A stretch of DNA of 64,000 nt from Streptomyces fulvoviolaceus (GTDB lineage: Bacteria > Actinomycetota > Actinomycetes > Streptomycetales > Streptomycetaceae). Where the stretch lies: contig NZ_JOEY01000004.1 in NCBI RefSeq assembly GCF_000718165.1, positions 186,001 through 250,000 on the forward strand, in the 5' to 3' direction. Both the position numbers and the translations under genes were made by a program. Positions 1-64,000 of the stretch are shown piece after piece (position 1 is the first letter of the stretch; every line of letters starts with the position of its first letter). A model generated the notes under the pieces. That model was not told where the DNA came from. It was given only the letters and a program-made list of their open reading frames with translations, and did not search any database.

Positions 1-2
1 CC

Positions 3-842
3 TACCAGGATTCGCGATACGGGTTCGCCACCCGCCGACTGCCGCTCGTGCTCGCTGACGCGCTCATTGCCGCCCAGGCGTACGAGGGCCAAGAGCGCGA
101 GCGGGCACACGAGTTGACGGCGATGACCTACCAGGGCGCCGCCATGGTGCTGACGAAGGTCGGTGAGACCGATCTCGCATGGATCGCTGCCGATCGCGGA
201 CTGGCCGCAGCACAGCAGTCCGGCAACGCGATCGTGACAGGCTCGCTCTTCCGGTCCGTGGCGCATTGCCTGCTGTCCAACGGCCGATTCGATGCAGCCG
301 TTCAGCTTGTCGGCGACGCATCGGACTACCTTCGCCCCGGTCTGAACGACGCTGGCCCACAGTTCCTGTCGATCTACGGAACACTCTTCCTCGCGGGCTC
401 GATGGCCGCAGCCCGTGCAGAGAACCGCGACACCACCCGGGCGTTCCTCGCAGAGGCCGAACAGGCTGCGCGTCAGCTCGGAGGAGATGCCAACCACGTC
501 TGGACCGCTTTCGGCCCTACGAATGTCGCCATTCACCGCGTGGCCACGTCGGCGGAGCTGGGGGACATGCAAGTTGCAGTCGACCTTGGCCCGCAGATCG
601 ACACTAGCGCCCTGCCGGCCGAGCGCCGAACGCGGCACAACCTCGAAGTGGCACGGGCCTTCAGCGCGCACAACCGAGTGGACGAAGCCCTGTCGATGAT
701 CCTCGAAGCAGAGCAGTGGGCCCCGGAGCAGGTGCGGAGCCACTACCTTGCTCGCGAGCTTGTGCTCACCTGGGTCCGGAACCAGCGCGGCCGGCCGAGC
801 CGCGCTATGGCAGAACTGGCGAACCGACTGCACGTCGTCTGA
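3..842 (+). CDS. XRE-family regulator, C-terminal part (5' truncated by window edge)
   Basis: The reading frame is open from the first bases of the window, so the N-terminus, which would carry the helix-turn-helix, lies outside. The visible ~279 residues are helical and tetratricopeptide-like, with runs such as LAWIAADRGLAAA, GSLFRSVAHCLL and RFDAAVQLV. They closely resemble the C-terminal halves of Streptomyces helix-turn-helix regulators that use TPR-like repeats to sense ligands or peptides. The first internal GTG at 48 is probably not the true start, because coding character continues upstream of it. A Nudix hydrolase follows 18 bp downstream on the same strand, a pairing often seen in Streptomyces accessory DNA. 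Family assignment rests on recalled sequence patterns, and the DNA-binding domain itself is not visible. Confidence 0.75.
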   Translation, partial: YQDSRYGFATRRLPLVLADALIAAQAYEGQERERAHELTAMTYQGAAMVLTKVGETDLAWIAADRGLAAAQQSGNAIVTGSLFRSVAHCLLSNGRFDAAVQLVGDASDYLRPGLNDAGPQFLSIYGTLFLAGSMAAARAENRDTTRAFLAEAEQAARQLGGDANHVWTAFGPTNVAIHRVATSAELGDMQVAVDLGPQIDTSALPAERRTRHNLEVARAFSAHNRVDEALSMILEAEQWAPEQVRSHYLARELVLTWVRNQRGRPSRAMAELANRLHVV

Positions 843-860
843 GGTAGGTACGCTCGGCTC

Positions 861-1349
861 ATGGCAGCAGCGAACGAGCACGAAGCGAAGATGGCGCATC
901 CGCGCATGGCCGCGGGTGCGCTCTTTTTTGACTCCGCTGATCGAGTCCTCATGGTCGAGCCCACTTATAAGGACTACTGGGACGTCCCCGGCGGGTACGT
1001 CGAGACTGGCGAATCGCCGCTTCACGCCGCTGTCCGTGAGGTCCGAGAGGAACTAGGCATCGCCGTTTCCCTGGGGCGCTTGCTCGCTGTCGACTGGGCG
1101 CCCAGTGCGGGCGAGGGCGACAAGGTGCTGTACCTCTTCGATGGTGGACAGCTCACCCCCGAGACCTTGGCCCGGATCGCATTGCAGCCCGAGGAGCTGA
1201 AGGGCCACGCGTTCCTGTCGCCAGCCGAGATCAACGAACGTGCCATCCCTCGACTTGCCCGGCGAATCCTCGCCGCAAAGGATGCGCGCACAAAGGCCTA
1301 TCCGATCTACCTGGAACACGGACGGCGACCCGAGGAGGCAGCCGCGTAG
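861..1349 (+). CDS. NUDIX hydrolase
   Basis: This 162-residue protein has a complete Nudix box at about residues 45-67: GGYVETGE followed by REVREELG. This is the Mg-binding helix-loop that hydrolyses nucleoside diphosphates linked to another moiety. The N-terminal half (AAGALFFD, VLMVEPTYK, WDVPGG) matches the usual beta-strand order of the fold. The C-terminal part (FLSPAEIN) is typical of small actinobacterial Nudix proteins of unknown substrate. A GAGGTAGG sequence lies 13 nt before the ATG at 861, a little far, so ATG codons at residues 11 or 17 are alternative starts. It sits directly behind the XRE-type regulator and may be co-transcribed with it. The substrate cannot be deduced. Confidence 0.9.
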   Translation: MAAANEHEAKMAHPRMAAGALFFDSADRVLMVEPTYKDYWDVPGGYVETGESPLHAAVREVREELGIAVSLGRLLAVDWAPSAGEGDKVLYLFDGGQLTPETLARIALQPEELKGHAFLSPAEINERAIPRLARRILAAKDARTKAYPIYLEHGRRPEEAAA

Positions 1350-1360
1350 CCGTCGGCAGC

Positions 1361-2281
1361 TCAGGGGCGCAGCCAGACGCGCCGATGCCGGGCGATGGCA
1401 TAGACCTCCTCCGCTTGGTGCGCGGTGAGCTTGCCCGAGAGCGGACCGAGAGATGACACCTCTCGCTCCTGATAGATCCGTACGGCGTACTGCGTGACGG
1501 CGCGATGCAGTGAGGCCACTCCGACGAACACGAGCGCAGGTTCCACAGGTACGGCAAATGTGCAGTGTCGCTCTAACACCCCTTGTACATAAGCGGCTTC
1601 CGCTTTGCTCGACGCCGCGTACGGCAGCGGTGGTCCGCCATTGACCTTGGCCATCTCGTCGCCGACCCACACCGATGCGCCGGAATGATGCTTGGTGTTG
1701 ATGGTGAATACTCCACCAGGGCCGATCAACAGGTGATCGATGTCGCCACCGTTGCTCTTGGGCACCCCGTGCAGGACCCTCCAGTCATGGGCAGACAGGC
1801 GCCGAAGCTCACGACCTACGCGCCGTTCACCTTCGAGCCCTGTGTACCAGGAGTCCCACTCCGAAGAACGCCTCAGCACCTTGGACCACGCCCGCTGAGC
1901 CGACGATGGGCCGCGAGCCGCGATGGCTTCGAGGAGCACGGCGCCCGGACGGTTCTGCGCCAAGTCATCAGCGACGGTCAGTTCTGGCAGCTTCAGCGGT
2001 CGATCTCGTCGGGAGGCCACGGGCGGCGCTGATCGCGGAGGACGTACCGCCGTTTTCTGCTCAGAAGCTGCAACATGCCTCGACGGCTCGTCGTAGACAG
2101 TCGCTGAGTCGCCCAGGTGCTGACGCAGCAAGACAACAGCCTCATGGCGGTACTTCTGCACCTTGACGGTGATGACCTTCGTAGCGCGATCCGCCCACGC
2201 AACCGTGGTCCCATCCGGCAAATTCACGTACAGCCGATCCCTGCCATGCCGCTTCCACGGGTTCACCGTGAGATCGCTCAT
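1361..2281 (-). CDS. NERD domain-containing protein
   Basis: The start chosen is the ATG opening MSDLTVNPWKRHG (306 aa). An upstream in-frame ATG at 2344 adds 21 atypical residues. Residues 1-65 contain RHGRDRLYVNLPDG and VAWADR, shared with the second NERD-like protein at 15255-16058. The NERD nuclease-related domain spans about residues 148-260. It shows GERRVGRELRRL, then GGDIDHLLIGPGGVF and TINTKHH, the D...(E/N)xK arrangement expected of this restriction-endonuclease-like fold. The C-terminal ~40 residues (LTAHQAEEVYAIARHRRVW) are also shared with the paralog. NERD proteins are associated with DNA processing and mobile elements, but the role here is unproven. It is convergent with the Nudix gene and separated from it by only 11 bp. 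Confidence 0.8.
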   Translation of the reverse strand: MSDLTVNPWKRHGRDRLYVNLPDGTTVAWADRATKVITVKVQKYRHEAVVLLRQHLGDSATVYDEPSRHVAASEQKTAVRPPRSAPPVASRRDRPLKLPELTVADDLAQNRPGAVLLEAIAARGPSSAQRAWSKVLRRSSEWDSWYTGLEGERRVGRELRRLSAHDWRVLHGVPKSNGGDIDHLLIGPGGVFTINTKHHSGASVWVGDEMAKVNGGPPLPYAASSKAEAAYVQGVLERHCTFAVPVEPALVFVGVASLHRAVTQYAVRIYQEREVSSLGPLSGKLTAHQAEEVYAIARHRRVWLRP

Positions 2282-2926
2282 TGACCCGCCCCACATGGAT
2301 GCCATCCCCACACACATGGCATCAGTCGGCGACGAGCCCGGCAAGGGCGCCTTGCGGTCAGACTTTCCCTACTTCATCAAGGCTCGCTGCGCTCGCTCGG
2401 CCGGTGGTCAACGGCGCTCTTCGATCGCTGGCCGCGACTCCCGCCCAAGCGCATCAACAGCCGCTTCCGGCTCGCATGCCGCCGCCACCACGATCCGGCC
2501 TCGGAGAGGGAAAAGAACAACAGCTGCCAAACCCCAACGCTCCCGTTTCAGGGGCCATCACGCACCCCTTTCCACCCAGTTGCCTACACACGTAGGTCGG
2601 ATCACCGAGGGCCGCGCAAGCGCGGCGGCGCCGGCCGGTCGCCGCCGCGCCGCCTCCATGTCTCCGCCACCGGCCGCGCCGCGCCGCCCGTCCGTCGCCA
2701 CACGCAGCGGCCACATACCAACACGGGCACGGGGGCAGATGTGATCCCCAACGGTGCACGTAAAAGACGCTTTGTGCTACCGAAAGAGGCCGGATCGTGG
2801 TGGCGGCGGCACGCGGACCGACGCTGCCAGATACGCAGGCGTTCGAGCGGCGCGACGAGTCGGCGCCAAGCCACCGGCCGGACGGCGGACGCGGCCGTCA
2901 AGGAGGGGAAACCCGACGTGGCCGGG
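2282..2926. other. Gene-free stretch upstream of the NERD gene
   Basis: About 645 bp with no frame that shows normal Streptomyces codon bias or a recognisable product. The stretch is strongly strand-asymmetric: C-rich on the plus strand around 2450-2700, with CG-rich simple-sequence runs near 2620-2700. The part next to 2281 should hold the promoter of the NERD gene. I see no tRNA, no repeat array and no protein remnant that I recognise. Confidence 0.5.
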
Positions 2927-3098
2927 GTGATCGACTCCGTGACTTTAGCCAGCCACTTTGGGGGGAGCCTCGAAGATCATGGCCCCAACGTCGTGCTTTA
3001 ACGGGCAGGTCCACAGACTGCCCGACTCGCCGGAAGCTTACGGGGCCATGATCACTCCCCCCAAAGCAGCTCCCGGCCAAAGTCACTCCATCGATCAC
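2927..3098. repeat. Long imperfect inverted repeat with nested hairpin
   Basis: The left arm (2927-2986) and right arm (3042-3098) are imperfect reverse complements over almost 60 nt. Shared blocks are GTGATCGA, GTGACTTT(A/G)GCC, TTTGGGGGGAG and GATCATGGCCCC. The 55-nt centre contains a second perfect stem, CGGGCAG (3002-3008) with CTGCCCG (3018-3024). The whole could extrude as a large cruciform or fold as a long RNA hairpin. There is no transposase inside. A MITE-like remnant, the paired ends of a lost insertion sequence, or a structured non-coding element are all possible. Confidence 0.8.
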
Positions 3099-3108
3099 GT
3101 GGGTGACC

Positions 3109-3384
3109 TCAGGCCTCAGCCTTGGTCTGCTCGATCCGGAATGGTCCGGCTGCCCCGGCGCCAAAGAGCACCGTCTCCGTCCCTCTCTTGCACTCAGTCA
3201 TCACACTTACCGGGTGTCCGCCGAACTTCTCCAAGGCGTTGACAGCCTGCGCCCACAGCTCTTGCTGAGACTCCTCGGGCACCGGCCGAAACGGATCAGA
3301 GGTCAAGTGCTGAGCAGCCCCCTGGTACATACGCCGCACTGGACGCCATTCGTCACCCACCAACACTTCCAGTCGCACGTTCAT
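3109..3384 (-). CDS. Small hypothetical protein
   Basis: I do not recognise this 91-residue protein. The chosen start is the ATG of MNVRLEVLVGDEWRP, preceded by GGTAAG, a weak ribosome binding site. The frame is open further upstream, but those residues look like non-coding translation. The sequence is soluble and mixed, with an N-terminal beta-like stretch, a central helix (ESQQELWAQAVNALEKFG) and a beta-rich end. There is no signal peptide or membrane segment. It could be a small island-encoded accessory protein. The right arm of the large inverted repeat ends only 10 bp beyond its stop codon. Confidence 0.5.
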   Translation of the reverse strand: MNVRLEVLVGDEWRPVRRMYQGAAQHLTSDPFRPVPEESQQELWAQAVNALEKFGGHPVSVMTECKRGTETVLFGAGAAGPFRIEQTKAEA

Positions 3385-3619
3385 ACTTACCAGCATCCGC
3401 CGACAGGGGACGCTCCGCATAGTCTCGGGCCGTCTCGGGGCCGTCGGAGGGTGCTCAACGACGACCAACGCTGACAACCATCGACAGCTAGGTCGCAGCG
3501 TTGATCGATTACGCGGTCGCAGGTCAGAGACCCGGACCTTCACTTCTTCGGCTACTGAGCACACTCAGCGGCGTTTAACTCACCCATCCACCTAGCGTGA
3601 TCTTCGGCAGAGCAGGAGG

Positions 3620-4243
3620 TCATCGGGCCATAAAGCGCGGCCCATCCGGATCGAAGTAGCCGTCTGCCGCGACTGCAGGTCCTGCCTCCATCGCCGTCTG
3701 GTATCCCTCTTCGACGATCGCAGCGAACTCGGCAGCCTTCGCTTTCCGCCCCCCGACCGTCATATGCGGCCAATGATTGCGCGCATTCCGCCAGTGCAGT
3801 CGCCCTATCTCACCTCTGAAGTGCTGATCAAGGATGTACCGAAGCGTGGAAGCGTCTACATCGCCGAGCAGGTAAGCCGCATGCCACCTGCCCATGATCA
3901 GGTTGGTGTAGATGACTTGCCGGTACCGCTCAAATGTCATCGGAACATCTGGTGGCTCCCAGCAAGCGGCTAGATCGCGATCTTCCATCGCCAAGTAGAT
4001 CATCTCCCGATGAGTAGCCCTATCGCGCTCATCCCTGACCACCTTCGTCTGCTGCGCTTGGTAGAAGAGCGAACCTGCTACACCTGTCAGCGCCATCCCA
4101 GACATCAGCACCGACGCAGCACTAAATGCCTGGATGGTGTCGCTGATCAGAATGAAAGGTGCCGCCAGAAGAGCAGCAACGAACAGCAACGTCACCGCCG
4201 AGACGACCACTAGTCGACGGGAGCCCCTCGGACTAAAACCCAC
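3620..4243 (-). CDS. DUF6082-family membrane protein
   Basis: The protein begins with two membrane segments (about residues 10-32 and 38-58, the latter starting after DTIQAFSAAS). A cytoplasmic helical domain follows with YLAMEDRDLAACW, RYRQVIYTNLIMGRW and DQHFRGEIGRLHWRNAR. This pattern is characteristic of the Streptomyces DUF6082 family, which has no assigned function. I place the start at the GTG of MGFSPRGSRR because a run of nine Gs sits about 4 nt before it. The frame stays open to a TTG at 4312, giving a 230-residue alternative. Family members are often found in accessory DNA. No catalytic motif is visible. Confidence 0.75.
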   Translation of the reverse strand: MGFSPRGSRRLVVVSAVTLLFVAALLAAPFILISDTIQAFSAASVLMSGMALTGVAGSLFYQAQQTKVVRDERDRATHREMIYLAMEDRDLAACWEPPDVPMTFERYRQVIYTNLIMGRWHAAYLLGDVDASTLRYILDQHFRGEIGRLHWRNARNHWPHMTVGGRKAKAAEFAAIVEEGYQTAMEAGPAVAADGYFDPDGPRFMAR

Positions 4244-4487
4244 TACCCCCCCCCAATTCTGCACTGTCCAGACCAATACTCGCCGTGCGGAGAGCCGCAC
4301 ACAACGAGTCAAACGCCCGTGCCAAAGCCGCGCCAGATCGGGCGGGGAACCACGGGGAACATCGAGGATCAGCAGGCGCCGCCAAGGAGATCAGCGCAGG
4401 GCAGGAACGTGCAGGCCAGCCGCCATGTGATCCAACCTCGCTCTTAAAGCGGGTGTCTTAGGGGCCAGCCCCCGGCACACTTCAAGC

Positions 4488-5063
4488 ATGACCGCAGAGC
4501 AGGCGACCGTGATCGCCGCCTTGATAGGTGTCGTGGGTGTGCTTGCTGGCGTCTGCTTCGGGCGTTGGCAGGTTCGGGACGAGGCGGTAGTGGAGCACGA
4601 GCAATGGCTCCGAGGGCAACGGCAGGAAGCCTTTACAGTTCTTCTCGCTTCCTGGGACGCAAGCATCTTGAAACTTATCGATCTACCACCCTCAAACGAC
4701 GAGGAGTGGGATCATCGAGAGGCCACATACGAGGGCGATCTAATCGAGGCGACGGAAGAGTACATCTGGAACAAGTCCCTCAAGATCAAGGGGGACCTCG
4801 ACCAGCCCCTTGAGCGAGTACAACTGCTGGGTCCCAACATCGTTGATGCGGCATGTGTCGCCCTCGCCGGCACGGCGGAGACGGTAGTCCAAAAAGTTCG
4901 TCAGGTCCGGTTTCCGCTGGACGAAGCAGCCACTGAGGAACTGGACGAGCTGCGAGAACGCGCCGATGCAGCACGCACAGTGTTCTTCAACGCCGCTCGC
5001 CAGGTAATCCACACCCCGCCGAGCCCAAGGCAGAGAAAGTGGATCTTCGGACGGATAGCATGA
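4488..5063 (+). CDS. Hypothetical protein with N-terminal membrane anchor
   Basis: This 191-residue protein opens with one hydrophobic helix (about residues 7-24, ATVIAALIGVVGVLAGVCFG) directly after the ATG, followed by the basic/aromatic GRWQVRDE. The remainder is a charged helical, probably cytoplasmic domain. It includes EHEQWLRGQRQEAFTVLLASW and a probable coiled coil near residues 150-170 (DEAATEELDELRERADAART). Such short-anchor, helical-tail proteins are common next to XRE regulators in Streptomyces, but I cannot name a family. It is divergent from the DUF6082 gene, with 244 bp between the two starts that should hold both promoters. Confidence 0.65.
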   Translation: MTAEQATVIAALIGVVGVLAGVCFGRWQVRDEAVVEHEQWLRGQRQEAFTVLLASWDASILKLIDLPPSNDEEWDHREATYEGDLIEATEEYIWNKSLKIKGDLDQPLERVQLLGPNIVDAACVALAGTAETVVQKVRQVRFPLDEAATEELDELRERADAARTVFFNAARQVIHTPPSPRQRKWIFGRIA

Positions 5064-5284
5064 TGCGTCTCGGCTCCTCGCTGCGATACAGCAATGAAGT
5101 ACAGCAACCGCAACGACCAGTTCGGTGCAAGGGCAACCGCCCCTGACCCATGCACGCCCCATACGACCGTCAATGACCGCTCCACACAGAGCTACGGATC
5201 AGAAGGTGCCCGTGCCCCTGCCGTGCCCGATCGACCGGTAATTGGCGGGGAACCACGGTGGTTGACGGACAGAGCACACGAGAA

Positions 5285-5317
5285 CGGCCCCCGACCGAGT
5301 TACCTGGTCGGGGGCCG
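5285..5317. terminator. Perfect 12-bp stem-loop
   Basis: CGGCCCCCGACC (5285-5296) and GGTCGGGGGCCG (5306-5317) form a perfect 12-bp stem with a 9-nt loop. It lies immediately 3' (on the minus strand) of a tRNA-Ser-like 3' fragment, the normal position of a tRNA terminator. There is no clear T-tract, as is usual for Streptomyces. It occupies the otherwise gene-free interval 5064-5445. Confidence 0.7.
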
Positions 5318-5367
5318 CTGGAGTTTGAACCCACGGTGACTTGCGCCACAACGGTTTTCGAGATCGG
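5318..5367 (-). other. tRNA-Ser(CGA)-like 3' fragment, candidate attachment-site remnant
   Basis: On the minus strand this reads CTCGAAA (a Ser CGA anticodon loop), an anticodon 3' side, a long variable arm containing GGCGCAAGTC, and GTGGGTTCAAACTCC, a T-arm. The 5' half of a tRNA is missing and the anticodon stem does not pair with the DNA upstream. Such 3' halves are the usual scar of tyrosine-recombinase integration into a tRNA gene. The T-stem is imperfect and the acceptor end merges with the hairpin, so this is a relic, not a functional tRNA. The identification comes from pattern recognition only. Confidence 0.5.
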
Positions 5368-5445
5368 TGAATGTCGACACCAGATGAAGGCTTGGCTCGG
5401 CCATTGAGACTCCACCAACCTACGAAGCAAGGCCTGTTGGCCAGC

Positions 5446-5829
5446 CTAATCCGTGTTGGCATGGTAGAGAACTACGATGTCTGACACCGACACGGCCGCG
5501 CCGACACCACCACCCTCGCCCTTAATTATAAGAATGTTCTTGGATTCTCTGACCGCGTGAGCATCTAAGACTTCATGCCACGAACGAAGCGCATCCAAGT
5601 CTGACCGCGATTCTAGCGAGAAGTTGATTGAAAGCCCGGGGTTGTCGTTTATCTGCATGGTGAGGGATATGTTCCCAGACATCGCCACCTTGAACATCAG
5701 AACGGACTTCCGTTCAGGGTCCAGATCGGGCAAGTCGAAGGTGCGCGTGGTTCTGTTGCTGGTCGAATCTGGTAGACGAAAAGCGTCGTCTGTACCTCCA
5801 ACAGCAACGAATTGGGCGAACTGCGCCAT
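5446..5829 (-). CDS. Unrecognised small protein
   Basis: This 127-residue protein starts MAQFAQFVAVGGTDDAFRLP. It has no signal peptide or membrane helix and looks beta-rich, with alternating hydrophobics such as SVLMFKVAMSGNISLTMQIN and a C-terminal VSVSDIVVLYH. Its base composition is visibly AT-richer than the Streptomyces core, with codons such as TTG, ATA and AAT. This suggests a foreign origin within the island. A GGGGAGCGATCA sequence precedes the ATG on the minus strand. A jelly-roll or beta-sandwich fold is a guess. I know of no family. Confidence 0.6.
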   Translation of the reverse strand: MAQFAQFVAVGGTDDAFRLPDSTSNRTTRTFDLPDLDPERKSVLMFKVAMSGNISLTMQINDNPGLSINFSLESRSDLDALRSWHEVLDAHAVRESKNILIIKGEGGGVGAAVSVSDIVVLYHANTD

Positions 5830-6412
5830 TGATCGCTCCCCTTACTTCGATTGGAGGCCGAGCCGTCGTAGGCAACGGCGGACCGCGGAGTTGCCCTGCG
5901 ACAGTGTCTCTGGGCGCGGCAAGTCTCGAATCTACTCGCACGAGAGGGCCCTCAACAGGGGCCACGCGGGCCCAATTGAGGAAACGAGACGCTTCACAGC
6001 CCTAGCTGCACAACAGTGAATTATAGTAGCCACAGCGGTCCGTCTCGCCTCTATAATGCCGATTGGCAACCCGGCGGCGACTCGTGTAGTCGGGAGTATC
6101 CTTCTGGCATAAGCCACGGATTAGAAACTCTCACATTCGAGTTCTATCGAGCACGCCAGTCGAGGCCCTCCGTGGATCATCCAGGGGGCCTCTCGCCTGC
6201 AGGGCAGTATCTCGCAACTTCAACTTGTGCATCCTGAGCTACGAAGCCACTCACAGGCCACACGACGCTCAACCCCCTCTTTGGATCGCACGGGTAGATC
6301 AATAATTCTGCACCTAAAAGTAACAAGAAGCGCTCAGAAGGTTGACGCTATCTTTAACTGAGTGCAGCCTTGGGTCGCTCAAGCTAGGCAAAATCTAATT
6401 GGAAGGTGAAAA
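5830..6412. other. AT-enriched gene-free interval
   Basis: About 580 bp between two divergently transcribed orphan genes. Its composition is clearly less GC-rich than the flanks, for example around 6000-6060 and 6290-6400. I see no convincing open frame, tRNA or repeat. It must contain the promoters of both neighbours. The stretch ends in a good ribosome binding site (GGAAGGTGAAAAATG) for the gene at 6413. Confidence 0.5.
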
Positions 6413-6940
6413 ATGGATCAGGAAGCTGTTGGTGCTGCAACTCCGGAGGTCGGAACCGAGATAAAATTCCCTGGCAATGTACTTAGGGTTCGCTATTCTA
6501 TCGGGGCGTATATGCGGTGGGACGAACCTGGCCGATTCGGCGTTGTAGCGCAGCGAACAATCGGGCTTGCGCCTCCTGCACCCCAATGGCCAAATGTCTG
6601 CACTCCAACGCGGCTTCTCGACCTAATGGGCTACGCCACGACGGGATCTGACGGTTCGACGATCGTACATGTGCGTAACTTCGTCTGCTGGGACGAATGG
6701 AAGATTGCGTCAGAAGACGAGGTCTGGGTTACAGCTACGGCCCGGTCCGACGATCCCGTGTTCTTAACTCATGTGGTTCAGGTGCCGCCACCCGTGCTGC
6801 CCGGTCCACCACCACCGCCGACCGAGGTCGACCTACAGATACGGATCTTTTCCTGGGATGGATCCGGACAGCCCAAGCCAAATGTCAATTTCACATGGCG
6901 AGCTGTTTTGAGTGTGTCTCTTCCGAGCGGGGAGGGGTAG
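6413..6940 (+). CDS. Unrecognised protein with proline-rich linker
   Basis: This 175-residue protein has a strong ribosome binding site (GGAAGG, 7 nt before ATG). Residues 1-120 look like a compact beta-rich domain containing several tryptophans (YMRWDEPGRFGVV, VCWDEWKIASEDEVWV). A proline linker of about 14 residues (VPPPVLPGPPPPPTEV) leads to a short beta-type C-terminal piece (DLQIRIFSWDG, VNFTWRAVLSVSLP). There is no signal peptide or membrane helix. Codon use is AT-richer than in the chromosome core. It could be a secreted, toxin-like or phage-related structural protein, but I cannot assign a family. Confidence 0.6.
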   Translation: MDQEAVGAATPEVGTEIKFPGNVLRVRYSIGAYMRWDEPGRFGVVAQRTIGLAPPAPQWPNVCTPTRLLDLMGYATTGSDGSTIVHVRNFVCWDEWKIASEDEVWVTATARSDDPVFLTHVVQVPPPVLPGPPPPPTEVDLQIRIFSWDGSGQPKPNVNFTWRAVLSVSLPSGEG

Positions 6941-6970
6941 TACATAGCGGAATCCAACCGGAACGACTGT

Positions 6971-7084
6971 GTGGCCCTACTCGAAGAAGCGTGCCTCATG
7001 CTCTATTCCTGGGTGGCCGCCCCTGCACACGAGCCCGACATGGCGCCACGCGCTGACGCAGTCGCTCGGGCTGAGCGCGTCTGA
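6971..7084 (+). pseudogene. Possible gene relic (about 37 codons)
   Basis: A short frame directly after the previous gene reads VALLEEACLMLYSWVAAPAHEPDM... and ends at a TGA at 7082-7084. Its amphipathic helix-like character looks more protein-like than random. There is no good start or ribosome binding site, so it may be the 3' remnant of a gene truncated at the island boundary, just before the tRNA scar. Low confidence. Confidence 0.25.
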
Positions 7085-7191
7085 CCACGAGGAGACTGGC
7101 GGCGAGGCTGTGGACCATTCGTGGACCGGTCACCCGATAATCGGTGCGCGCAGAGGCAGTGACCTGTGCACATGTCTGAGACCGAAGCGCC

Positions 7192-7234
7192 CTCCGGAGC
7201 CGTGTGCGCAGGTTCGAATCCTGCCGGGGGCACC
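7192..7234 (+). other. tRNA-Arg(CCG) 3' half, candidate island attachment site
   Basis: The sequence starts at an anticodon loop CTCCGGA (anticodon CCG). It continues with a T-arm of perfect geometry (GCAGG, TTCGAAT, CCTGC at 7208-7224) and an acceptor 3' strand CGGGGGC plus discriminator A. No D-arm or 5' acceptor strand lies upstream, and the anticodon stem mismatches, so the gene is only a 3' half. This is the classic product of integration into the 3' end of a tRNA gene. The intact tRNA-Arg would then lie at the other end of the element, left of position 1. The change from AT-richer orphan genes to normal chromosome at this point agrees. Confidence 0.75.
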
Positions 7235-7250
7235 CTTTCTGAGGTGCCTA

Positions 7251-7290
7251 AAGACCCCGTGAACAGCAGAGATGCTGAGTGCGGGGTCTT
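7251..7290 (+). terminator. Hairpin after the tRNA-Arg fragment
   Basis: AAGACCCCG (7251-7259) pairs perfectly with CGGGGTCTT (7282-7290) across a 22-nt loop. The stem sits 16 nt beyond the tRNA 3' end, as expected for the original terminator of the tRNA-Arg gene. It was presumably left in place when the element integrated. Confidence 0.6.
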
Positions 7291-7421
7291 CGCGTGTGTG
7301 CAGCCGTGTGCCGCTCTTAGGATCTACGGCGGCTAAGGGCCGTCCCGTAGAGATCCGACTGAGCACCTCGAGCCTGAAGACCGTTGCCAATGAATCCGAG
7401 GTAGGGCGCCGGCACGTAGCC

Positions 7422-8081
7422 CTACCGGTTCGGCGGTGCCACCGGTGTGGGCAGGTCCAACGCACGGCCGAGGGCGGAGGTGACAGGGGTGGCGTGATCG
7501 GGCAGGTGCAGGGCGGCCCAGGCGGCGGCCAGTTGGAGGAAGTCGATCAGGTCGCGCTCTGCGTCGGCGAGCAGGCGACGCAGATCGGTGACGGGTAGCT
7601 CGATCACCGGGCTGTCGTCGTGCTCGGCGTCGACGGTCAATCGGACGACTTCGCCGTGCCGTTCAGCGAGCGGAGAGGGGTCGTGGCCGAAGGAGGCCCA
7701 GCCCTTGCCGTCGATGGCCTCAAGCCAGTCGCGCCTCTCGTCCAGACCGTTGCAGCAGCCCGGCAGCAGCGTGGTGCCGGTTGCGGTGTCAGCGATCCGC
7801 AGGCCGCCGGATGCGAAGAGGTCGTCCATGGTGAGCAGTCCGTGCAGGAAGCCCCCGAGTGGGTCGGTGGGCCGTGGTGGGCGCCCGTCGTCCTCGGGAT
7901 CGATGTTGTTGCATTCGGCGATCCGCATCACCGCTGTGCCGACCTCGGCAGGATCGAGCCTGCCGCTGAGCGGCAGGTAGCCGTATGGCCCGGACTCCGC
8001 GACAGGCCAGAGGGTGAAGCCGTCGGAGGCGTGGATCTCCAGGACGGGCTGCAGAACGATCACCCAGGAAGTCTGCGGCAC
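7422..8081 (-). CDS. Hypothetical protein
   Basis: This is an unrecognised 219-residue soluble protein starting at a GTG (MPQTSWVIVLQPVLEIHASDGF). Codon bias is normal for Streptomyces, so I take it as a real chromosomal gene. Features are an N-terminal segment WPVAESGPYGYLPLSG, two adjacent cysteines in LLPGCCNGLDERRDW, and a C-terminal helical part (LRRLLADAERDLIDFLQLAAAWAALHL). The combination resembles small Streptomyces proteins found near SUKH or immunity-type genes, but I cannot name the family. It is the first gene to the right of the putative island boundary. Confidence 0.65.
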   Translation of the reverse strand: MPQTSWVIVLQPVLEIHASDGFTLWPVAESGPYGYLPLSGRLDPAEVGTAVMRIAECNNIDPEDDGRPPRPTDPLGGFLHGLLTMDDLFASGGLRIADTATGTTLLPGCCNGLDERRDWLEAIDGKGWASFGHDPSPLAERHGEVVRLTVDAEHDDSPVIELPVTDLRRLLADAERDLIDFLQLAAAWAALHLPDHATPVTSALGRALDLPTPVAPPNR

Positions 8082-8487
8082 CCCTGCTCACGCCGCACGG
8101 CGATTTCTGCGCGACCTCCTGCTCTCGCGCGTCCGTCACACTGCCGACGGGAGCGGGCTGTCCCTGCATCGATCATCCGGTCAGCGGGACGTTGTGCAGG
8201 CGGGCGATGCCGAGCACTGCCGACGACCGCCTGGTCGACGGCCCACTCCACCTGGCACGGAGTGGGCTGGAACGCCTGCTTCTTCACGTTGTTGCGGGCG
8301 ACGGCGCAGGTGCGCTCGGCCGTGTCCTCGCTCGGGTCGTCGGGCGCGGATGCGGCGGCGAGCCGCGTGGACTGAGCGCCGCTGCCGGACGCGGACGACT
8401 TCGCGAGCCGCGGGAGCGCCGGGGGGACTCCCGTCCCCTGGCGTTCGGCAGCAGTGGCAGCAGCTGCCGGAGCTGAGTGCGGCGGCG
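8082..8487. other. Decayed intergenic region with possible minus-strand relic
   Basis: No intact gene is visible. On the minus strand, about 8180-8470, one frame reads as a plausible secreted protein tail (TCAVARNNVKKQAFQP, CQVEWAVDQAVVG) and then turns into nonsense. A compensating frame gives a different C-terminus, so this looks like a frameshifted relic. I do not recognise its family. Confidence 0.35.
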
Positions 8488-8862
8488 ATGGCCGTACTGA
8501 CCGGCCGCGTCGGCGGTCGGCCCGACGCGTCGTCGGCGCCCCGCGCCTACGAGGGGAAGGAGATCCCCGGGGGCGGACGCAGGAAGTGGGCCGTCGACGG
8601 GATCGGCTTCTCGAAGATCGACTTCTCGCTGGTCTCCAAGCTCGACTACGACAGCCTGGAACGGTCGCAGAAGACCGCACCCGTGCGGAAGACCCCGTTC
8701 CCACAGGGCAAGCCCACGGAGCGGTCGATCGTCGTCGCCCTGGCCGACATCAACTGCGAACGAGGACGCCCTCAATGCGGCGGAGAAGGTGCTGGGCACC
8801 CGAGTGCCCGGGGTGGTACGGCTCGCACAGAGGTCCGGGGTTTGGGGCGGCGGGAAGTGGTG
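8488..8862 (+). pseudogene. Frameshifted gene remnant of unknown function
   Basis: From 8488 one frame reads like real protein: SAPRAYEGKEIPGGGRRKW, then IGFSKIDFSLVSKLDYDSLE and KKTPFP-like basic/proline runs, then RSIVVALADIN. At about 8756-8765 the coding signal moves to another frame that continues EDALNAAEKVLGTRVPGVV and ends at a TGA at 8860-8862. A single-base indel therefore seems to break the gene. No clear start or ribosome binding site remains. Function unknown. Confidence 0.45.
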
Positions 8863-8873
8863 AGGCGGCTGGG

Positions 8874-9932
8874 ATGTCTCAGCGCCTCCTCACAGCCGCC
8901 CCTCAGGAAAGTCCCGCGCCCGAGCGCACGCAGGGCCGGGACGCCTTCTTCGACAACGCCAAGTACCTGGCGATAGTCCTGGTGGCGGCGGGCCACGCGT
9001 GGGAGCCGCTGCGGGACGGCAGCCGGACGGTGTCCGCGCTGTACATGGTGGTGTACGCCTTCCACATGCCGGCGTTCATCGTCGTCTCCGGGTACTTCTC
9101 GCGGAACTTCGACGGGAGCCCGGAGCGGCTGAAGCGGCTGCTGACCGGGCTCGTCGTGCCGTACGTCGTGTTCGAGACGGCGTACACCCTCTTCACTAGG
9201 TGGACCGACCAGGAGCCGGACCGGCCCGTCAGCCTCCTGGATCCCCTCTACCTGACGTGGTTCCTGGTGGCGCTGTTCATGTGGCGGCTGACCACCCCCT
9301 TCTGGAAGCGGGTGCGCCATCCCCTGCCGATCGCGCTCGCCGTCGCCATGCTCGCGACCCTCGCGCCGTCGATCGGCAACGACCTCGATCTGCAGCGGGC
9401 CCTGCAGTTCCTGCCGTACTTCGTGCTGGGGCTGTGCCTGCAGCCGGAGCACTTCCGGATGCTGCGGCGCCGTGCGGTGCGGGTGTGGGCCGTGCCGGTG
9501 TTCGTGTGCGCGCTCGTGATCGCGTACTGGGCGGTGCCGCGGATGAGCGGTGCCTGGTTCTACCACCGCGACAGCGCCGCGGAGTTGGGCGCGCCCGCCT
9601 GGTCCGGGCCGCTGATGACCCTGGTCGCCTTCGGCTGCTCGCTGCTCCTGGTCGCCTGTTTCCTCTCCCTGGTGCCCGGGCGGCGGATGTGGTTCACGGT
9701 GCTGGGCGCGGGCACGCTGTACGGCTATCTGCTGCACGGGTTCCTCGCGCAGGGCGCCAAGTTCTGGGGCTGGTACGACCCCGCCTGGATCCAGGGGCCG
9801 CTCGGCGCGCTCGTCGTCGGTGTCGTCGCCGCCGCGATCGTGACCGTGCTGTGCACCCCGCCCGTGCGGCGCGTCTTCCGTTGCGTGGTGGAGCCGGAGA
9901 TGCGGTGGGGCTTCCGCCGAGAGACCGTGTGA
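8874..9932 (+). CDS. Acyltransferase 3 family membrane protein
   Basis: This 352-residue multi-pass membrane protein begins MSQRLLTAAPQ. The frame is open far upstream, but the coding pattern changes before 8874. Soon after the start come RDAFFDNAKYLAIVLVAAGH and YAFHMPAFIVVSGYF, the typical opening of the acyltransferase 3 (AT3/NodX-like) fold. The catalytic-type His lies in the AGHAW segment. About ten hydrophobic helices follow, including PYFVLGLCLQP and TLYGYLLHGFLAQG. Such enzymes transfer acetyl or other acyl groups onto cell-surface glycans or secondary metabolites at the membrane. The substrate is unknown. ppiB follows 42 bp downstream on the same strand. Confidence 0.85.
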   Translation: MSQRLLTAAPQESPAPERTQGRDAFFDNAKYLAIVLVAAGHAWEPLRDGSRTVSALYMVVYAFHMPAFIVVSGYFSRNFDGSPERLKRLLTGLVVPYVVFETAYTLFTRWTDQEPDRPVSLLDPLYLTWFLVALFMWRLTTPFWKRVRHPLPIALAVAMLATLAPSIGNDLDLQRALQFLPYFVLGLCLQPEHFRMLRRRAVRVWAVPVFVCALVIAYWAVPRMSGAWFYHRDSAAELGAPAWSGPLMTLVAFGCSLLLVACFLSLVPGRRMWFTVLGAGTLYGYLLHGFLAQGAKFWGWYDPAWIQGPLGALVVGVVAAAIVTVLCTPPVRRVFRCVVEPEMRWGFRRETV

Positions 9933-9974
9933 CAAGATGCTTCGGTCATGCCATACCAGAAAGGGACGATTCCC

Positions 9975-10475
9975 ATGTCCAGGGTCGAGCTGACCACGAA
10001 CTTCGGCCGTATCGTTCTCGAGCTCAATGACGCCGAGGCGCCCAAGACCGTCGAGAACTTCCTGTCGTACGTCCAGAACGGGCACTACGACGGCACGATC
10101 TTCCACCGGGTGATCCCGGGCTTCATGGTCCAGGGCGGCGGCTTCACCGCGGACATGGCGCAGAAGCCCACCCAGGCGCCGGTCCAGAACGAGGCCGACA
10201 ACGGTCTGAAGAACACCGCCTACACCGTGGCGATGGCGCGCACCAGCGACCCGCACTCGGCGACGGCCCAGTTCTTCGTCAACGTCGCGGACAACGCCTT
10301 CCTCAACTTCACGGCGAAGAACCCGAACGGCTGGGGCTACACCGTCTTCGGCCGCGTCGTCGAGGGTCAGGACGTCGTCGACCAGATCACGGGCGTCAAG
10401 ACGGGCAGCAGCCGCGGTCACCAGGACGTGCCCACGCAGTCGGTCGTCATCGAGAGCGCCAAGGTCGTCGGCTGA
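9975..10475 (+). CDS. ppiB: Peptidyl-prolyl cis-trans isomerase, cyclophilin type
   Basis: This 166-residue cyclophilin catalyses proline cis-trans isomerisation during protein folding in the cytoplasm. Core motifs are [17 protein letters not shown] (with the catalytic Arg), LAMART-like [19 protein letters not shown], and [16 protein letters not shown]. Length and motif order match the short bacterial PpiB class with no signal peptide. The start at 9975 is chosen because GGGACG lies 7 nt upstream and it gives the usual family length. An ATG at 9948 would add nine residues without a good ribosome binding site. The gene is close behind the acyltransferase and convergent with ku. Confidence 0.95.
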
Positions 10476-10535
10476 CCGACGGCTCTCAACAGGGCTCAAC
10501 AGGGCTGACGGGACCTGCGGCTGTCACGCCGCAGG

Positions 10536-11570
10536 TCACGCGGTCCGTTTGCGGGCGGTCGTCTTCTTGGCCGCCGTCTTCTTCGTCCCCCGAGTCGACT
10601 GGGCGGTCGACTTCGCCGTCGACTTCGCCGTCGACTTCTTCGCAGCCGCCGTCGTCTTCTTCGCAGCCGCCGTCGTCTTCTTCGCGGCAGCCGTCTTCTT
10701 CGCCGTGGACGTCGACTTCTTGCCGGCCGTCTGCTTGGGCGTGGCGCGAGCCGGCTTGCGGGCCGGGAGGCGTGTCACCTCCGCCTCCTCCTCGCCCCGC
10801 GACTCCTTCGCGTCCCGCACGCTCTTCTCCAGCGCGGCCATCAGGTCGAGCACCTTGCCGCCGCGAGCCGCTTCGGGAGCCTCCGGCGGCGCCTCGCCCG
10901 CGGCCTTCGCGGCGACGACCTCCTCCAGGGCCTCGCGGTACTCGTCGTGCAGGTCGTCGAGGTCGATCTCGCCGAGGGTGTCCATCAGGGCGTCCGCGAG
11001 GTCGAGTTCCTTGTCGTTGACCGTGACGTCGGTGTCGGGGGCGACGCCCTGCGGGGCGCGGACCTCGTCCGGCCAGAGCAGTCCGTGCATGGCGATGGCG
11101 TCCTCGACCACGCGGAGCATGCCCAGGCGCTCACGGCCGCGTAGCGCGAACTTCGCGATGGCCACCTTGTTGCTGCGCTTCAGCGCCTCCCTCAGCAGCG
11201 TGTACGGCTTGGCCGCCGGGACGCCGCCCGCCGCGAGGTAGTACGCGGCCTCCATCTGGAGCGGGTCGATCCGGTCCGCCGGGACGAAGGCCACGATCTC
11301 GATCGTCTTCGCCGTCGGAAGCGGCAGATGGGCGAGGTCCTCGTCCGTGATCGGGATGATCGTGCCGTCCGCGTCCTCGTAGCCCTTGCCGATCTCCGCC
11401 CCGGTGACCTCCCGCTCCTCCAGCTCGCAGACCTTGCGGTAGCGGATGCGGCCGCCGTCCTCCAGATGGATCTGGCGGAAGGAGATCGAGTGGCTCTCGG
11501 TGGCGTTCACCAGCTTGATCGGGATGCTGACCAGGCCGAACGAGATGGCGCCGTTCCATATGGATCGCAC
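10536..11570 (-). CDS. ku: Ku protein (non-homologous end joining)
   Basis: This is a prokaryotic Ku homologue of about 344 residues, a homodimeric ring that binds DNA double-strand ends and recruits LigD. The N-terminus MRSIWNGAISFGLVSIPIKL is diagnostic, and the core beta-barrel continues through ISFRQIH, TKTIEIVAFVP-like segments and MEAAYYLAAGG. After about residue 255 the protein becomes a lysine/alanine/threonine-rich tail built from repeated AAKKTTA and STAKSTA units, as in actinobacterial Ku proteins with a basic DNA-binding extension. The GTG at 11570 is preferred (AAAGG 9 nt upstream). An in-frame GTG at 11579 adds three residues. It is divergent from the LigD polymerase-domain gene, with ~70 bp between the starts. 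Confidence 0.95.
   Translation of the reverse strand: MRSIWNGAISFGLVSIPIKLVNATESHSISFRQIHLEDGGRIRYRKVCELEEREVTGAEIGKGYEDADGTIIPITDEDLAHLPLPTAKTIEIVAFVPADRIDPLQMEAAYYLAAGGVPAAKPYTLLREALKRSNKVAIAKFALRGRERLGMLRVVEDAIAMHGLLWPDEVRAPQGVAPDTDVTVNDKELDLADALMDTLGEIDLDDLHDEYREALEEVVAAKAAGEAPPEAPEAARGGKVLDLMAALEKSVRDAKESRGEEEAEVTRLPARKPARATPKQTAGKKSTSTAKKTAAAKKTTAAAKKTTAAAKKSTAKSTAKSTAQSTRGTKKTAAKKTTARKRTA
10588..10722. repeat. Short tandem repeats encoding the Ku basic tail
   Basis: The 3' part of ku carries imperfect tandem units. One is the 12-nt GTCGACTTCGCC type at 10608-10634. The other is a 30-nt unit beginning TTCTTCGCAGCCGCC, repeated around 10635-10695 (plus-strand reading). They encode the AAKKTTA/STAKSTA runs of the tail. 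Such repeats commonly vary in copy number between strains. Confidence 0.7.
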
Positions 11571-11642
11571 GTGCAGCACCCTTTCGGTCGGTTTAGTGGA
11601 TCTTCTTCACATTTACTCCGCAATACCTGGAATTCTCATCGT

Positions 11643-12524
11643 ATGACGCCGATCACAGAGGTGGAGGGGCGACGGCTCGCGCTCAGCAACCTGGAGAAAG
11701 TGCTGTACCCGGCGACCGGCTTCACCAAGGGCGAGGTGCTGCACTACTACGCCACCACCGCCGACGTCCTGCTACCCCATCTGCGGGACCGTCCGGTGTC
11801 CTTCCTGCGTTACCCGGACGGACCCGACGGCGAGGTGTTCTTCACCAAGAACGTCCCGCCGGGTACGCCCGACTGGGTCACCACCGCCGAGGTGCCCCGT
11901 TCGGAGGGGCCGGCGCGGATGGTGCTCGTGCAGGACCTCGCGAGTCTGATGTGGGCCGCCAATCTCGTCACCGAGTTCCACACGCCCCAGTGGGTGATCG
12001 GCGCCCCCGGCGAGGCCGACCGGCTCGTCTTCGACCTCGACCCCGGTGCACCCGCCGGCATCGTCGAGTGCTGCGAGGTCGCGCTGTGGCTGCGCGAGCG
12101 GCTGGCGGCGGACGGGATCGAGGCGTACGCCAAGACCTCCGGCTCGAAGGGGCTGCATCTGCTGGCGGCGGTGCGCGGATCAACGTCCGAGCAGGTGTCG
12201 GAGTACGCCAAGGAGCTCGCCGTGGAGGCCGAGAAGGCCATGCCCCGGCTGGTCGTCCACCGGATGACGCGCAGCCTGCGCCCCGGGAAGGTCTTCGTCG
12301 ACTGGAGCCAGAACGCCGCCCGCAAGACCACCGCCACGCCCTACACCCTGCGCGCCCGCCCCGAGCCGACCGTGTCCGCGCCGGTCACCTGGGAGGAGGT
12401 CGAGGACTGCCGCTCCCCCGACCAACTCACCTTCCTGGCAGCGGACTTGGCCCCACGCATCCAGGCCTACGGCGACCTGCTGGCCCCGCTCCTCGACCCG
12501 GACCACGCGGGCCCGCTCCCCTGA
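11643..12524 (+). CDS. ligD: LigD-type polymerase/primase domain protein
   Basis: This 293-residue protein is a stand-alone archaeo-eukaryotic primase-type polymerase domain, as found in bacterial LigD, which fills gaps during Ku-dependent end joining. Visible motifs are PVSFLRYPDG (about residue 51), MVLVQDLASLMWAANL, the metal-binding RLVFDLDPG (about 128-135), KTSGSKGLHLL (164-174) and VFVDWSQNAARKT. There is no ligase or 3'-phosphoesterase domain, so the ligase must be encoded elsewhere. The ATG at 11643 gives the usual N-terminus (VEGRRLALSNLEKVLYP). It is divergent from ku across a short shared promoter region, consistent with joint regulation. Confidence 0.93.
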   Translation: MTPITEVEGRRLALSNLEKVLYPATGFTKGEVLHYYATTADVLLPHLRDRPVSFLRYPDGPDGEVFFTKNVPPGTPDWVTTAEVPRSEGPARMVLVQDLASLMWAANLVTEFHTPQWVIGAPGEADRLVFDLDPGAPAGIVECCEVALWLRERLAADGIEAYAKTSGSKGLHLLAAVRGSTSEQVSEYAKELAVEAEKAMPRLVVHRMTRSLRPGKVFVDWSQNAARKTTATPYTLRARPEPTVSAPVTWEEVEDCRSPDQLTFLAADLAPRIQAYGDLLAPLLDPDHAGPLP

Positions 12525-12562
12525 CTCCCGCAAAGAGGGGGACCCCACGAAGAAGGAGCCGC

Positions 12563-13843
12563 ATGCACGCACGACCATCCACCCGCACCGCCGCCATCGG
12601 CCTGACCGCTCTCGCCCTCGTCGCCCTGCCCTGGGCGACGACACCCACGGAAGCCGCCACCAGGAAGGCCCCGGGCTCCACCGTCATCACCGACTGGAGC
12701 AGGACCGCCATGGACGTCGTCTCCGTCGACGCCCAGCGCCCCGCCGCCGAGCCCTTCCTCTGGTACGGCTTCGTCTCGGCCGCCGTCTACAACGCGGTCG
12801 TCGGCATCGAGGGCCGCTACACCCCGTACAAGTGGCACGCCCGCGGCCCGCGCGGCGCCTCCTCCGAGGCGGCCGCCGCGACCGCCGCCCGCCGGGTGCT
12901 CCTGACCTACTTCCCGGCGTCGAAGACGCGGATCGACACCGCCTACACCGCGTCCCTCGCGAAGGTTCCCGACGGCCAGGCGGAGAAGCAGGGCGTCCGC
13001 TTCGGGGAGCGCGCCGCCGCGCGGATCATCGAGCTGCGCAAGGACGACGGGCGCGACGCGAAGGTGACGTTCGACCCGACGCCCGCCCCCGGCGTCTGGC
13101 GCCCCGCGCCGCCGGACCACCGCCCCGCCGTCAACCCGTGGCTCGGCAAGGTGCGGCCGATGACCTTCGACGACCCGGCCCGGTTCGTGCCGGGCCCGCC
13201 GCCCGCGCTGACCTCGAAGCGGTACGCCCGTGAACTGGCCGAGGTGAAGGCGGTGGGCGCCAAGAACAGCACCGAGCGGAGCTCCTGGGAGACCGAGACC
13301 GCGCTCTTCTTCTCCGACCCGCTGCCGCAGCAGCTCCAGCGCGGCTACGCCGACCGCGTCATGCGGCACAAGCTGGACATCGTCGACGCGGCCCGGCTGT
13401 TCGCCGCCGCCAACACCGCGTCGGCCGACGCGACGATCACCACCTGGAACGCCAAGTTCCACTACGCCCTGTGGCGCCCGGTCCACGCGGTCCGGCTGGC
13501 CGACACCGACGGCAACCCGGCCACCGAGGCCGACCCGGCCTGGGAGCCGCTGCTGCGTACGCCTCCGTACCCGGAGTACATCGGCGGCCACTGCGCCAAC
13601 GACGGCGCCGTCATGGCCGTACTCGACGGACTGACCGGCGGGGACATCGACCTGCGCCTCACGTCGGCACCGACGGGCACCACCCGGACGTACACCAGCT
13701 CCGCCGACTTCAACCGGGACGTCATCAACGCGCGGATCTGGAGCGGGATCCACTTCCGCACCGCCGACGTGGTCGGCAACCGGATCGGCCGGCACATCGG
13801 CGAGCGGGCGCTCCGCCACCATTTCCAGCCACTGCACCGGTGA
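12563..13843 (+). CDS. Secreted vanadium-dependent haloperoxidase-like protein, copy 1
   Basis: This 426-residue protein has an N-terminal signal peptide (about residues 1-32, with a hydrophobic GLTALALVALPW core) and a ribosome binding site AAGGAG 7 nt before ATG. It belongs to the vanadium haloperoxidase / PAP2 superfamily, which uses bound vanadate or phosphate to oxidise halides or hydrolyse phosphate esters. The three oxyanion-binding motifs are all present: KFHYALWRP (K-x6-RP), EYIGGH in place of the P-S-G-H motif, and ARIWSGIHFR (R-x5-H). Activity and substrate cannot be decided from sequence. It is about two-thirds identical by eye to the next gene, so the two are a tandem duplication. 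Confidence 0.85.
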   Translation: MHARPSTRTAAIGLTALALVALPWATTPTEAATRKAPGSTVITDWSRTAMDVVSVDAQRPAAEPFLWYGFVSAAVYNAVVGIEGRYTPYKWHARGPRGASSEAAAATAARRVLLTYFPASKTRIDTAYTASLAKVPDGQAEKQGVRFGERAAARIIELRKDDGRDAKVTFDPTPAPGVWRPAPPDHRPAVNPWLGKVRPMTFDDPARFVPGPPPALTSKRYARELAEVKAVGAKNSTERSSWETETALFFSDPLPQQLQRGYADRVMRHKLDIVDAARLFAAANTASADATITTWNAKFHYALWRPVHAVRLADTDGNPATEADPAWEPLLRTPPYPEYIGGHCANDGAVMAVLDGLTGGDIDLRLTSAPTGTTRTYTSSADFNRDVINARIWSGIHFRTADVVGNRIGRHIGERALRHHFQPLHR

Positions 13844-13939
13844 GTTCAGCGGGCTGAGCAAAACGGCGGAACTCGCCGGTCCGCCCCGGTCATGGGTCCA
13901 ACCTTGGGCACAACACAACCGTCCAAGGGGGGACACCCC

Positions 13940-15250
13940 ATGACAAGAGACACCGCAAGCAGTGCCTTAGCACCCCGTGGCGGGCGCCGGACGCTCCTGA
14001 CCGGCCTCCTCGCCCTCGCACTCGGCACCGTGCCCTGGGCCGCCTCCGCGGCCGCCCCGCAGCAGCCCACGGCACGGACCGCGAGCCCTCAGGTGATCCT
14101 CGACTGGAGCGAGACCGCCGTCGCCACCGTCCACACGGACGCCAAGAGGCCGGTGCCCGAGCAGCTCCTCTGGTACGGCTTCGTCTCGGCCGCCGTCTAC
14201 AACGCGGTCGTCGGCATCGAGGGCCGCTACACCCCGTACAAGTGGCACGAGCGCGGTCCGCGCGGCGCCTCCTCCGAGGCGGCCGCCGCTGCCGCCGCCC
14301 ACCGGGTTCTCCTGACCTACTTCCCGGCCTCGCAGGCCCGGCTCGACGCCGCCCTCACCGCGTCCCTCGCGAAGATCCCCGACGGCCGGGCCGAGGACAA
14401 GGGCGTCGCCTTCGGCGAGCGGGCCGCCGCACGGATCGTGCAGCTGCGCGAGAACGACGGACGCGGCGCCCCGGTGACGTACGACAGGCCACCCGCGCCC
14501 GGCGTCTGGCGGCCCACCCTGCCGGCCAACGCGCCCTTCGCCGTGCCGTGGCTCGGACAGGTGCGGCCGATGCTGCTCGACTCGCCGGACCAGTTCCTGC
14601 CGGGCGCTCCGCCCACGCTGACCTCGAAGGCCTACACCCGGGAGTTCGCCGAGGTGAAGGCGGTCGGAGCGCGGACCGGCTCGACCCGCACGGCACAGCA
14701 GACCGAGACCGCGCGGTTCTTCTCCGACGCCCTGCCGCTGCAGGTTCAGGCCGCCAACCGCGGCTACGTCGAACGGCACGGGCTCGGCATCGTCGACGCG
14801 GCCCGGCTGTTCGCCGCCACCGGTACGGCGATGGCCGACGCGACGATCACGGGATGGAACGCCAAGTTCACCTACGCCCAGTGGCGGCCCATCACCGCCA
14901 TCCAGCTGGCGGACACCGACGGCAACCCCGCGACCGCGGCCGACCCGTCCTGGCTGCCGCTGCTCGACACGCCTCCGTATCCGGACTGGGTCAGCGGCCA
15001 CAACGTCAACGACGGTGCCGTGATGAGTGTCCTGAACCGCCTGACCGGCGGGGACATCGACTTCCGGATCTCGTCGGCGGTCACGGGCACGAGTCGTACG
15101 TACACCAGCGCCGCCGACTACAACCGGGACGTGATCGACGCCCGGGTGTGGGGCGGGCTGCACTTCCGCTCCAGCGACGTGGTGGCGAACAGGACGGGCG
15201 GCCGGATCGGCTCCTATGCCCTCGCCCACTACTTCAAACCGATCAAGTAG
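13940..15250 (+). CDS. Secreted vanadium-dependent haloperoxidase-like protein, copy 2
   Basis: This 436-residue paralog of the preceding gene starts at MTRDTASSALAP with a strong GGGGGGA ribosome binding site. The signal peptide (core LLTGLLALALGTVPW) is preceded by RRTLL, which could allow Tat export. The vanadate/phosphate-binding motifs are KFTYAQWRP, DWVSGH (closer to the canonical PSGH than the EYIGGH of copy 1) and ARVWGGLHFR. Long blocks such as LLWYGFVSAAVYNAVVGIEG are identical between the copies, while the segment after the signal peptide and the region near residues 250-300 diverge. It is probably in one transcription unit with copy 1, 96 bp apart. Confidence 0.85.
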   Translation: MTRDTASSALAPRGGRRTLLTGLLALALGTVPWAASAAAPQQPTARTASPQVILDWSETAVATVHTDAKRPVPEQLLWYGFVSAAVYNAVVGIEGRYTPYKWHERGPRGASSEAAAAAAAHRVLLTYFPASQARLDAALTASLAKIPDGRAEDKGVAFGERAAARIVQLRENDGRGAPVTYDRPPAPGVWRPTLPANAPFAVPWLGQVRPMLLDSPDQFLPGAPPTLTSKAYTREFAEVKAVGARTGSTRTAQQTETARFFSDALPLQVQAANRGYVERHGLGIVDAARLFAATGTAMADATITGWNAKFTYAQWRPITAIQLADTDGNPATAADPSWLPLLDTPPYPDWVSGHNVNDGAVMSVLNRLTGGDIDFRISSAVTGTSRTYTSAADYNRDVIDARVWGGLHFRSSDVVANRTGGRIGSYALAHYFKPIK

Positions 15251-15254
15251 CCGG

Positions 15255-16058
15255 CTAGATGCGCGTCCACGTGTTCCGGTCCCGTGCCATCGCGTGCAGC
15301 GCCTCCACGTCCGCCGGCTTCAGCACCCCGCCCAGGCGGGCGAGCCCTTCGAGGTCCGTGTCCTGGAGGATGCGGACCTCGCGGGGCGGGAGGGTGACCG
15401 TGACGTCCGCGGGGCCGGCCAGGGCCAGGACCGGATGGACCTCGGCGGTCAGCGCGTAGGAGGCGCGGTCGGCGTCGGCGCGGACGCGGCGCAGCAGCGG
15501 GTGCGGTTCACGGCGGCCCAGCGTGACCATGGGGTCGGCGACCGTGACCCGCTGCTTGCGGGCGTACAGGGCGTGGACGGCGAACAGTCCGCCGGGGCCG
15601 ATCAACAGGTGGTGGACGCGGTCGCCGCCGGGCAGCGGGACCGAGTGCAGCGCGTGCCACCCGGCACCGTCGAGACGGTCCAGGGCCTCTCCCACCGTCT
15701 GCTCGGCCTCCAGCGCGCGCCGCCGGGGATCGCGACGGAGCCGGTGCGGCGGGCCGGGGTCCCGGTCCAGGGCGATCTGGAGGGCCTCGCCGGGCCGGTT
15801 GGGCGCCAGGTCGTCGTCCGGGTGCAGAGACAGCCGGGCCAGCTCCGCGGGGGTCGGGACCGGCGGCGGACCCACGGCCACCGGGCCGGTCAGGAAGGGG
15901 CCGAGGACATGGAGCACGTCGTCCCGGCGGTCTTCGCTCAACAGGTTGATCCGGGCAGCCTCACGGTCGTACCAGGCGATGTTCCTGCCGTCCGTGAGGC
16001 AGACGTACAGCCGCTCCTGGCCGTGGCGCCAGGTCGGTACGACGCGCAGTCCGCTCAT
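15255..16058 (-). CDS. NERD-like domain protein (paralog of the 1361-2281 gene)
   Basis: This 267-residue soluble protein has an N-terminus (RHGQERLYVCLTDGRN, IAWYDREA) that closely parallels the NERD protein at 1361-2281. The domain follows at about residues 125-220: EQTVGEALDRLDGAGWHALHSVPLPGGDRVHHLLIGPGGLFAV. In this copy the expected DIDHLLIGPGG reads DRVHHLLIGPGG and the TKHH element becomes ALYARKQRV. Nuclease metal-binding residues are therefore altered, and it may be catalytically degenerate. The C-terminus (LKPADVEALHAMARDRNTW) again matches the paralog. It is convergent with the second haloperoxidase gene, only 4 bp apart. Confidence 0.75.
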   Translation of the reverse strand: MSGLRVVPTWRHGQERLYVCLTDGRNIAWYDREAARINLLSEDRRDDVLHVLGPFLTGPVAVGPPPVPTPAELARLSLHPDDDLAPNRPGEALQIALDRDPGPPHRLRRDPRRRALEAEQTVGEALDRLDGAGWHALHSVPLPGGDRVHHLLIGPGGLFAVHALYARKQRVTVADPMVTLGRREPHPLLRRVRADADRASYALTAEVHPVLALAGPADVTVTLPPREVRILQDTDLEGLARLGGVLKPADVEALHAMARDRNTWTRI

Positions 16059-16174
16059 GCACCATCACCCCCGACCATGGGAACAGGCGGGGTGCTCCGC
16101 AGGCAAGAAGCCGGTTACCTTTGGGGTGAGTTGGGCAGTGCCTTGGGGATGGGCAGGGGCTTGGGGAGGCGCCG

Positions 16175-16681
16175 TTGCGGACCCGCAGGAAGCAACCCGA
16201 CGTACCGGCTCCGGACAGTCCGTGGAACGAGATCGTGCCCGGGCTGTGGATGGGAGGTCACGAGTTCAGGGGCCTTACCGGACAACTGGAGTTCGCCGTC
16301 GTAGGCGATGAGTTCGATGTCGTGCAGACCTTGCTACGACTGCCGGGTCACGGGCCCGACCCGGACGTCGAGCACCATGTGTGGCCGATCCCGGACGGCC
16401 CGCTGGACGGCACGCAGCTCGCGGGCGTGATACGCCTCGCGCAGGCCGCGTGCGACGCGATGGACGAGGGCCGCAAGGTCCTCGTCCGCTGTTACAGCGG
16501 CTACAACCGCTCGGGGCTGGTCGTGGCCCACGCCCTGGTCCGGCGGGGGCATGCCACGGACGAGGCGATCCGGCTGATCCGGGCCCGCCGCTCGCCGTGG
16601 GCCCTGCACAACGAACTGTTCGTCGAGTACCTCCAGGCCGGGCTGTCGACGGCACGGCTGCTGGAGGAACTCACCGAGTAG
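16175..16681 (+). CDS. Dual-specificity-type protein phosphatase
   Basis: This 168-residue protein starts at a TTG preceded by GGGGAGG (5 nt away). The cysteine phosphatase signature C-x5-R is RCYSGYNRSG (Cys106 to Arg112), placed after a strand KVLV as in dual-specificity and tyrosine phosphatases. The general acid probably lies in WPIPDGPLDG (about residue 70-79). N-terminal VPGLWMGGH fits the IxxxLxxG entry of such phosphatases. The partner substrate is unknown. It may oppose the bacterial tyrosine or Ser/Thr kinases of Streptomyces. The gene is divergent from the NERD-like gene, with 116 bp between the starts. Confidence 0.85.
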   Translation: MRTRRKQPDVPAPDSPWNEIVPGLWMGGHEFRGLTGQLEFAVVGDEFDVVQTLLRLPGHGPDPDVEHHVWPIPDGPLDGTQLAGVIRLAQAACDAMDEGRKVLVRCYSGYNRSGLVVAHALVRRGHATDEAIRLIRARRSPWALHNELFVEYLQAGLSTARLLEELTE

Positions 16682-16778
16682 GCGGTCCCGCGGGGACACC
16701 GCTGCGCAAAAAGGACTTCCCTACGAATAAGGTGGTCGGGGCCGACCCAGAGCCCCGGACCCGACCGCCAGGAGCACA

Positions 16779-17477
16779 GTGCCACGCCCCGCCCGTACCG
16801 CCCTCGCCGTAGCCCTGCTGCTCGCGACGGCCGCGGGCTGCGGCGACGCGGGCGGGCTGCGGGGTGCGGGCGCGACGCCGACCGCGATCAGCCCGGACCG
16901 GCTGTGGCCGCAGCTGACGCCCGCGTCGAGCCCGGCCTTCGAGATCGGCGAGGTGGACACGGAGGTCGTCAAGGGCGTCAAGGTGCCCGGCGACGACATC
17001 CGCGAGGTGGATCCGGTCGCGGTCGTCCGCGCCGAGATCAAGGCGAGTCCGGGCGACTACTCCGACGGCGCCTACGACGACACGGCCCGCCGGATGGCCG
17101 ACTGCGGCAAGAAGGGGACGGCCGGCAGCAAGTGCCCCGTCCTCCAGCCGTACTACCGCGACCTGACCGGCGACGGACACGCCGACCTGACGCTGGGCTT
17201 CCGGCAGCTGCCCGGCAATCTGACGGCCGTGCGCGTCTACACCGTCGAGAAGCACCGGCTCGTCAAGATCATGGCCTGGGAGGACGCGGTGAGCGGGGTC
17301 GAGCTGGCCGGGCGGTCCGTGATCATCCGCTCGCCGTCCGAGGTGGCGGGCTACGAGTACCGGCTTCAGTGGACCTGGGACCAGCAGCAGAAGTCGATGC
17401 TGCTCACGCACGACGAGATGCTGCGGACCGGTACGCGTACGAGGACGGCGACTCCCTCCGCGAGCGCCACCCGATGA
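16779..17477 (+). CDS. Lipoprotein paired with a histidine kinase
   Basis: This 232-residue protein begins at a GTG with CAGGAG upstream. The lipobox LATAAGC places the lipidated cysteine at residue 21. The mature part contains FEIGEVDTEVVKGVKVPGDD, a possible Ca-binding-like DLTGDGHADLTLGF (VCBS-type strand), and a C-terminal low-complexity Thr/Arg tail. It overlaps the downstream kinase gene by ATGA, so the two are translationally coupled. The lipoprotein-kinase order resembles CseA/CseC of the Streptomyces cell-envelope stress system, but no sigma factor or response regulator accompanies it here. A role as extracytoplasmic modulator of the kinase is inferred from that context. Confidence 0.8.
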   Translation: MPRPARTALAVALLLATAAGCGDAGGLRGAGATPTAISPDRLWPQLTPASSPAFEIGEVDTEVVKGVKVPGDDIREVDPVAVVRAEIKASPGDYSDGAYDDTARRMADCGKKGTAGSKCPVLQPYYRDLTGDGHADLTLGFRQLPGNLTAVRVYTVEKHRLVKIMAWEDAVSGVELAGRSVIIRSPSEVAGYEYRLQWTWDQQQKSMLLTHDEMLRTGTRTRTATPSASATR

Positions 17478-18709
17478 GGCTCGTACTCCCTCGCTGGTCC
17501 GGCACCCTCGCGGTGAAGGCCGCCGTCTTCATCACCGTGATGTGCTGCGCGCTCGCCGCGCTGCTCGGCGTCCTCGTGCACGTCTCGGTGACGAACCAGA
17601 CCGTCGGCGAGGCCCGCGACCTGGCGCTGAGCCGGCTGAAGGACGCGACCGAGGCGTACGAGGCCGGGGACACGCTGATGTGGGACGCCGGCGTCGATCC
17701 GCCGGATCTGCCCGCGGCACTGCGGGACCTGGCGGTCGCCGGGGACCGCGGCACGATGGTCGGCGAGCACCGCGGGCGCCCCACGATGTGGGCGGCGGGG
17801 CCGGTGGACGACGACCGGGCGCTGGCCGTCGAGGTCGACTACTCGCAGGGCTCGCGCACCATCGAGGGCCTGGACCGGGCGATCGTGTGGTCGTCGGTGC
17901 TGGCGATCGGGGTGACCCTCCTGGTCGGCGCGATCGCGGTGACCCGGGTGACGCGGCGGCTGCACGCGACCGCGCAGGTGGCCCGGCGGATCAGCGGCGG
18001 CGACCTCGACGCGCGCGTCGACGATGCCCGTACGAAGGATCCGACGCGCCCTCAGGACGAGGTGGCCGCGGTCGCCGCCGCGCTGGACTCCATGGCGGCC
18101 TCGCTGCAGGGCAAGCTGCTGAGCGAGCAGCGGTTCACGGCGGACGTGGCGCACGAGCTGCGTACGCCGTTGACCGGGCTGCACGCGGCGGCCGAGCTGT
18201 TGCCGCCGGGGCGGCCGACGGAGCTGGTGCGGGACCGGGTGGCGGCGTTGCGGACGCTGACCGAGGACCTGTTGGAGATCTCGCGGCTGGACACCGGGCG
18301 GGAGCGGGTGGATCTGGACACGGAGAGGCTGGCCGCGCTGGCCGAGCGGGTGGTGCGGGCGTCGGGGACCGACACGGAGGTCGACGTCGTACGGGATGTC
18401 GCCGTGGAGACGGATCGGCGGCGGCTGGAGCGGGTGCTGGGGAATCTCGTCGCCAACGCGCATCGGCATGGGCGGGCGCCGGTGTCTCTGACAGTCGACG
18501 GGGCTGTCGTGACCGTTCGGGACCATGGGGACGGTTTCCCCGACTATCTGGTGGAGCATGGGCCGCAGCGGTTTCGGACGGAGGGTGGGGCAAAAGGGCA
18601 CGGTCTGGGGCTGACTATCGCGTGCGGGCAGGCTGAGGTGTTGGGGGCTCAGCTTGTGTTTTCGAATGCGGTGGATGGTGGGGCGGTTGCGACGTTGATG
18701 TTGCGGTAG
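17474..18709 (+). CDS. Sensor histidine kinase, orphan
   Basis: This 411-residue transmembrane kinase has TM1 at about 13-36, an extracytoplasmic sensor of ~100 residues, TM2 at about 138-157 and a HAMP linker to ~212. The H-box FTADVAHELRTPLTG has the phospho-accepting His at 227. The ATPase follows with N-box LGNLVANAHRHG, G1 DHGDGF and G2 GHGLGL. It is coupled by ATGA overlap to the lipoprotein gene. No response regulator lies on either side, so the cognate regulator must be encoded elsewhere. Overall architecture is CseC-like. The extracytoplasmic domain is the likely contact site for the lipoprotein. Confidence 0.92.
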   Translation: MRLVLPRWSGTLAVKAAVFITVMCCALAALLGVLVHVSVTNQTVGEARDLALSRLKDATEAYEAGDTLMWDAGVDPPDLPAALRDLAVAGDRGTMVGEHRGRPTMWAAGPVDDDRALAVEVDYSQGSRTIEGLDRAIVWSSVLAIGVTLLVGAIAVTRVTRRLHATAQVARRISGGDLDARVDDARTKDPTRPQDEVAAVAAALDSMAASLQGKLLSEQRFTADVAHELRTPLTGLHAAAELLPPGRPTELVRDRVAALRTLTEDLLEISRLDTGRERVDLDTERLAALAERVVRASGTDTEVDVVRDVAVETDRRRLERVLGNLVANAHRHGRAPVSLTVDGAVVTVRDHGDGFPDYLVEHGPQRFRTEGGAKGHGLGLTIACGQAEVLGAQLVFSNAVDGGAVATLMLR

Positions 18710-18717
18710 CTGACTGC

Positions 18718-18800
18718 CTGCGGGCCGGTGGGGGCTGGTCGCGCCCACGCGGCGGAGCCGCACATCGATACAGCCCCGCGCCCCTTCGGGGCGCTCCTAT
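18718..18800. repeat. Dispersed Streptomyces palindromic repeat (REP-like), copy 1
   Basis: This contains GCGGGCCGGTGGGGGCTGG, a GCGGCGGAGCCGC palindrome and a terminator-like stem GCGCCCC-TTC-GGGGCGC (18778-18794). About 31 nt of it recurs, inverted and with one mismatch, at 29683-29713. The first block recurs near 27404. It lies in the 3' untranslated region of the kinase gene and probably serves as its terminator. Confidence 0.8.
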
Positions 18801-18882
18801 GGCCCAGCGTGACGGGCGATGCCCGTACACCCCTCCTAATGTGGCGATTAGTCAGCTTCGCCCCCATACGGAGGTTCTCCCC

Positions 18883-19233
18883 ATGTCCCTGCGCTCCCGC
18901 CTCCCCATAGCCGTCGCCGCCGGCACGCTCCTCGCCGCGGCCGCCGCCACTCCCGCCGTCGCGAACGACGACTGGGGTCACCACCACGACCACCCGCGCC
19001 TGTACAAGGGCGTCGTCACGGCGAGCACGCTGAACCTGCGCAGTGCCCCGAACCGTGGCTCGCAGATCATCCGGACCGCCCACAAGGGCGAGATCGTCAC
19101 GATCTTCTGCAAGACCGGCGGCGAGACCGTCGGCAGCAACCCCCTCTGGTACCTCCTCACGGACGGCACCTGGGCCTGGGGCGCCGCCCGGTACATCGAC
19201 AACATCGGGCCCGCGCCACGCTGGTGCTCGTAG
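18883..19233 (+). CDS. Small secreted SH3-like domain protein
   Basis: This 116-residue protein has a good ribosome binding site (GGAGG, 8 nt before ATG) and a Sec signal peptide ending near ATPAVAND. After a His/Asp-rich patch (DDWGHHHDHPRL), residues 45-110 look like a bacterial SH3 domain: GVVTASTLNLRSAPNRGSQ, GEIVTIFCKTGG, WYLLTDGTWAWGAARYI. Two cysteines (in IFCKTGG and the C-terminal RWCS) may form a disulfide. Bacterial SH3 domains usually bind peptidoglycan peptides. The position just upstream of a SEDS/PBP pair suggests a cell-wall connection, but that is inference. Confidence 0.85.
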   Translation: MSLRSRLPIAVAAGTLLAAAAATPAVANDDWGHHHDHPRLYKGVVTASTLNLRSAPNRGSQIIRTAHKGEIVTIFCKTGGETVGSNPLWYLLTDGTWAWGAARYIDNIGPAPRWCS

Positions 19234-19273
19234 CACAGGAAGACAACCCTCCCGATTTGGGTAAGTTCCGGAC

Positions 19274-20635
19274 ATGACCAACGCCGGAACCACCGTGGCA
19301 CCAGCGGATGCCCCCGCTCCCGCGGTACGCCTCCCCCGGCGCCGTGGCATCGAACTGGCCCTCATCGTCCTCGCCGTACTGCTCTCCGTGTACGGCTACT
19401 GTGACGTCGGCCTCGCCAAGAACGGCACCGTCCCGCCCGGCGCCGCCGGTTACGGCGCCGGGCTCGGCGTGCTCGCGCTCCTCGCGCACTGCGCGGTCCG
19501 CATCCGGGCGCCGTACGCCGATCCGCTCCTGCTGCCCATCGGCGTGCTGCTCAACGGCCTCGGCCTGGTCCTCATCTACCGGCTGGACCTGGAGACACCG
19601 GGCGCCCGCGCGGCCCCCGCCCAGCTCGTCTGGTCCACGGTCGGCGTGGCCCTGTTCATCGTGATCGTGCTGGCCCTGCGCGACCACCGGGTCCTCCAGC
19701 GCTACGCCTACGTCTGCGTCGCCGCCGCGCTCGTCCTCCTCACCCTCCCGATCTTCTTCCCGGCCGTGAACGGCGCCCGCATCTGGATCCGGATCGCCGG
19801 ATTCTCCATCCAGCCGGGCGAGTTCGCGAAGGTGCTGCTGGCGGTCTTCTTCGCCGCGTACCTGGCGGCCAACCGCAACGCGCTGGCGTACGCGGGCCGC
19901 AGGATCTGGCGGCTGCAGCTCCCCACCGGGCGGGTCCTCGGCCCGATCGTCGCCATCTGGCTGATCAGCGTCGGCGTACTGATCCTCGAGCGGGACCTGG
20001 GCACTTCGCTGCTCTTCTTCGGCCTGTTCGTCGTTCTCCTGTACGTCGCCACCGGCCGGACCGGCTGGATCGCCGTCGGGCTGCTGCTGGCCTCGCTGGG
20101 CGCGGTGGCCGTCGGCTGGCTGGAACCGCACGTGCACAGCAGGGTGGAGGACTGGCTGCACCCCTTCGCGTCGATCGAGGCGGGCCAGGGCCCCAACCAA
20201 CTGGCCCAGTCCCTGTTCTCCTTCGCGGCGGGCGGCATCCTCGGCACGGGTCTCGGCCTCGGCCATTCCATCCTCATCGGCTTCGCGGCGAAGTCGGACT
20301 TCATCCTGGCCACGGCGGGTGAGGAGCTGGGCCTGGCCGGCCTGTCGGCGATCTTCCTGCTCTACGGCCTCCTCGTGGAGCGCGGCTACCGGGCGGGGCT
20401 GTCCCTGCGCGACCCGTTCGGGCGGCTGCTCGCGGTCGGGCTCGCCTCGATCGTGGCGCTCCAGGTGTTCGTGATCGCGGGCGGGGTGACCGGCCTGATC
20501 CCGCTGACCGGCATGGCGATGCCGTTCCTCGCGCAGGGCGGCTCGTCGGTCGTCACCAACTGGGCGATCGTGGCGCTGCTGATCCGGGTGAGCGACTCGG
20601 CCCGCAGCCAGTACGACGGAGAGGCCGCCCCCTGA
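19274..20635 (+). CDS. SEDS-family peptidoglycan glycosyltransferase (FtsW/RodA/SpoVE-like)
   Basis: This 453-residue protein has about 11-12 membrane helices. Family signatures include NGARIWIRIAGFSIQPGEFAK, ILERDLGTSLLFFGLF, GTGLGLGHS and a C-terminal GLIPLTGMAMPFLAQGGSS. SEDS proteins polymerise lipid II into glycan strands and work with a class B penicillin-binding protein, here encoded immediately downstream with a 1-nt TGATG overlap. The ~20-residue N-terminal extension (TTVAPADAPAPAVRLPRRRG) is cytoplasmic and variable. In Streptomyces such extra SEDS/PBP pairs are generally thought to act in sporulation or polar growth rather than standard division. Which one applies cannot be told from the sequence. 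Confidence 0.93.
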   Translation: MTNAGTTVAPADAPAPAVRLPRRRGIELALIVLAVLLSVYGYCDVGLAKNGTVPPGAAGYGAGLGVLALLAHCAVRIRAPYADPLLLPIGVLLNGLGLVLIYRLDLETPGARAAPAQLVWSTVGVALFIVIVLALRDHRVLQRYAYVCVAAALVLLTLPIFFPAVNGARIWIRIAGFSIQPGEFAKVLLAVFFAAYLAANRNALAYAGRRIWRLQLPTGRVLGPIVAIWLISVGVLILERDLGTSLLFFGLFVVLLYVATGRTGWIAVGLLLASLGAVAVGWLEPHVHSRVEDWLHPFASIEAGQGPNQLAQSLFSFAAGGILGTGLGLGHSILIGFAAKSDFILATAGEELGLAGLSAIFLLYGLLVERGYRAGLSLRDPFGRLLAVGLASIVALQVFVIAGGVTGLIPLTGMAMPFLAQGGSSVVTNWAIVALLIRVSDSARSQYDGEAAP

Positions 20636-22092
20636 TGACGCGTTACATCCGCTACGCCGCCGTGTTCTGCGCCCTGCTGCTCGCGTCCCTCCTCGTCAAC
20701 GCCACCCGCATCCAGGTCTTCCAGGCCCGGTCCTACGACGACAATGCCGCCAACCGCCGCCACAACATCGCCGTGTACAGCCGGCCCCGCGGCGACATCC
20801 TGGTCGGCGGCCGGCCGGTCACCGGCTCCCGGGACACCGGAGAGCAGCTCCGCTACGAACGGACGTACAAGGACGGGCCGTTGTACGCCCCCGTCACCGG
20901 CTTCGCCTCGCAGGAGTACGGCACGACCTTCCTGGAGCACGCCGGGGACGAGATCCTCTCCGGCACGGACCCGATGCTCACCCCGTTCCCGCTGTGGAAC
21001 GACCTGACCCGCGCCCAGAACTCCGGCGGCGACGTCGTGACGACGCTGGACCGGGCCGCGCAGGAGGCGGCGTACACCGGACTCGGCGGGCGCAAGGGCG
21101 CGGTGGCCGCGATCGAGCCGTCGACCGGGCGGATCCTGGCGCTGGTGTCGACGCCGTCGTACGACCCCGCGGTGCTGTCCGGAAACAACGCGGCGGTGGG
21201 ACGGTCCTGGTCCCGGCTCAACGCCGACGTGGACAAGCCGATGCTCAACCGGGCGGTACGGCAGACCTATCCGCCGGGCTCGACCTTCAAGGTGGTCACC
21301 GCGGCGGCCGCGCTGGACGCGGGTGTGATCACCGACCTCGACGCGCCGACCGACTCGCCGGCCCCGTACACCCTGCCCGGCACGACGACTTCGCTGACCA
21401 ACGCGTCCGACGGCTGCGAGGACCTCTCGCTGCGGGAGGCCTTCAAGTGGTCGTGCAACACGGTGTTCGCGAAGCTGGGCGTGTCGGTGGGCGTGGGCGA
21501 CATGACGGCCACGGCGCAGGCCTTCGGCTTCAACGACACGGGGCTGCGGATCCCCTACGCCGCGGCGGAGAGCACCTTCGACACGAGCCTGGACAAGGCG
21601 CAGCTCGCCCTGTCGTCCATCGGGCAGTACAACACCCGCGCCACGCCCCTGCAGATGGCGATGGTCGCGGCGGCCGTCGCCAACGGCGGACAGGTGCGCT
21701 CGCCCTACCTGGTGGAGCGGACGACCACGGACGACGGCGACACCGTGGCCACGGCCGGCTCCCGCCCGGTGCGGCAGGCGATGCACCCCTCGACCGCCGT
21801 CCGCCTCAAGGAGCTGATGGAGCAGGTGGTCACGGAGGGCACCGGCACCAACGCCGCCATCCCCGGCGCCACCGTCGGCGGCAAGACCGGCACCGCCCAG
21901 CACGGCATCGGCAACTCCGGGACGCCGTACGCCTGGTTCGTGTCCTGGGCGAAGGGCGACCGGGACATGGAGGCGAAGGTGGCGGTCGCGGTGGTGGTGG
22001 AGGACGCGGAGGCGGACCGGGGGGAGATCAGCGGGGGCGGGGACGCGGCGCCGATCGCCCGGGCGGTGATGGAGGCGGTGCTGAACTCATAG
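20635..22092 (+). CDS. Class B penicillin-binding protein (transpeptidase)
   Basis: This 485-residue protein has a single N-terminal anchor (about residues 8-24), a dimerisation domain with RGDILVGG, and a transpeptidase domain. Catalytic motifs are complete: STFK (Ser216-Lys219), SCN (273-275) and KTG (417-419, in GGKTGTAQH). It crosslinks peptidoglycan stems outside the membrane and is the expected partner of the SEDS protein whose stop codon it overlaps. Length and motif spacing match the PbpA-like actinobacterial group, shorter than PBP2b-type proteins and lacking PASTA domains. The C-terminus ends soon after the transpeptidase fold. Convergent with the NIT kinase gene, overlapping by 6 bp. 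Confidence 0.93.
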   Translation: MTRYIRYAAVFCALLLASLLVNATRIQVFQARSYDDNAANRRHNIAVYSRPRGDILVGGRPVTGSRDTGEQLRYERTYKDGPLYAPVTGFASQEYGTTFLEHAGDEILSGTDPMLTPFPLWNDLTRAQNSGGDVVTTLDRAAQEAAYTGLGGRKGAVAAIEPSTGRILALVSTPSYDPAVLSGNNAAVGRSWSRLNADVDKPMLNRAVRQTYPPGSTFKVVTAAAALDAGVITDLDAPTDSPAPYTLPGTTTSLTNASDGCEDLSLREAFKWSCNTVFAKLGVSVGVGDMTATAQAFGFNDTGLRIPYAAAESTFDTSLDKAQLALSSIGQYNTRATPLQMAMVAAAVANGGQVRSPYLVERTTTDDGDTVATAGSRPVRQAMHPSTAVRLKELMEQVVTEGTGTNAAIPGATVGGKTGTAQHGIGNSGTPYAWFVSWAKGDRDMEAKVAVAVVVEDAEADRGEISGGGDAAPIARAVMEAVLNS

Positions 22093-24057
22093 GCGGGCGG
22101 CGGCTTTCGACGAGTCGGCCTGGTCGACGAGCGCGCTCGGGAGAGCGACGTACGCCGTGACGCCCGTGCCCTGCGTCGGGCGCAGTTCGACGTGGGCGCC
22201 GAGGCGGGCGGCGAGGGCGCCGACGACGTGGTGGCCGAGGAACCGGGTGGGGGCGGTGGCGAGCGGGCCGCTGCGGCCGGTCAGCAGGTCGTTGGCCTGG
22301 GTCATGCGTTCCACTGTCATGCCGATGCCGCGGTCCAGGACGGCGAGGCAGTACTCGCCGCCGTCCCGCCAGCCGTAGATCTCGACGGGCTGCTTCGGCG
22401 GGCTGAACATCAGCGCGTTCTCCACCAACTCGGCGAGCAGGTGCGAGAGTTCGGCGACGCAGTAGCCGCGGACCCGGCACGGCTGGACGTCGGTGACGGC
22501 GACGCGCTGGTACTGCTCGACCTCGGCGACGGCCGACTGCACGACCTCGTGGACGGCGACCGTGCCGCGCCAGGTGCGGGCGGGCGACTCCTCGCCGGCG
22601 AGCACGAGCAGGGACTCGGCGTTGCGGCGCATACGGGTGGCCAGGTGATCGAGTTCGAAGAGCTCGGAGAGGGCGTCCGGATCGAGCTCCTGGCTCTCCA
22701 GGGTGGTGATGAGGCCGAGCTGGCGGTTGAGAAGGGCCTGGTTGCGGCGGCCGAGGCTGGCCAGCGACTCGGTGCTGTTGCGGCGCAGGACGGCCTGCTC
22801 GGCGGCGAGGCCCACGGCGGTGTGCTCGACGTTGCGCAGGGCGGCGGCCAGGCGGGTGATCTCCCGTGCGGTGCCCGTGAGTTGGGGCTGTTCGAACTCG
22901 GGCGGGAGCGGGTCGTCGGGGTCCGCCTCCTGGATGCGCCGGACGGCGTCGGGCAGCCGGGCGCCGGCCACCGTGTCCGCCTCGTCGGCGAGGGCGCCCA
23001 GGGGGCGGGTGATGGAACGGGCCGAGAACACGGCGAGCGCGGTGGCGACGGCGAGGATCAGCACGCCCAGGGCGACGAATCCGGCGAGCTGGCGGGTGGC
23101 CGCGTCGCCGGTCTCCTCGGCGCGGACCCGGACATCGTCCCCGACCTGCTTCTGCACGCCGTGCAGAGCGTCGACGAGGGTCGTCATGTCGGCCCACCAG
23201 CGGGCGGGGGCGACGGAGAGGGCGGAGCCGTCGGCGCCGCGTTCGGCCTGCGTCTCGTAACCGGTGACGCGGCGGGCGGCGGCGGTCGCGAAGGCCTTGT
23301 CGAGCGTGGACTTCTCGGCCTGGGTGGCGAGTTGGCGGAACTGGCCGAGCGCGGCGACGCGGGTGGCGCGGATCTCGGTGAAGTCGAGGAACTCGCCGGA
23401 ACGGAAGCGTTGTGCGGCGAACACGCCGTTGAGCGAGCCGCGTTCGAGGGCTACGGCCTCCGTGGCGCGGGCCAGCGCCTGGAGTGCCTGCACGCCCTGG
23501 GCGATCCGCCGGTCACCGCTCGGGGCGCCGGCCGACTCGGCGTCGATGAGGGCGGTGACGGCCTTGGTGTACGTGGTCAGGGTGGCAGCGCGGTCCGCGG
23601 TGCCGGCGTCGACGCCACGGCGGACGGCGGGGAGGGCGGCGAGGGGGATCTCGGCGGCGTCGAGGGCGGAGACGGCGGCATCCGGCAGATCGCCGCGCTC
23701 GTCGGAGAGGGCGGCGCGCAGCTTGGTGCGGGCACCGTCGGTCCGGTCCCGCTGTGCGTCCACATCGTCCCGGTACTCCTTCGCGCCGCCCAACAGCCCG
23801 TTGGTCAGCCCTCGTTCGAGCTGCACCTCCCGGACGAGGTCCTGCACGCGCAGCAGGACACCGACGTGCGCCTCGGTCTCCCGGGCGGCGGACCAGTCGG
23901 CGGCGCGGTCGGCGACGCCCAGCCCGATCAGGGCGAGCAGGAGACAGGTCGGGACGGCCAGCACGATGGCCATACGGCCGCGGATGGAGTTCCAGCCGGG
24001 CAGTGCGGGCAGGCGGAGGTTGGTCGATCGGAGGGTGGTCGATACGTTCCCCATCAT
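22087..24057 (-). CDS. Nitrate/nitrite-sensor (NIT) domain histidine kinase-like ATPase
   Basis: This 656-residue membrane protein has TM1 at about 28-48, then a helical extracytoplasmic NIT-type sensor (VREVQLERGLTNGLLGG through about residue 290). TM2 is near 320-340, followed by a HAMP linker, a dimerisation helix without a standard H-box (LASLGRRNQALLNRQL) and a GHKL ATPase with N-box AELVENALMFSPP and G-box DRGIGMT. This layout matches the first protein of Streptomyces conservons (compare the gene at 32619-35492), but here it stands alone with no roadblock, DUF742 or GTPase genes. The first of two adjacent ATGs was taken as start. The DUF3291 gene is divergent. Confidence 0.88.
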   Translation of the reverse strand: MMGNVSTTLRSTNLRLPALPGWNSIRGRMAIVLAVPTCLLLALIGLGVADRAADWSAARETEAHVGVLLRVQDLVREVQLERGLTNGLLGGAKEYRDDVDAQRDRTDGARTKLRAALSDERGDLPDAAVSALDAAEIPLAALPAVRRGVDAGTADRAATLTTYTKAVTALIDAESAGAPSGDRRIAQGVQALQALARATEAVALERGSLNGVFAAQRFRSGEFLDFTEIRATRVAALGQFRQLATQAEKSTLDKAFATAAARRVTGYETQAERGADGSALSVAPARWWADMTTLVDALHGVQKQVGDDVRVRAEETGDAATRQLAGFVALGVLILAVATALAVFSARSITRPLGALADEADTVAGARLPDAVRRIQEADPDDPLPPEFEQPQLTGTAREITRLAAALRNVEHTAVGLAAEQAVLRRNSTESLASLGRRNQALLNRQLGLITTLESQELDPDALSELFELDHLATRMRRNAESLLVLAGEESPARTWRGTVAVHEVVQSAVAEVEQYQRVAVTDVQPCRVRGYCVAELSHLLAELVENALMFSPPKQPVEIYGWRDGGEYCLAVLDRGIGMTVERMTQANDLLTGRSGPLATAPTRFLGHHVVGALAARLGAHVELRPTQGTGVTAYVALPSALVDQADSSKAAARL

Positions 24058-24224
24058 GGACCGCGAGGCTACGGGCGGGCCGGTCAGAAGGCGGTTTCTC
24101 CGCCGTAAGCCAGCTGTACACAGGTACTCACGCGAGCGGTGGGCGGGCTGTGAAAGGCGGACAATGCCCATCTGATGAGACAGGGTCTGGGCCCGCACCG
24201 ATGTCCCGACCTATCGTTCGGTAC

Positions 24225-24731
24225 ATGACTTCAGCCGCCGCGTACGAACTCGCCCAGGCCAACATCGGCCGACTCAAAGCCCCGCTGGACTCACCGCAGT
24301 TGAAGGACTTCGTCGACAACCTCGACCCCGTGAACGCCGACGCCGACGCCGCCGACGGTTTCGTCTGGCGCCTGGAGGGAGACTCCGGCGACGCGACGGA
24401 CATAGCCGTCTTCGACGACGAGTGGCTGATCATCAACATGTCGGTGTGGCGCGACACCAACGCCCTGACGGCGTTCATGTACCAGGGCCGGCACCGCGAG
24501 ATGCTGGCCCGGCGCCGGGAGTTCTTCGAGCGGGTGCAGGAGATGATGACGGTCCTGTGGTGGGTCCCGGCGGGGCATCAGCCGACCGTCGCGGAGGCGG
24601 AGGCGCGGTTGCTGCATCTCCGGGCGAACGGCCCGACGCCGTACGCCTTCACCTTGCGGACGTCGTTCCCGGCGCAGGGGGCGGAGCCGGTCGCGCTGGA
24701 GGTGCCCGGCGATCTGGGGTGCCCGGCCTAG
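24225..24731 (+). CDS. DUF3291 domain protein
   Basis: This 168-residue protein belongs to the DUF3291 family, a ferredoxin-like alpha/beta-barrel dimer fold related to small monooxygenases. Visible features are YELAQANIGRLKAPLDSP at the N-terminus, GFVWRLEGDSGDATD, VWRDTNALTAFMYQGRHREML and MMTVLWWVPAGHQPTVAEA. There is no signal peptide. The start ATG is 9 nt beyond a weak GTTCGG, and the promoter must lie in the 167-bp gap shared with the divergent NIT kinase. Biochemical role is unknown. It may bind haem or small ligands. Confidence 0.85.
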   Translation: MTSAAAYELAQANIGRLKAPLDSPQLKDFVDNLDPVNADADAADGFVWRLEGDSGDATDIAVFDDEWLIINMSVWRDTNALTAFMYQGRHREMLARRREFFERVQEMMTVLWWVPAGHQPTVAEAEARLLHLRANGPTPYAFTLRTSFPAQGAEPVALEVPGDLGCPA

Positions 24732-24828
24732 TGTCTCGTGATCCCGTCGGCGCTACTTCCGCAGCTCGCAATTCCGCTGGTCAGCGGCCTTGTTGGATGC
24801 CCACGCGAGACACGCGAACAGAATTGCG
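24731..24828. repeat. Interleaved inverted repeats with pseudoknot topology
   Basis: GTGTCTCG (24731-24738) is complementary to CGAGACAC (24806-24813), and CGCAATTC (24767-24774) to GAATTGCG (24821-24828). The pairs interleave (A-B-A'-B'). A third palindrome, CCGCTG-GT-CAGCGG (24774-24787), lies between them. This occupies the space between the DUF3291 stop and the right end of a tnpB insertion sequence. It might be the end of a lost transposon, a recombination site or a structured RNA. Confidence 0.6.
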
Positions 24829-24911
24829 CGACACAACGAGAGCGGCTCCCCTGATAGAGGGTGAGGAGGCGGTCTCGGTCATCGTCGTACTCCCAGGTCA
24901 ACTACCCAGCG

Positions 24912-26190
24912 CTAAAGCGCTGGGCTTGCACAACGGGCGTCACTGGCGGTGATGCTGCGTTTGCGTCCAGGACCGCTCCGGCGGTATTGCCGGGGCGGGG
25001 CAGGGGCCGTTGACTGGGCCCCGCTTCGCCACAACTCCCAGGCACGAGCCCGGATGTTGCGGGAGCCTCCCCCACTCTCGGCTTCGCTCGAGCGGGAGGT
25101 GCCCCCATCGGTCTGCGTGATCAACGAGTCCGCAGCTCCGGCATGCGAACCAGGCCTGACTGACCCGGTTCGCCTTGTCGATGTGACCGCATTCGGCGCA
25201 GGTGCGGGAGGTGTACGCCGGATCGACGTGCACCACCGGCACCCCCGCCTTGCGGGCCCTGTACGCGATGAAATCCCCCAGCTGGGCAAACGACCAGCTG
25301 GAATGGGTGGCCCGTTGGGGCTTGCGAAGCCGTACCCGCTCGCGGATGCCCGTCAGATCCTCCAGGGCGATCCCACGACCGGTGCGTTCAGCCTCGGCCA
25401 CCACATGCTTCGCGATCTTGTGGTTGATGTCCTTGGCCCGCCGTGATTCCTTGCGCCGCCGCTTCTTCAGCCGACGCTTGGCGGACGGGGTGTTCTTCTT
25501 CTGCAGCTTGGTACGGAGATTTCGTTCCCGCAGACGGGTCCGGTTGAGCTCGCGCCCGGCCATGATCTCGCCGTCCGAGGTGGTGGCGATGTTCACGATG
25601 CCCAGGTCGATTCCGAGGAAGTCCACCGGGTCGGCATTCAAGGGCGCCTCGGGCACCTCGCAGGTGGCCAGCAGGAACCACATACCGTCCCGACAGACCA
25701 GATCGGACTCGCCCCGGCGGTACAGCGCCAAAGTGGCCAGCTGTTCGGCAGAGGCGGTGAACGCCACGTCTTTCACCCGCCCGGCCACCGTCCAGATCGA
25801 CACCCGCCGCTCGGCGATCTGCCAGGACAGCATCCGGTCGTCGTAGGGCTGCGCACCCTGGGGGCGGAAGACGATCGGCTTCTCGGTGGCCCGGCGGTAG
25901 CGCTTCGAGCCGGGCTTGCCGAGGTTTCCGGCCTTCAGGTTCGCCTTCAACGTGGTGTACGCGTCGCACGTCTTCTTGATCGTGTGCTGGGCGGCCTGCG
26001 CACCCAGGCGCCAGCGGGACTTGACGGTGTCGTAGGCGTGTTTGCGCAGGGTGAAGTTCTTGAACTCCCCGCGCTCGAAGGCGACCTCGCTCACCCAGGT
26101 GGCGGCCTCGTTGCAGGCGTGCAGGGTCGCCTCGAATGCCGCCGCCTGCTCGGGCGTCGGCAGCAGCTTGACCTGCACCACCAGCTTCAC
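24912..26190 (-). pseudogene. tnpB: TnpB RNA-guided nuclease gene, frameshifted
   Basis: The frame begins at a GTG (MKLVVQVKLLPTPEQ) and carries the TnpB fold: first catalytic Asp in FLGIDLGIVN, Glu in IALEDLTGIR, a zinc finger CAECG...CRSCG, and DHADR with the third catalytic Asp. Directly after DHADR the reading frame is diverted by a 40-nt dispersed repeat (25068-25107). Removing it restores GSRNIRARAWELW and a C-terminus that stops inside the right-end hairpin at 24912. As it stands the frame runs to 24940 with an aberrant tail, and conserved residues after the third RuvC motif are lost. It is probably inactive as a nuclease. Start is uncertain within a few codons. Confidence 0.85.
25068..25107. 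repeat. 40-nt dispersed repeat inserted in tnpB
   Basis: The unit reads TCCCCCACTCTCGGCTTCGC... and ends in GAGGTGCCCCCA on the plus strand. It has internal palindromic character (CTCGAGC, and GGGGG at one end with CCCCC at the other). This resembles a widespread Streptomyces intergenic repeat. A related copy lies in-frame inside cvnB at 32430-32478. The 40-nt length (3n+1) accounts for the frameshift in tnpB. Confidence 0.8.
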
Positions 26191-26458
26191 AAGCACCGAA
26201 CGTACACACCCGCACGAGACGGCACCGCACGTTCGAAGTGGATCACCTGAACGAGTGACCCATAGCTGTGCGTCGACGCCTTGACCGGACGAGAGACCGG
26301 ACCGCCCCGTCGCCGACACCTGCCAGAGGGGGGCGTCCAAGCTCCGTGATGTACAGGTCACAGGTCGGCATGCCCTGCAGGCCCCTTCGTAGACGAGGGG
26401 TCAACAAGTCGCGCACAGGGGATTGACGGCCTTGCTGACAAGCAGTCTCATAAGTGCC

Positions 26459-27397
26459 ATGACGAGCCTGACAGAAGTCGAGGCGCTCGAAGGGCTGCGT
26501 GACGCACTCGGTCTGCTCAAGGACCGGGAGCAGGTGGCCGAGCGGCTGCTCGACTCCTCCGCCAAGCACTCCTTCGACCCGGACAAGGAGCTGGACTGGG
26601 ACGCGCCCTTCGAGGAGGGCAAGTGGTTCTGGCCGCCGGAGCTGGTGTCGCTGTACGACACCCCGATGTGGCGCCGGATGAGCGAGGAGCAGCGGATCCT
26701 GCTCTCCCAGCACGAGGCGGCCGCGCTGGCCTCGCTCGGCATCTGGTTCGAGATCATCCTGATGCAGCTGCTGGTCCGGCACATCTACGACAAGGCGGCG
26801 ACCAGCGCGCATGTGCGGTACGCCCTCACCGAGATCGAGGACGAGTGCCGCCACTCGAAGATGTTCGCCCGGCTCATCTCGCACGGGGACACGCCGTGGT
26901 ATCCGGTCAGCAGGGCTCATCAGAATCTGGGGCGGTTGTTCAAGACGATCTCCACGACACCGGGTTCCTTCACCGCGACGCTGCTCGGCGAGGAGGTCCT
27001 CGACTGGATGCAGCGGCTGACCTTCCCGGACGAGCGGGTGCAGACCCTGATACGCGGGGTGACCCGGATCCACGTGGTGGAGGAGGCGCGGCACGTGCGG
27101 TACGCCCGTGAGGAGCTGCGCCGCCAGATGGTGACGGCGCCGAGGTGGTCGCAGGAGTTCACGCGGGTCACCTCCGGTGAGTTCGCGCGGGTGTTCTCCG
27201 TCGCCTTCGTGAACCCCGAGGTCTACACGAATGTCGGCCTCGACCAGCGGGAGGCCATGGCCCAGGTGCGGGCGAGCGGGCATCGGCGGGAGGTCATGCA
27301 GACGGGAGCGAAACGGCTGACGGACTTCCTGGACGACATCGGGGTTCTGCGGGGTGTCGGGCGGCGGCTTTGGAGGTCTTCGGGTCTGCTGGCCTGA
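26459..27397 (+). CDS. AurF-like diiron oxygenase
   Basis: This 312-residue helical protein has carboxylate/histidine motifs typical of the AurF (p-aminobenzoate N-oxygenase) family of nonhaem diiron enzymes. They are LLSQHEAAALASLGIWFE, YALTEIEDECRHSKMF (E-x3-D-E-x2-H) and VTRIHVVEEARHVRYAREEL (E-E-x2-H). A further conserved LLGEEVLDWMQ lies between them. These supply the Glu/His ligands of two irons that activate oxygen, often to oxidise aryl amines. The ATG at 26459 starts MTSLTEVEALEGL. A TTGACG sequence about 35 nt upstream may be a promoter element. A TetR regulator follows downstream beyond a hairpin repeat. No biosynthetic cluster surrounds it. Confidence 0.85.
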   Translation: MTSLTEVEALEGLRDALGLLKDREQVAERLLDSSAKHSFDPDKELDWDAPFEEGKWFWPPELVSLYDTPMWRRMSEEQRILLSQHEAAALASLGIWFEIILMQLLVRHIYDKAATSAHVRYALTEIEDECRHSKMFARLISHGDTPWYPVSRAHQNLGRLFKTISTTPGSFTATLLGEEVLDWMQRLTFPDERVQTLIRGVTRIHVVEEARHVRYAREELRRQMVTAPRWSQEFTRVTSGEFARVFSVAFVNPEVYTNVGLDQREAMAQVRASGHRREVMQTGAKRLTDFLDDIGVLRGVGRRLWRSSGLLA

Positions 27398-27399
27398 TG

Positions 27400-27535
27400 T
27401 CGGCTGCGGGCCGGTGGGGGATGGTCGCGCAGTTCCCCGCGCCCCTGGGTGGGTTCGGCTGAACGCAGGCTGGCCATGCCGACCCAAAGGGGCGCGGGGA
27501 ACTGCGCGACCAGCCACGACGCGCCCGCAGCCGCC
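27400..27535. repeat. Inverted pair of dispersed REP-like repeats, probable terminator
   Basis: Two oppositely oriented copies of the common Streptomyces repeat face each other. A 25-nt block at 27422-27446 is the exact reverse complement of 27488-27512, and the outer parts (CGGCTGCGGGCC and CGCCCGCAGCCG) also pair. The result is a stem of more than 40 bp interrupted by a ~41-nt centre. It separates the AurF-like gene from the TetR gene and likely blocks read-through. Confidence 0.9.
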
Positions 27536-27550
27536 GACTACGCTGCACCC

Positions 27551-28198
27551 ATGACCCCCTCCGCGCCCGCGTACCGTCGTCTCAGCGTCGAGGAACGCCG
27601 CACGCAGCTGCTCACCGCATCGCTGACTCTCTTCGCGCACCGCGCCCCTGAGGAGGTCTCCCTCGACGACGTGGCCGAGGCAGCCGGAGTCTCACGCCCC
27701 CTGGTCTACCGGTACTTCCCGGGCGGCAAGCAGCAGCTGTACGAGGCCGCGCTCAGGTCCGCCGCCGACGAGCTCCAGCAGTGCTTCGACGAGCCCCGCG
27801 ACGGCCCCCTCCTCACCCGCCTCGCCCGGGCTCTGGACCGCTATCTGGCCTTCGTCGACCAGCACGACGCCGGCTTCAGCGCCCTGCTGCAGGGCGGCAG
27901 CGTCGTCGAGACGTCCCGTACGACGGCCATCGTGGACGGCGTACGCCGGGCCGCCGCCGAGCACATCCTCAGCCATCTGCGGGCCACCGACCCCGGCCTG
28001 CGGTTGCGGATGACCGTACGGATGTGGATCACGGCCGTCGAGGCGGCCTCGCTGATCTGGCTCGACGAGGGCAAGCAGCCGCCGGTGGAGGAGCTGCGGG
28101 ACTGGCTGGTCGAGCAGTTCGTGGCCGTGCTCTCGGTGACCGCGCGGCGGGACCCGCAGACGGCCGCGCTGGTCGAGGCCCTCGCGGCGGATGGCTGA
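27551..28198 (+). CDS. TetR-family transcriptional regulator
   Basis: This 215-residue protein has an N-terminal TetR helix-turn-helix: LSVEERRTQLLTASLTLFAHR, then VSLDDVAEAAGVSRPLVYRYFPGGK at about residues 37-61. The C-terminal ligand-binding part is helical (LARALDRYLAFVDQHDAGFSALLQGG). It would repress nearby genes until an effector binds. The target is not evident, but the upstream AurF-like oxygenase or its own operon are candidates. The ATG at 27551 gives the standard spacing to the domain. The frame is open upstream only because of the GC-rich repeat. A small gene overlaps its stop codon by 8 bp. Confidence 0.92.
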   Translation: MTPSAPAYRRLSVEERRTQLLTASLTLFAHRAPEEVSLDDVAEAAGVSRPLVYRYFPGGKQQLYEAALRSAADELQQCFDEPRDGPLLTRLARALDRYLAFVDQHDAGFSALLQGGSVVETSRTTAIVDGVRRAAAEHILSHLRATDPGLRLRMTVRMWITAVEAASLIWLDEGKQPPVEELRDWLVEQFVAVLSVTARRDPQTAALVEALAADG

Positions 28199-28511
28199 CA
28201 CTGGTCCCGTGAAGAGCGAAGACACCCCCTTCGAGGGCGGCCCCATGGACGGCCGCGTGCTGCCCGTCCTGGTGGGACCCACCGGCCAGCCGCCCAGGAC
28301 GTACCGCATTCCCGTCCCCGACGCCGCCGGCGGGCCGCCCACGGTGCTGGTCTACCGACGGGTGCCGCGGGGGCACGGCAAGCGGCTCGGACTCCCGGCG
28401 GGGTGGAAGTACGCGTACGACCCCGAGGGCAAGAAGGACAACAAGCTCAAGTGGCCGTGGTCCAAGCCCGACGCCACGCCGGGCGGCAAGCCGGATGACG
28501 CGGACGGGTGA
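28191..28511 (+). CDS. Small basic hypothetical protein
   Basis: This 106-residue protein overlaps the 3' end of the TetR gene (ATGGCTGA), suggesting coupling. An alternative GTG start at 28209 begins MKSEDTPFEGG. The sequence is conserved-looking, with PMDGRVLPVLVGPTGQPPRTYRIPVPD, VLVYRRVPRGHGKRLG and WKYAYDPEGKKDNKLKWPW, ending in a charged tail. There is no membrane segment. I recognise it only as a common small Streptomyces protein of unknown function. Confidence 0.65.
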   Translation: MADTGPVKSEDTPFEGGPMDGRVLPVLVGPTGQPPRTYRIPVPDAAGGPPTVLVYRRVPRGHGKRLGLPAGWKYAYDPEGKKDNKLKWPWSKPDATPGGKPDDADG

Positions 28512-28614
28512 CGTCGTTGCGCCGAACCGCGCACACCCGGCGCGCGGACCTCTCCCGTACGCCTGATGCTCACGGTGCGGAGCGGAAACGCTGCCCCGCA
28601 CCGGAGGTGATGAC

Positions 28615-29676
28615 GTGTCAGGAAGGCTTCTGCGCCTGGTCTGTACGGCGGCGATGGCGGCCGGCACCGTCCTCGCGCCCCTGCCCGCGACGGCCGTCCC
28701 GGAGCCGGAGCCGCGCGAACGCTCCGTCGCCGAGCTGCTGACGGACCTTCAGCGGCTGTACCAGGAGGCCGAGGAGGCCACCGAGACCTACAACGCCACC
28801 GAGGAGCAGCTGAAGAAGCAGCGCACCGAGGTCCGCCGCCTCGACACCGAGCTGTCCCGGGCCCGGCTCTCCCTGCACGACAGCCGGGGCGCGGCGGGGC
28901 GGCTGGCCCGGCAGCAGTACCAGAACAGCACCGACATCTCGCCGTACGTACGGCTGCTGCTCGCCCGCGATCCCCAGCACGCCCTCGACCAGGGCCATGT
29001 GATCGGCCAGTTGGCCCGGGAGCGGGCCCAGACGGTGGGCCGCCTCACCGGCAACGAGCACCGCGCCGACGAACTGGCCCGCAAGGCACGCAAGGCCCTC
29101 GACGCCCAACTCACCCTCGCCGCCCGGCAGAAGAAGGAGCGGGACGCCGTACGCAATCGTCTGAAGGACGTCGAGGAACTCCTCGCCACCCTCACCGCCG
29201 AACAGCTCGCCGCCCTGGCCGAGTTCGAGGAGAAGGGGGTCACGGAGGAGCAGGAGAAGTTCATGGCGTCCGGCGCGCTCAGCGACCACGACCGCGAGCC
29301 GTCGCGGGCGGGCGAGAAGGCCGTGCGGTACGCCGTACGACAGATCGGGAAGCCGTACGAGTGGGGCGCGGAGGGCCCGAAGACGTACGACTGCTCGGGC
29401 CTGACCTCGGAGGCCTGGGGCCACGCCGGGGCGCCCATCCCCCGAACCAGTGAGGAGCAGTGGGCGCAGCTGCCGAGGATCCCACTGAAACAGCTGCGCC
29501 CCGGCGACCTGGTGATCTACTTCCCCAAGGCGACGCACGTGGCGATGTACATGGGCAAGGGCAAGGTGGTCCAGGCACCGAGAACCGGCGAGAAGATCAG
29601 GGTGAGCCCGATCGCGTCCAACCCGGTACTGGGAGCCGTACGCCCAGACCAACGCCCTTCAGGGGCGCGGGGCTGA
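28615..29676 (+). CDS. Secreted NlpC/P60 peptidoglycan hydrolase
   Basis: This 353-residue protein starts at a GTG with an ideal GGAGGTG ribosome binding site. A signal peptide (about residues 1-28) is followed by a long coiled-coil region (about 38-220, LLTDLQRLYQEAEEATETY and further heptads). The catalytic NlpC/P60 domain contains the catalytic Cys in YDCSGLTSEAW, then the conserved LRPGDLVIYF and His in THVAMYMG. It cleaves D-Glu to diamino-acid bonds in peptidoglycan, as RipA/SwlA-type proteins do. The last codons (RPSGARG) and the stop lie inside a dispersed repeat, so the C-terminus has been extended or changed by that repeat. Confidence 0.93.
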   Translation: MSGRLLRLVCTAAMAAGTVLAPLPATAVPEPEPRERSVAELLTDLQRLYQEAEEATETYNATEEQLKKQRTEVRRLDTELSRARLSLHDSRGAAGRLARQQYQNSTDISPYVRLLLARDPQHALDQGHVIGQLARERAQTVGRLTGNEHRADELARKARKALDAQLTLAARQKKERDAVRNRLKDVEELLATLTAEQLAALAEFEEKGVTEEQEKFMASGALSDHDREPSRAGEKAVRYAVRQIGKPYEWGAEGPKTYDCSGLTSEAWGHAGAPIPRTSEEQWAQLPRIPLKQLRPGDLVIYFPKATHVAMYMGKGKVVQAPRTGEKIRVSPIASNPVLGAVRPDQRPSGARG

Positions 29677-29755
29677 GACATTGTGCGGCTCCGCCGCGTG
29701 GGCGCGACAAGCCACAACGGACCCGCAGCCGCCACCCAACCGCACCCCCAACGGC
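29655..29755. repeat. Dispersed REP-like repeat, copy at the 3' end of the NlpC/P60 gene
   Basis: This contains AGGGGCGCGGGGCTGAGAC and the block GTGCGGCTCCGCCGCGTGGG, which matches (inverted) the repeat at 18735-18765 with one mismatch over about 31 nt. CCCGCAGCCGCC follows. It provides the stop codon of the hydrolase gene and lies between two convergent genes, where a bidirectional terminator is expected. Confidence 0.8.
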
Positions 29756-29757
29756 GA

Positions 29758-31011
29758 CTAGGCCCCAGCCACCGACCCCAGATACGCCTCAGTCCTGGCC
29801 GGATCGTAGAAGAAGTTCTCAAAGTCGGCCGGATCGTCGAACCCGTTGGCGAACCGATCAGCAACCGGCGGCAACTGACCCGCCGCACCAATCAGGTTGA
29901 GGATGTGCTCCGGCGGCGGCGCGAGCATCGCGTTGGTCCACTTCGTGACGTGCTGCGCCGTGTCCCAGTACCGGTCGAACGTCCCCCGCATCCACTCCTC
30001 GTCAAACTCCTTCTCGCCTCGATCCAGAATCGAGGCGAGATACGCGGCGGCGCACTTGGACGCCGAGTTGGAGCCCTGTCCGGTGATCGGGTCGTTCGCG
30101 ACGACCACGTCGGCGACGCCGAGGACCAGACCGCCACCGGGGAGGCGGCCGATCGGGTTGCGGACGGTCGGGGTGTAGCGCCCGCTCAACACCCCGCCCG
30201 CGTCGGTGAGTTCGACGTTCGTGGCCCGCGCGTGCTCCCAGGGGACGAACTTCTCCATGAGTTCCAGGGTCAGGGAGAGGTGCTCCGCCGGGTCCTTGAC
30301 GCCGTTGAAGGCGTCGAGCGGGCCGCCGGGTATGCCCTCCCAGAACAGGATGTCCGCGCGGCCGGAGGTCGTGAGCGTCGGCATGATGAACAGCTCGCCG
30401 ACGCCGGGGACCAGGTTGCAGCGGACGGCGTCGTGGTCCGGGTGCTCGGGGCGCGGGCCCAGGCCGTGGACGTAGGCGACCGCGAGGGCGCGCTGCGGCT
30501 CGCTGTACGGGGACCGCTCCGGGTCCCGGGCGAACATGGACACCAGCTCGCCCTTGCCCGCCGACACCAGCACCAGGTCGTACGTACGGGAGAAGTAGTC
30601 GAGGTCGCCGACCGCCGTACCGTGGATGACCAGCTGGCCGCCGCGCTGGGCGAAGGTCTCCATCCAGCCGGCCATCTTCACGCGCTGGTCGACCGACTGC
30701 GCGTACCCGTCGAGCCTGCCCACCCAGTCGATCGCACGCTGCGTCGGACCGGGGTCGTGCGACCCCGGAGCCGCCACCGAGACGCCGAGTCCTTCGATCT
30801 TCGGGGCCTGGGACTCCCAGAAGTTCAGCTGGAGATCGCGCTCGTGCTGCAGTGCCGCGTGGAACATGCACTGCGTCGACATGACCCGGCCGGAGCGGAT
30901 CTCGTCCGCGGTCCGGTTCGACATCAGGGTGACCTCGTACCCGTGCGACTGGAGTCCGAGGGCGAGCTGGAGTCCGGACTGACCGGCTCCTACGACGAGT
31001 ATCTTCCGCAT
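29758..31011 (-). CDS. Styrene-monooxygenase-like FAD-dependent oxygenase
   Basis: This 417-residue flavoprotein has an N-terminal Rossmann dinucleotide motif GAGQSGLQLALGL followed by YEVTLMSNR. It continues with features of the StyA (styrene/indole monooxygenase) family: MSTQCMFHAALQHERDLQLNFW, TYDLVLVSAGKGELVSMF, and a second FAD-contact region VLGVADVVVANDPITGQGSN. StyA enzymes epoxidise aryl alkenes using reduced FAD supplied by a separate reductase. No styB-like reductase gene is adjacent. It lies 36 bp downstream of the conservon GTPase on the same strand and is likely the last gene of that operon, where other conservons often carry a P450. Confidence 0.85.
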   Translation of the reverse strand: MRKILVVGAGQSGLQLALGLQSHGYEVTLMSNRTADEIRSGRVMSTQCMFHAALQHERDLQLNFWESQAPKIEGLGVSVAAPGSHDPGPTQRAIDWVGRLDGYAQSVDQRVKMAGWMETFAQRGGQLVIHGTAVGDLDYFSRTYDLVLVSAGKGELVSMFARDPERSPYSEPQRALAVAYVHGLGPRPEHPDHDAVRCNLVPGVGELFIMPTLTTSGRADILFWEGIPGGPLDAFNGVKDPAEHLSLTLELMEKFVPWEHARATNVELTDAGGVLSGRYTPTVRNPIGRLPGGGLVLGVADVVVANDPITGQGSNSASKCAAAYLASILDRGEKEFDEEWMRGTFDRYWDTAQHVTKWTNAMLAPPPEHILNLIGAAGQLPPVADRFANGFDDPADFENFFYDPARTEAYLGSVAGA

Positions 31012-31047
31012 ACGGGTGGTGGCTCCTCAGTTCCGACTGCTCGGGGG

Positions 31048-31692
31048 CTACTCGGGGGTGACGTCCAGCGCGTGGCCGACAAGGGACAGGAGGGTCTCGA
31101 CCGCCGAGATCCTCCGCCGCGCGTCCATGATCATTACAGGTATGTGCGCGGGGATCGTCAACGCCTCCCGCACGTCCTCGGGTTCGAAGCGCTCACTGCC
31201 GTCGAAGTGGTTCACCGCGACGACGTACGGCATCCCGCAGCTCTCGAAGTAGTCGAGCGCCGGGAAGCAGTCCTTCAGGCGGCGGGTGTCCGCGAGGACC
31301 ACCGCCCCGATCGCGCCGCGCACCAGGTCGTCCCACATGAACCAGAACCGCTGCTGGCCCGGCGTGCCGAACAGGTAGAGCACCAGGTCGTCGTCGAGCG
31401 TGAGGCGGCCGAAGTCCATGGCCACGGTGGTGGTCAGCTTGCCGGGCGTCGAGGTGAGATCGTCGGTCTCCTCGCTCGCCTCGGTCATCAGCGCCTCGGT
31501 CTGCAGCGGCGTGATCTCCGAGACGGCGGTGACCAGGGTGGTCTTGCCGACGCCGAACCCGCCGGCCACGACTATCTTCGTCGCGATCGGGGCCCGGGTC
31601 CGGTCCGTCTGCCAGGGCCGTACGGGCCCCTCCTGGTCGAGGAGCGGGGTGACGCCGTAGGAGAAGGCGGCGTCAGAGACGACGGAGTCCAC
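31048..31692 (-). CDS. cvnD: Conservon small GTPase (CvnD-type)
   Basis: This 214-residue Ras-like/MglA-type GTPase has P-loop VVAGGFGVGKTT (residues 42-52), switch-region LTTTVAMDFGRL, a G3-like LFGTPGQQRF and a base-recognition NHFD in AVNHFDGSE. The final protein of Streptomyces conservons is such a GTPase, which interacts with the roadblock and DUF742 partners to form a membrane-associated switch. It overlaps the upstream DUF742 gene by 20 bp, confirming translational coupling. The N-terminal ~35 residues before the P-loop are typical of the family. Confidence 0.93.
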   Translation of the reverse strand: MDSVVSDAAFSYGVTPLLDQEGPVRPWQTDRTRAPIATKIVVAGGFGVGKTTLVTAVSEITPLQTEALMTEASEETDDLTSTPGKLTTTVAMDFGRLTLDDDLVLYLFGTPGQQRFWFMWDDLVRGAIGAVVLADTRRLKDCFPALDYFESCGMPYVVAVNHFDGSERFEPEDVREALTIPAHIPVMIMDARRRISAVETLLSLVGHALDVTPE

Positions 31693-32089
31693 TCAGCACC
31701 CTTTCGAGCAGAGCGCGGTCCGGGCGGCCGGTGCCGTGACCGGTTCCGGTGCCGTACACACGGATCTTTCCCTGGTCCGCGAGATCGCTCAGGAGCACGC
31801 GGACCACACCGAGCGGCATCTTCAGCAGCGCGGCGATCTCGGCCACCGTGCGCATACGGCGGCACAGTTCGACGATGGCCCGCATCTCCGGCATCACCCG
31901 GGTGGTGAGGGAACCTTTCGTCAGTTCCTTGCGCTCTTCGGGCGCCTCCAGGGCCGCTGTGCTCGCTACGAACGTCTCCACCAGCAGCACGTGCCCGAAG
32001 CGGGTACGACCGCCGGTGAGCGAGTAGGGACGTACCCGGGCGGCCTTGCGATCGCCGCCGCGGACGGGGAGGTTCGGCCTGTCGGTCAT
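31673..32089 (-). CDS. cvnC: Conservon DUF742 protein (CvnC-type)
   Basis: This 138-residue protein has RPYSLTGGRTRFG at residues 20-32, followed by a winged-helix-like core: ELCRRMRTVAEIAALLKMPLGVVRVLLSDLADQGKI. These are the standard DUF742 landmarks. It begins with ATGA overlapping the roadblock gene stop and overlaps the GTPase start, as in other conservons. The middle segment (ETFVASTAALEAPEERKEL) is variable. Its molecular role as adaptor or possible DNA binder is not established. Confidence 0.93.
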   Translation of the reverse strand: MTDRPNLPVRGGDRKAARVRPYSLTGGRTRFGHVLLVETFVASTAALEAPEERKELTKGSLTTRVMPEMRAIVELCRRMRTVAEIAALLKMPLGVVRVLLSDLADQGKIRVYGTGTGHGTGRPDRALLERVLSGLRRL

Positions 32090-32622
32090 CGCGTCGTGCT
32101 CCCCGTCGGCTCGTTCTCCAGCGATTTTCGTAGCTCACTGCGGAGTTCGGGGGTCAGCACGTGGCCGGCGCGGCCCACGAACAGTGCCATGTGGTACGCC
32201 ACCACGCTCATGTCGCAGTCGGCGCTGCCGTGCACTCCGAGCAGCGAGCCGTCGCTGATCGACATCACGAAGAGGCTGCCCTCGTCCATCGCGACCATCG
32301 TGTGCTTCACCGTGCCGATCTCCATCAGCTTGGCCGCGCCGACGGTGAGGCTGCCGATGCCGGAGACGATCGTGGCGAGGTCGGCGGCGGAGCCGCGGGG
32401 GCCCTTCGCCGCGCGGGGCCGGCGGGCCTCCTCGATGGGGGTCCCCGCGCGCAAGGTTGTTCGAGCGTGGGGGAGGCCGGGGTCGGAGGAGAGGAGGAGG
32501 AGTCCGTCGGAGGAGACGACCGCGACCGACTGGATGCCCGGCACCTCCTCGACGAGATTGGTCAGCAGCCAGTGCAGATTGCGGGCTTCTCGACTCAGTC
32601 CGAAGGTACTGGGCGCGGTCAA
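32086..32622 (-). CDS. cvnB: Conservon roadblock/LC7 protein (CvnB-type) with repeat-derived insertion
   Basis: This 178-residue protein has the roadblock fold: LHWLLTNLVEEVPGIQSVAVVSSDGLLL, then DLATIVSGIGSLTVGAAKLME, and SLLGVHGSADCDMSVVAYHMALFV. Roadblock proteins act with the small GTPase, plausibly as activator or dimerisation partner. Between SSDGLLLLSSDPG and KGPRGSAAD sits a ~25-residue Arg/Ala/Pro insertion, LPHARTTLRAGTPIEEARRPR. Its DNA (32430-32478) resembles the dispersed Streptomyces repeat also found in the broken tnpB. The insertion keeps the frame and falls in a loop, so the protein may still fold. The gene overlaps both neighbours by 4 bp. Confidence 0.93.
   Translation of the reverse strand: MTAPSTFGLSREARNLHWLLTNLVEEVPGIQSVAVVSSDGLLLLSSDPGLPHARTTLRAGTPIEEARRPRAAKGPRGSAADLATIVSGIGSLTVGAAKLMEIGTVKHTMVAMDEGSLFVMSISDGSLLGVHGSADCDMSVVAYHMALFVGRAGHVLTPELRSELRKSLENEPTGSTTR
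32430..32478. repeat. Dispersed repeat inserted in frame within cvnB
   Basis: The plus strand reads CCTCGATGGGGGTCCCC... and ends in GAGCGTGGGGGAGGCC. The GTGGGGGAGG end and the GGGGGTCCCC block are hallmarks of a common Streptomyces intergenic repeat. The shorter relative at 25068-25107 shares the GGGGGAGG ... CTCGAGC ... CCCCCAT arrangement. Here it encodes amino acids instead of interrupting the gene. Confidence 0.65.
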
Positions 32623-35492
32623 CTGCTTGCCTCCTCGACGGTGCCCCCCGTGGCTTCTTCGGATGCTGGTGTCGGTGCCTTCGTCTGGCCCGTCTGTTCG
32701 GCGATCTCCGCCTCCACGTCTCGGTATCCGGCCTCCGCCCCCCGGCGGAAGCCGCCGAGGCGGCGACGGAGCGCTTCGGCGTCGACGGTGCCGGTCCGCT
32801 GGCGCGGGGCCTGGGTGGGGGCTGTGATTTTGGGGGTGCGCTTGGGGAGGCCCTTGTCGGTGACGAGCTCTTCCGGGGCGTCGGGTACGCGTTCGTGCAC
32901 CGCCTCGGCTTCGCCTTCGACGGGTTCGTTCCCACCCGCACCACCCGTACCACTTTCGTCGTCGAGTGCGGGTGGCCCCTGTGGGGGTTCCTCACCGTCG
33001 GCGGGTGCGGGAGCGGGGACCGTGGGTTCGGTGGGCTCGAACTCCGGCAGCTCGGGGGCCTCGTATTCGGCGCGCTCGAACTCCGGCGGGGCGGGGACCG
33101 TGGGTTCGGTGGGCTCGGACTCCGGCGGCGCGGGGGCCTCGTATTCGGTGGGCTCAGGGGCCGTCGGGATCGGGGCCAACAGCTCTATCGTCGTCTCGGC
33201 CGGGGTTTCCTCCCCCGTCTGCCGTACGGCCTTCTCCGCCAGCGCGACCAGCGGGTCCCGGCCCGTCGAACGGCTGCTCAGGACATTGGAGTTGACCTCG
33301 GCGTCCGCGCCTGGCAGGGAGAACGACTGGGTACCGCCGGTCACGGGCCCGGAGGCCGGCATCGCGGTTGTGGGCGCCGCGGCCAGCAGCCCCTTCGACA
33401 GGACGACGACCGCGGCGACACCCCCCTGCTTCTGCTCGCGCAGCTGCACGCGGACGCCGTGCCGGTGGGCGAGGCGGGCCACGACGTACAGGCCGAGGCC
33501 GAGCCCCTTCTCGCCTTCGTGGTCGTAGGAGTCGTAGGACGTCTCGGGGTCGAAGTCGGCGAGGCGGGCGTTGAGCATGCTCATGCGGTCGGCGGTCATG
33601 CCGATGCCCTCGTCGTGGACGGAGAGCATGACCTCGCCGCTCTCCAGGAGCCAGCCGGAGACCTCGACGGGCAGGTCCGGCGGGGAGAACGAGCTGGCGT
33701 TCTCCATGAGTTCGGCGAGGAGGTGGCTCAGGTCGTCCGCGGCGAAGCCCGCCACGTGCGCGTGCGGCGGCAGGGCGGCGATGCGGACCCGCTCGTACCG
33801 CTCGATCTCGCTGACCGCGGCGCGTACGACGTCGACCAGCGGGACAGGTCCGGCGCTCTGCTGGACATGCTCGGTGCCGGCGAGGACGAGGAGGTTCTCG
33901 CTGTGGCGGCGCATGACCGTGGCGAAGTGGTCGAGCTTGAAGAGGGTCGCCAGGCGGTCGGGGTCCTGTTCGCGCTCCTCCAGGCCCTCGATGACGGCGA
34001 GTTGACGCTCGACGAGGCCGAGGGTGCGCAGCGCGAGGTTGACGAAGGTGGCGCCGATGGTGGCGCGCAGCTTCTCCAACTGGGCGGAGGACTCGGCGAG
34101 TTCCGTCTTGAGCTGCTCGCGGGCGTCCGCCATCTTCTGCCGCTGGCCGACCAGGTGCTTGCGGTCGGACTCCAGGGTGGTGACGCGTTCCGCGAGGGCG
34201 ACGGCGTGCGCGTGCAGGGTGTTGACGGAGCGGACGACCTGGGCGAACTCGTCGTTGCGGCCGGTGAAGCTGACGGCTTCCTCGGCGGTCGGGTCCTCGG
34301 CCTCGGCGAGGCGGGCGGAGCCGCGGCGCAGCACGGAGAGCGGCCGGGTGAGGGTGCGGGCCATGGCGGTGGCGATGCCGACGGCGAGCAGCATGAGCGC
34401 GCCGAGGACCGCGATCCGGATCTCCAGCGCGGTGACGTCGTCGTCGCGCAGCTGGGCGAGGTCCTTGGCACGCCGCTCGTAGAGGGCCGACTCCACGCCG
34501 CGCATCAGGTCGACGCGGGCGGAGAGCGCGGCGTCGAGCTTGGCGGTGCTGGTGCCGAGTGCACCGCTGGAGAGCGTCGGCTGGTCGGTGAGGGCGGCGA
34601 GGTACTTGTCGGCGGAGTTGACCTCGGGGCCGGTGACCGTGGAGTCGTAGCTCGCCTTGGCGGCCGCGGTCGCGGAGTCCTGGAAGTCGGAGAGGGCGGC
34701 GTCGGAGCGCAGCCGGGCCTGCTGGGCTGCGGCACTGAGGGCGTCGCGCTGCTTGGTGTCGGCGTCCGAGGAGACGGTCTTGGTGCTCGACAGCCCGGTG
34801 AGGGGGTCGATGACGGTCTGGGTCGTCGTCGGCACGTCGAGCGCCGCGAGGAGCAGTCCGCGGGCCGCGGCGGACTGCTGTACGGCGGAGTCGAGCTCGG
34901 CGAGGGCGTACGCGCCGGAGCCCGCGCGGGGCGGCATCCGCTCGGCCAGTTGCTCGGCGAGGTGGTGGAGTTCGGTGATGGCGGCGGAGTAGGCCAGGTG
35001 CGTCTCGAGAGCCGTGCTCTTGCCGGTGAGCGCCGCCCGCCGTACGGCGGCGATGTCGTCGAGGTCGCCGTGCAGGGAGGCGGGCGCGTCGGCATCGGCG
35101 CGCAGCTCCTCGACCTGCCGGTCGACCCGGGCGCTCTGCTGCTCGGAGGGCGCCTTGGACTTGGGCCGCCCGGCGGCGATGTACGAGGTGACCTCGTCGC
35201 GCTCGTCGGCGAGCGAGTGGGCGAGGCCGAGCGCGTCCTGGGTCTGCTCGGCGAGGGTCACCAGGTCCTGGGAGTCGCTCAGTTCGCCGGAGGCGGTGAC
35301 GAGGGACGGGACGCCGGCCCCGGCGATGGCGGCGGCCACGACGGCGACGGCGAGAATCAGCCGGGTGCGGACGTGCGTGGGGCGGCCTGTGCCGACGGGG
35401 GTCTCGGGGGCGTGCTCCAGGGCCGTGCCCTTGCCGGAGGCCGTCTGCTTGCCTGTGCGACGAGGCCGCGTCTTCTGCACCGCTGCTCGCAT
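32619..35492 (-). CDS. cvnA: Conservon histidine kinase-like ATPase (CvnA-type)
   Basis: This 957-residue membrane sensor has TM1 at about 45-65, a NIT-like extracytoplasmic helical domain (DVPTTTQTVIDPLTG, VESALYERRAKDL), and TM2 near 335-355. A HAMP linker, a dimerisation helix (LALRTLGLVERQLAVIEGLE) and a GHKL ATPase follow, with N-box AELMENASSFSPP, G1 DEGIGMT and G2 GEKGLGLGL. The last ~250 residues are Pro/Glu/Thr-rich, partly a 26-residue tandem repeat, ending in a helical stretch (AEALRRRLGGFRRG). It heads the cvnABCD operon and overlaps cvnB by ATGA. Two further in-frame starts exist close to the ATG chosen at 35492. Confidence 0.92.
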   Translation of the reverse strand: MRAAVQKTRPRRTGKQTASGKGTALEHAPETPVGTGRPTHVRTRLILAVAVVAAAIAGAGVPSLVTASGELSDSQDLVTLAEQTQDALGLAHSLADERDEVTSYIAAGRPKSKAPSEQQSARVDRQVEELRADADAPASLHGDLDDIAAVRRAALTGKSTALETHLAYSAAITELHHLAEQLAERMPPRAGSGAYALAELDSAVQQSAAARGLLLAALDVPTTTQTVIDPLTGLSSTKTVSSDADTKQRDALSAAAQQARLRSDAALSDFQDSATAAAKASYDSTVTGPEVNSADKYLAALTDQPTLSSGALGTSTAKLDAALSARVDLMRGVESALYERRAKDLAQLRDDDVTALEIRIAVLGALMLLAVGIATAMARTLTRPLSVLRRGSARLAEAEDPTAEEAVSFTGRNDEFAQVVRSVNTLHAHAVALAERVTTLESDRKHLVGQRQKMADAREQLKTELAESSAQLEKLRATIGATFVNLALRTLGLVERQLAVIEGLEEREQDPDRLATLFKLDHFATVMRRHSENLLVLAGTEHVQQSAGPVPLVDVVRAAVSEIERYERVRIAALPPHAHVAGFAADDLSHLLAELMENASSFSPPDLPVEVSGWLLESGEVMLSVHDEGIGMTADRMSMLNARLADFDPETSYDSYDHEGEKGLGLGLYVVARLAHRHGVRVQLREQKQGGVAAVVVLSKGLLAAAPTTAMPASGPVTGGTQSFSLPGADAEVNSNVLSSRSTGRDPLVALAEKAVRQTGEETPAETTIELLAPIPTAPEPTEYEAPAPPESEPTEPTVPAPPEFERAEYEAPELPEFEPTEPTVPAPAPADGEEPPQGPPALDDESGTGGAGGNEPVEGEAEAVHERVPDAPEELVTDKGLPKRTPKITAPTQAPRQRTGTVDAEALRRRLGGFRRGAEAGYRDVEAEIAEQTGQTKAPTPASEEATGGTVEEASS
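33013..33168. repeat. 78-nt tandem repeat in cvnA
   Basis: Two near-identical consecutive units of 78 nt begin at 33013 and 33091, each opening GCGGGGACCGTGGGTTCGG. They encode two 26-residue Pro/Glu-rich blocks that include EPTEPTVPAP and EYEAP. The unit length is a multiple of three, so copy-number change would alter the length of the C-terminal linker without frameshift. Confidence 0.85.
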
Positions 35493-35857
35493 TCCTGACT
35501 CGATATACCCAAATACCCAAGGCCCGGGGTGACGCTCCGTCAACTGGCGTGCACACCGAGTACGGTTCCTGACCCTCCCAGCGCCGGTGGGCGGTGACCG
35601 CGCATCATCCAGGCCGCCACCCGAAGGAGTGAACATCGGAGGGGAGTTGGCGGGCAAGTTCCTCCGGCGCGCGCGACGGCCGTACGCGGCGGGCCGGTTG
35701 GACGTCCGCGACGACCGGTGGCACTATGCGCCACCACGCCTTCCCGGAGTGAACCATTCCATCCTAAACCCGGCGTCTGACCTGCGCGGCTGCGCCAATT
35801 CAGCAACCGTTGCCAGCCTTTGATGATCCTCGTGAAGGGCTCGTGCAGACTGGCCGA
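35493..35857. other. Divergent intergenic region between cvnA and the PP2C-like gene
   Basis: About 365 bp without a convincing gene. On the minus strand, TTGACG (about 35539-35534) lies about 18 nt before TGGGTA, a possible sigma-70-type promoter for the conservon. AT content rises around 35740-35820, upstream of the PP2C-like gene, where its promoter is expected. No repeat or tRNA is visible. Confidence 0.4.
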
Positions 35858-36646
35858 ATGCGCACGGAACTTGTCTCGGAGTCAGGCGACCCGACCCGCC
35901 CCAACGAGGACTTCGCAAGCCTCGCTCTACCCGCGTCCGGAGGGGGCGGCGCGCTCGTGGTCCTGGACGGAGTGACGCCACCGAGGGGAGCGACGGGCTG
36001 TCTGCATTCGGTCCCTTGGTTCACGGCACGCCTCGGCGGGGCGCTGACCGAACTGACCGTTTCACTCCCGGATGTTCCGCTGCCGGAGCTCCTGAGTCGG
36101 GCCATCTCGCGTACAGCTGGGGCACATGGTGAAGGTTGTGACCTTTCTCACCCACGAACACCACAGGCGACGGTGGTGGTGGCGCGGTGGTCTGCGGAGA
36201 CGGTCGAGTACCTGGTCCTGTCGGACTCCGCGCTGTTGGTGGAGTCCGGAGACGGCTCGGTGACGGCTCTGCTGGACGACCGGCTGTCCCGACTCCCTCG
36301 CTCTTCCCTGGCCACGGACGCGTTGGTGGATTCCACGGTCCGCAACAAGGAGGGCGGCTTCTTCACGGCGGCTGCGGATCCGTCAGTAGCGGCGCGGGCG
36401 GTGACGGGAGTGCTGCCACGCTCGTCGGTACGGGCGCTGGCCGCGCTGACGGACGGGGCGACGCGGTGGGTGGAGAAGTTCCGGGAGGGGGACTGGGCGG
36501 ACTGCTTCCGGGCCGTACGGAAGGAGGGGGCGGGGGCGTTGGTGGCCCGGGTGCGGGAGCTGGAGCGGGGGGATGCGGAGGAGCGGGTGTTTCTGCGGCG
36601 GAGCAAGACGCATGACGATGCGACGGTGGTGCACGTCGAGCTGTGA
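35858..36646 (+). CDS. PP2C-like protein phosphatase family protein
   Basis: This 262-residue soluble protein shows elements of the PP2C fold: PTRPNEDFASLAL near the N-terminus (metal-binding D in NED), ALVVLDGVTPPRG, TVVVARWSAETVEYLVLSDSALLV, LAALTDGATRW and KTHDDATVVHVEL at the C-terminus. The Asp residues of DGV, TDG and DDA are the usual metal ligands. It would dephosphorylate Ser/Thr in the cytoplasm. The start at 35858 (MRTELVSESG) removes 16 poorly conserved upstream codons. It is divergent from the conservon, but a functional connection to the kinase-like ATPase is speculative. Confidence 0.8.
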   Translation: MRTELVSESGDPTRPNEDFASLALPASGGGGALVVLDGVTPPRGATGCLHSVPWFTARLGGALTELTVSLPDVPLPELLSRAISRTAGAHGEGCDLSHPRTPQATVVVARWSAETVEYLVLSDSALLVESGDGSVTALLDDRLSRLPRSSLATDALVDSTVRNKEGGFFTAAADPSVAARAVTGVLPRSSVRALAALTDGATRWVEKFREGDWADCFRAVRKEGAGALVARVRELERGDAEERVFLRRSKTHDDATVVHVEL

Positions 36647-36675
36647 GCCGGCGGACGGCTTCGCGGATGAAGCTC

Positions 36676-39357
36676 TCATGGCCCGCCGGGATCAGGTGTG
36701 CCACTCACGGAGCTCGACGGACTCGGGGATGGACCGGAGTCCGGAGTGATCCAGGCACCGACCATGGCGGTGGCGAGCGCGGTCGTCGCCGCGACGAGGA
36801 CGGTGGTCACCGGCACTGCCGCCGCGGACAGCGAGCGAAAATTGCGGATCTGCCCCCAGCGCAGTCCTCCGGCCCGGACCAGGCGAACCTCCCAGTACAG
36901 GCCGAGCAGCAGGAGTACGGCCACCGTGTCGCCGCTGGTCAGCATCAGCCGGATGCCGAAGTCACCAGCGTCCCTGAACTGGTAGAGCAGTTCGGCCAGT
37001 TCAGCTGGAAGAACCACGGCAAGCAGGCACGACGCCTTGCCGATCGGGGTCGCACCGCGCAACCAGGAGTACGCGTACCCGTACACGAACCCGTACAGCG
37101 GCCAGCGAAGGGCGGTCGACCAGACTTCCACGACGTCGCTCACGTCGTACCCGATCGTGGTGAGCCGGGACGGCAACGTGTAGACGAACCAGGGCAGACT
37201 CAACACGGCGAGCAGGACGGCTGCCGCCATCCCGTTGCGCCAGGCCGTGCGGCCGCCGGACGTGCCGAGGGCGAGGATCCGCAGCGCGGTCGGGCGTCGG
37301 GAGGTCGGACCGCCCGGCGCCGGCCCACCCAACTCACGCCAGCGCTCACTCCACTGCTTCGGGGTGAGGGTGCCGTCGGACAGCTCCGTGCGTGACGCGG
37401 TGAGGAAGTCTCGACGGCCTGCCGCCAGTGACTGGTCCTTCAGCAGGGTGTACATGCGACGGGTGTGCGTGGAGATGGTCGTGCGGTGCAGGCGCCGGGC
37501 CCGTGGTTCGTCGCGGGGCGGGAACAGCCACAGGAAGCCGAGAGCGGCGATGGTCACCGCGAGGTAGGGCCCGCTTGCGTAGGAGGTGCTGGCGAACGAC
37601 TCGATCCCGCTCAGCGTCACCTCAGTGAGCAGTGCGGCGGTTCCCAGGGCGACAACGGCGATGCGGACGTGCTCCGGCCAGTTTCCTTCCTCACGGCCGG
37701 AGGACCACAGGAGCAGCAAGGTCGTCGCGATCGTGGCGGTCTGAAAGAAGTCGAGGGGGAGCCCGTACACGTAGGTGGTGTCGAGCCACAGGACGGACTC
37801 CTTTTCCAGGAACCACCACAGAACGGCCGCCGAAAGGCCCGCACGCCACCAGGTCCAGCCGCGCGCGGCAAGCACGGCCCACAGCGCCCCGGGCCAGCCC
37901 CACGCGAGGACGAGCGCCGTGATACGGCGAGCTGCGTCCCAGTCGTCCGTGAAGGAGACGTCGGCGTACCCGCTCACGTCGTGCATCCCGGTGCCGGGTC
38001 CCGCACTCAGCACGGCCAACCACACCGCCGACACCGCCGTGACCGCCCAGCGGCGGCCGGTCGGGCCCAGCGGACCGCGCCTCAGGATCAGGGCAGTAGC
38101 CCCGGCGAGGACGCCTGCCGCCACCACGATCAACACAGGCACGGGCGACCCGGAAGACCGGGCGAGCACGGCGGCAGGCACGCACAGCAAGGCACTCGGC
38201 ACGAGCAGGGGCAGCAGGTCGCGCACCTGCGGCGGACGTCCACGGCCCACCCGCGTGGCGAAGGCCGCTACGCAGAGTGGGAGCAGCATCTGCCACCAGA
38301 TCATGAGAGGCGCTTCTCGGCCGAAAGCCGCCCACCATTCGTCGTCGAACTCGCCGCTTTCCGCTGCGGCCCACAGCAGGAGCACACACGTGAGCCCGGT
38401 GCCTGTCACGGCTGCCGCAATCCAGCGGTGGCGTGTCTCATCCGGTGCCCAGCGTCGTACGAACGCGACGGCGAGACAGCCCACCGCCGCGACGGCGCCG
38501 AGGGCGAAAACCGCCTCGCGCAGGGCTGACGGGCGCAACTGCAACACCCAGACCATGTCCGCGATGTCGCTGCGGGCGTCGTCGCCGAACAGCGACGGTT
38601 GCGGGACGGTCAGCGTGACCGAAGCCTCTGTCTTCGGCGACAGGACCAGTTCGACCCGGTGTCCGGACATGTGCAGCACAGTGCCGCCGTCCACGCCGGT
38701 GACGGCCTGCTCGTCCGCCGCCACCGTGACTGTCCACTCGTCGTAGTAGGCCTTTTTTCCGAAGACACCCGGAGCAGGCGTCAGCCTCATGTACAAGGGC
38801 TCGCTCGAGTCGCCCTCCAGGCCGCACTCCCCCAGGTCCACCATGGCCTCCCAGTCTGCGGTGACGTAGGCCGTCGCCTTCGGCCCGTCCTGTCGCAGTG
38901 GCTCACCGCTCCACGTTTCGAAGAGCGCTTGCGTGCTGCAGGCGTCGTACCCGGCGGAAACCACGGCTTCGAAGGGGATCCAGGCCTGCGCACCATTGGT
39001 GTCGGCACGCAACACGGGCCTGAGCGGATCACCGGGCAGCAGCACGATCCGGTGCGTGGCCGTGACCCGCCATGCTCCCTCGCCCGTACTCGTGACGCGG
39101 AAGGTGGTCGAGCCGATGCGCCGGGGCCGGGCCGTCCCGCCGAACCTCTTCAAGGTGGAGTCGTCCTTGGTATCGCCGGATTCCTCGCTCGCGTCCGGCT
39201 GATTCGCGCGCTCGTTGGCCTGCTGCGCACGCCGGTACTCCGCCGACGTCACCCCCTGCCACTGCAGGAACGCGATCCCACAACTCACCACCAGCACCGC
39301 GGGCAGCGCGACCGCGCACAGCCCCCGTGCCCACCGCCGTGTCGACGACCATGCCAC
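36676..39357 (-). CDS. Large multi-spanning membrane protein (DUF6185-like)
   Basis: This 893-residue protein has TM1 at about residues 12-30, then an extracytoplasmic beta-rich domain to ~280 (RIGSTTFRVTSTGEGAWRVTATH, GGTVLHMSGHRVELVLSP). At least a dozen hydrophobic helices follow, with a cytoplasmic loop near 600-680 (RARRLHRTTISTHTRRMYTLL). The C-terminus is a Ser/Pro-rich tail (SGPSPSPSSSVSG). I associate this architecture with the Streptomyces DUF6185 family, which has no known function, from memory only. No transporter or enzyme motif is recognisable. It is convergent with the PP2C-like gene, 29 bp apart. Confidence 0.65.
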   Translation of the reverse strand: MAWSSTRRWARGLCAVALPAVLVVSCGIAFLQWQGVTSAEYRRAQQANERANQPDASEESGDTKDDSTLKRFGGTARPRRIGSTTFRVTSTGEGAWRVTATHRIVLLPGDPLRPVLRADTNGAQAWIPFEAVVSAGYDACSTQALFETWSGEPLRQDGPKATAYVTADWEAMVDLGECGLEGDSSEPLYMRLTPAPGVFGKKAYYDEWTVTVAADEQAVTGVDGGTVLHMSGHRVELVLSPKTEASVTLTVPQPSLFGDDARSDIADMVWVLQLRPSALREAVFALGAVAAVGCLAVAFVRRWAPDETRHRWIAAAVTGTGLTCVLLLWAAAESGEFDDEWWAAFGREAPLMIWWQMLLPLCVAAFATRVGRGRPPQVRDLLPLLVPSALLCVPAAVLARSSGSPVPVLIVVAAGVLAGATALILRRGPLGPTGRRWAVTAVSAVWLAVLSAGPGTGMHDVSGYADVSFTDDWDAARRITALVLAWGWPGALWAVLAARGWTWWRAGLSAAVLWWFLEKESVLWLDTTYVYGLPLDFFQTATIATTLLLLWSSGREEGNWPEHVRIAVVALGTAALLTEVTLSGIESFASTSYASGPYLAVTIAALGFLWLFPPRDEPRARRLHRTTISTHTRRMYTLLKDQSLAAGRRDFLTASRTELSDGTLTPKQWSERWRELGGPAPGGPTSRRPTALRILALGTSGGRTAWRNGMAAAVLLAVLSLPWFVYTLPSRLTTIGYDVSDVVEVWSTALRWPLYGFVYGYAYSWLRGATPIGKASCLLAVVLPAELAELLYQFRDAGDFGIRLMLTSGDTVAVLLLLGLYWEVRLVRAGGLRWGQIRNFRSLSAAAVPVTTVLVAATTALATAMVGAWITPDSGPSPSPSSSVSGTPDPGGP

Positions 39358-39453
39358 CGCACCGCCCCCGTCCCCCAGCGCCAGGGTAGCCCCGCGTGGT
39401 CCACGGGTTGTGTCCCTGTGGACAACTGCCCCTGGGGGGTCGCCCGGTCGGGC

Positions 39454-39990
39454 CTACCTCTCCATCCCCCGGTTCAACTGATGCAGCAGCCGGGCCAGTT
39501 CGGCCACCTCCAGCCGGTCCCAGTGCGACAGCTGGCTCACGTACCGCGCCCGCCGTGCCTCCCGGACCTTGGTCACCCGGCTGCGCCCCTCCTCGGTGAG
39601 GTGGACCAGCCAGGCCCGGCCGTCCGCCGGGTCCGGTTCGCGGGCGATCAGGCCGAGGTCCTCCAGGGCCCGGAGCTGGCGGGACATCGTGGCCTTGCCG
39701 ACGCCGATGTAGGCGGCGAGCTCGGTGGCGCGCTGGCGGCCGTGCTCGTCGAGGCGGACGAGGAGGCCGTACGCCGCGGGCTCCAGGTCGGGGTGGACCT
39801 CGCGGGCCATCTCGCCCTGGTTGGCCCGGGCGCGGCGCAGAAGGACCGTCAACTCGCGTTCCAGGGACAGGTATTCCCGGTCCACACCACTCGGCGCCAC
39901 GCCGGCTTCGACCCGGCCTCCGTCGCCGTTTCCGTCTTCGTGCACGTCAGCCCCTGCCTCGGTTTTCCCGTACCTGAAAGTTTCCGCCAA
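39454..39990 (-). CDS. MarR-family transcriptional regulator
   Basis: This 178-residue protein has an N-terminal acidic extension of ~35 residues before the MarR fold begins (YLSLERELTVLLRRARANQ). The winged helix-turn-helix is at about residues 88-140: RATELAAYIGVGKATMSRQLRALEDLGLIAREPDPADGRAW, including the DGR of the wing. MarR dimers repress adjacent genes and release DNA on ligand binding. The divergent GH25 lysozyme gene is the nearest candidate target. Upstream ATG choice is not certain because the first 35 residues are poorly conserved in character. Confidence 0.9.
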   Translation of the reverse strand: MAETFRYGKTEAGADVHEDGNGDGGRVEAGVAPSGVDREYLSLERELTVLLRRARANQGEMAREVHPDLEPAAYGLLVRLDEHGRQRATELAAYIGVGKATMSRQLRALEDLGLIAREPDPADGRAWLVHLTEEGRSRVTKVREARRARYVSQLSHWDRLEVAELARLLHQLNRGMER

Positions 39991-40188
39991 AATCCGTCAT
40001 CGCCGCAGCTCCGCCAGTATTTCGCAGGGCTAGACCAACGGCACCGTCCGGGCCCTCTTCCACCTGCTCTTTTACGTGCGTAGCTTCTCTGGCAGCAACC
40101 GACTGGCATGCACACGTCGCCATTCCAGCGCATCGCCCTCTCCCCCACCGAGCAACACCGAGCATCACCGAGCCCTCGGAGGCACGCC

Positions 40189-41007
40189 ATGCCCGTGCAC
40201 AGACCTGGATCGGTCCGCCCCCGGCGCCTCTTCCTCGCCGGGATCCTGCTCGCAGCCTTCTCCCTCCTGTTCACCGTCCCCGCCAACGCCGCCGACACCC
40301 CCGCCCGCGGCTCCGCCCACATGGGCATCGGCGTCGTAGCGCATGACGGCCAGGGCGGCCTCCCCGCCGACACCCGTGCCACCCAGACCGAGGGCGTCGA
40401 CGTCGCCAGCTACCAGGGCAACGTCGCCTGGTCGACCCTGTACAGCAGTGGCGTCCGGTGGGCCTACACCAAGGCCAGCGAGGGGACGTACTACACGAAC
40501 CCGTACTTCGCCCAGCAGTACAACGGCTCCTACGACGTCGGCATGATCCGCGGCGCCTACCACTTCGCCACCCCGGACACCACGAGCGGCACCACCCAGG
40601 CCAACTACTTCGTCGACCACGGCGGCGGCTGGTCCCAGGACGGCAAGACGCTGCCGGGCGCACTCGACATCGAGTGGAACCCGTACGGCGCCTCCTGCTA
40701 CGGCAAGACCCAGAGCGCGATGGTCACCTGGATCCGCGACTTCCTGAACCAGTACAAGGCCCGTACGGGACGCGACGCGGTCATCTACACCGCCACCAGC
40801 TGGTGGACCGAGTGCACCGGCAACTACGGCGGCTTCGCGTCCAGCAACCCGCTGTGGATCGCCCGGTACGCGTCGACCGTGGGGACACTGCCGGCGGGAT
40901 GGTCGTACTACACGATGTGGCAGTACACCTCGTCCGGCCCCACCGTCGGCGACCACGACAAGTTCAACGGCGCCCTGGATCGGGTGCAGGCCTTGGCCAA
41001 CGGCTAG
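40189..41007 (+). CDS. Secreted GH25 lysozyme (muramidase)
   Basis: This 272-residue protein has a GGAGG ribosome binding site, a signal peptide (about residues 12-34, core LFLAGILLAAFSLLFTV) and a glycoside hydrolase family 25 domain. Motifs are GVDVASYQGNVAW (catalytic-site Asp), VRWAYTKASEGTYYTNP, MIRGAYHFATPD, LPGALDIEWNP (the DxE catalytic pair), WIARYAS and MWQYTSSGPTVGDHDKFNG. It hydrolyses the beta-1,4 bonds of peptidoglycan outside the cell. The Cys pair (SCYGKTQ and TECTGN) may form a disulfide. A duplicate of its last 13 codons lies 51 bp past the stop. Confidence 0.95.
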   Translation: MPVHRPGSVRPRRLFLAGILLAAFSLLFTVPANAADTPARGSAHMGIGVVAHDGQGGLPADTRATQTEGVDVASYQGNVAWSTLYSSGVRWAYTKASEGTYYTNPYFAQQYNGSYDVGMIRGAYHFATPDTTSGTTQANYFVDHGGGWSQDGKTLPGALDIEWNPYGASCYGKTQSAMVTWIRDFLNQYKARTGRDAVIYTATSWWTECTGNYGGFASSNPLWIARYASTVGTLPAGWSYYTMWQYTSSGPTVGDHDKFNGALDRVQALANG

Positions 41008-41101
41008 TGCAGCCCGCTGTCGGCCGGGGGTCCGGGGGTTGTCCCCCGGGAGACGCAGCAACGGCGCCCTGGATCGGGCCGTCGCCCTCGCCAACGGCTG
41101 A
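41008..41101 (+). repeat. Duplicated 3' end of the lysozyme gene plus palindromic spacer
   Basis: Positions 41059-41101 repeat the last 43 nt of the lysozyme gene (40965-41007). The first 20 nt are identical, and both read N-G-A-L-D-R-x-x-A-L-A-N-G-stop in frame. The spacer contains a palindromic block, GGGGGTCCGGGGGTTGTCCCCCGGGA, given here only as the span 41027-41052. This is probably the relic of a second lysozyme copy or of a recombination event. Confidence 0.8.
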
Positions 41102-41179
41102 TCCCCCACACGCACGCATGGCGAAGACCCGGGCCTCCCTCACGAAGGACCCGGGCCTTCCCTTATCCGGTCGCGTCCG

Positions 41180-43594
<2,415 letters not shown>

Positions 43595-43616
43595 TGATCT
43601 CCCCTTTGGCAGTCAA

Positions 43617-43637
43617 GTTGAGCTATGCCGACTCAAT
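43617..43637 (-). promoter_or_regulatory. HAIR operator (HspR binding site) of lon
   Basis: TTGAG (43618-43622), nine spacer bases and CTCAA (43632-43636) reproduce the HAIR consensus CTTGAGT-N7-ACTCAAG apart from the outer bases. It lies 23-43 bp in front of the lon start codon. HspR is known to repress lon, dnaK and clpB through this element in Streptomyces. Confidence 0.85.
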
Positions 43638-43731
43638 GCACATGAGCCTCCGATTGTTCCCCGACCCCCGTTCGCTCTGAGCGATCAGGGAAAGAGGGAG
43701 GGATGACGGGCTGGCCACCGACCACTGTCTC

Positions 43732-43764
43732 GGTAATACTCATTCACATACAGTGACTATTACC
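43732..43764 (+). promoter_or_regulatory. Candidate operator dyad upstream of the GNAT gene
   Basis: GGTAATA (43732-43738) and TATTACC (43758-43764) are perfect 7-bp inverted arms separated by 19 bp, in unusually AT-rich sequence. The right arm ends 10 bp before the start codon at 43775. It could be an operator overlapping the promoter or a 5' UTR hairpin. No cognate regulator is evident. Confidence 0.4.
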
Positions 43765-43774
43765 TAGAGGTGTC

Positions 43775-44434
43775 ATGGACGAGCTCGTACAGGCATGGGT
43801 GGACGGGTGGGTCGTATCGCGCGGGGCCGCTCCGCCCGTGGTCGAGCCCTGGGGGTGCACCATCGACATGGGGCAGGCCCACCACGTCTCACGGCATGTC
43901 CTCGGCGCCGTGAACGACGCCGTCGAGGAGGCCGCCGTCCGGAAGGTCGCGGACGCGGTGACCGGGGCCGGGGTGTGGCTGAAGGTGTTCACCGATCCGG
44001 CGGTGGTCGGGCCCTGGCTCGGAGCGGGCTGGTGGATCGACCCCGAGGACGGCTACCTGATGTCGGTCCCGCTGACGGCGGCCGGGGACACCTCACCCCC
44101 GGCCGGGTACCGGGTGCGCGTCTGGACCGCGGGTGGAGTCACGCGCATGCTCGTCGCCGCACCCGACGGCTCCCTCGCGGCCCGCGGCCAGGTCGCCCCG
44201 ACCGGCCCCACCGCGGTCTTCGACCAGATCGAGACCACCCCCGCCCACCGCCGCCGGGGCCTGGGCAGCCTCGTCATGCGCACGCTTCAGCACGCCGCCG
44301 CCGGCCAGGGCGCGGAGACCGGCGTACTGGGCGGCACCCCGGCCGGACGGGCGCTGTACGAGTCCCTGGGCTGGCGGGTCCACGCCCTGCTGACCAGCGC
44401 CAAGTTCACGGGGCCGGAGGGCACGGAGACGTAG
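43775..44434 (+). CDS. GNAT family N-acetyltransferase
   Basis: This 219-residue protein has an N-terminal lobe (MDELVQAWVDGWVVSRG...) followed by a C-terminal GNAT core from about residue 105. The acetyl-CoA pyrophosphate loop is HRRRGLGSLVMRTL (R/Q-x2-G-x-G/A type), preceded by the strand VFDQIETTPA, with a YESLGWRVHA C-terminal motif. The double-lobed arrangement is common in Streptomyces GNATs of unknown substrate. The ribosome binding site is AGAGGTGTC. The AT-rich dyad directly upstream suggests it is individually regulated. Confidence 0.88.
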   Translation: MDELVQAWVDGWVVSRGAAPPVVEPWGCTIDMGQAHHVSRHVLGAVNDAVEEAAVRKVADAVTGAGVWLKVFTDPAVVGPWLGAGWWIDPEDGYLMSVPLTAAGDTSPPAGYRVRVWTAGGVTRMLVAAPDGSLAARGQVAPTGPTAVFDQIETTPAHRRRGLGSLVMRTLQHAAAGQGAETGVLGGTPAGRALYESLGWRVHALLTSAKFTGPEGTET

Positions 44435-44473
44435 CCGGGACGGCCGTACGACAGCCCGGGGCACCGCGTGGCA

Positions 44474-45304
44474 TCAGAGCTGAGGTGGGTCGGGCATATG
44501 GACCGGCATCACTCCGAGGACGAGGTTCTCCAGAGCCTCGGGCATACGGCCGAAGCGGGCCGGCCGGCCGGCGACGAGATACAGCTCGCCGTGCTCGTCC
44601 AGGCCGAGGAAGAAGCGGCCGTGGTCGACTTCCCCCAGCGGAGCGATGCGGCGGCCGATCTCCTCGCCCCAGTCGCCGAAGCGGTCGTCCTCGCCCAGCG
44701 CGAGCAGGGGGTCGAGTTCGAAGGCTTCCCGCGCGCTGGTGATCCCGGAGCCGCCGCTGCCGACCGTCAGCCCGCCGAACTCCCGCAGGAATTCCTCGGC
44801 GGCGGAATGGATGTGAAAGCCGTCCGCTTCCAGGCGCTCTCGCCACGCTGTCGTGTCGACGCTTCGCCCTGGATACCAGCCGGCACCCCGCAGCACCGCC
44901 TCCACCTCGGCCGACCAGACATGCGGCCCCTGCGTCCGCGCGACCTGCCGGTCGCGCACCAACCGGGCTGCGAACGCGGCGGCCTCCGCGGGATCAGCCG
45001 TCTCCAGAGCGACGCGCTCGCCACCGACCGGGCGGCCCTCCACCAGGTAGGTGTCGGGCCGGGCGAACATCGCCGGGAGCGGTTCACGGCCCCACTCCTC
45101 CCAGCTGTCCGATGCCGAAACGCCGAGCTGCCGCATCGAGATCCACGGATACATCGCGCTCAGCAACGGCTCCCGCCTGGCCGCCTGAATCAACAGCCAC
45201 AGGGACGGCGAGGACCGGTCGCCCTCGGCGGACCGCGGACGACATGCCTCCTGGAGCTCCGCCCAAGCCTGCGCATGGCTCCTCTTCACACCGTCAGCTC
45301 CCAT
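44474..45304 (-). CDS. DUF6193/SUKH-3-type protein, possible immunity or regulatory protein
   Basis: This 276-residue soluble protein starts at the ATG that overlaps the end of the upstream MFS gene (ATGGGAGCTGA). Its N-terminal half, with AWAELQEACRP and LLSAMYPWISMRQLGVSAS, resembles the small DUF6193 domain. From about residue 136, VLRGAGWYPGRSVDTTAWRERL and AEEFLREFGGLTV match the SUKH-3 immunity domain, and PLGEVDHGRFFLGLDEHGELYLVAG fits its C-terminal half. SUKH proteins often neutralise polymorphic toxins, but stand-alone copies are frequent in Streptomyces with no toxin nearby, as here. Domain names are from pattern memory. Confidence 0.75.
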   Translation of the reverse strand: MGADGVKRSHAQAWAELQEACRPRSAEGDRSSPSLWLLIQAARREPLLSAMYPWISMRQLGVSASDSWEEWGREPLPAMFARPDTYLVEGRPVGGERVALETADPAEAAAFAARLVRDRQVARTQGPHVWSAEVEAVLRGAGWYPGRSVDTTAWRERLEADGFHIHSAAEEFLREFGGLTVGSGGSGITSAREAFELDPLLALGEDDRFGDWGEEIGRRIAPLGEVDHGRFFLGLDEHGELYLVAGRPARFGRMPEALENLVLGVMPVHMPDPPQL

Positions 45305-46685
45305 GGCCCGACGATGCGGCACCTTCTCCGGCATCGTCAACGACGGGTGTGCCCCGGGGCTCCGGCTGCGGGGCCGGGAGCGCCCGTCCCAGGTGTGCGA
45401 GCGGGGACAGGGCCATCAGCGCCGGTGACAGCAGCATGCCCGTGGCCGTCATCAGGAGGCTGGTGCGCAGCCCCCACTCCTCCGCGAGAAATCCGCCGAA
45501 CAGGGAGCCGAGCGGGGCCAGCCCCATGCCGACAAACGTGATCGTCGCGGCCGCACGGCCTTGCATCCCATCCGGAGTGACGGTCTGCCGGACAGCCATG
45601 ACCGAGACGGATACCAATTGGCTGGAGATCCCGAACACGAAGCTGACCACGAGAAGCGCGGGAACCGTCACCGCCGAGGAGCCGTGCAGCGCGGCCACAC
45701 ACATGAACACGCCGTCGCCAAGCGCCGCCGCGGACACGAGCACCACGCCATAGCCGAACCGGCTCGGCAGACGGGCGGCCAGCATCGAGCCCAGGAGGGC
45801 GCCCGGCCCCGTTGCCGCAAGCGCCAGCCCGACGGCGGTTCCCGACAGGTGCAGTTCCCTCGGCAGGAAGAGCAAATAGACGGTCATCATGGCCGCGAAG
45901 GCGAACTGGAAAGCGGCCGAGGCGAGGCACACGGTCCGCAGCAAAGTACTCCCGATGACGAAACGGAGGCCCTCATGGATCCGCCGCCAGACCTGTGGGG
46001 GACGTTCCGAACGCTCCGGGATCGATTCGATCCGACGGATCCGTCGGATCGACAGGAACGACAACGCGAAGAACAGCGCGCCGGACGCGGCAGCGATCGG
46101 CGCCGACAGCAGGGACACCAACGCACCGCCGAGGGCGGGACCGCCGATCTGCGCCGCGGACCGGCTGCCCTCCAGCGCGCTGTTGCCCTGCACCAGCTGA
46201 TCGCGTTCCACCAGCCGCACGAGAGACGCCTGGTAGGCGACATCGAAGAACACGGACAGGGCCCCGACGGCGAAGGCGACCACCAGCAACGCGGGAAGGC
46301 CGAGCCAACCGAGCAGGCCGGCCACGGCGGCGGCGCCCAGTGCCAGGGTCCGGCCGACATCGGTCAGCACCATCACCGTGCGGGTCCGCCACCTGTCTAC
46401 CCACGCGCCGACGAAGAGCGAGAGCAACAGGATCGGCGCCTGCCCCACCGCGCGGAGGGCGCCCAACTGCCCGGCACCGGCGTCGAGCGTCAGGACGGCG
46501 AAGAGCGGCAGGACCAACAGACCTGTGTGTTTGCCGAGTTGGGAGGCTGTCTGACCGATCCAGAGCCTGCGGAAGTCGCCGTCCCGCCACAGACTTGACG
46601 GAACAGGCCGACCGGAATCGGATACAGCGGAACCAGATGCGGAGGAGGAAGCGGACGGCACGGGTACCCCTTGGGCTGCCGACAA
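45294..46685 (-). CDS. MFS exporter (MFS_3 / EntS-like)
   Basis: This 463-residue protein has 12 predicted membrane helices. It contains LWRDGDFRRLWIGQTASQLGKH at the first helix, the loop 2-3 motif GAWVDRWRTRTVMVLTDVGR, and VAYQASLVRLVERDQLVQGNSALEGSRSAAQIGGPALGGAL, all typical of MFS_3 transporters such as the enterobactin exporter EntS and macrolide efflux proteins. The N-terminal ~30 residues are Ser-rich and probably cytoplasmic. The cargo cannot be predicted. The stop codon overlaps the start of the DUF6193/SUKH-type gene by 11 bp, so the two form an operon. Confidence 0.88.
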   Translation of the reverse strand: MSAAQGVPVPSASSSASGSAVSDSGRPVPSSLWRDGDFRRLWIGQTASQLGKHTGLLVLPLFAVLTLDAGAGQLGALRAVGQAPILLLSLFVGAWVDRWRTRTVMVLTDVGRTLALGAAAVAGLLGWLGLPALLVVAFAVGALSVFFDVAYQASLVRLVERDQLVQGNSALEGSRSAAQIGGPALGGALVSLLSAPIAAASGALFFALSFLSIRRIRRIESIPERSERPPQVWRRIHEGLRFVIGSTLLRTVCLASAAFQFAFAAMMTVYLLFLPRELHLSGTAVGLALAATGPGALLGSMLAARLPSRFGYGVVLVSAAALGDGVFMCVAALHGSSAVTVPALLVVSFVFGISSQLVSVSVMAVRQTVTPDGMQGRAAATITFVGMGLAPLGSLFGGFLAEEWGLRTSLLMTATGMLLSPALMALSPLAHLGRALPAPQPEPRGTPVVDDAGEGAASSGHGS

Positions 46686-46882
46686 CGAGGCCCGTCACCT
46701 GGCGCGCAACAGGTGCGCCCACGGTTCGGGCAGGGGAAAGACTCGCTGTACCGCACCATCAAGGGCAGCACGCGATGACTGGCCGCTCACGGCCTACGAC
46801 GTCAACGCGTGCTCGGACGACCGGGCATGTCCTTCTCTCCTCGTGGGTCACTCGCCGCACCCGGACACTAACCCTCGGCGGC

Positions 46883-48097
46883 TCAGCGCGAAAGACGATT
46901 TCGGGTTGTGGAGGGCAGCAGGTAATCGCGGATGAACGCCCTTGGGTCGATCTCCTTGTTGACGCTGTTGTCGCCGGCGCTCTCGCTGGTGTTCTGGCTG
47001 GTCACGAGCACGATGTCCGCGCTGGGGATGACGTAGACGAACTGCCCGCCATAGCCCCAGGCAAAGTACGTCGGACGTCCCGAGATGGTGTCCGTCCACC
47101 AGCCCTCGGAATAGGCGAACGTGTCGTCGACCTGTGTGGTCCGGGCCTGTGCCGCCCGCACCGCGCCAGGTGGCACGAGCGGCCGGCCGTCCCACTTGCC
47201 GTCGTGCAGGTAGAGGAGGCCGAACTTGGCCATCTCCCGTGGCGTCAGATAGACGTTGTACCCGCCGGAGAAGATGCCTTGCGGGTCACGGCCCCAGTGC
47301 TCGGCCGTGACACCCATCGGTCCGAACAGGTGCCGGTGGGCGAACTGGCAGGTGCTCATGCGCGTGGCCTTCTGCAGCACGGCCGAGACGACGTGCGTAT
47401 TGCCGCTGCTGTAGTTGTACGTCGCGCCGGGGGCGGATACGAGCGAGCGGCCGAGAATCTCCTGGACCCAGTCCGTCGACGCCTTCTCGACCTGGCTCTC
47501 GGTCGAGTCCTCGGTCCAGTCGAGACCCGACCTCATGGTCAGCAGATGCCGGATGGTGATCCTCTTCTTGTCCGGCGACTCCGGCGACTCCGGCGACGCA
47601 TTGCCGAAGTACTCCGGCAGATAGTCGGCCACCGGGTCGTCCAGGCTTCCGATGTAGCCCTTCGCGATGGCGATGTGGACCAGCGCCTGCAGAATGCTCT
47701 TCGACACCGAGTGGACGTTGTTGCTCTGCGCTGCGCCACTGCCGTGGTAGTACCGCTCGGCCACGAGACGGTCGTGCCGGATGACCAGCGCGCTGAACAG
47801 CGACGCGTTGTTCCCGAGTTCGGTCAGCCCCGTACGCAACAGGGTGGAGTCCATCCCCTGCTCCTCCGGCGCGGTCGATGACAGATCCGCACCGTCGTCC
47901 CGGGGATCCGTGTACGTCGGATTGCTCTCATAGAACGTCCGGCCGTCACCTGCGATCCGGGTGCAGTCGACGGTCGCCGTCCTGGCCGTCGACGTTGCCG
48001 ACTCGGCGCACCCGGCCAACGCGAGGAGCGGGAGTATCGGCACCACCCAAGCCGTCCGCCACGATCTCTGCTTTCGCGATCTCATGACCGGCTTCAT
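46883..48097 (-). CDS. Serine hydrolase lipoprotein (beta-lactamase class C family)
   Basis: This 404-residue protein has a lipobox LLALAGC (Cys at about residue 29). The class C / DD-peptidase-like fold follows: SxxK motif HSVSKSILQ, a second motif in YNYSSGNTHVV (Tyr at the YxN position but Ser in place of Asn), MAKFGLLYLHDGKW, and GYGGQFVYVIP near the C-terminus. It is probably an esterase or D-aminopeptidase-type enzyme displayed on the outer membrane face and is not necessarily a beta-lactamase. A 9-nt repeat encodes SPESPESPD in a loop. Codon use is slightly less GC-biased than its neighbours, hinting at acquisition. Confidence 0.88.
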   Translation of the reverse strand: MKPVMRSRKQRSWRTAWVVPILPLLALAGCAESATSTARTATVDCTRIAGDGRTFYESNPTYTDPRDDGADLSSTAPEEQGMDSTLLRTGLTELGNNASLFSALVIRHDRLVAERYYHGSGAAQSNNVHSVSKSILQALVHIAIAKGYIGSLDDPVADYLPEYFGNASPESPESPDKKRITIRHLLTMRSGLDWTEDSTESQVEKASTDWVQEILGRSLVSAPGATYNYSSGNTHVVSAVLQKATRMSTCQFAHRHLFGPMGVTAEHWGRDPQGIFSGGYNVYLTPREMAKFGLLYLHDGKWDGRPLVPPGAVRAAQARTTQVDDTFAYSEGWWTDTISGRPTYFAWGYGGQFVYVIPSADIVLVTSQNTSESAGDNSVNKEIDPRAFIRDYLLPSTTRNRLSR

Positions 48098-48269
48098 CCT
48101 GATCCCACCACCCTTCCGGGCACCGTATCCAGGACGGTGGAGTCGGGCGGTGACTTTCCGTGGATCGGCCCATCGGCCTCACGAGAGCGGCTCAAGCCGG
48201 ACGACCTTGCCCTGACTCCCCGCCGAAAACCCCCGCGCATCCCGTGACCAGGCCTGCCATGATGCGCGG

Positions 48270-48884
48270 ATGATCGCCCCGATACTCCCGGTGGTGCCCG
48301 CCGGCCGCATTGCGGACAACGCTCAGCCGGTGCTCGACCTGCCCGGAAACGGCAACGGCAGCGACAACGACACCGGCGGCCTGGAACTCCGCCCCTGGCG
48401 CACGACGGACGCCGACGCCCTCGTCGCCGCGAGTCACGACCCGGCCATCAGCCACTGGAACCTCCTGCCCGCGCTGTCCGAGGACGAGGCACGCGCGCGT
48501 ATCGAGCGCATGCACGAGCGCTGGACGGCGGAGACGGCCGCGGTCTGGGCGATCGCCCGGCCGGGTGGAGGGGAAGTCCTCGGCCTCGCCGCCTGGATCG
48601 GCATCGACCTCACCCGCGGCAACGCCGAGATCGCCTACTGGGTGCTGCCCGCCGGCCGCGGCGCCGGTATCGCCGTCGAGGCCGCCCGGCGCCTGACGCG
48701 CTGGGCCCTGGACGACCTCGGTCTGCACCGCCTCACGCTGTGCCACTCGGTGGCCAACCCGGCGTCCTGCCGGGTCGCGGAGAAGGCCGGTTTCCGGCTG
48801 GAGGGCACCATGCGCGGCGCCCTGCTGCACGCCGACGGCTGGCACGACGACCACCTGCACGCGCGCGTACGAGGGGACGAATGA
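48270..48884 (+). CDS. GNAT acetyltransferase (RimJ/RimL-like)
   Basis: This 204-residue protein contains LELRPWRTTDADALVAASHDP, the typical opening of RimJ/RimL-type GNATs at about residue 37, then EIAYWVLPAGRGAGIAVEAAR with the acetyl-CoA loop GRGAGIA, and WALDDLGLHRLTLCHSVANPASCRVAEKAGFRLEG, the characteristic end motif. The ~35-residue N-terminal leader (IAPILPVVPAGRIADN) is atypical, so a later start is possible. Its stop overlaps the next GNAT gene by ATGA, making a two-gene unit. Confidence 0.9.
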   Translation: MIAPILPVVPAGRIADNAQPVLDLPGNGNGSDNDTGGLELRPWRTTDADALVAASHDPAISHWNLLPALSEDEARARIERMHERWTAETAAVWAIARPGGGEVLGLAAWIGIDLTRGNAEIAYWVLPAGRGAGIAVEAARRLTRWALDDLGLHRLTLCHSVANPASCRVAEKAGFRLEGTMRGALLHADGWHDDHLHARVRGDE

Positions 48885-49696
48885 CCATGAGCACGGCAGA
48901 CGTACGGACCCAGGCCGACCTCCTCGCCGCCTACGACGACCAGATGCGCGGCGCTCCCCCGAACCCGCCCGCGGGAGTGACGTACGAACACGACGGGCCG
49001 CTATTGCGGATCGTCGGCCAGTTCCGCGGGTTGGTCAGCGGGCCGCGTGACCTCGGCGTGGCGGGCGACGCGTTGGACGGGCTGATCGCCCGGCAGCGGG
49101 ACTTCTTCGCGGCGCGCGGCGAGGCGGTGGAGTGGAAGACCCGGGCCCACGACGTCCCTGCCGACCTCACCGACCGGCTCCGCGCGGCGGGCTTCGTGCC
49201 CGAGGAGCAGGAGACGGTAATGGTCGGCCGGGCCGCCGAGATGGCCGTAGGACAGCCTGTGCTGCCGGACGGGGTCGCGCTGCGCCAGGTCACCGAGGAC
49301 GCGGACATGCGCCGTATCGCCGCGATGGAGTCGGCGGTGTGGGAGCAGGACTGGAGCTGGCTCGCCGAGGACCTGATCGGACGGGTGGCCACCGCTCCGG
49401 GCGAGATCGCGGTGTACGTCGCCGAGGCGGGCGGCGAGGTGGTCTCCGCGGCCTGGCTGGTGTTCCGCGCGGGCACGGAGTTCGCGGGCATGTGGGGTGG
49501 TTCCACGCTCGCCGGGTGGCGGGGCCGGGGGATCTACCGCGCGCTCGTCGCCGTACGGGCCGAGCTCGCCGTCTCCCGCGGGGTCACGTATCTGCAGGTG
49601 GACGCCTCCGACGACAGCGCGCCCATCCTGCGGCGGCTCGGCTTCCACGCGGTGACGACGACCACGCCGTACGTCTGGACGCCACCGAGCCCATAG
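48881..49696 (+). CDS. GNAT family N-acetyltransferase
   Basis: This 271-residue protein starts at the ATG overlapping the stop of the previous GNAT gene. The N-terminal lobe (LLRIVGQFRGLVSGP, DLTDRLRAAGFVPEEQETVMVG) precedes a C-terminal GNAT domain: LRQVTEDADMRRIAAMESAVW, AVYVAEAGGEVVSAAWLVF, and GWRGRGIYRALVAVRAELA with the CoA-binding GRGI loop. VTYLQVDASDDSAPILRRLGFHAVTTTTPY completes the fold. Substrate is unknown. Co-translation with a different GNAT suggests the two act in one pathway or on related substrates. Confidence 0.9.
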   Translation: MTMSTADVRTQADLLAAYDDQMRGAPPNPPAGVTYEHDGPLLRIVGQFRGLVSGPRDLGVAGDALDGLIARQRDFFAARGEAVEWKTRAHDVPADLTDRLRAAGFVPEEQETVMVGRAAEMAVGQPVLPDGVALRQVTEDADMRRIAAMESAVWEQDWSWLAEDLIGRVATAPGEIAVYVAEAGGEVVSAAWLVFRAGTEFAGMWGGSTLAGWRGRGIYRALVAVRAELAVSRGVTYLQVDASDDSAPILRRLGFHAVTTTTPYVWTPPSP

Positions 49697-49835
49697 CCCC
49701 CGGCACTGCCACGGCATCGCAAGGTCTCCGCCACGCTTCCGCAACGGTATTCACAGGGAATGCCCGCACACTGCAAGCTCGTTCACAGCTTGTGCGACCG
49801 TGAAAACGGTGATTTACGGGGACTTGGGGAACACG

Positions 49836-51338
49836 ATGACCGAGGGACAGCCGGGGCCGGAACGCCGACGGGGACCGGGACGGCGTGCGGTGATCGCGGG
49901 GGCCGCGGTGGTGGCGACGGGGGCCACGATTCCCGTGGTGACAAAGGCGATCGACAGCGGGGACACTCCCCCTGCGAGCGCCCCGCACACGGCGGCCCCG
50001 GTGGCGAGCCGCGCCACCTCCCCGACCCCGACCCCCACTCGCCGCGCCCGCTCCGACAAGCGCCCCAACATCCTGCTCGTCCTCACCGACGACCAGCCGA
50101 AGGAGACGGACTGGGCGCTGCGGCAGACCGCCGACTGGCTCGGCGGCAGCGGTGTCACCTTCGCGCGGGCGCACGCCAACACCCCGCTCTGCGCGCCCTC
50201 GCGCGCCTCGATCATGTCGGGCCGGTACGCCCACAACCACGGCCTCCTCGACACCCGCCACCCCGCCCACCTGGACCAGCACACCACCGTGCAGCGGCAG
50301 TTGCACGAGGCGGGCTACCGCACGGGCCTGTTCGGCAAGTACCTGAATTTCTGGCGCCCGGGCACCAATCCGCCCCACTTCGACGAGTGGCTGCTCCAGG
50401 AGCCGGTGGCCTACTACAACGGCCACTACAACAACAACGGCACCGTCCGGAACATCAAGGGCTACAACACCACCGTCATCAAGGACCGCGCCCTCGACTT
50501 CATCGACAGGTCCCGTACGGACGACCGGCCCTGGTTCGCGTACGTCGCCACGCGCTCGGCGCACGAGGTGAACATCCCGGAGACGAAGTACGCCCACGCG
50601 CGCGTGCCCGACTGGGACGGCCGGCCGTCGGTCTTCGAGAGCGACAAGGCCGACAAGCCGCCCTTCCTCCGCAAGGCGAACCACTCCTTCGAGCAGGGGA
50701 AGGCCCTGCGCGAGCGCCAGTTGCGGACCCTGCTCTCGGTGGACGACGCCATGCGCGACTTCCACGACAAGCTGCGCGCGCTCGGCCAACTCGACAACAC
50801 CCTCGTGCTGTTCACCAGCGACCACGGCCTGTGCTGGGGCGACCACGGCTGGCTGCGCAAGTCGGTGCCCTACCGCCCGAGCCTGGAGGTGCCGTTCCAG
50901 CTGTCCTGGCCGGCCGGCGGCTTCACCGGAGGAACCGACGACCGTCTCACCGGCCACGTCGACATCGCCCCCACCTTCCTCGATGCGGCCGGCATCACCC
51001 CGGACACCCCGCACGACGGCCACTCCCTGCTCGACCGCGGCAACGACCGCGACCACCTGCTCGCCGAGTGGTGGTGGAACCGCCAGGACAAGCAGCCGAT
51101 CCACACCTGGGCGTCGTACATCGGCAAGTCCGAGCAGTACACGGAGTACTACCGCGGCCGCCTTGACGCCGACGGCCGCCCGAAGGGCAGTGGCAAGGTG
51201 ATCTTCCGCGAGTACTACGACCTGCGCGCCGATCCCTACCAGCTCACGAACCGGTTGCATGGCGCGAGCACGGCGGAGGAACGGCGGCTGGGGGTACCGG
51301 GGTTGGCGAAGGGGCTGGCGGCGGCGCGGCTCAGCTGA
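49836..51338 (+). CDS. Exported sulfatase (formylglycine-type)
   Basis: This 500-residue protein begins at MTEGQPGPERRRG, where GGGGA stands 6-10 nt upstream. A longer version from 49800 lacks a good site. The signal has RR residues followed by AVIAGAAVVATGA, suggesting Tat export. The sulfatase signature CAPSRASIMSGRY contains the Cys converted to formylglycine, and RPNILLVLTDDQ supplies the metal-binding Asp pair. TSDHGLCWGDHGW supplies the second metal site. GLFGKYLNFW and the C-terminal subdomain (YYDLRADPYQLTN) are typical of arylsulfatase A-like enzymes. The preference for a secreted sulfate ester is inferred. A sulfatase-maturing enzyme must be encoded elsewhere. Confidence 0.92.
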   Translation: MTEGQPGPERRRGPGRRAVIAGAAVVATGATIPVVTKAIDSGDTPPASAPHTAAPVASRATSPTPTPTRRARSDKRPNILLVLTDDQPKETDWALRQTADWLGGSGVTFARAHANTPLCAPSRASIMSGRYAHNHGLLDTRHPAHLDQHTTVQRQLHEAGYRTGLFGKYLNFWRPGTNPPHFDEWLLQEPVAYYNGHYNNNGTVRNIKGYNTTVIKDRALDFIDRSRTDDRPWFAYVATRSAHEVNIPETKYAHARVPDWDGRPSVFESDKADKPPFLRKANHSFEQGKALRERQLRTLLSVDDAMRDFHDKLRALGQLDNTLVLFTSDHGLCWGDHGWLRKSVPYRPSLEVPFQLSWPAGGFTGGTDDRLTGHVDIAPTFLDAAGITPDTPHDGHSLLDRGNDRDHLLAEWWWNRQDKQPIHTWASYIGKSEQYTEYYRGRLDADGRPKGSGKVIFREYYDLRADPYQLTNRLHGASTAEERRLGVPGLAKGLAAARLS

Positions 51339-51509
51339 CCCGGGTGGTGCGCGGGCGCTCGTGCGCCGCCCGTGTGCTCCCTTTTCCCCTACGGCAGTTG
51401 CTGCCGTCGCAACCTCACGCGGCGCGGCCGGCGTTTGGTGGACGTGATGCCATTGGCGGCCGCGCCTGGGAACCCTGCGGCCCGAACGAACGACCACCAC
51501 CGAGGCCGC

Positions 51510-52178
51510 ATGACCACCTATCCCGGGTGCCGGTCCTGCACCGACCCACCGACCGGTCCGGCGTCCGGCGAGGACGATGCCGCACCCTGCGACAGCCATC
51601 TGGTGCACGCGATGGCCGAGGGCAGCAGAGAGGCGTTCTCCGAGCTGTTCACCCGGCACGCGGGGCATGTGTTCGCGCACCTGCTCACCCGCGGCTTCCC
51701 GGCGGAGACTGCCGAGGACGCCGTGCAGGAGGCGTTCCTGACCGCCTGGAAGAGCGCGTCCGGGTTCCACGAGGGGAACGCCGTGGGCTGGCTGCTGCGG
51801 ATCGCGTACTGCCGTGCCGTGGACCAGGAGCGGGCGCACGGGCGGACCCGGGCGGTGGCGAACCGGGCCGGTGATCAGCTGTCCCCGTCCTCGGCCGTCG
51901 CCCCGTCCGCCGAGGACTGCCTCCTCGCCTCCTCGGCCCGCTACACGTCCCTGGCGGTCGCCCTGGCCGGCCTCCCGACCCGCTACCGCGAGGTCATCGA
52001 ACTCCGTTACGTCCACCAGCTCTCCGTCCGCCAGACCGCCCAGCGTCTCGGCGTACCGGAGAACACGGTGAAGGCGTGGGCGGCGCGGGGGTGTGCGCGG
52101 CTGCGGGAGTGGCTGCTGGTGGAAGGGGGTGAGGAGGATGACGACGGTGAGCGGAGGGTTCCCCGGCCTCGGCCTTAG
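51510..52178 (+). CDS. ECF-like RNA polymerase sigma factor
   Basis: This 222-residue protein has region 2 at about residues 35-110 (EAFSELFTRHAGHVFAHLL, DAVQEAFLTAWKSASGF, GWLLRIAYCRAVDQ). Region 4 is at about 145-200 (ALAGLPTRYREVIELRYVHQLSVRQTAQRLGVPENTVKAWAARGC). Region 3 is missing, so this is an ECF (group IV) sigma factor. The start at MTTYPGC is chosen because upstream in-frame codons do not look like protein. The N-terminal ~30 residues contain several Cys. It heads a four-gene operon with a membrane protein, an anti-sigma-like protein and an ABC ATPase. A GGGAACC sequence at 51478 could be part of an autoregulated -35 element. Confidence 0.92.
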   Translation: MTTYPGCRSCTDPPTGPASGEDDAAPCDSHLVHAMAEGSREAFSELFTRHAGHVFAHLLTRGFPAETAEDAVQEAFLTAWKSASGFHEGNAVGWLLRIAYCRAVDQERAHGRTRAVANRAGDQLSPSSAVAPSAEDCLLASSARYTSLAVALAGLPTRYREVIELRYVHQLSVRQTAQRLGVPENTVKAWAARGCARLREWLLVEGGEEDDDGERRVPRPRP

Positions 52179-53472
52179 GGGGCGGGGGCATGGGGTGGTG
52201 GTGTGGGCGCGGGTTCGGCGGGGGGTGTGGCCGGTGGGGGCGGGGCTGCTCACCGGGCTGCTCGTCTACGCGACCCTGGCGGCCACCAGTGACCCGCCGA
52301 GCGACTGGTTCGCCACGGGCGCCGAGATTCATGACGCGCTGACCTTCCTGCAACTGGTGTCCGTCCCGCTGGCCTGCTGGCAGGGCGGGTTGGAGGCCCG
52401 TGCGGGGACCGGGTGGACCGTGGAATGCGCCGTGCGCGGTCCTTGGACCACAACGCTGTTGTCCCTCGCGCCCTCCGTCCTGTGGCCTTGCGCCGTGTTC
52501 GGGGCGCTGGTGGCGGTCCTGCTGGCCAGGGCCTGGCCGCACGCCACGGCGGGCAGCCCGCCGCTGGCCGCCGTGGCCTACTCGGCGGCGTTGCTGATCA
52601 CCATGGCCGGCCTCGGGCACGTCCTGGGCTGCCTGCTGCCGCTGCGCATCGTGCCCGTGCTGCTGGGCGCGGCCCTGTACGCGCAGAGACTCGTGAGCTT
52701 CGGTGAGGACGTCCTGGGCGTGGAGTACCCGACGCGACGGACATACGACGGCCCGACACTCCCCCGGGACGTCTGGTCCGAGGAGTCCACTTCGCCCTGG
52801 TTGCCCTGGGCGGTGCCGGCGCTGCTCGTGACCGTCGTCCTCGCAGCCGTCGCCGTACGGGCCCGGCGCTGGTTCGCCGCCGGACCGCTGCTCCTGGCCG
52901 TGGTGCTGTTCGGCGTCGTCCGCCCTTTGGGGGGTGCGGTCCTGGAACCGGGCGTCGGCACCATCCCCGTCCACTGCTCGAACGACACGCCGGTCGTCTG
53001 TGTGTCGGCCGACCGGGAGGCACAGCGGAGTGAACTCGCCGACGTCGCCGACCACTTCGGCCGACGCATCGACGGTGTGCGAGGCGCTCCCACCCACTAC
53101 TTGGCAACCGCCGACACGACTTTCGGCCGAGCCTTCGCCGCCGATGAGGAGGCGTGGACGGCCGAGATCGAGCTGGGGAGCCCCCGCGCCACCCGTTTCC
53201 GGAACGTCGCCAACGACATCGCGGAGCCCTACTGGATCTACGACCCGGCATACGAGGGCCACCGCGACCTGGCCCTCGTCAAGGCCGTGACGGACTGGCT
53301 CCTTCCCGCCCCATACCGCCCCAAGGACAGGTCGCCCCATGTCCGCCGCCTGGCAGCTCGGCTCACCGCCCTCCCCGAGCCCACCCGAACGGCCTGGCTG
53401 AGCAGGTATCTCACCGCGGTCCAAAACAGGGACGACCGTCTCCCCCAGCTCCCAAAGGCAGAAACCCCATGA
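52138..53472 (+). CDS. Membrane protein with large extracytoplasmic C-terminal domain (candidate ABC permease subunit)
   Basis: This 444-residue protein begins 41 nt inside the sigma gene with GAGGAGG directly upstream of its ATG. Six or so hydrophobic helices are visible (for example VGAGLLTGLLVYATLAAT, LLSLAPSVLWPCAVFGALVAVLLA, AVAYSAALLITMAGLG, PWLPWAVPALLVTVVLAAVAV, WFAAGPLLLAVVLFGVVRPL). The last ~160 residues form a soluble, probably external domain with two Cys (IPVHCSNDTPVVCVS) and YWIYDPAYEGHRDLALVK. No permease motif is decisive. The presence of an ABC ATPase gene in the same operon suggests it is a transporter subunit. The family is not recognised. Confidence 0.75.
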   Translation: MTTVSGGFPGLGLRGRGHGVVVWARVRRGVWPVGAGLLTGLLVYATLAATSDPPSDWFATGAEIHDALTFLQLVSVPLACWQGGLEARAGTGWTVECAVRGPWTTTLLSLAPSVLWPCAVFGALVAVLLARAWPHATAGSPPLAAVAYSAALLITMAGLGHVLGCLLPLRIVPVLLGAALYAQRLVSFGEDVLGVEYPTRRTYDGPTLPRDVWSEESTSPWLPWAVPALLVTVVLAAVAVRARRWFAAGPLLLAVVLFGVVRPLGGAVLEPGVGTIPVHCSNDTPVVCVSADREAQRSELADVADHFGRRIDGVRGAPTHYLATADTTFGRAFAADEEAWTAEIELGSPRATRFRNVANDIAEPYWIYDPAYEGHRDLALVKAVTDWLLPAPYRPKDRSPHVRRLAARLTALPEPTRTAWLSRYLTAVQNRDDRLPQLPKAETP

Positions 53473-54395
53473 CCGAACACCACGCCCCCTCCATCCGACC
53501 GCACCCGACCCCCACCGACGACCGCCACCTCCCCACCCCCTGGGTGACCGCCTACGCCGAGGGCAGTCTCGACCCCGACCTTCTCGGGCATGCCGAACCC
53601 CATCTGCGGCACTGCCGCCGCTGTGCCCGCGCGGTCAACGAGGCGGTGCGGCTGGGGCCGTACGGAGCGCGGCTGGACGGGCTGCACGCCGCGCTGCTGG
53701 ACCGTATCGGCGGCCCGCCCCCTGGTCCGACGCCCTCCCCCAGAACCGCCCGCCGACCCCCCTGGCTGGCGGTGACGCAGGGGCTGCGGCTGCCGTGGCT
53801 CGTCGCCGTCATCTGCGTGTGCGCCCTCGGCGTCGGGCTGGCCGAACTGGGCGACTCCCCCACGCCCCGCATCCTCCTGCTGCTCCTCGCCCCCACCCTG
53901 CCCATGCTCTGCGTGGCCGGCAGCTACGGCGGCCGGGCCGACCCGTTCGCCGAGGTCACGCGGACGACCCCGGCCGGCGGCCTGCGCATCCTGCTGATGC
54001 GGACCGCCCAGGTGCTGGTGGTGTGCGTGCCGCTGCTCACCGGCGCGGCGGCCCTGATGCCGGGGGCGGGCGCGCACCCGTACACCTCGGCCGGCTGGCT
54101 GCTGCCCTGTCTGGCGGTGACCCTGGCGACGCTCCTGCTCAGTTCCTGCCTGGGCAGCTGGACGGCGTCCCTGGTGACGGGCGGCGGCTGGCTGCTGTTG
54201 GTGTACGTGCTGGCGAAGCCGATGGTGAAGCACTACGAAGGCGATCTGTCCCATCGGGTGACCGCGGCCCTCACGGATCTGCAGCTGCGGTTCGTCGGCG
54301 CCCTCGGCATGGTCGCGTTCGCCACCGCCTCCGCCGTACTCGCCGAGCTCCTGGTCCTCCGTCGCCACGCCTTCACTCGCCTGGGGGCCAGGTGA
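53469..54395 (+). CDS. Zinc-finger anti-sigma-like protein fused to a membrane (permease-like) domain
   Basis: This 308-residue protein starts with ATGA overlapping the previous stop. Its N-terminal ~75 residues carry the zf-HC2 signature of anti-sigma factors, H-x3-C-x2-C in HLRHCRRCARAVNEAV, in a typical helix (WVTAYAEGSLDPDLLGHAEPHL). From about residue 100 six membrane helices follow, starting LRLPWLVAVICVCALGVGLAEL. The fusion places sigma-factor binding and a membrane or transport function in one protein. It is the presumed regulator of the sigma factor two genes upstream, and possibly at the same time a subunit of an ABC exporter with the downstream ATPase. Confidence 0.82.
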   Translation: MTEHHAPSIRPHPTPTDDRHLPTPWVTAYAEGSLDPDLLGHAEPHLRHCRRCARAVNEAVRLGPYGARLDGLHAALLDRIGGPPPGPTPSPRTARRPPWLAVTQGLRLPWLVAVICVCALGVGLAELGDSPTPRILLLLLAPTLPMLCVAGSYGGRADPFAEVTRTTPAGGLRILLMRTAQVLVVCVPLLTGAAALMPGAGAHPYTSAGWLLPCLAVTLATLLLSSCLGSWTASLVTGGGWLLLVYVLAKPMVKHYEGDLSHRVTAALTDLQLRFVGALGMVAFATASAVLAELLVLRRHAFTRLGAR

Positions 54396-55081
54396 TCCGC
54401 GCCGACCGCGTCTCCGTACGCCGCCGCCGTGCCCTCGTCCTGGACGGTGTCGACCTCGTCCTCGGGCCAGGTGTGCACGCACTGCTCGGGCCCAACGGCG
54501 CGGGCAAATCGACCCTGTTGAGGGTTCTCGCGACGGCCGCCGCCGGTACCGAGGGCACCGTCACCCTCCTGGACCGGGACCCCCGCATCCCGGCCCAGCG
54601 GCAGGAGATCCGGCGCCGACTGGGCTATCTCCCGCAGGAGTTCGGGGTGTTCCGCGGCTACACCGTGCGCGAGTTCCTGTCGTACGCGGCCTGGTTGCGG
54701 GACATGCCCGGCGGGCGGATCCCCGCGGCCGCCGAGCGCGCCGCCGACGCCGTCGGGCTCGGCGATCGGCTCGGCCACAAGCTGCGCACCCTCTCCGGCG
54801 GCATGAAGCAGCGGGTCGGGATCGCGCAGGCCATCGTCAACTCGCCCTCCCTGCTGTTCCTGGACGAGCCGACGGTCGGGCTCGACCCGGGCCAGCGGGC
54901 CGGTTTCCACTCGCTCGTGCGCGAACTGGGCCGCAGTGCCTGCGTGTTGGTGTCGACGCACCTCATGGAGGACGTGCGGGGCGCGTGTACGGACGTCACG
55001 GTCCTGTCGGACGGGCGCGTCACCTTCCAAGGCACGCTCGACGCACTGGACGCGGCCGGAGGCTACACGGCGGTGGTCTGA
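54392..55081 (+). CDS. ABC transporter ATP-binding protein
   Basis: This 229-residue ATPase starts at a GTG overlapping the previous stop (GTGA). It is complete: Walker A LLGPNGAGKSTLLRV, Q-loop YLPQEFGVF, signature TLSGGMKQRVGIA, Walker B LLFLDEPTVGLDP and the H-loop VSTHLMEDV. The sequence type (short, DLVLGPGVHALLGPNG) is that of ABC-2-like export systems such as bacitracin or lantibiotic-resistance ATPases. It should energise the two membrane proteins encoded just upstream. The end of the gene overlaps the convergent rhomboid-like gene by 19 bp. Confidence 0.93.
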   Translation: MIRADRVSVRRRRALVLDGVDLVLGPGVHALLGPNGAGKSTLLRVLATAAAGTEGTVTLLDRDPRIPAQRQEIRRRLGYLPQEFGVFRGYTVREFLSYAAWLRDMPGGRIPAAAERAADAVGLGDRLGHKLRTLSGGMKQRVGIAQAIVNSPSLLFLDEPTVGLDPGQRAGFHSLVRELGRSACVLVSTHLMEDVRGACTDVTVLSDGRVTFQGTLDALDAAGGYTAVV

Positions 55082-55851
55082 GCCCGGTACCGCCGGATCA
55101 GCGGCCAGGTCGCGACCCCGATCGTCAGGGCGATCAGATGCCCCCAGTTCGTCATCGGATCCGTGAACGCGATCAGGTCCGACACCAGCATCCCGCCGAA
55201 GGCGGCCAGCAGCGGCCACCGCAGCCACGGCGTGAGCAGTCCGGCCAGGGCACCCGTCCCCGCGGCGACGCCGAAGCTGACGCCGTAGTCGAGGCGGTGC
55301 AGCGAGCTGTCGGGGAGATGGCCGACCAACACCGCGAGCCCGATCGGGACTTCGGTCGCGAGGGTGGCGAGGACGTGCCCGAGCAGGAAGACGCCGGCCG
55401 TGCGCAGTCCGCCGATCCGGCGCTCCAGCGCGGTGAGCACGAGCAGCAGGGCGATCGCGTACGGCGACAGGATCCCGCCCGCGATCCACAGCGCGCTTGC
55501 CAGCAGCACCAGTACGGGGGTCTGGAGCAGGTGTGCCACATCCGTGCTGGAGCCCTGGTGGAGGGTGTGTACGAGGGCGGGGTCGGCGTATGTCGTGAAG
55601 AGGGAGGTGACGGCGAGGACGGCGGCGTAGACGAAGGTGAAGGGGGTGCCGGTGGGGGTGGGGAGGAGGCGCCAGGGGCGAAGTCCCGTCCGGCGGGCGA
55701 GCGTTGCGGGGACCGCCGTCGCGCTCACCGGGCCGCGCTGAGCCGGGACTCCGTCCAGCAGCCCCGAAGCCTCCGGAAGAGGCACCGCCAAAGCCGGCCG
55801 GTCGTCGGTCGTCGCAGTACGTTCCACGGTGAGGCGCTCCTTCCCTTTCAC
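55063..55851 (-). CDS. Rhomboid-like membrane protein
   Basis: This 262-residue protein has a ~65-residue cytoplasmic N-terminus followed by six hydrophobic helices. The motif DYGVSFGVAAGTGALAG places a serine in the position of the rhomboid G-x-S nucleophile, and a later NWGHLIALTIG supplies a His in the expected last helix. FVYAAVLAVTSLFTTYAD and VFLLGHVLATLATEVPIGLAV are consistent with the rhomboid-like Streptomyces family. Because the sequence around the serine differs from the canonical GASG, protease activity is uncertain. It is convergent with the ABC ATPase gene, and no functional connection is visible. A start at an internal GTG (VERTATTDDR) is possible. Confidence 0.75.
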   Translation of the reverse strand: MKGKERLTVERTATTDDRPALAVPLPEASGLLDGVPAQRGPVSATAVPATLARRTGLRPWRLLPTPTGTPFTFVYAAVLAVTSLFTTYADPALVHTLHQGSSTDVAHLLQTPVLVLLASALWIAGGILSPYAIALLLVLTALERRIGGLRTAGVFLLGHVLATLATEVPIGLAVLVGHLPDSSLHRLDYGVSFGVAAGTGALAGLLTPWLRWPLLAAFGGMLVSDLIAFTDPMTNWGHLIALTIGVATWPLIRRYRAQTTAV

Positions 55852-55883
55852 CCCAGCTTTCGGGGATCACGGGGGCACTGTCT

Positions 55884-56135
55884 ATGACCGGCGCCACGCG
55901 CGCTTACATTCACAGCAACTTCCAAGCCGCCTCGCACGTCCGCCGGCAGCCCCTTCCCGTCCGTCGTGATAGAGCGCAGCAGCCGGGACTCGTCCGCAGT
56001 GCTCCAGAACCGGCGGGCCGGGAGGGGACAGTGCGGGCGCTTCGTTCCGTCGTTGTCGATCGCGCAGTACCAGAACCTGATCACAAATAGCCGGGATATG
56101 TGTACGTCGAACACGGCGGCGATCACCTCCGGCAT
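55884..56135 (-). pseudogene. Possible gene fragment next to the insertion sequence
   Basis: On the minus strand one frame reads IRFWYCAIDNDGTKRPHCPLPARRFWSTADESRLLRSITTDGKGLPADVRGG, given here as spanning roughly 55925-56085. This looks like genuine protein with conserved W/C/H spacing, but the ends are nonsensical and there is no proper start. It may be the remnant of a gene cut by the neighbouring insertion sequence. The family is not recognised. The rest of 55852-56158 holds nothing else I can see. Confidence 0.35.
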
Positions 56136-56144
56136 TCGGGGCCG

Positions 56145-57457
56145 CAGGTGTCAGGGACGTGCCTAGGGTGGCGATCACGCAGCTCCGATACAGCTTTCGC
56201 CTGTACCCGGAGCCCGGCCAGGCCCGTGCGCTGGCCAGGGCGTTCGGGTGCGCCCGGGTCGTCTACAACGACGCCGTGCGCGCCCGCCGCGACGCCCACA
56301 CCGAGGGCCACCCGTATCCGAGCCTGTCGCTGCTGTCTCGCGCGCTGGTCACCGAGGCGAAGCGCCGCCCGGAGCGGGCCTGGCTGGGTGAGGTGTCCGC
56401 CGTCGTGCTCCAGCAGTCGCTGCGCGATGCCGAGCAGGCCTACCGCAACTTCTTCGCCTCTCTGAAGGGCGAACGCAAAGGCCCGAAGAGCGAAGAACCC
56501 CGGATGAAGTCCCGCAAGGACAAACGGGCCACGATCCGGTTCACCGCGAATGCCCGCTGGTCCATCACGCCGGACGACCGTCTGAACCTGCCGAAGATCG
56601 GGCCTGTGAAGGTTGTTTGGTCCAGGCGGCTGCCCGCCGTCCCGTCCAGCGTCACTGTGATCAAGGACAGCGCGGGCCGGTTCTTCGCGTCTTTCGTCGT
56701 CGACACTGACCCCGCCGCCGACGCGGAGCGGATGCCTGCCACCGACCAGAGCGTGGGCATCGACCTCGGACTGACCCACTTCGCGGTCCTCTCCGACGGC
56801 ACGAAGATTGACTCGCCACGATTCCTGCGCCGTGCGGAGAAGAAACTCAAGAAGGCCCAGCGGGAGTTGTCCCGCAAGCAGAAGGGATCAAAGAACCGGA
56901 ACAAGGCCCGCCTGAGGGTCGCCCGCGCCCACGCCCAAGTGGCCGACGCCCGCCGCGAGTTCCACCACCAGCTCTCCACCCAGCTGATCCGCGAGAACCA
57001 AGCGATCGCCGTGGAGGACCTGGCCGTGAACGCCCTGGCGCGCACCCGGCTCGCGAAGTCGGTGCACGACGCCGGCTGGGGCTCCTTCCTGACCATGCTG
57101 GAGTACAAGGCGGCCCGGTACGGGCGCACTCTCGTCACGATCGACCGGTTCGAGCCGACCAGCCAGGTCTGCTCCACCTGCGGCACCAAGGACGGGCCCA
57201 AACCCCTCCACGTCCGCGAATGGACCTGTCCCGCCTGCGGCACCCTCCACGACCGCGACACCAACGCCGCGATCAACGTCAAGACGGCCGCCGGACTGGC
57301 GGTATCGGCCTGCCGAGCGCCGGTAAGACCAGAACCCGTTCTGGCACAGCGCGAAGAAACAGGAAGCCACGGAATCCCCACCGCCGACCGTGCCGCCTAG
57401 CGGCGCGGCAACCGGCAGGGACGGCCAGAATCCCCGGGCTCCAGCCCGGGGAGCATG
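56145..57457 (+). mobile_element. IS200/IS605-like (tnpB-only) insertion sequence, apparently intact
   Basis: The element consists of one tnpB gene and a right-end hairpin CCCCGGGCT-CC-AGCCCGGGG (57432-57451), followed by AGCATGTCAAC. The hairpin has the same design as that of the other tnpB element in this window (9-bp arms with C-T/A-G closing bases and a 2-nt loop). The left boundary is estimated. No tnpA is present. The right flank starts within a decayed beta-glucosidase gene, so the insertion lies at or near a former gene. Confidence 0.72.
56168..57400 (+). CDS. tnpB: TnpB RNA-guided DNA endonuclease
   Basis: This ~410-residue protein has the complete OrfB/TnpB architecture. N-terminal helix-turn-helix-like part: QLRYSFRLYPEPGQARALARAFGCARVVYNDAV. 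Catalytic Asp: SVGIDLGLTHFAVL. Glu: IAVEDLAVNAL. Zinc finger: CSTCG...CPACG. Final Asp: LHDRDTNAAINV. All RuvC residues are present, so it may be active, unlike the copy at 24912-26190, which belongs to a different subgroup. The start at the GTG of MAITQLRYSF is preferred over the GTG at 56159. TnpB nucleases use an RNA from the 3' end of the element to cleave the donor site and promote element retention. Confidence 0.92.
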   Translation: MAITQLRYSFRLYPEPGQARALARAFGCARVVYNDAVRARRDAHTEGHPYPSLSLLSRALVTEAKRRPERAWLGEVSAVVLQQSLRDAEQAYRNFFASLKGERKGPKSEEPRMKSRKDKRATIRFTANARWSITPDDRLNLPKIGPVKVVWSRRLPAVPSSVTVIKDSAGRFFASFVVDTDPAADAERMPATDQSVGIDLGLTHFAVLSDGTKIDSPRFLRRAEKKLKKAQRELSRKQKGSKNRNKARLRVARAHAQVADARREFHHQLSTQLIRENQAIAVEDLAVNALARTRLAKSVHDAGWGSFLTMLEYKAARYGRTLVTIDRFEPTSQVCSTCGTKDGPKPLHVREWTCPACGTLHDRDTNAAINVKTAAGLAVSACRAPVRPEPVLAQREETGSHGIPTADRAA

Positions 57458-57475
57458 TCAACAGGTCTACTTCCT
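57250..57475 (+). ncRNA. Candidate omega (reRNA) guide RNA of the tnpB element
   Basis: In characterised TnpB systems the guide RNA scaffold spans the 3' end of tnpB and the right end of the element, and the guide is the adjacent flanking DNA. The hairpin at 57432-57451 and the following GTCAAC fit the scaffold end, so the guide would begin after about 57462 with AGGTCTACTTCC. The ends given are estimates, and no promoter or processing site is visible. Confidence 0.35.
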
Positions 57476-58204
57476 GATGGGACCTGGACCCGGCGGCGAA
57501 CAGTGCCCTGAGGTGATCGTGGAGCTGATCCGCTCCGGCCGCATCTCGGAGGAACGGATCGACAATTCCGTACGACGCCTGCTGCGCGAGACGTTCGTCC
57601 TCGGCCTCTTCGAGAACCCGTACGCCGATCCCGACAAGGCCGAGGAGACGGTCGGCGCCTCCGAGTTCACGGCCCTGGGTGAGGCCGCGCGCCGCTCGCT
57701 CACCGTTCTGACCAACGACGCGCTGCTGCCGCTCCAGGGGAGGCCGAATCTGTACATCCAGGGCGTGATCGAGCAGACGGCCTCGGCGTACGGAAATCCC
57801 GTCGCCGACCCCCTCGACGCGTAGCCGTCCTGCGTCTGGGCACCCCCTACGAGCAACGGCCCGGCGCCTTCGAGTCGTTCTTCCACGCGGGCTCGCTCGC
57901 CTTCCCCGAGGACGAACTGAAGGAGATCCTGCGGCTGCTGGAGTCGGTGCCGACACTGGTGTGCGTCAACCTCGAACGTCCGGCCGTACTCCCGGAGATC
58001 GCGGAGCGGGCGGCGGCCCTGGTGGCCGACTTCGGCGCCTCGGACGCGGCACTGCTCGACGTGGCCTTCGGGCGGGCGCGGGCGGAGGGACGGCTGCCCT
58101 TCGAACTGCCCCGCTCCATGGCGGCGGTTGAGGCGTCCCGGCCGGACGTGCCGAACGACACGGAGGACCCGGTGTTCCCGTACGGGCACGGGCTGGACGT
58201 CTAG
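57463..58204 (+). pseudogene. Beta-glucosidase (GH3) gene remnant, C-terminal half only
   Basis: After the insertion sequence the frame reads VYFLMGPGPGGEQCPEVIVELIRSGRISEERIDNSVRRLLRETFVLGLFENPY, a stretch typical of glycoside hydrolase family 3, here quoted as the span 57468-57625. LTVLTNDALLPLQG follows. A frameshift near 57820 changes frame. The new frame continues LRLGTPYEQRPGAFESFF, TLVCVNLERPAVLPEIAERAAALVADFG and YGHGLDV to a TAG at 58202-58204. The N-terminal catalytic barrel is absent. The gene is therefore dead, truncated at the insertion element and frameshifted. Confidence 0.88.
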
Positions 58205-58346
58205 TCCGACTGGACCTTTGGTCCTCGGGCACCCGAGACCGGCGGGGTCCTGAATCCGCCCCGCCCGCCCGGGGTCCGGCCTGTGGGGGGTCCGGGCCCC
58301 GGGTATTTCCCTGAGGTTTCCCCTGCCGACCTGCCAGGATGGGCCG

Positions 58347-59024
58347 ATGCCCACCTCGTACGACATTCCCGAAGTCCTGGACCGTCGCGAGGGCCCGCAC
58401 GGCGAGGTCGTGCTGCGCCGCCACGGCGAGTTACTACAGATCATCGCCAACGGCTGCTTCCTGATGGACACCTCCGACGGGCGATCGGAGCGGATGCTCG
58501 TCGACGCGGCGCTGGCCGCGCTCGACGGGCGTCCGGATCCGCACGTCCTGATCGGCGGCCTCGGTGTCGGCTTCTCGCTCGCGCACGCCGCCGCGGATCC
58601 CCGCTGGGGCCGCATCACGGTCGTGGAACGGGAACGCGCCATCATCGACTGGCACCGTGCGGGACCGCTCGCGGCGCTCTCCCGCGAGGCTCTCGCGGAC
58701 CCCCGCACCGAGATTCTGGAAACGGATCTTGTCGCATTCGTCAATGAGACATGCGCCACTTTCGACGCACTCTGCCTCGACATCGACAACGGCCCCGACT
58801 GGACCGTCACGGACGGCAACCAGAATCTCTACGCGCGTACCGGACTCACAAGCTGCGCAAGGGTGTTGAAGCCGGGCGGGGTACTGGCCGTGTGGTCGGC
58901 CAAGCCCTCTCCGGAATTTGAAGGATCCCTAGGAAATGCCGGGTTCCAACGGGTGCGTACCGAAGAAGTCCCCGTTGCCCGGGGCGTTCCGGACGTCGTG
59001 CACCTCGCCGTCCGACCTGGATAG
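58347..59024 (+). CDS. Spermidine synthase-like SAM-binding protein
   Basis: This 225-residue protein has the spermidine-synthase fold: MLVDAALAALDGRPDPHVLIGGLGVGFSLAHAA (the GGLGVGF nucleotide-binding loop), WGRITVVERERAIIDWHRAG, and FDALCLDIDNGPDWTV containing the D-x-D-N-G acidic pocket. CARVLKPGGVLAVWSAKPSPEFEGSL closes the fold. Short stand-alone versions like this lack the N-terminal beta-hairpin domain of true spermidine synthases, so the substrate may differ. It precedes a two-component system and sucA, a position I recall as conserved in Streptomyces. Confidence 0.88.
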   Translation: MPTSYDIPEVLDRREGPHGEVVLRRHGELLQIIANGCFLMDTSDGRSERMLVDAALAALDGRPDPHVLIGGLGVGFSLAHAAADPRWGRITVVERERAIIDWHRAGPLAALSREALADPRTEILETDLVAFVNETCATFDALCLDIDNGPDWTVTDGNQNLYARTGLTSCARVLKPGGVLAVWSAKPSPEFEGSLGNAGFQRVRTEEVPVARGVPDVVHLAVRPG

Positions 59025-59114
59025 CAAAGCCGTGGTGACTCCCCGTACTCTGCTTCCCTACGCCGATCATTCAAGCGTCAATCGCAGTCATGCGCAGACA
59101 AGGAATCACCCCAC

Positions 59115-59885
59115 ATGGTTCCGGAAAGCACTCCCCAGGGGCGGGCGATGGAGCAGACACACACCTCCCACAACGGCACGACGGCTACCCCGGGCGCACA
59201 GCGCCGGGTCCTGGTCGTCGAGGACGATCCGACGATCGTCGACGCCATCGCGACCCGCCTGCGCGCCGAGGGATTCCTCGTGCAAACGGCGATGGACGGA
59301 CCGTCCGCGGTGGACACGGCAGAGGCCTGGCAGCCTGACCTGCTGATCCTCGACATCATGCTGCCCGGCTTCGACGGTCTGGAGGTCTGCCGTCGCGTGC
59401 AGGCCGCCCGGCCGGTGCCGGTGCTCATGCTGACCGCGCGGGACGACGAGACCGACATGCTGGTCGGGCTCGGCGTCGGTGCCGACGACTACATGACCAA
59501 GCCGTTCTCGATGCGCGAGCTGGCCGCACGGGTGCACGTGCTGCTGCGGCGGGTGGAGCGGGCCGCACTGGCCGCGGCGACGCCGCGCTCGGGCATCCTG
59601 CGGCTGGGCGAGCTGGAGATCGACCACGCGCAGCGCCGGGTGCGGGTCCGCTCGGAGGACGTGCACCTCACGCCCACCGAGTTCGACCTCCTGGTCTGCC
59701 TGGCGAACACCCCGCGCGCGGTGCTCTCCCGTGAGCAGCTGCTCGCCGAGGTGTGGGACTGGGCGGACGCCTCCGGCACCCGCACGGTCGACAGTCACAT
59801 CAAGGCGCTGCGGCGGAAGATCGGCGCCGAGCGGATCCGCACGGTGCACGGCGTGGGTTACGCCCTGGAGACGCCGACGCCATGA
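59115..59885 (+). CDS. OmpR/PhoB-family response regulator
   Basis: This 256-residue protein has a receiver domain with the acidic pair VVEDDPT (Asp37/Asp38), the phosphorylation site LLILDIMLPGFDG (Asp80) and the conserved Lys in YMTKPFS. The C-terminal winged helix (about 155-250) contains VHLTPTEFDLLVCLANTPRAVLSREQLLAEVWDW and TRTVDSHIKALRRKIGAERIRTVHGVGY. The ATG at 59115 has AAGGA 10 nt upstream. An ATG at 59148 is an alternative that removes 11 residues. It overlaps the kinase gene by ATGA, so the pair is co-translated. The target genes are unknown, but sucA lies immediately beyond. Confidence 0.95.
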   Translation: MVPESTPQGRAMEQTHTSHNGTTATPGAQRRVLVVEDDPTIVDAIATRLRAEGFLVQTAMDGPSAVDTAEAWQPDLLILDIMLPGFDGLEVCRRVQAARPVPVLMLTARDDETDMLVGLGVGADDYMTKPFSMRELAARVHVLLRRVERAALAAATPRSGILRLGELEIDHAQRRVRVRSEDVHLTPTEFDLLVCLANTPRAVLSREQLLAEVWDWADASGTRTVDSHIKALRRKIGAERIRTVHGVGYALETPTP

Positions 59886-60988
59886 GCGACGGGCCGGCCG
59901 GTCGGAGAAGCCCCGGGGAGCCCTGGGGCGGTGTACGCCCGTTCTCGATCAAGACAAAGCTGGGCGTTCTGGTCGTCGCCGCGGTCCTCATCACCACCGG
60001 CCTGATGATGATCGCGATGCGCACCGAGACGGAGCTGCGCTTCATCACGGTCTTCTCGATGATCGCCACCTTGTTGATCACGCAGTTCGTGGCGCACTCG
60101 CTCACCGCGCCGCTGGACGAGATGAACGCGGTGGCCGGCTCCATCTCGCACGGCGACTACACCCGCCGGGTCCGCGAGAACCGCCGGGACGAGCTGGGCG
60201 ACCTGGCCGAGACGATCAACCGCATGGCGGACGATCTGGAGGCCCAGGAGCGCCAGCGCAAGGAGCTCGTGGCAAATGTCTCCCACGAGCTGCGCACGCC
60301 GATCGCGGGCCTGCGCGCGGTGCTGGAGAACATCGTGGACGGGGTCACCCAGCCCGACCCCGAGACCATGCGTACGGCCCTGAAGCAGACGGAGCGGCTC
60401 GGCCGGCTGGTCGAGACGCTGCTGGACCTGTCCAGGCTGGACAACGGCGTCGTACCGCTGAAGAAGCGCCGTTTCGAGGTGTGGCCGTATCTGTCGGGCG
60501 TGCTGAAGGAGGCCAACATGGTCGCTTCGGTGCGCGCGGGCATCGCGTCCGGCTCCGGCAGCCACACGCGTACGGACGTCCATCTGCACCTCGACGTGTC
60601 CCCGCCGGAGCTGACCGCGCACGCGGATCCGGAGCGGATCCACCAGGTCGTCGCCAACCTCATCGACAACGCGGTCAAGCACAGCCCGCCGCACGGCCGG
60701 GTGACGGTCAAGGCGCGGCGCGGGGCGCTGCCCGAGTCCCTCGAGCTGGAGGTTCTGGACGAGGGCCCCGGCATTCCGAGGTCGGAGTGGCACCGCGTCT
60801 TCGAGCGGTTCAACCGGGGTGCCGTGAACCGGCCGCACGGTCCCGGCAGCGACGGCGGCACGGGCCTCGGCCTGGCGATCGCCCGCTGGGCGGTGGATCT
60901 GCACGGCGGCCGGATCGGAGTGGCCGAATCCGAGCGGGGCTGCCGGATTCTTGTCACACTTCCGGGACTTCCATCTCTCCCAAGTTGA
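59882..60988 (+). CDS. Sensor histidine kinase with minimal extracytoplasmic loop
   Basis: This 368-residue kinase has two membrane helices (about residues 26-46 and 54-72) separated by only ~7 residues, so there is no external sensor domain. This makes it an intramembrane-sensing type. A HAMP linker leads to the H-box LVANVSHELRTPIAGL (His135), with N-box VVANLIDNAVKHSPP, G1 LDEGPGIP, F-box VFERFNRG and G2 GGTGLGLAIARWAV. It is translationally coupled to the upstream OmpR-type regulator. Signals typically come from membrane state or from a membrane partner protein. None is encoded nearby. Confidence 0.94.
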   Translation: MSDGPAGRRSPGEPWGGVRPFSIKTKLGVLVVAAVLITTGLMMIAMRTETELRFITVFSMIATLLITQFVAHSLTAPLDEMNAVAGSISHGDYTRRVRENRRDELGDLAETINRMADDLEAQERQRKELVANVSHELRTPIAGLRAVLENIVDGVTQPDPETMRTALKQTERLGRLVETLLDLSRLDNGVVPLKKRRFEVWPYLSGVLKEANMVASVRAGIASGSGSHTRTDVHLHLDVSPPELTAHADPERIHQVVANLIDNAVKHSPPHGRVTVKARRGALPESLELEVLDEGPGIPRSEWHRVFERFNRGAVNRPHGPGSDGGTGLGLAIARWAVDLHGGRIGVAESERGCRILVTLPGLPSLPS

Positions 60989-61272
60989 CGTAAAGTTCGA
61001 ACCGGAGCCACAAGATCCATGTCGGTCCGCGCTGACGGACACGTGTGATCAGGCGAGGACCCGCGCCTTCGGCGCGTCGAGTCCCGGGGCGACCCATCTC
61101 TCACGCAGCGGAACCACGCTTGTTTCCCGCCATTTCCGCCCCCGAAACCCGCTCTTTGATGTGACTTACACGACGATGGACCGGCCCGGCCTGACCTTCC
61201 CGCTCATGGGGGCGTAGCCTTTATTCCCGCTGTCCATCACCTTGTGAGAAGCGGAAGAGGGCGGTTGCCGCC

Positions 61273-64000
61273 GTGTCGCCACAGTCCCCCAGTAACTCGA
61301 GCATCTCGACCGACGACCAAGCCGGGAAGAACCCCGCTGCGGCGTTCGGTCCCAATGAGTGGCTCGTCGACGAGATCTATCAGCAGTACCTCCAGGACCC
61401 GAATTCGGTAGACCGAGCCTGGTGGGACTTCTTCGCCGACTACAAGCCGGGGGCGGCTGCCGCTCCGGCTGCGGCGGGTACTGCGGCCGCGGGGGCCGCA
61501 GACACCACCACGACCCCGGCGGCGCCGGCCGCCGCTCCGGCGGCCCCTGTCGCGCCCGCCCAGGCCGCTCCCGCGGCTCCGGCCCCCGCGCCGACCGCCC
61601 CGAAGCCCGCGGCTGCCGCTCCGGCTCCCGCCGCGGCGCCGGCCGCTGCTCCGGCCAAGCCCGCCGCCGCCAAGCCGGCGGCCAAGGCCGCGCCCGCCGC
61701 CGCGTCCGCGGACGGCCCGGAGCTGGTCACGCTGCGCGGCCCCGCCGCCGCGGTCGCCAAGAACATGAATGCCTCCCTGGAGCTGCCCACGGCCACGTCC
61801 GTGCGCGCGGTCCCGGTGAAGCTGCTGTTCGACAACCGCATCGTCATCAACAATCACCTGAAGCGCGCCCGGGGCGGGAAGATCTCCTTCACGCACCTGA
61901 TCGGCTACGCGATGGTGCAGGCCATCAAGACGATGCCGTCGATGAACTGGCACTACGCGGAGAAGGACGGGAAGCCCACCCTCGTCAAGCCGCCGCACGT
62001 CAACTTCGGCCTCGCCATCGACCTGGTGAAGCCCAACGGCGACCGCCAGCTGGTCGTCGCGGGCATCAAGAAGGCCGAGACGCTGAACTTCTTCGAGTTC
62101 TGGCAGGCCTACGAGGACATCGTCCGCCGCGCCCGTGACGGCAAGCTGACGATGGACGACTTCACCGGTGTGACGGTCTCCCTGACCAACCCCGGCGGCC
62201 TCGGCACCGTCCACTCGGTCCCGCGTCTGATGCCCGGCCAGTCGGTCATCATGGGCGTCGGCTCGATGGACTACCCGGCGGAGTTCCAGGGCACCTCCCA
62301 GGACACCCTGAACAAGCTCGGCATCGCGAAGGTCATGACGCTCACGTCGACCTACGACCACCGGGTGATCCAGGGCGCCGCCTCCGGCGAGTTCCTGCGC
62401 GTCGTCGCGAACTACCTCCTCGGCGAGAAGGGCTTCTACGACGAGATCTTCGAGGCCCTGCGGATCCCCTACGAGCCGGTCCGCTGGCTCAAGGACATCG
62501 ACGCCTCGCACGACGACGACGTCACGAAGGCCGCCCGTGTCTTCGAGCTGATCCACTCCTACCGGGTCCGCGGCCACGTCATGGCCGACACCGACCCGCT
62601 GGAGTACCGCCAGCGCAAGCACCCCGACCTGGACATCACCGAGCACGGCCTCACCCTGTGGGACCTGGAGCGCGAGTTCGCGGTCGGCGGCTTCGCGGGC
62701 AAGTCCCTGATGAAGCTGCGCGACATCCTCGGTGTGCTGCGCGACTCGTACTGCCGCACCACCGGCGTCGAGTTCATGCACATCCAGGACCCGAAGCAGC
62801 GCCGCTGGATCCAGGACCGCATCGAGCGCGCGCACACCAAGCCGGAGCGCGAGGAGCAGCTGCGCATCCTGCGCCGGCTGAACGCCGCGGAGGCCTTCGA
62901 GACCTTCCTGCAGACGAAGTACGTCGGCCAGAAGCGCTTCTCCCTCGAGGGCGGCGAGTCGGTCATCCCGCTGCTGGACGCGGTTCTCGACTCGGCGGCG
63001 GAGTCCCGTCTGGACGAGGTCGTCATCGGCATGGCCCACCGAGGCCGCCTCAACGTCCTCGCCAACATCGTCGGCAAGTCGTACGCCCAGATCTTCCGCG
63101 AGTTCGAGGGCAACCTCGACCCGAAGTCGATGCACGGCTCCGGCGACGTGAAGTACCACCTGGGCGCCGAGGGCACCTTCACCGGCCTGGACGGCGAGCA
63201 GATCAAGGTCTCGCTGGCCGCCAACCCGTCCCACCTGGAGACGGTCGACCCGATCATCGAGGGCATCTCCCGCGCCAAGCAGGACATCATCAACAAGGGC
63301 GGCACGGACTTCACGGTCCTGCCGGTCGCCCTGCACGGTGACGCGGCCTTCGCGGGCCAGGGCGTGGTGGCCGAGACCCTGAACATGTCGCAGCTGCGCG
63401 GCTACCGCACGGGCGGCACTGTCCACATCGTCATCAACAACCAGGTCGGCTTCACGGCGGCGCCGGAGTCCTCGCGCTCGTCGATGTACGCCACCGACGT
63501 GGCCCGCATGATCGAGGCCCCGATCTTCCACGTGAACGGCGACGACCCGGAGGCGGTCGTGCGCGTCGCGCGCCTGGCCTTCGAGTTCCGCCAGGCGTTC
63601 AACAAGGACGTGGTGATCGACCTCATCTGCTACCGCCGCCGCGGTCACAACGAGTCGGACAACCCGGCCTTCACCCAGCCGCTGATGTACGACCTGATCG
63701 ACAAGAAGCGCTCGGTGCGCAAGCTGTACACCGAGTCGCTGATCGGCCGAGGCGACATCACGCTCGAGGAAGCCGAGCAGGCCCTGCAGGACTACCAGGG
63801 CCAGCTGGAGAAGGTCTTCACGGAGGTCCGCGAGGCCATCACGGCCCAGCCGGCCGCGGGACCGCTGTCGGACCCGCAGGCGGAGTTCCCGGTCGCCGTG
63901 AACACCGCGATCTCCACGGAGACCGTGAAGCGGATCGCCGAGTCCCAGGTCAACATCCCCGACACCTTCCACGTCCACCCGCGTCTGCTGCCGCAGCTGC
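61273..64000 (+). CDS. sucA: Multifunctional 2-oxoglutarate dehydrogenase / decarboxylase (SucA/Kgd), 5' part
   Basis: The gene starts at GTG 61273 and runs off the right edge (about 909 codons visible). Residues 1-60 ([35 protein letters not shown]) form the E1 N-terminal helix used for E2 interaction. An Ala/Pro-rich linker of about 80 residues follows. The E2-like acyltransferase domain has the catalytic motif [12 protein letters not shown] (about residue 360). The E1 domain begins near 450 ([72 protein letters not shown]). This E2-E1 fusion is the actinobacterial form that makes succinyl-CoA, or succinic semialdehyde as Kgd, in the TCA cycle. Confidence 0.95.

Follow-up and report, generated by a model that had tools for sequence, protein, structure and literature searches.

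Gene organization of the operon

Within the window, which is the whole analysed stretch of 64,000 nucleotides, four overlapping genes code for an ECF sigma factor, a half-permease of 444 amino acids (perm2/tm2), a zinc-permease of 308 amino acids (asf) and an ABC ATPase (abc). The features are listed in Table 1. If gene 1 is read from ATG 51510, the coordinates of the initial annotation and its overlaps of 41, 4 and 4 nt are reproduced exactly. Gene 1 contains the sigma-70 regions 2 and 4 (Pfam Sigma70_r2, 4.2e-9, and Sigma70_r4_2, 8.3e-16). Its start may be GTG 51444, located 22 codons upstream of the ATG chosen initially. The upstream segment is ungapped over 69 nt in the window and three relatives, and the differences by codon position (33/15/37) lean towards a coding sequence rather than a leader for 51444-51509.

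Table 1. Features of the operon and its borders (window positions).
Feature	Position	Strand	Basis or detail
Candidate autoregulatory ECF-type promoter	51410..51435	+	CAACC 51410-51414, 17-nt spacer, CGTT 51432-51435
ECF sigma factor gene	51444..52178	+	Two possible starts: GTG 51444 (perhaps leaderless), ATG 51510; Pfam
perm2/tm2	52138..53472	+	ABC-2-like half-permease (residues 17-245), extra helix, C-terminal domain
asf, zinc anti-sigma domain fused to ABC-2-like half-permease	53469..54395	+	Motif, structure model
Class I zinc anti-sigma domain, asf residues 1-81	53469..53711	+	Four helices, motif
Six-helix ABC-2/type V-like half-permease, asf residues 97-308	53757..54392	+	Structure model
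ABC transporter ATP-binding subunit (abc)	54392..55081	+	Pfam ABC_tran 8.1e-31; motifs
Rhomboid-like protein gene, adjoining the operon	55063-55851		GVSFG motif

Predicted transporter parts

The structure models of tm2 and asf have their best structural alignments among type V (ABC-2) permeases, and ABC transporters account for 50 and 49, respectively, of the 50 structural matches listed for each protein. In the model of asf six membrane helices follow the zinc domain, as the initial annotation had expected, and both models show the six-helix half-permease of the ABCG/ABCA/NosY fold that is characteristic of type V. The asf half-permease includes the segment DPFAEVTRTTPAGGLRILLMRT, which we take to be coupling-loop-like. 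As the Pfam ABC-2 permease models gave no match to either membrane protein at E <= 1, we use the label “ABC-2-like” and do not assign a named Pfam family. The description of the fourth protein as a complete ABC ATPase is borne out by its Pfam match and by an intact Walker A, Q-loop, signature, Walker B and H-loop, the motif set of a type V ATPase. The transporter is probably an exporter.

The C-terminal domain of tm2 is probably external. The two cysteines to which attention had been drawn in this protein are C280 (52975-52977) and C288 (52999-53001), and neither varies in any of the 22 aligned sequences, which include the window.

The zinc domain of the third protein

The N-terminal part of asf shows the class I zinc anti-sigma (ZAS) pattern of a H-x~24-H-x3-C-x2-C motif in a three-helix bundle with a fourth helix. 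The motif reads H20-x24-H45-x3-C49-x2-C52, with HLRHCRRC as residues 45-52, and H20, H45, C49 and C52 are the putative zinc ligands. In the structure model the helices comprise residues 23-30, 36-48, 50-62 and 66-81, with pLDDT mostly above 90. Profile matches lie under the respective cut-offs: Pfam zf-HC2 reaches 15.7 bits (cut-off 22.2) and the NCBIfam model “anti-sigma factor” 21.8 bits at 1.5e-4 (cut-off 100). The initial annotation had named absence of the zinc finger from homologues as an argument against itself; H-x3-C-x2-C is kept in 48 of 55 aligned sequences, the window among them. Judging from its domain family and from its joint occurrence with sigma genes, the domain may well bind the sigma factor. 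In the databases the relatives of asf are mostly called “zf-HC2 domain-containing”, “hypothetical” or “membrane” protein, and two entries among those listed carry the name “anti-sigma factor RsiW”.

Conservation across Actinomycetota

Related sets of sigma, zinc-permease and ABC genes, in most cases with a second multi-helix gene after them, recur across the phylum Actinomycetota, and this wide recurrence rules out chance or artefact as the origin of the gene set. Of 200 genomes sampled from the window's family, 86 contain a match to relatives of asf-type proteins. The labels “Streptomyces” and “Actinomycetota” for the census loci are assignments from named relatives. More commonly sigma is followed by the zinc-permease, then by ABC and then by the second permease, and the order in the window, with tm2 before asf, is rarer. 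The set is therefore not peculiar to this place, as had been supposed, but one form of a phylum-wide module.

In its 105 loci the census counts 107 permease modules, of which 99 are zinc-bearing and 8 zinc-free, and these counts are biased to zinc-bearing copies because L039-L082 and L103-L122 were picked via matches to protein 3 or to alignment A1. Of the census regions 40 came from a search of genomes of the window's family and 20 from another search list; some genomes contribute two loci. An ECF sigma gene accompanies 98 of the 99 zinc-bearing modules, in 95 cases within 1.3 kb upstream and in three (window, L039, L040) beyond tm2. The sole exception, L041, starts at a contig end. Six of the eight zinc-free modules have no sigma gene directly upstream, and in two loci sigma is present despite the missing zinc domain. 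The genes are thus strongly co-conserved with the sigma factor, whose independence had been the other argument named against the initial annotation. A search with the permease part only led to 74 places. Forty of them were taken into the census (L153-L192), each with both a zinc domain and sigma; the remaining 34 consist of L108, a non-genus locus already counted, nine further non-genus places, mostly weaker matches, that were left out, and otherwise places in the window's genus.

After abc a gene with at least three hydrophobic segments follows in 89 of 104 loci, a somewhat generous count, as the picker preferred frames with more hydrophobic stretches and the frame in L104 is doubtful. Among the other 15 loci six gave no result and nine had fewer than three segments; six of these nine are L039-L044, whose tm2, where seen, is upstream.

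Zinc and permease modules are separable both ways, since L045 has a window-type sigma beside a free-standing zinc domain of 83 amino acids, while L042 and L043 have the permease without zinc domain and no sigma match in the stretch examined. A clear ECF sigma gene lies upstream of L044. Three zinc-free permease copies carry a different domain, at the C-terminus, a histidine kinase in two cases and a cyclase in one, which fits both an even helix count and a membrane half that signals to the cytosol.

Candidate promoter and probable autoregulation

In the candidate promoter the GTG at 51444 sits 8 nt past CGTT, so that the whole layout covers 51410-51446. By eye a similar layout was recognized in four more window-type sigma genes (L039, L040, L218 and the first sigma of L045). 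Directly upstream of sigma, GAACC-N17-CGAT or AAACC-N16-CGTC occurs in 44 of 98 related loci, the patterns having been picked after the enumeration had been viewed, and elsewhere there are 25 matches in approximately 2.2 Mb with both strands counted. In that enumeration the counts were 10 of 12 (group B), 14 of 14 (C) and 9 of 11 (D), compared to 7 in the best of ten shuffles per group. An in-frame GTG lies 7-10 nt past the ECF-type promoter in 43 of the 44 promoter-bearing loci. Within the window a looser pattern has three matches with 0.31 expected, the operon candidate being one of the three. Inverted repeats were also sought around the candidate promoter, none being conclusive. Taken from sequence patterns, the operon is probably fed by its own sigma factor.

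In its own genome CAACC-N17-CGTT-N8-GTG has four matches and the reversed control none. They consist of the operon's own, one nearby on the opposite strand (window 51269-51305) and two (L222, L223) not clearly ahead of any gene. A wider regulon in this genome is not claimed.

Proposed mechanism and alternative explanations

We consider it moderately likely that the operon is an autoregulated ECF sigma circuit whose anti-sigma factor doubles as one half of an ABC-2-type transporter and frees sigma upon transporter movement. The computed basis is given by the domains, the modelled permease folds, the ATPase motifs, the co-conservation and the promoter layout, and the reading as a sigma circuit rests on the sigma gene that accompanies nearly every zinc-bearing module. 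The membrane channel would be a heterodimer of proteins 2 and 3, powered by two copies of protein 4. At rest, sigma would be kept at the membrane by the zinc domain at the N-terminus of protein 3, which presumably lies on the cytosolic side. If the transporter binds or is occupied by a substrate or inhibitor, the half-permease may move and sigma would be freed; it could then use the promoter immediately ahead of its gene to transcribe the operon, leading to more transporter in a positive feedback. Of the circuit suggested by the initial annotation, the anatomy, the co-conservation and the probable feed by its own sigma factor stand, and the supposed peculiarity of the set does not.

The helices of protein 3 could also serve only as sensor and anchor, with ATPase and tm2 being target genes that form a separate transporter, which we regard as rather unlikely. 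Membrane anti-sigma factors outside transporters are the rule, MibW with its several helices being a likely example. PMC4973701 describes how MibW keeps its sigma factor MibX membrane-bound. Furthermore, tm2 alone could homodimerize with the ATPase, and in copies fused to a kinase or cyclase the permease module occupies the place of an input domain. The permease part of asf nevertheless aligns with ABC-2 half-transporters, and a 4-nt overlap between asf and abc is seen in 20 of the 40 loci having both gene models. In L119 and L121 the sigma, zinc-permease and ABC genes are followed by no second multi-helix gene that could be found, which suggests that the module itself serves the ATPase.

Proteolysis is a common release route for membrane anti-sigma factors, and a rhomboid-like gene adjoins the operon in the window, in L039 and in L040, with another near L070. 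A cut of protein 3 that frees sigma, e.g. by this adjoining membrane protease, is still improbable, as such a gene occurs in only 4 of the 105 loci examined (flank lengths vary) and the model of protein 3, with its six helices, offers no large outer domain for a first cut. Less probable still is a zinc domain that acts as structural or redox element without binding this sigma factor. Zinc motifs can be structural according to PMC7406223, and sigma remains in two loci lacking the domain, but the near-constant company of sigma and zinc-bearing modules argues against it, and so does L045, where sigma is paired with a free zinc domain.

If the anti-sigma factor is indeed a transporter half, the kinase- and cyclase-fused copies lead to a more tentative idea, which we hold with somewhat less than even confidence: a widespread class of sensory half-transporters in Actinomycetota, where one membrane half is a receptor that reports the substrate state through an exchangeable cytosolic output, be it an anti-sigma domain, a histidine kinase or a nucleotide cyclase. 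Substrate state would then be connected to transcription, phosphorelay or second-messenger signalling.

Relation to known systems

Class I zinc anti-sigma factors (ZAS or ASDI; ChrR, RsrA, RsiW) share with the operon the zinc motif, the four-helix domain and the neighbouring ECF sigma gene, and the spacing of the ChrR motif resembles that of asf. PMC7406223 gives approximately 35% of ZAS as soluble, the others having one or more membrane helices, and mentions accessory domains annotated in Pfam. The fusion partner in asf differs, being an ABC-2-like half-permease without Pfam match.

In sigY-yxlCDEFG of Bacillus subtilis an ECF sigma factor, an anti-sigma function and an ABC exporter are combined in one autoregulated operon. 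The anti-sigma proteins there are small, separate and unfused to the permease, whereas here the zinc domain is fused. Signalling of transporter activity to the cell is best studied in BceAB, whose sensor is a protein distinct from the transporter. In flux-sensing by BceAB-BceRS the state of the transporter governs its expression by means of a separate histidine kinase and a MacB-type permease, and no sigma factor takes part. The four proteins of the operon gave no kinase match, and the permease matches listed are of type V.

The microbisporicin cluster is similar in that a membrane anti-sigma factor, MibW, acts on the ECF sigma factor MibX in a feed-forward activation, with ABC transporters in the cluster; compared by description, MibW does not appear as a transporter part in these passages, and the ABC genes form separate pairs (PMC4973701). 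LytTR regulatory systems likewise combine a regulator with a membrane inhibitor, are autoregulated and in some cases linked to ABC genes, but the regulator is a LytTR DNA-binding protein and the excerpt does not describe the inhibitor as an ABC half-permease (PMC6193735). A fusion of an anti-sigma domain to an ABC-2 half-permease was not found described in the open-licence PMC literature searched; the main ECF reclassification, Casas-Pastor 2021, may list the group.

How transporters report being busy is an open question, and here the anti-sigma domain lies within the chain of a half-permease. The coupling of transporter state to expression becomes testable in one small operon with point mutants. 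The proposed circuit would also assign a function to proteins that are now mostly named “hypothetical” or by domain, and synthetic biology could gain from it ECF switches whose promoters are predicted. Among the ECF groups, the pertinent part of a review has ECF257 as ABC-transporter-associated and places it with those without anti-sigma factor.

Composition of the operon and the zinc motif

Re-derived gene models returned the four genes and overlaps of the initial annotation, and likewise bore out its ECF sigma factor as gene 1 (Pfam domain search) and its ABC ATPase, with every motif present, as gene 4 (Pfam and motif inspection). The zinc anti-sigma domain proposed for gene 3 was found as H20-x24-H45-x3-C49-x2-C52, and this longer motif is better evidence for the predicted zinc assignment than the weak zf-HC2 match (15.7 bits; cut-off 22.2) or the NCBIfam "anti-sigma factor" match (1.5e-4), which lies under the family cut-off. 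H-x3-C-x2-C occurs in 48 of 55 aligned sequences, window counted, 31 of the 48 having a further histidine 25 residues ahead; the seven that lack it are loci L042-L044 and database proteins P0017-P0020.

No Pfam model matched gene 2 at E ≤ 1. The newer Pfam release applied here also has none matching the permease part of gene 3, so that zinc-permease fusions may already stand unrecognised in published tables. Searches of one open-licence library, which does not include the main ECF classification, brought up no account of a fusion between zinc domain and half-permease. The parts of the operon are of known kinds, and sigY-yxlCDEFG and BceAB-BceRS are functional parallels. MibX/MibW (PMC4973701) and the LytTR systems (PMC6193735) are functional parallels as well.

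Co-conservation and distribution

The co-occurrence expected across genomes held in a census of 105 loci (window, L039-L082, L103-L122, L153-L192) with 107 permease modules. The zinc domain is present on 99 modules, and sigma lies upstream for 98 of these: at most 1.3 kb away in 95, and beyond protein 2, on the far side from the zinc-permease, in the window, L039 and L040; the remaining module (L041) starts at a contig end. All 40 census loci taken from a permease-only search carry both zinc domain and sigma. Among pairs with gene models, 4-nt overlaps were counted in 20 of 30 sigma/zinc-permease and 20 of 40 zinc-permease/ABC pairs. Since a gene with at least three hydrophobic segments follows the ABC gene in 89 of 104 loci, the commoner order is sigma, zinc-permease, ABC, second permease; in the window, L039 and L040 the second permease stands instead between sigma and zinc-permease, and ABC comes last.

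A search with protein 3 (E ≤ 0.001) hit 86 of 200 genomes sampled from the window's family. An alignment of its permease part alone (E ≤ 1e-6) gave matches in 63 of 296 genomes at class level and in 31 of 396 at phylum level. The window's own genome holds a second module copy (L062). A window-like protein 2 is rare. At E ≤ 1e-20 it turned up in 4 of 199 genomes from the genus: it is preceded by sigma, as in the window, in the own genome and in G838, whose contig ends shortly after, stands in the sigma-less form L044 in G040, and follows the commoner order in G907.

Candidate promoter upstream of sigma

Two-part words were enumerated upstream of sigma by locus group, with ten shuffles of each group as control. 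GAACC...CGA occurred in 10 of 12 and 14 of 14 loci of two groups. In a third group 9 of 11 loci had AAACC...CGT; no shuffled count went above 7. GAACC-N16/17-CGAT precedes sigma in 35 of 98 loci (spacer 17 in all 35) and AAACC-N16/17-CGTC in nine (spacer 16 in all nine), with 14 and 11 matches respectively elsewhere in about 2.2 Mb, both strands counted. In 43 of these 44 loci an in-frame GTG lies 7-10 nt past the −10 element, which suggests that transcription starts on or close to the start codon.

The exact patterns are absent in 54 of the 98 loci, including the window, whose candidate promoter reads CAACC-N17-CGTT-N8-GTG. Inspection by eye gave CAACC-N17-CG[A/T]T-N8/9-GTG for L218 and for L045's first sigma, CAGCC-N17-CGAT-N9-GTG for L039 and CAGCA-N17-CGGT-N9-GTG for L040. 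Such shapes are typical of ECF promoters, so the operon is most likely transcribed by its own sigma factor.

Zinc-free modules and possibly exchangeable outputs

Eight modules are zinc-free. L042, L043 and L044 combine protein 2, permease and ABC genes with no directly adjoining sigma; no sigma match lay within the stretches examined around L042 and L043, and L044 has, on the same strand and 2.75 kb upstream of the protein 2 gene, a clear ECF sigma gene (profile match 3.3e-48). In L119 and L121 sigma is directly upstream, and a stub of about 40-55 residues without the zinc bundle precedes the membrane part. No second multi-helix gene was found next to their sigma, permease and ABC genes, a minimal variant.

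The other three, from three genomes of the phylum and thus a small sample, are fusions. In L104 a class III nucleotidyl cyclase (Guanylate_cyc 2.3e-26) comes after the permease module; in L117 (7.2e-14; 6.3e-10) and L120 (3.5e-15; 2.3e-12) HisKA_3 and HATPase_c come after it. L104 and L117 share their stretch with a sigma, zinc-permease and ABC set, to which the sigma further upstream belongs; the 7.1 kb examined around L120 held no sigma match. In L045 a window-type sigma precedes a free-standing 83-residue zinc domain with no membrane part, and the pair adjoins a complete set of another subgroup. These arrangements show that zinc domain and permease are separable modules. As anti-sigma, kinase and cyclase outputs all act in the cytosol, both termini of the permease module should lie there, which would agree with the expectation for six helices. 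A bolder reading would see here a family of sensory half-transporters whose outputs are exchangeable; the evidence is compatible with this reading without proving it, and we give it somewhat less than an even chance.

Coordinates of the features discussed
Locus	Positions	Strand	Feature	Basis
L042	8040-8652		zinc-free permease	
L043	6782-7388		zinc-free permease	
L044	6321-6927		zinc-free permease	
L119	5505-6203	(-)	permease	
L121	5621-6343	(+)	permease	
L104	1667-3001	(-)	cyclase fusion	Pfam
L117	4215-5537	(-)	histidine kinase fusion	Pfam
L120	3080-4240	(-)	histidine kinase fusion	Pfam
L045	4517-5569	(+)	sigma and free zinc domain	
Window	51410-51446, GTG included		candidate promoter	
Window	49800-51338	(+)	sulfatase	Pfam
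Window	55063-55851	(-)	Rhomboid-like protein	Pfam
Window	56159-57400	(+)	TnpB-like ORF	by eye
Window	57390-57824		apparent GH3 glucosidase piece	

Proposed mechanism

The computations establish the parts, the intact ATPase motifs, the co-conservation and the promoter layout, and the models give predicted permease folds for both membrane proteins. On this basis residues 1-81 of protein 3 may bind sigma, and proteins 2, 3 and 4 could build one transporter, probably an exporter. Engagement of a substrate or inhibitor would then free sigma, and freed sigma would lead to more transporter. The release step is the weakest link. Protein 3 could instead be an anti-sigma factor acting as an anchor only, which we regard as unlikely, and proteolytic release of sigma appears decidedly improbable.

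Neighbouring genes

The sulfatase (5.1e-44) upstream of the operon has no relative at E ≤ 1e-20 among the other 104 loci. Convergent with the operon lies a Rhomboid-like gene (Rhomboid_2 1.7e-29; GVSFG motif); the search for relatives found them solely in L039, L040 and L070, which with the window makes 4 of 105 loci. Judged by eye from a motif, an ORF farther along resembles a transposon protein of TnpB type, and an apparent piece of a GH3 glucosidase lies 3' of it.
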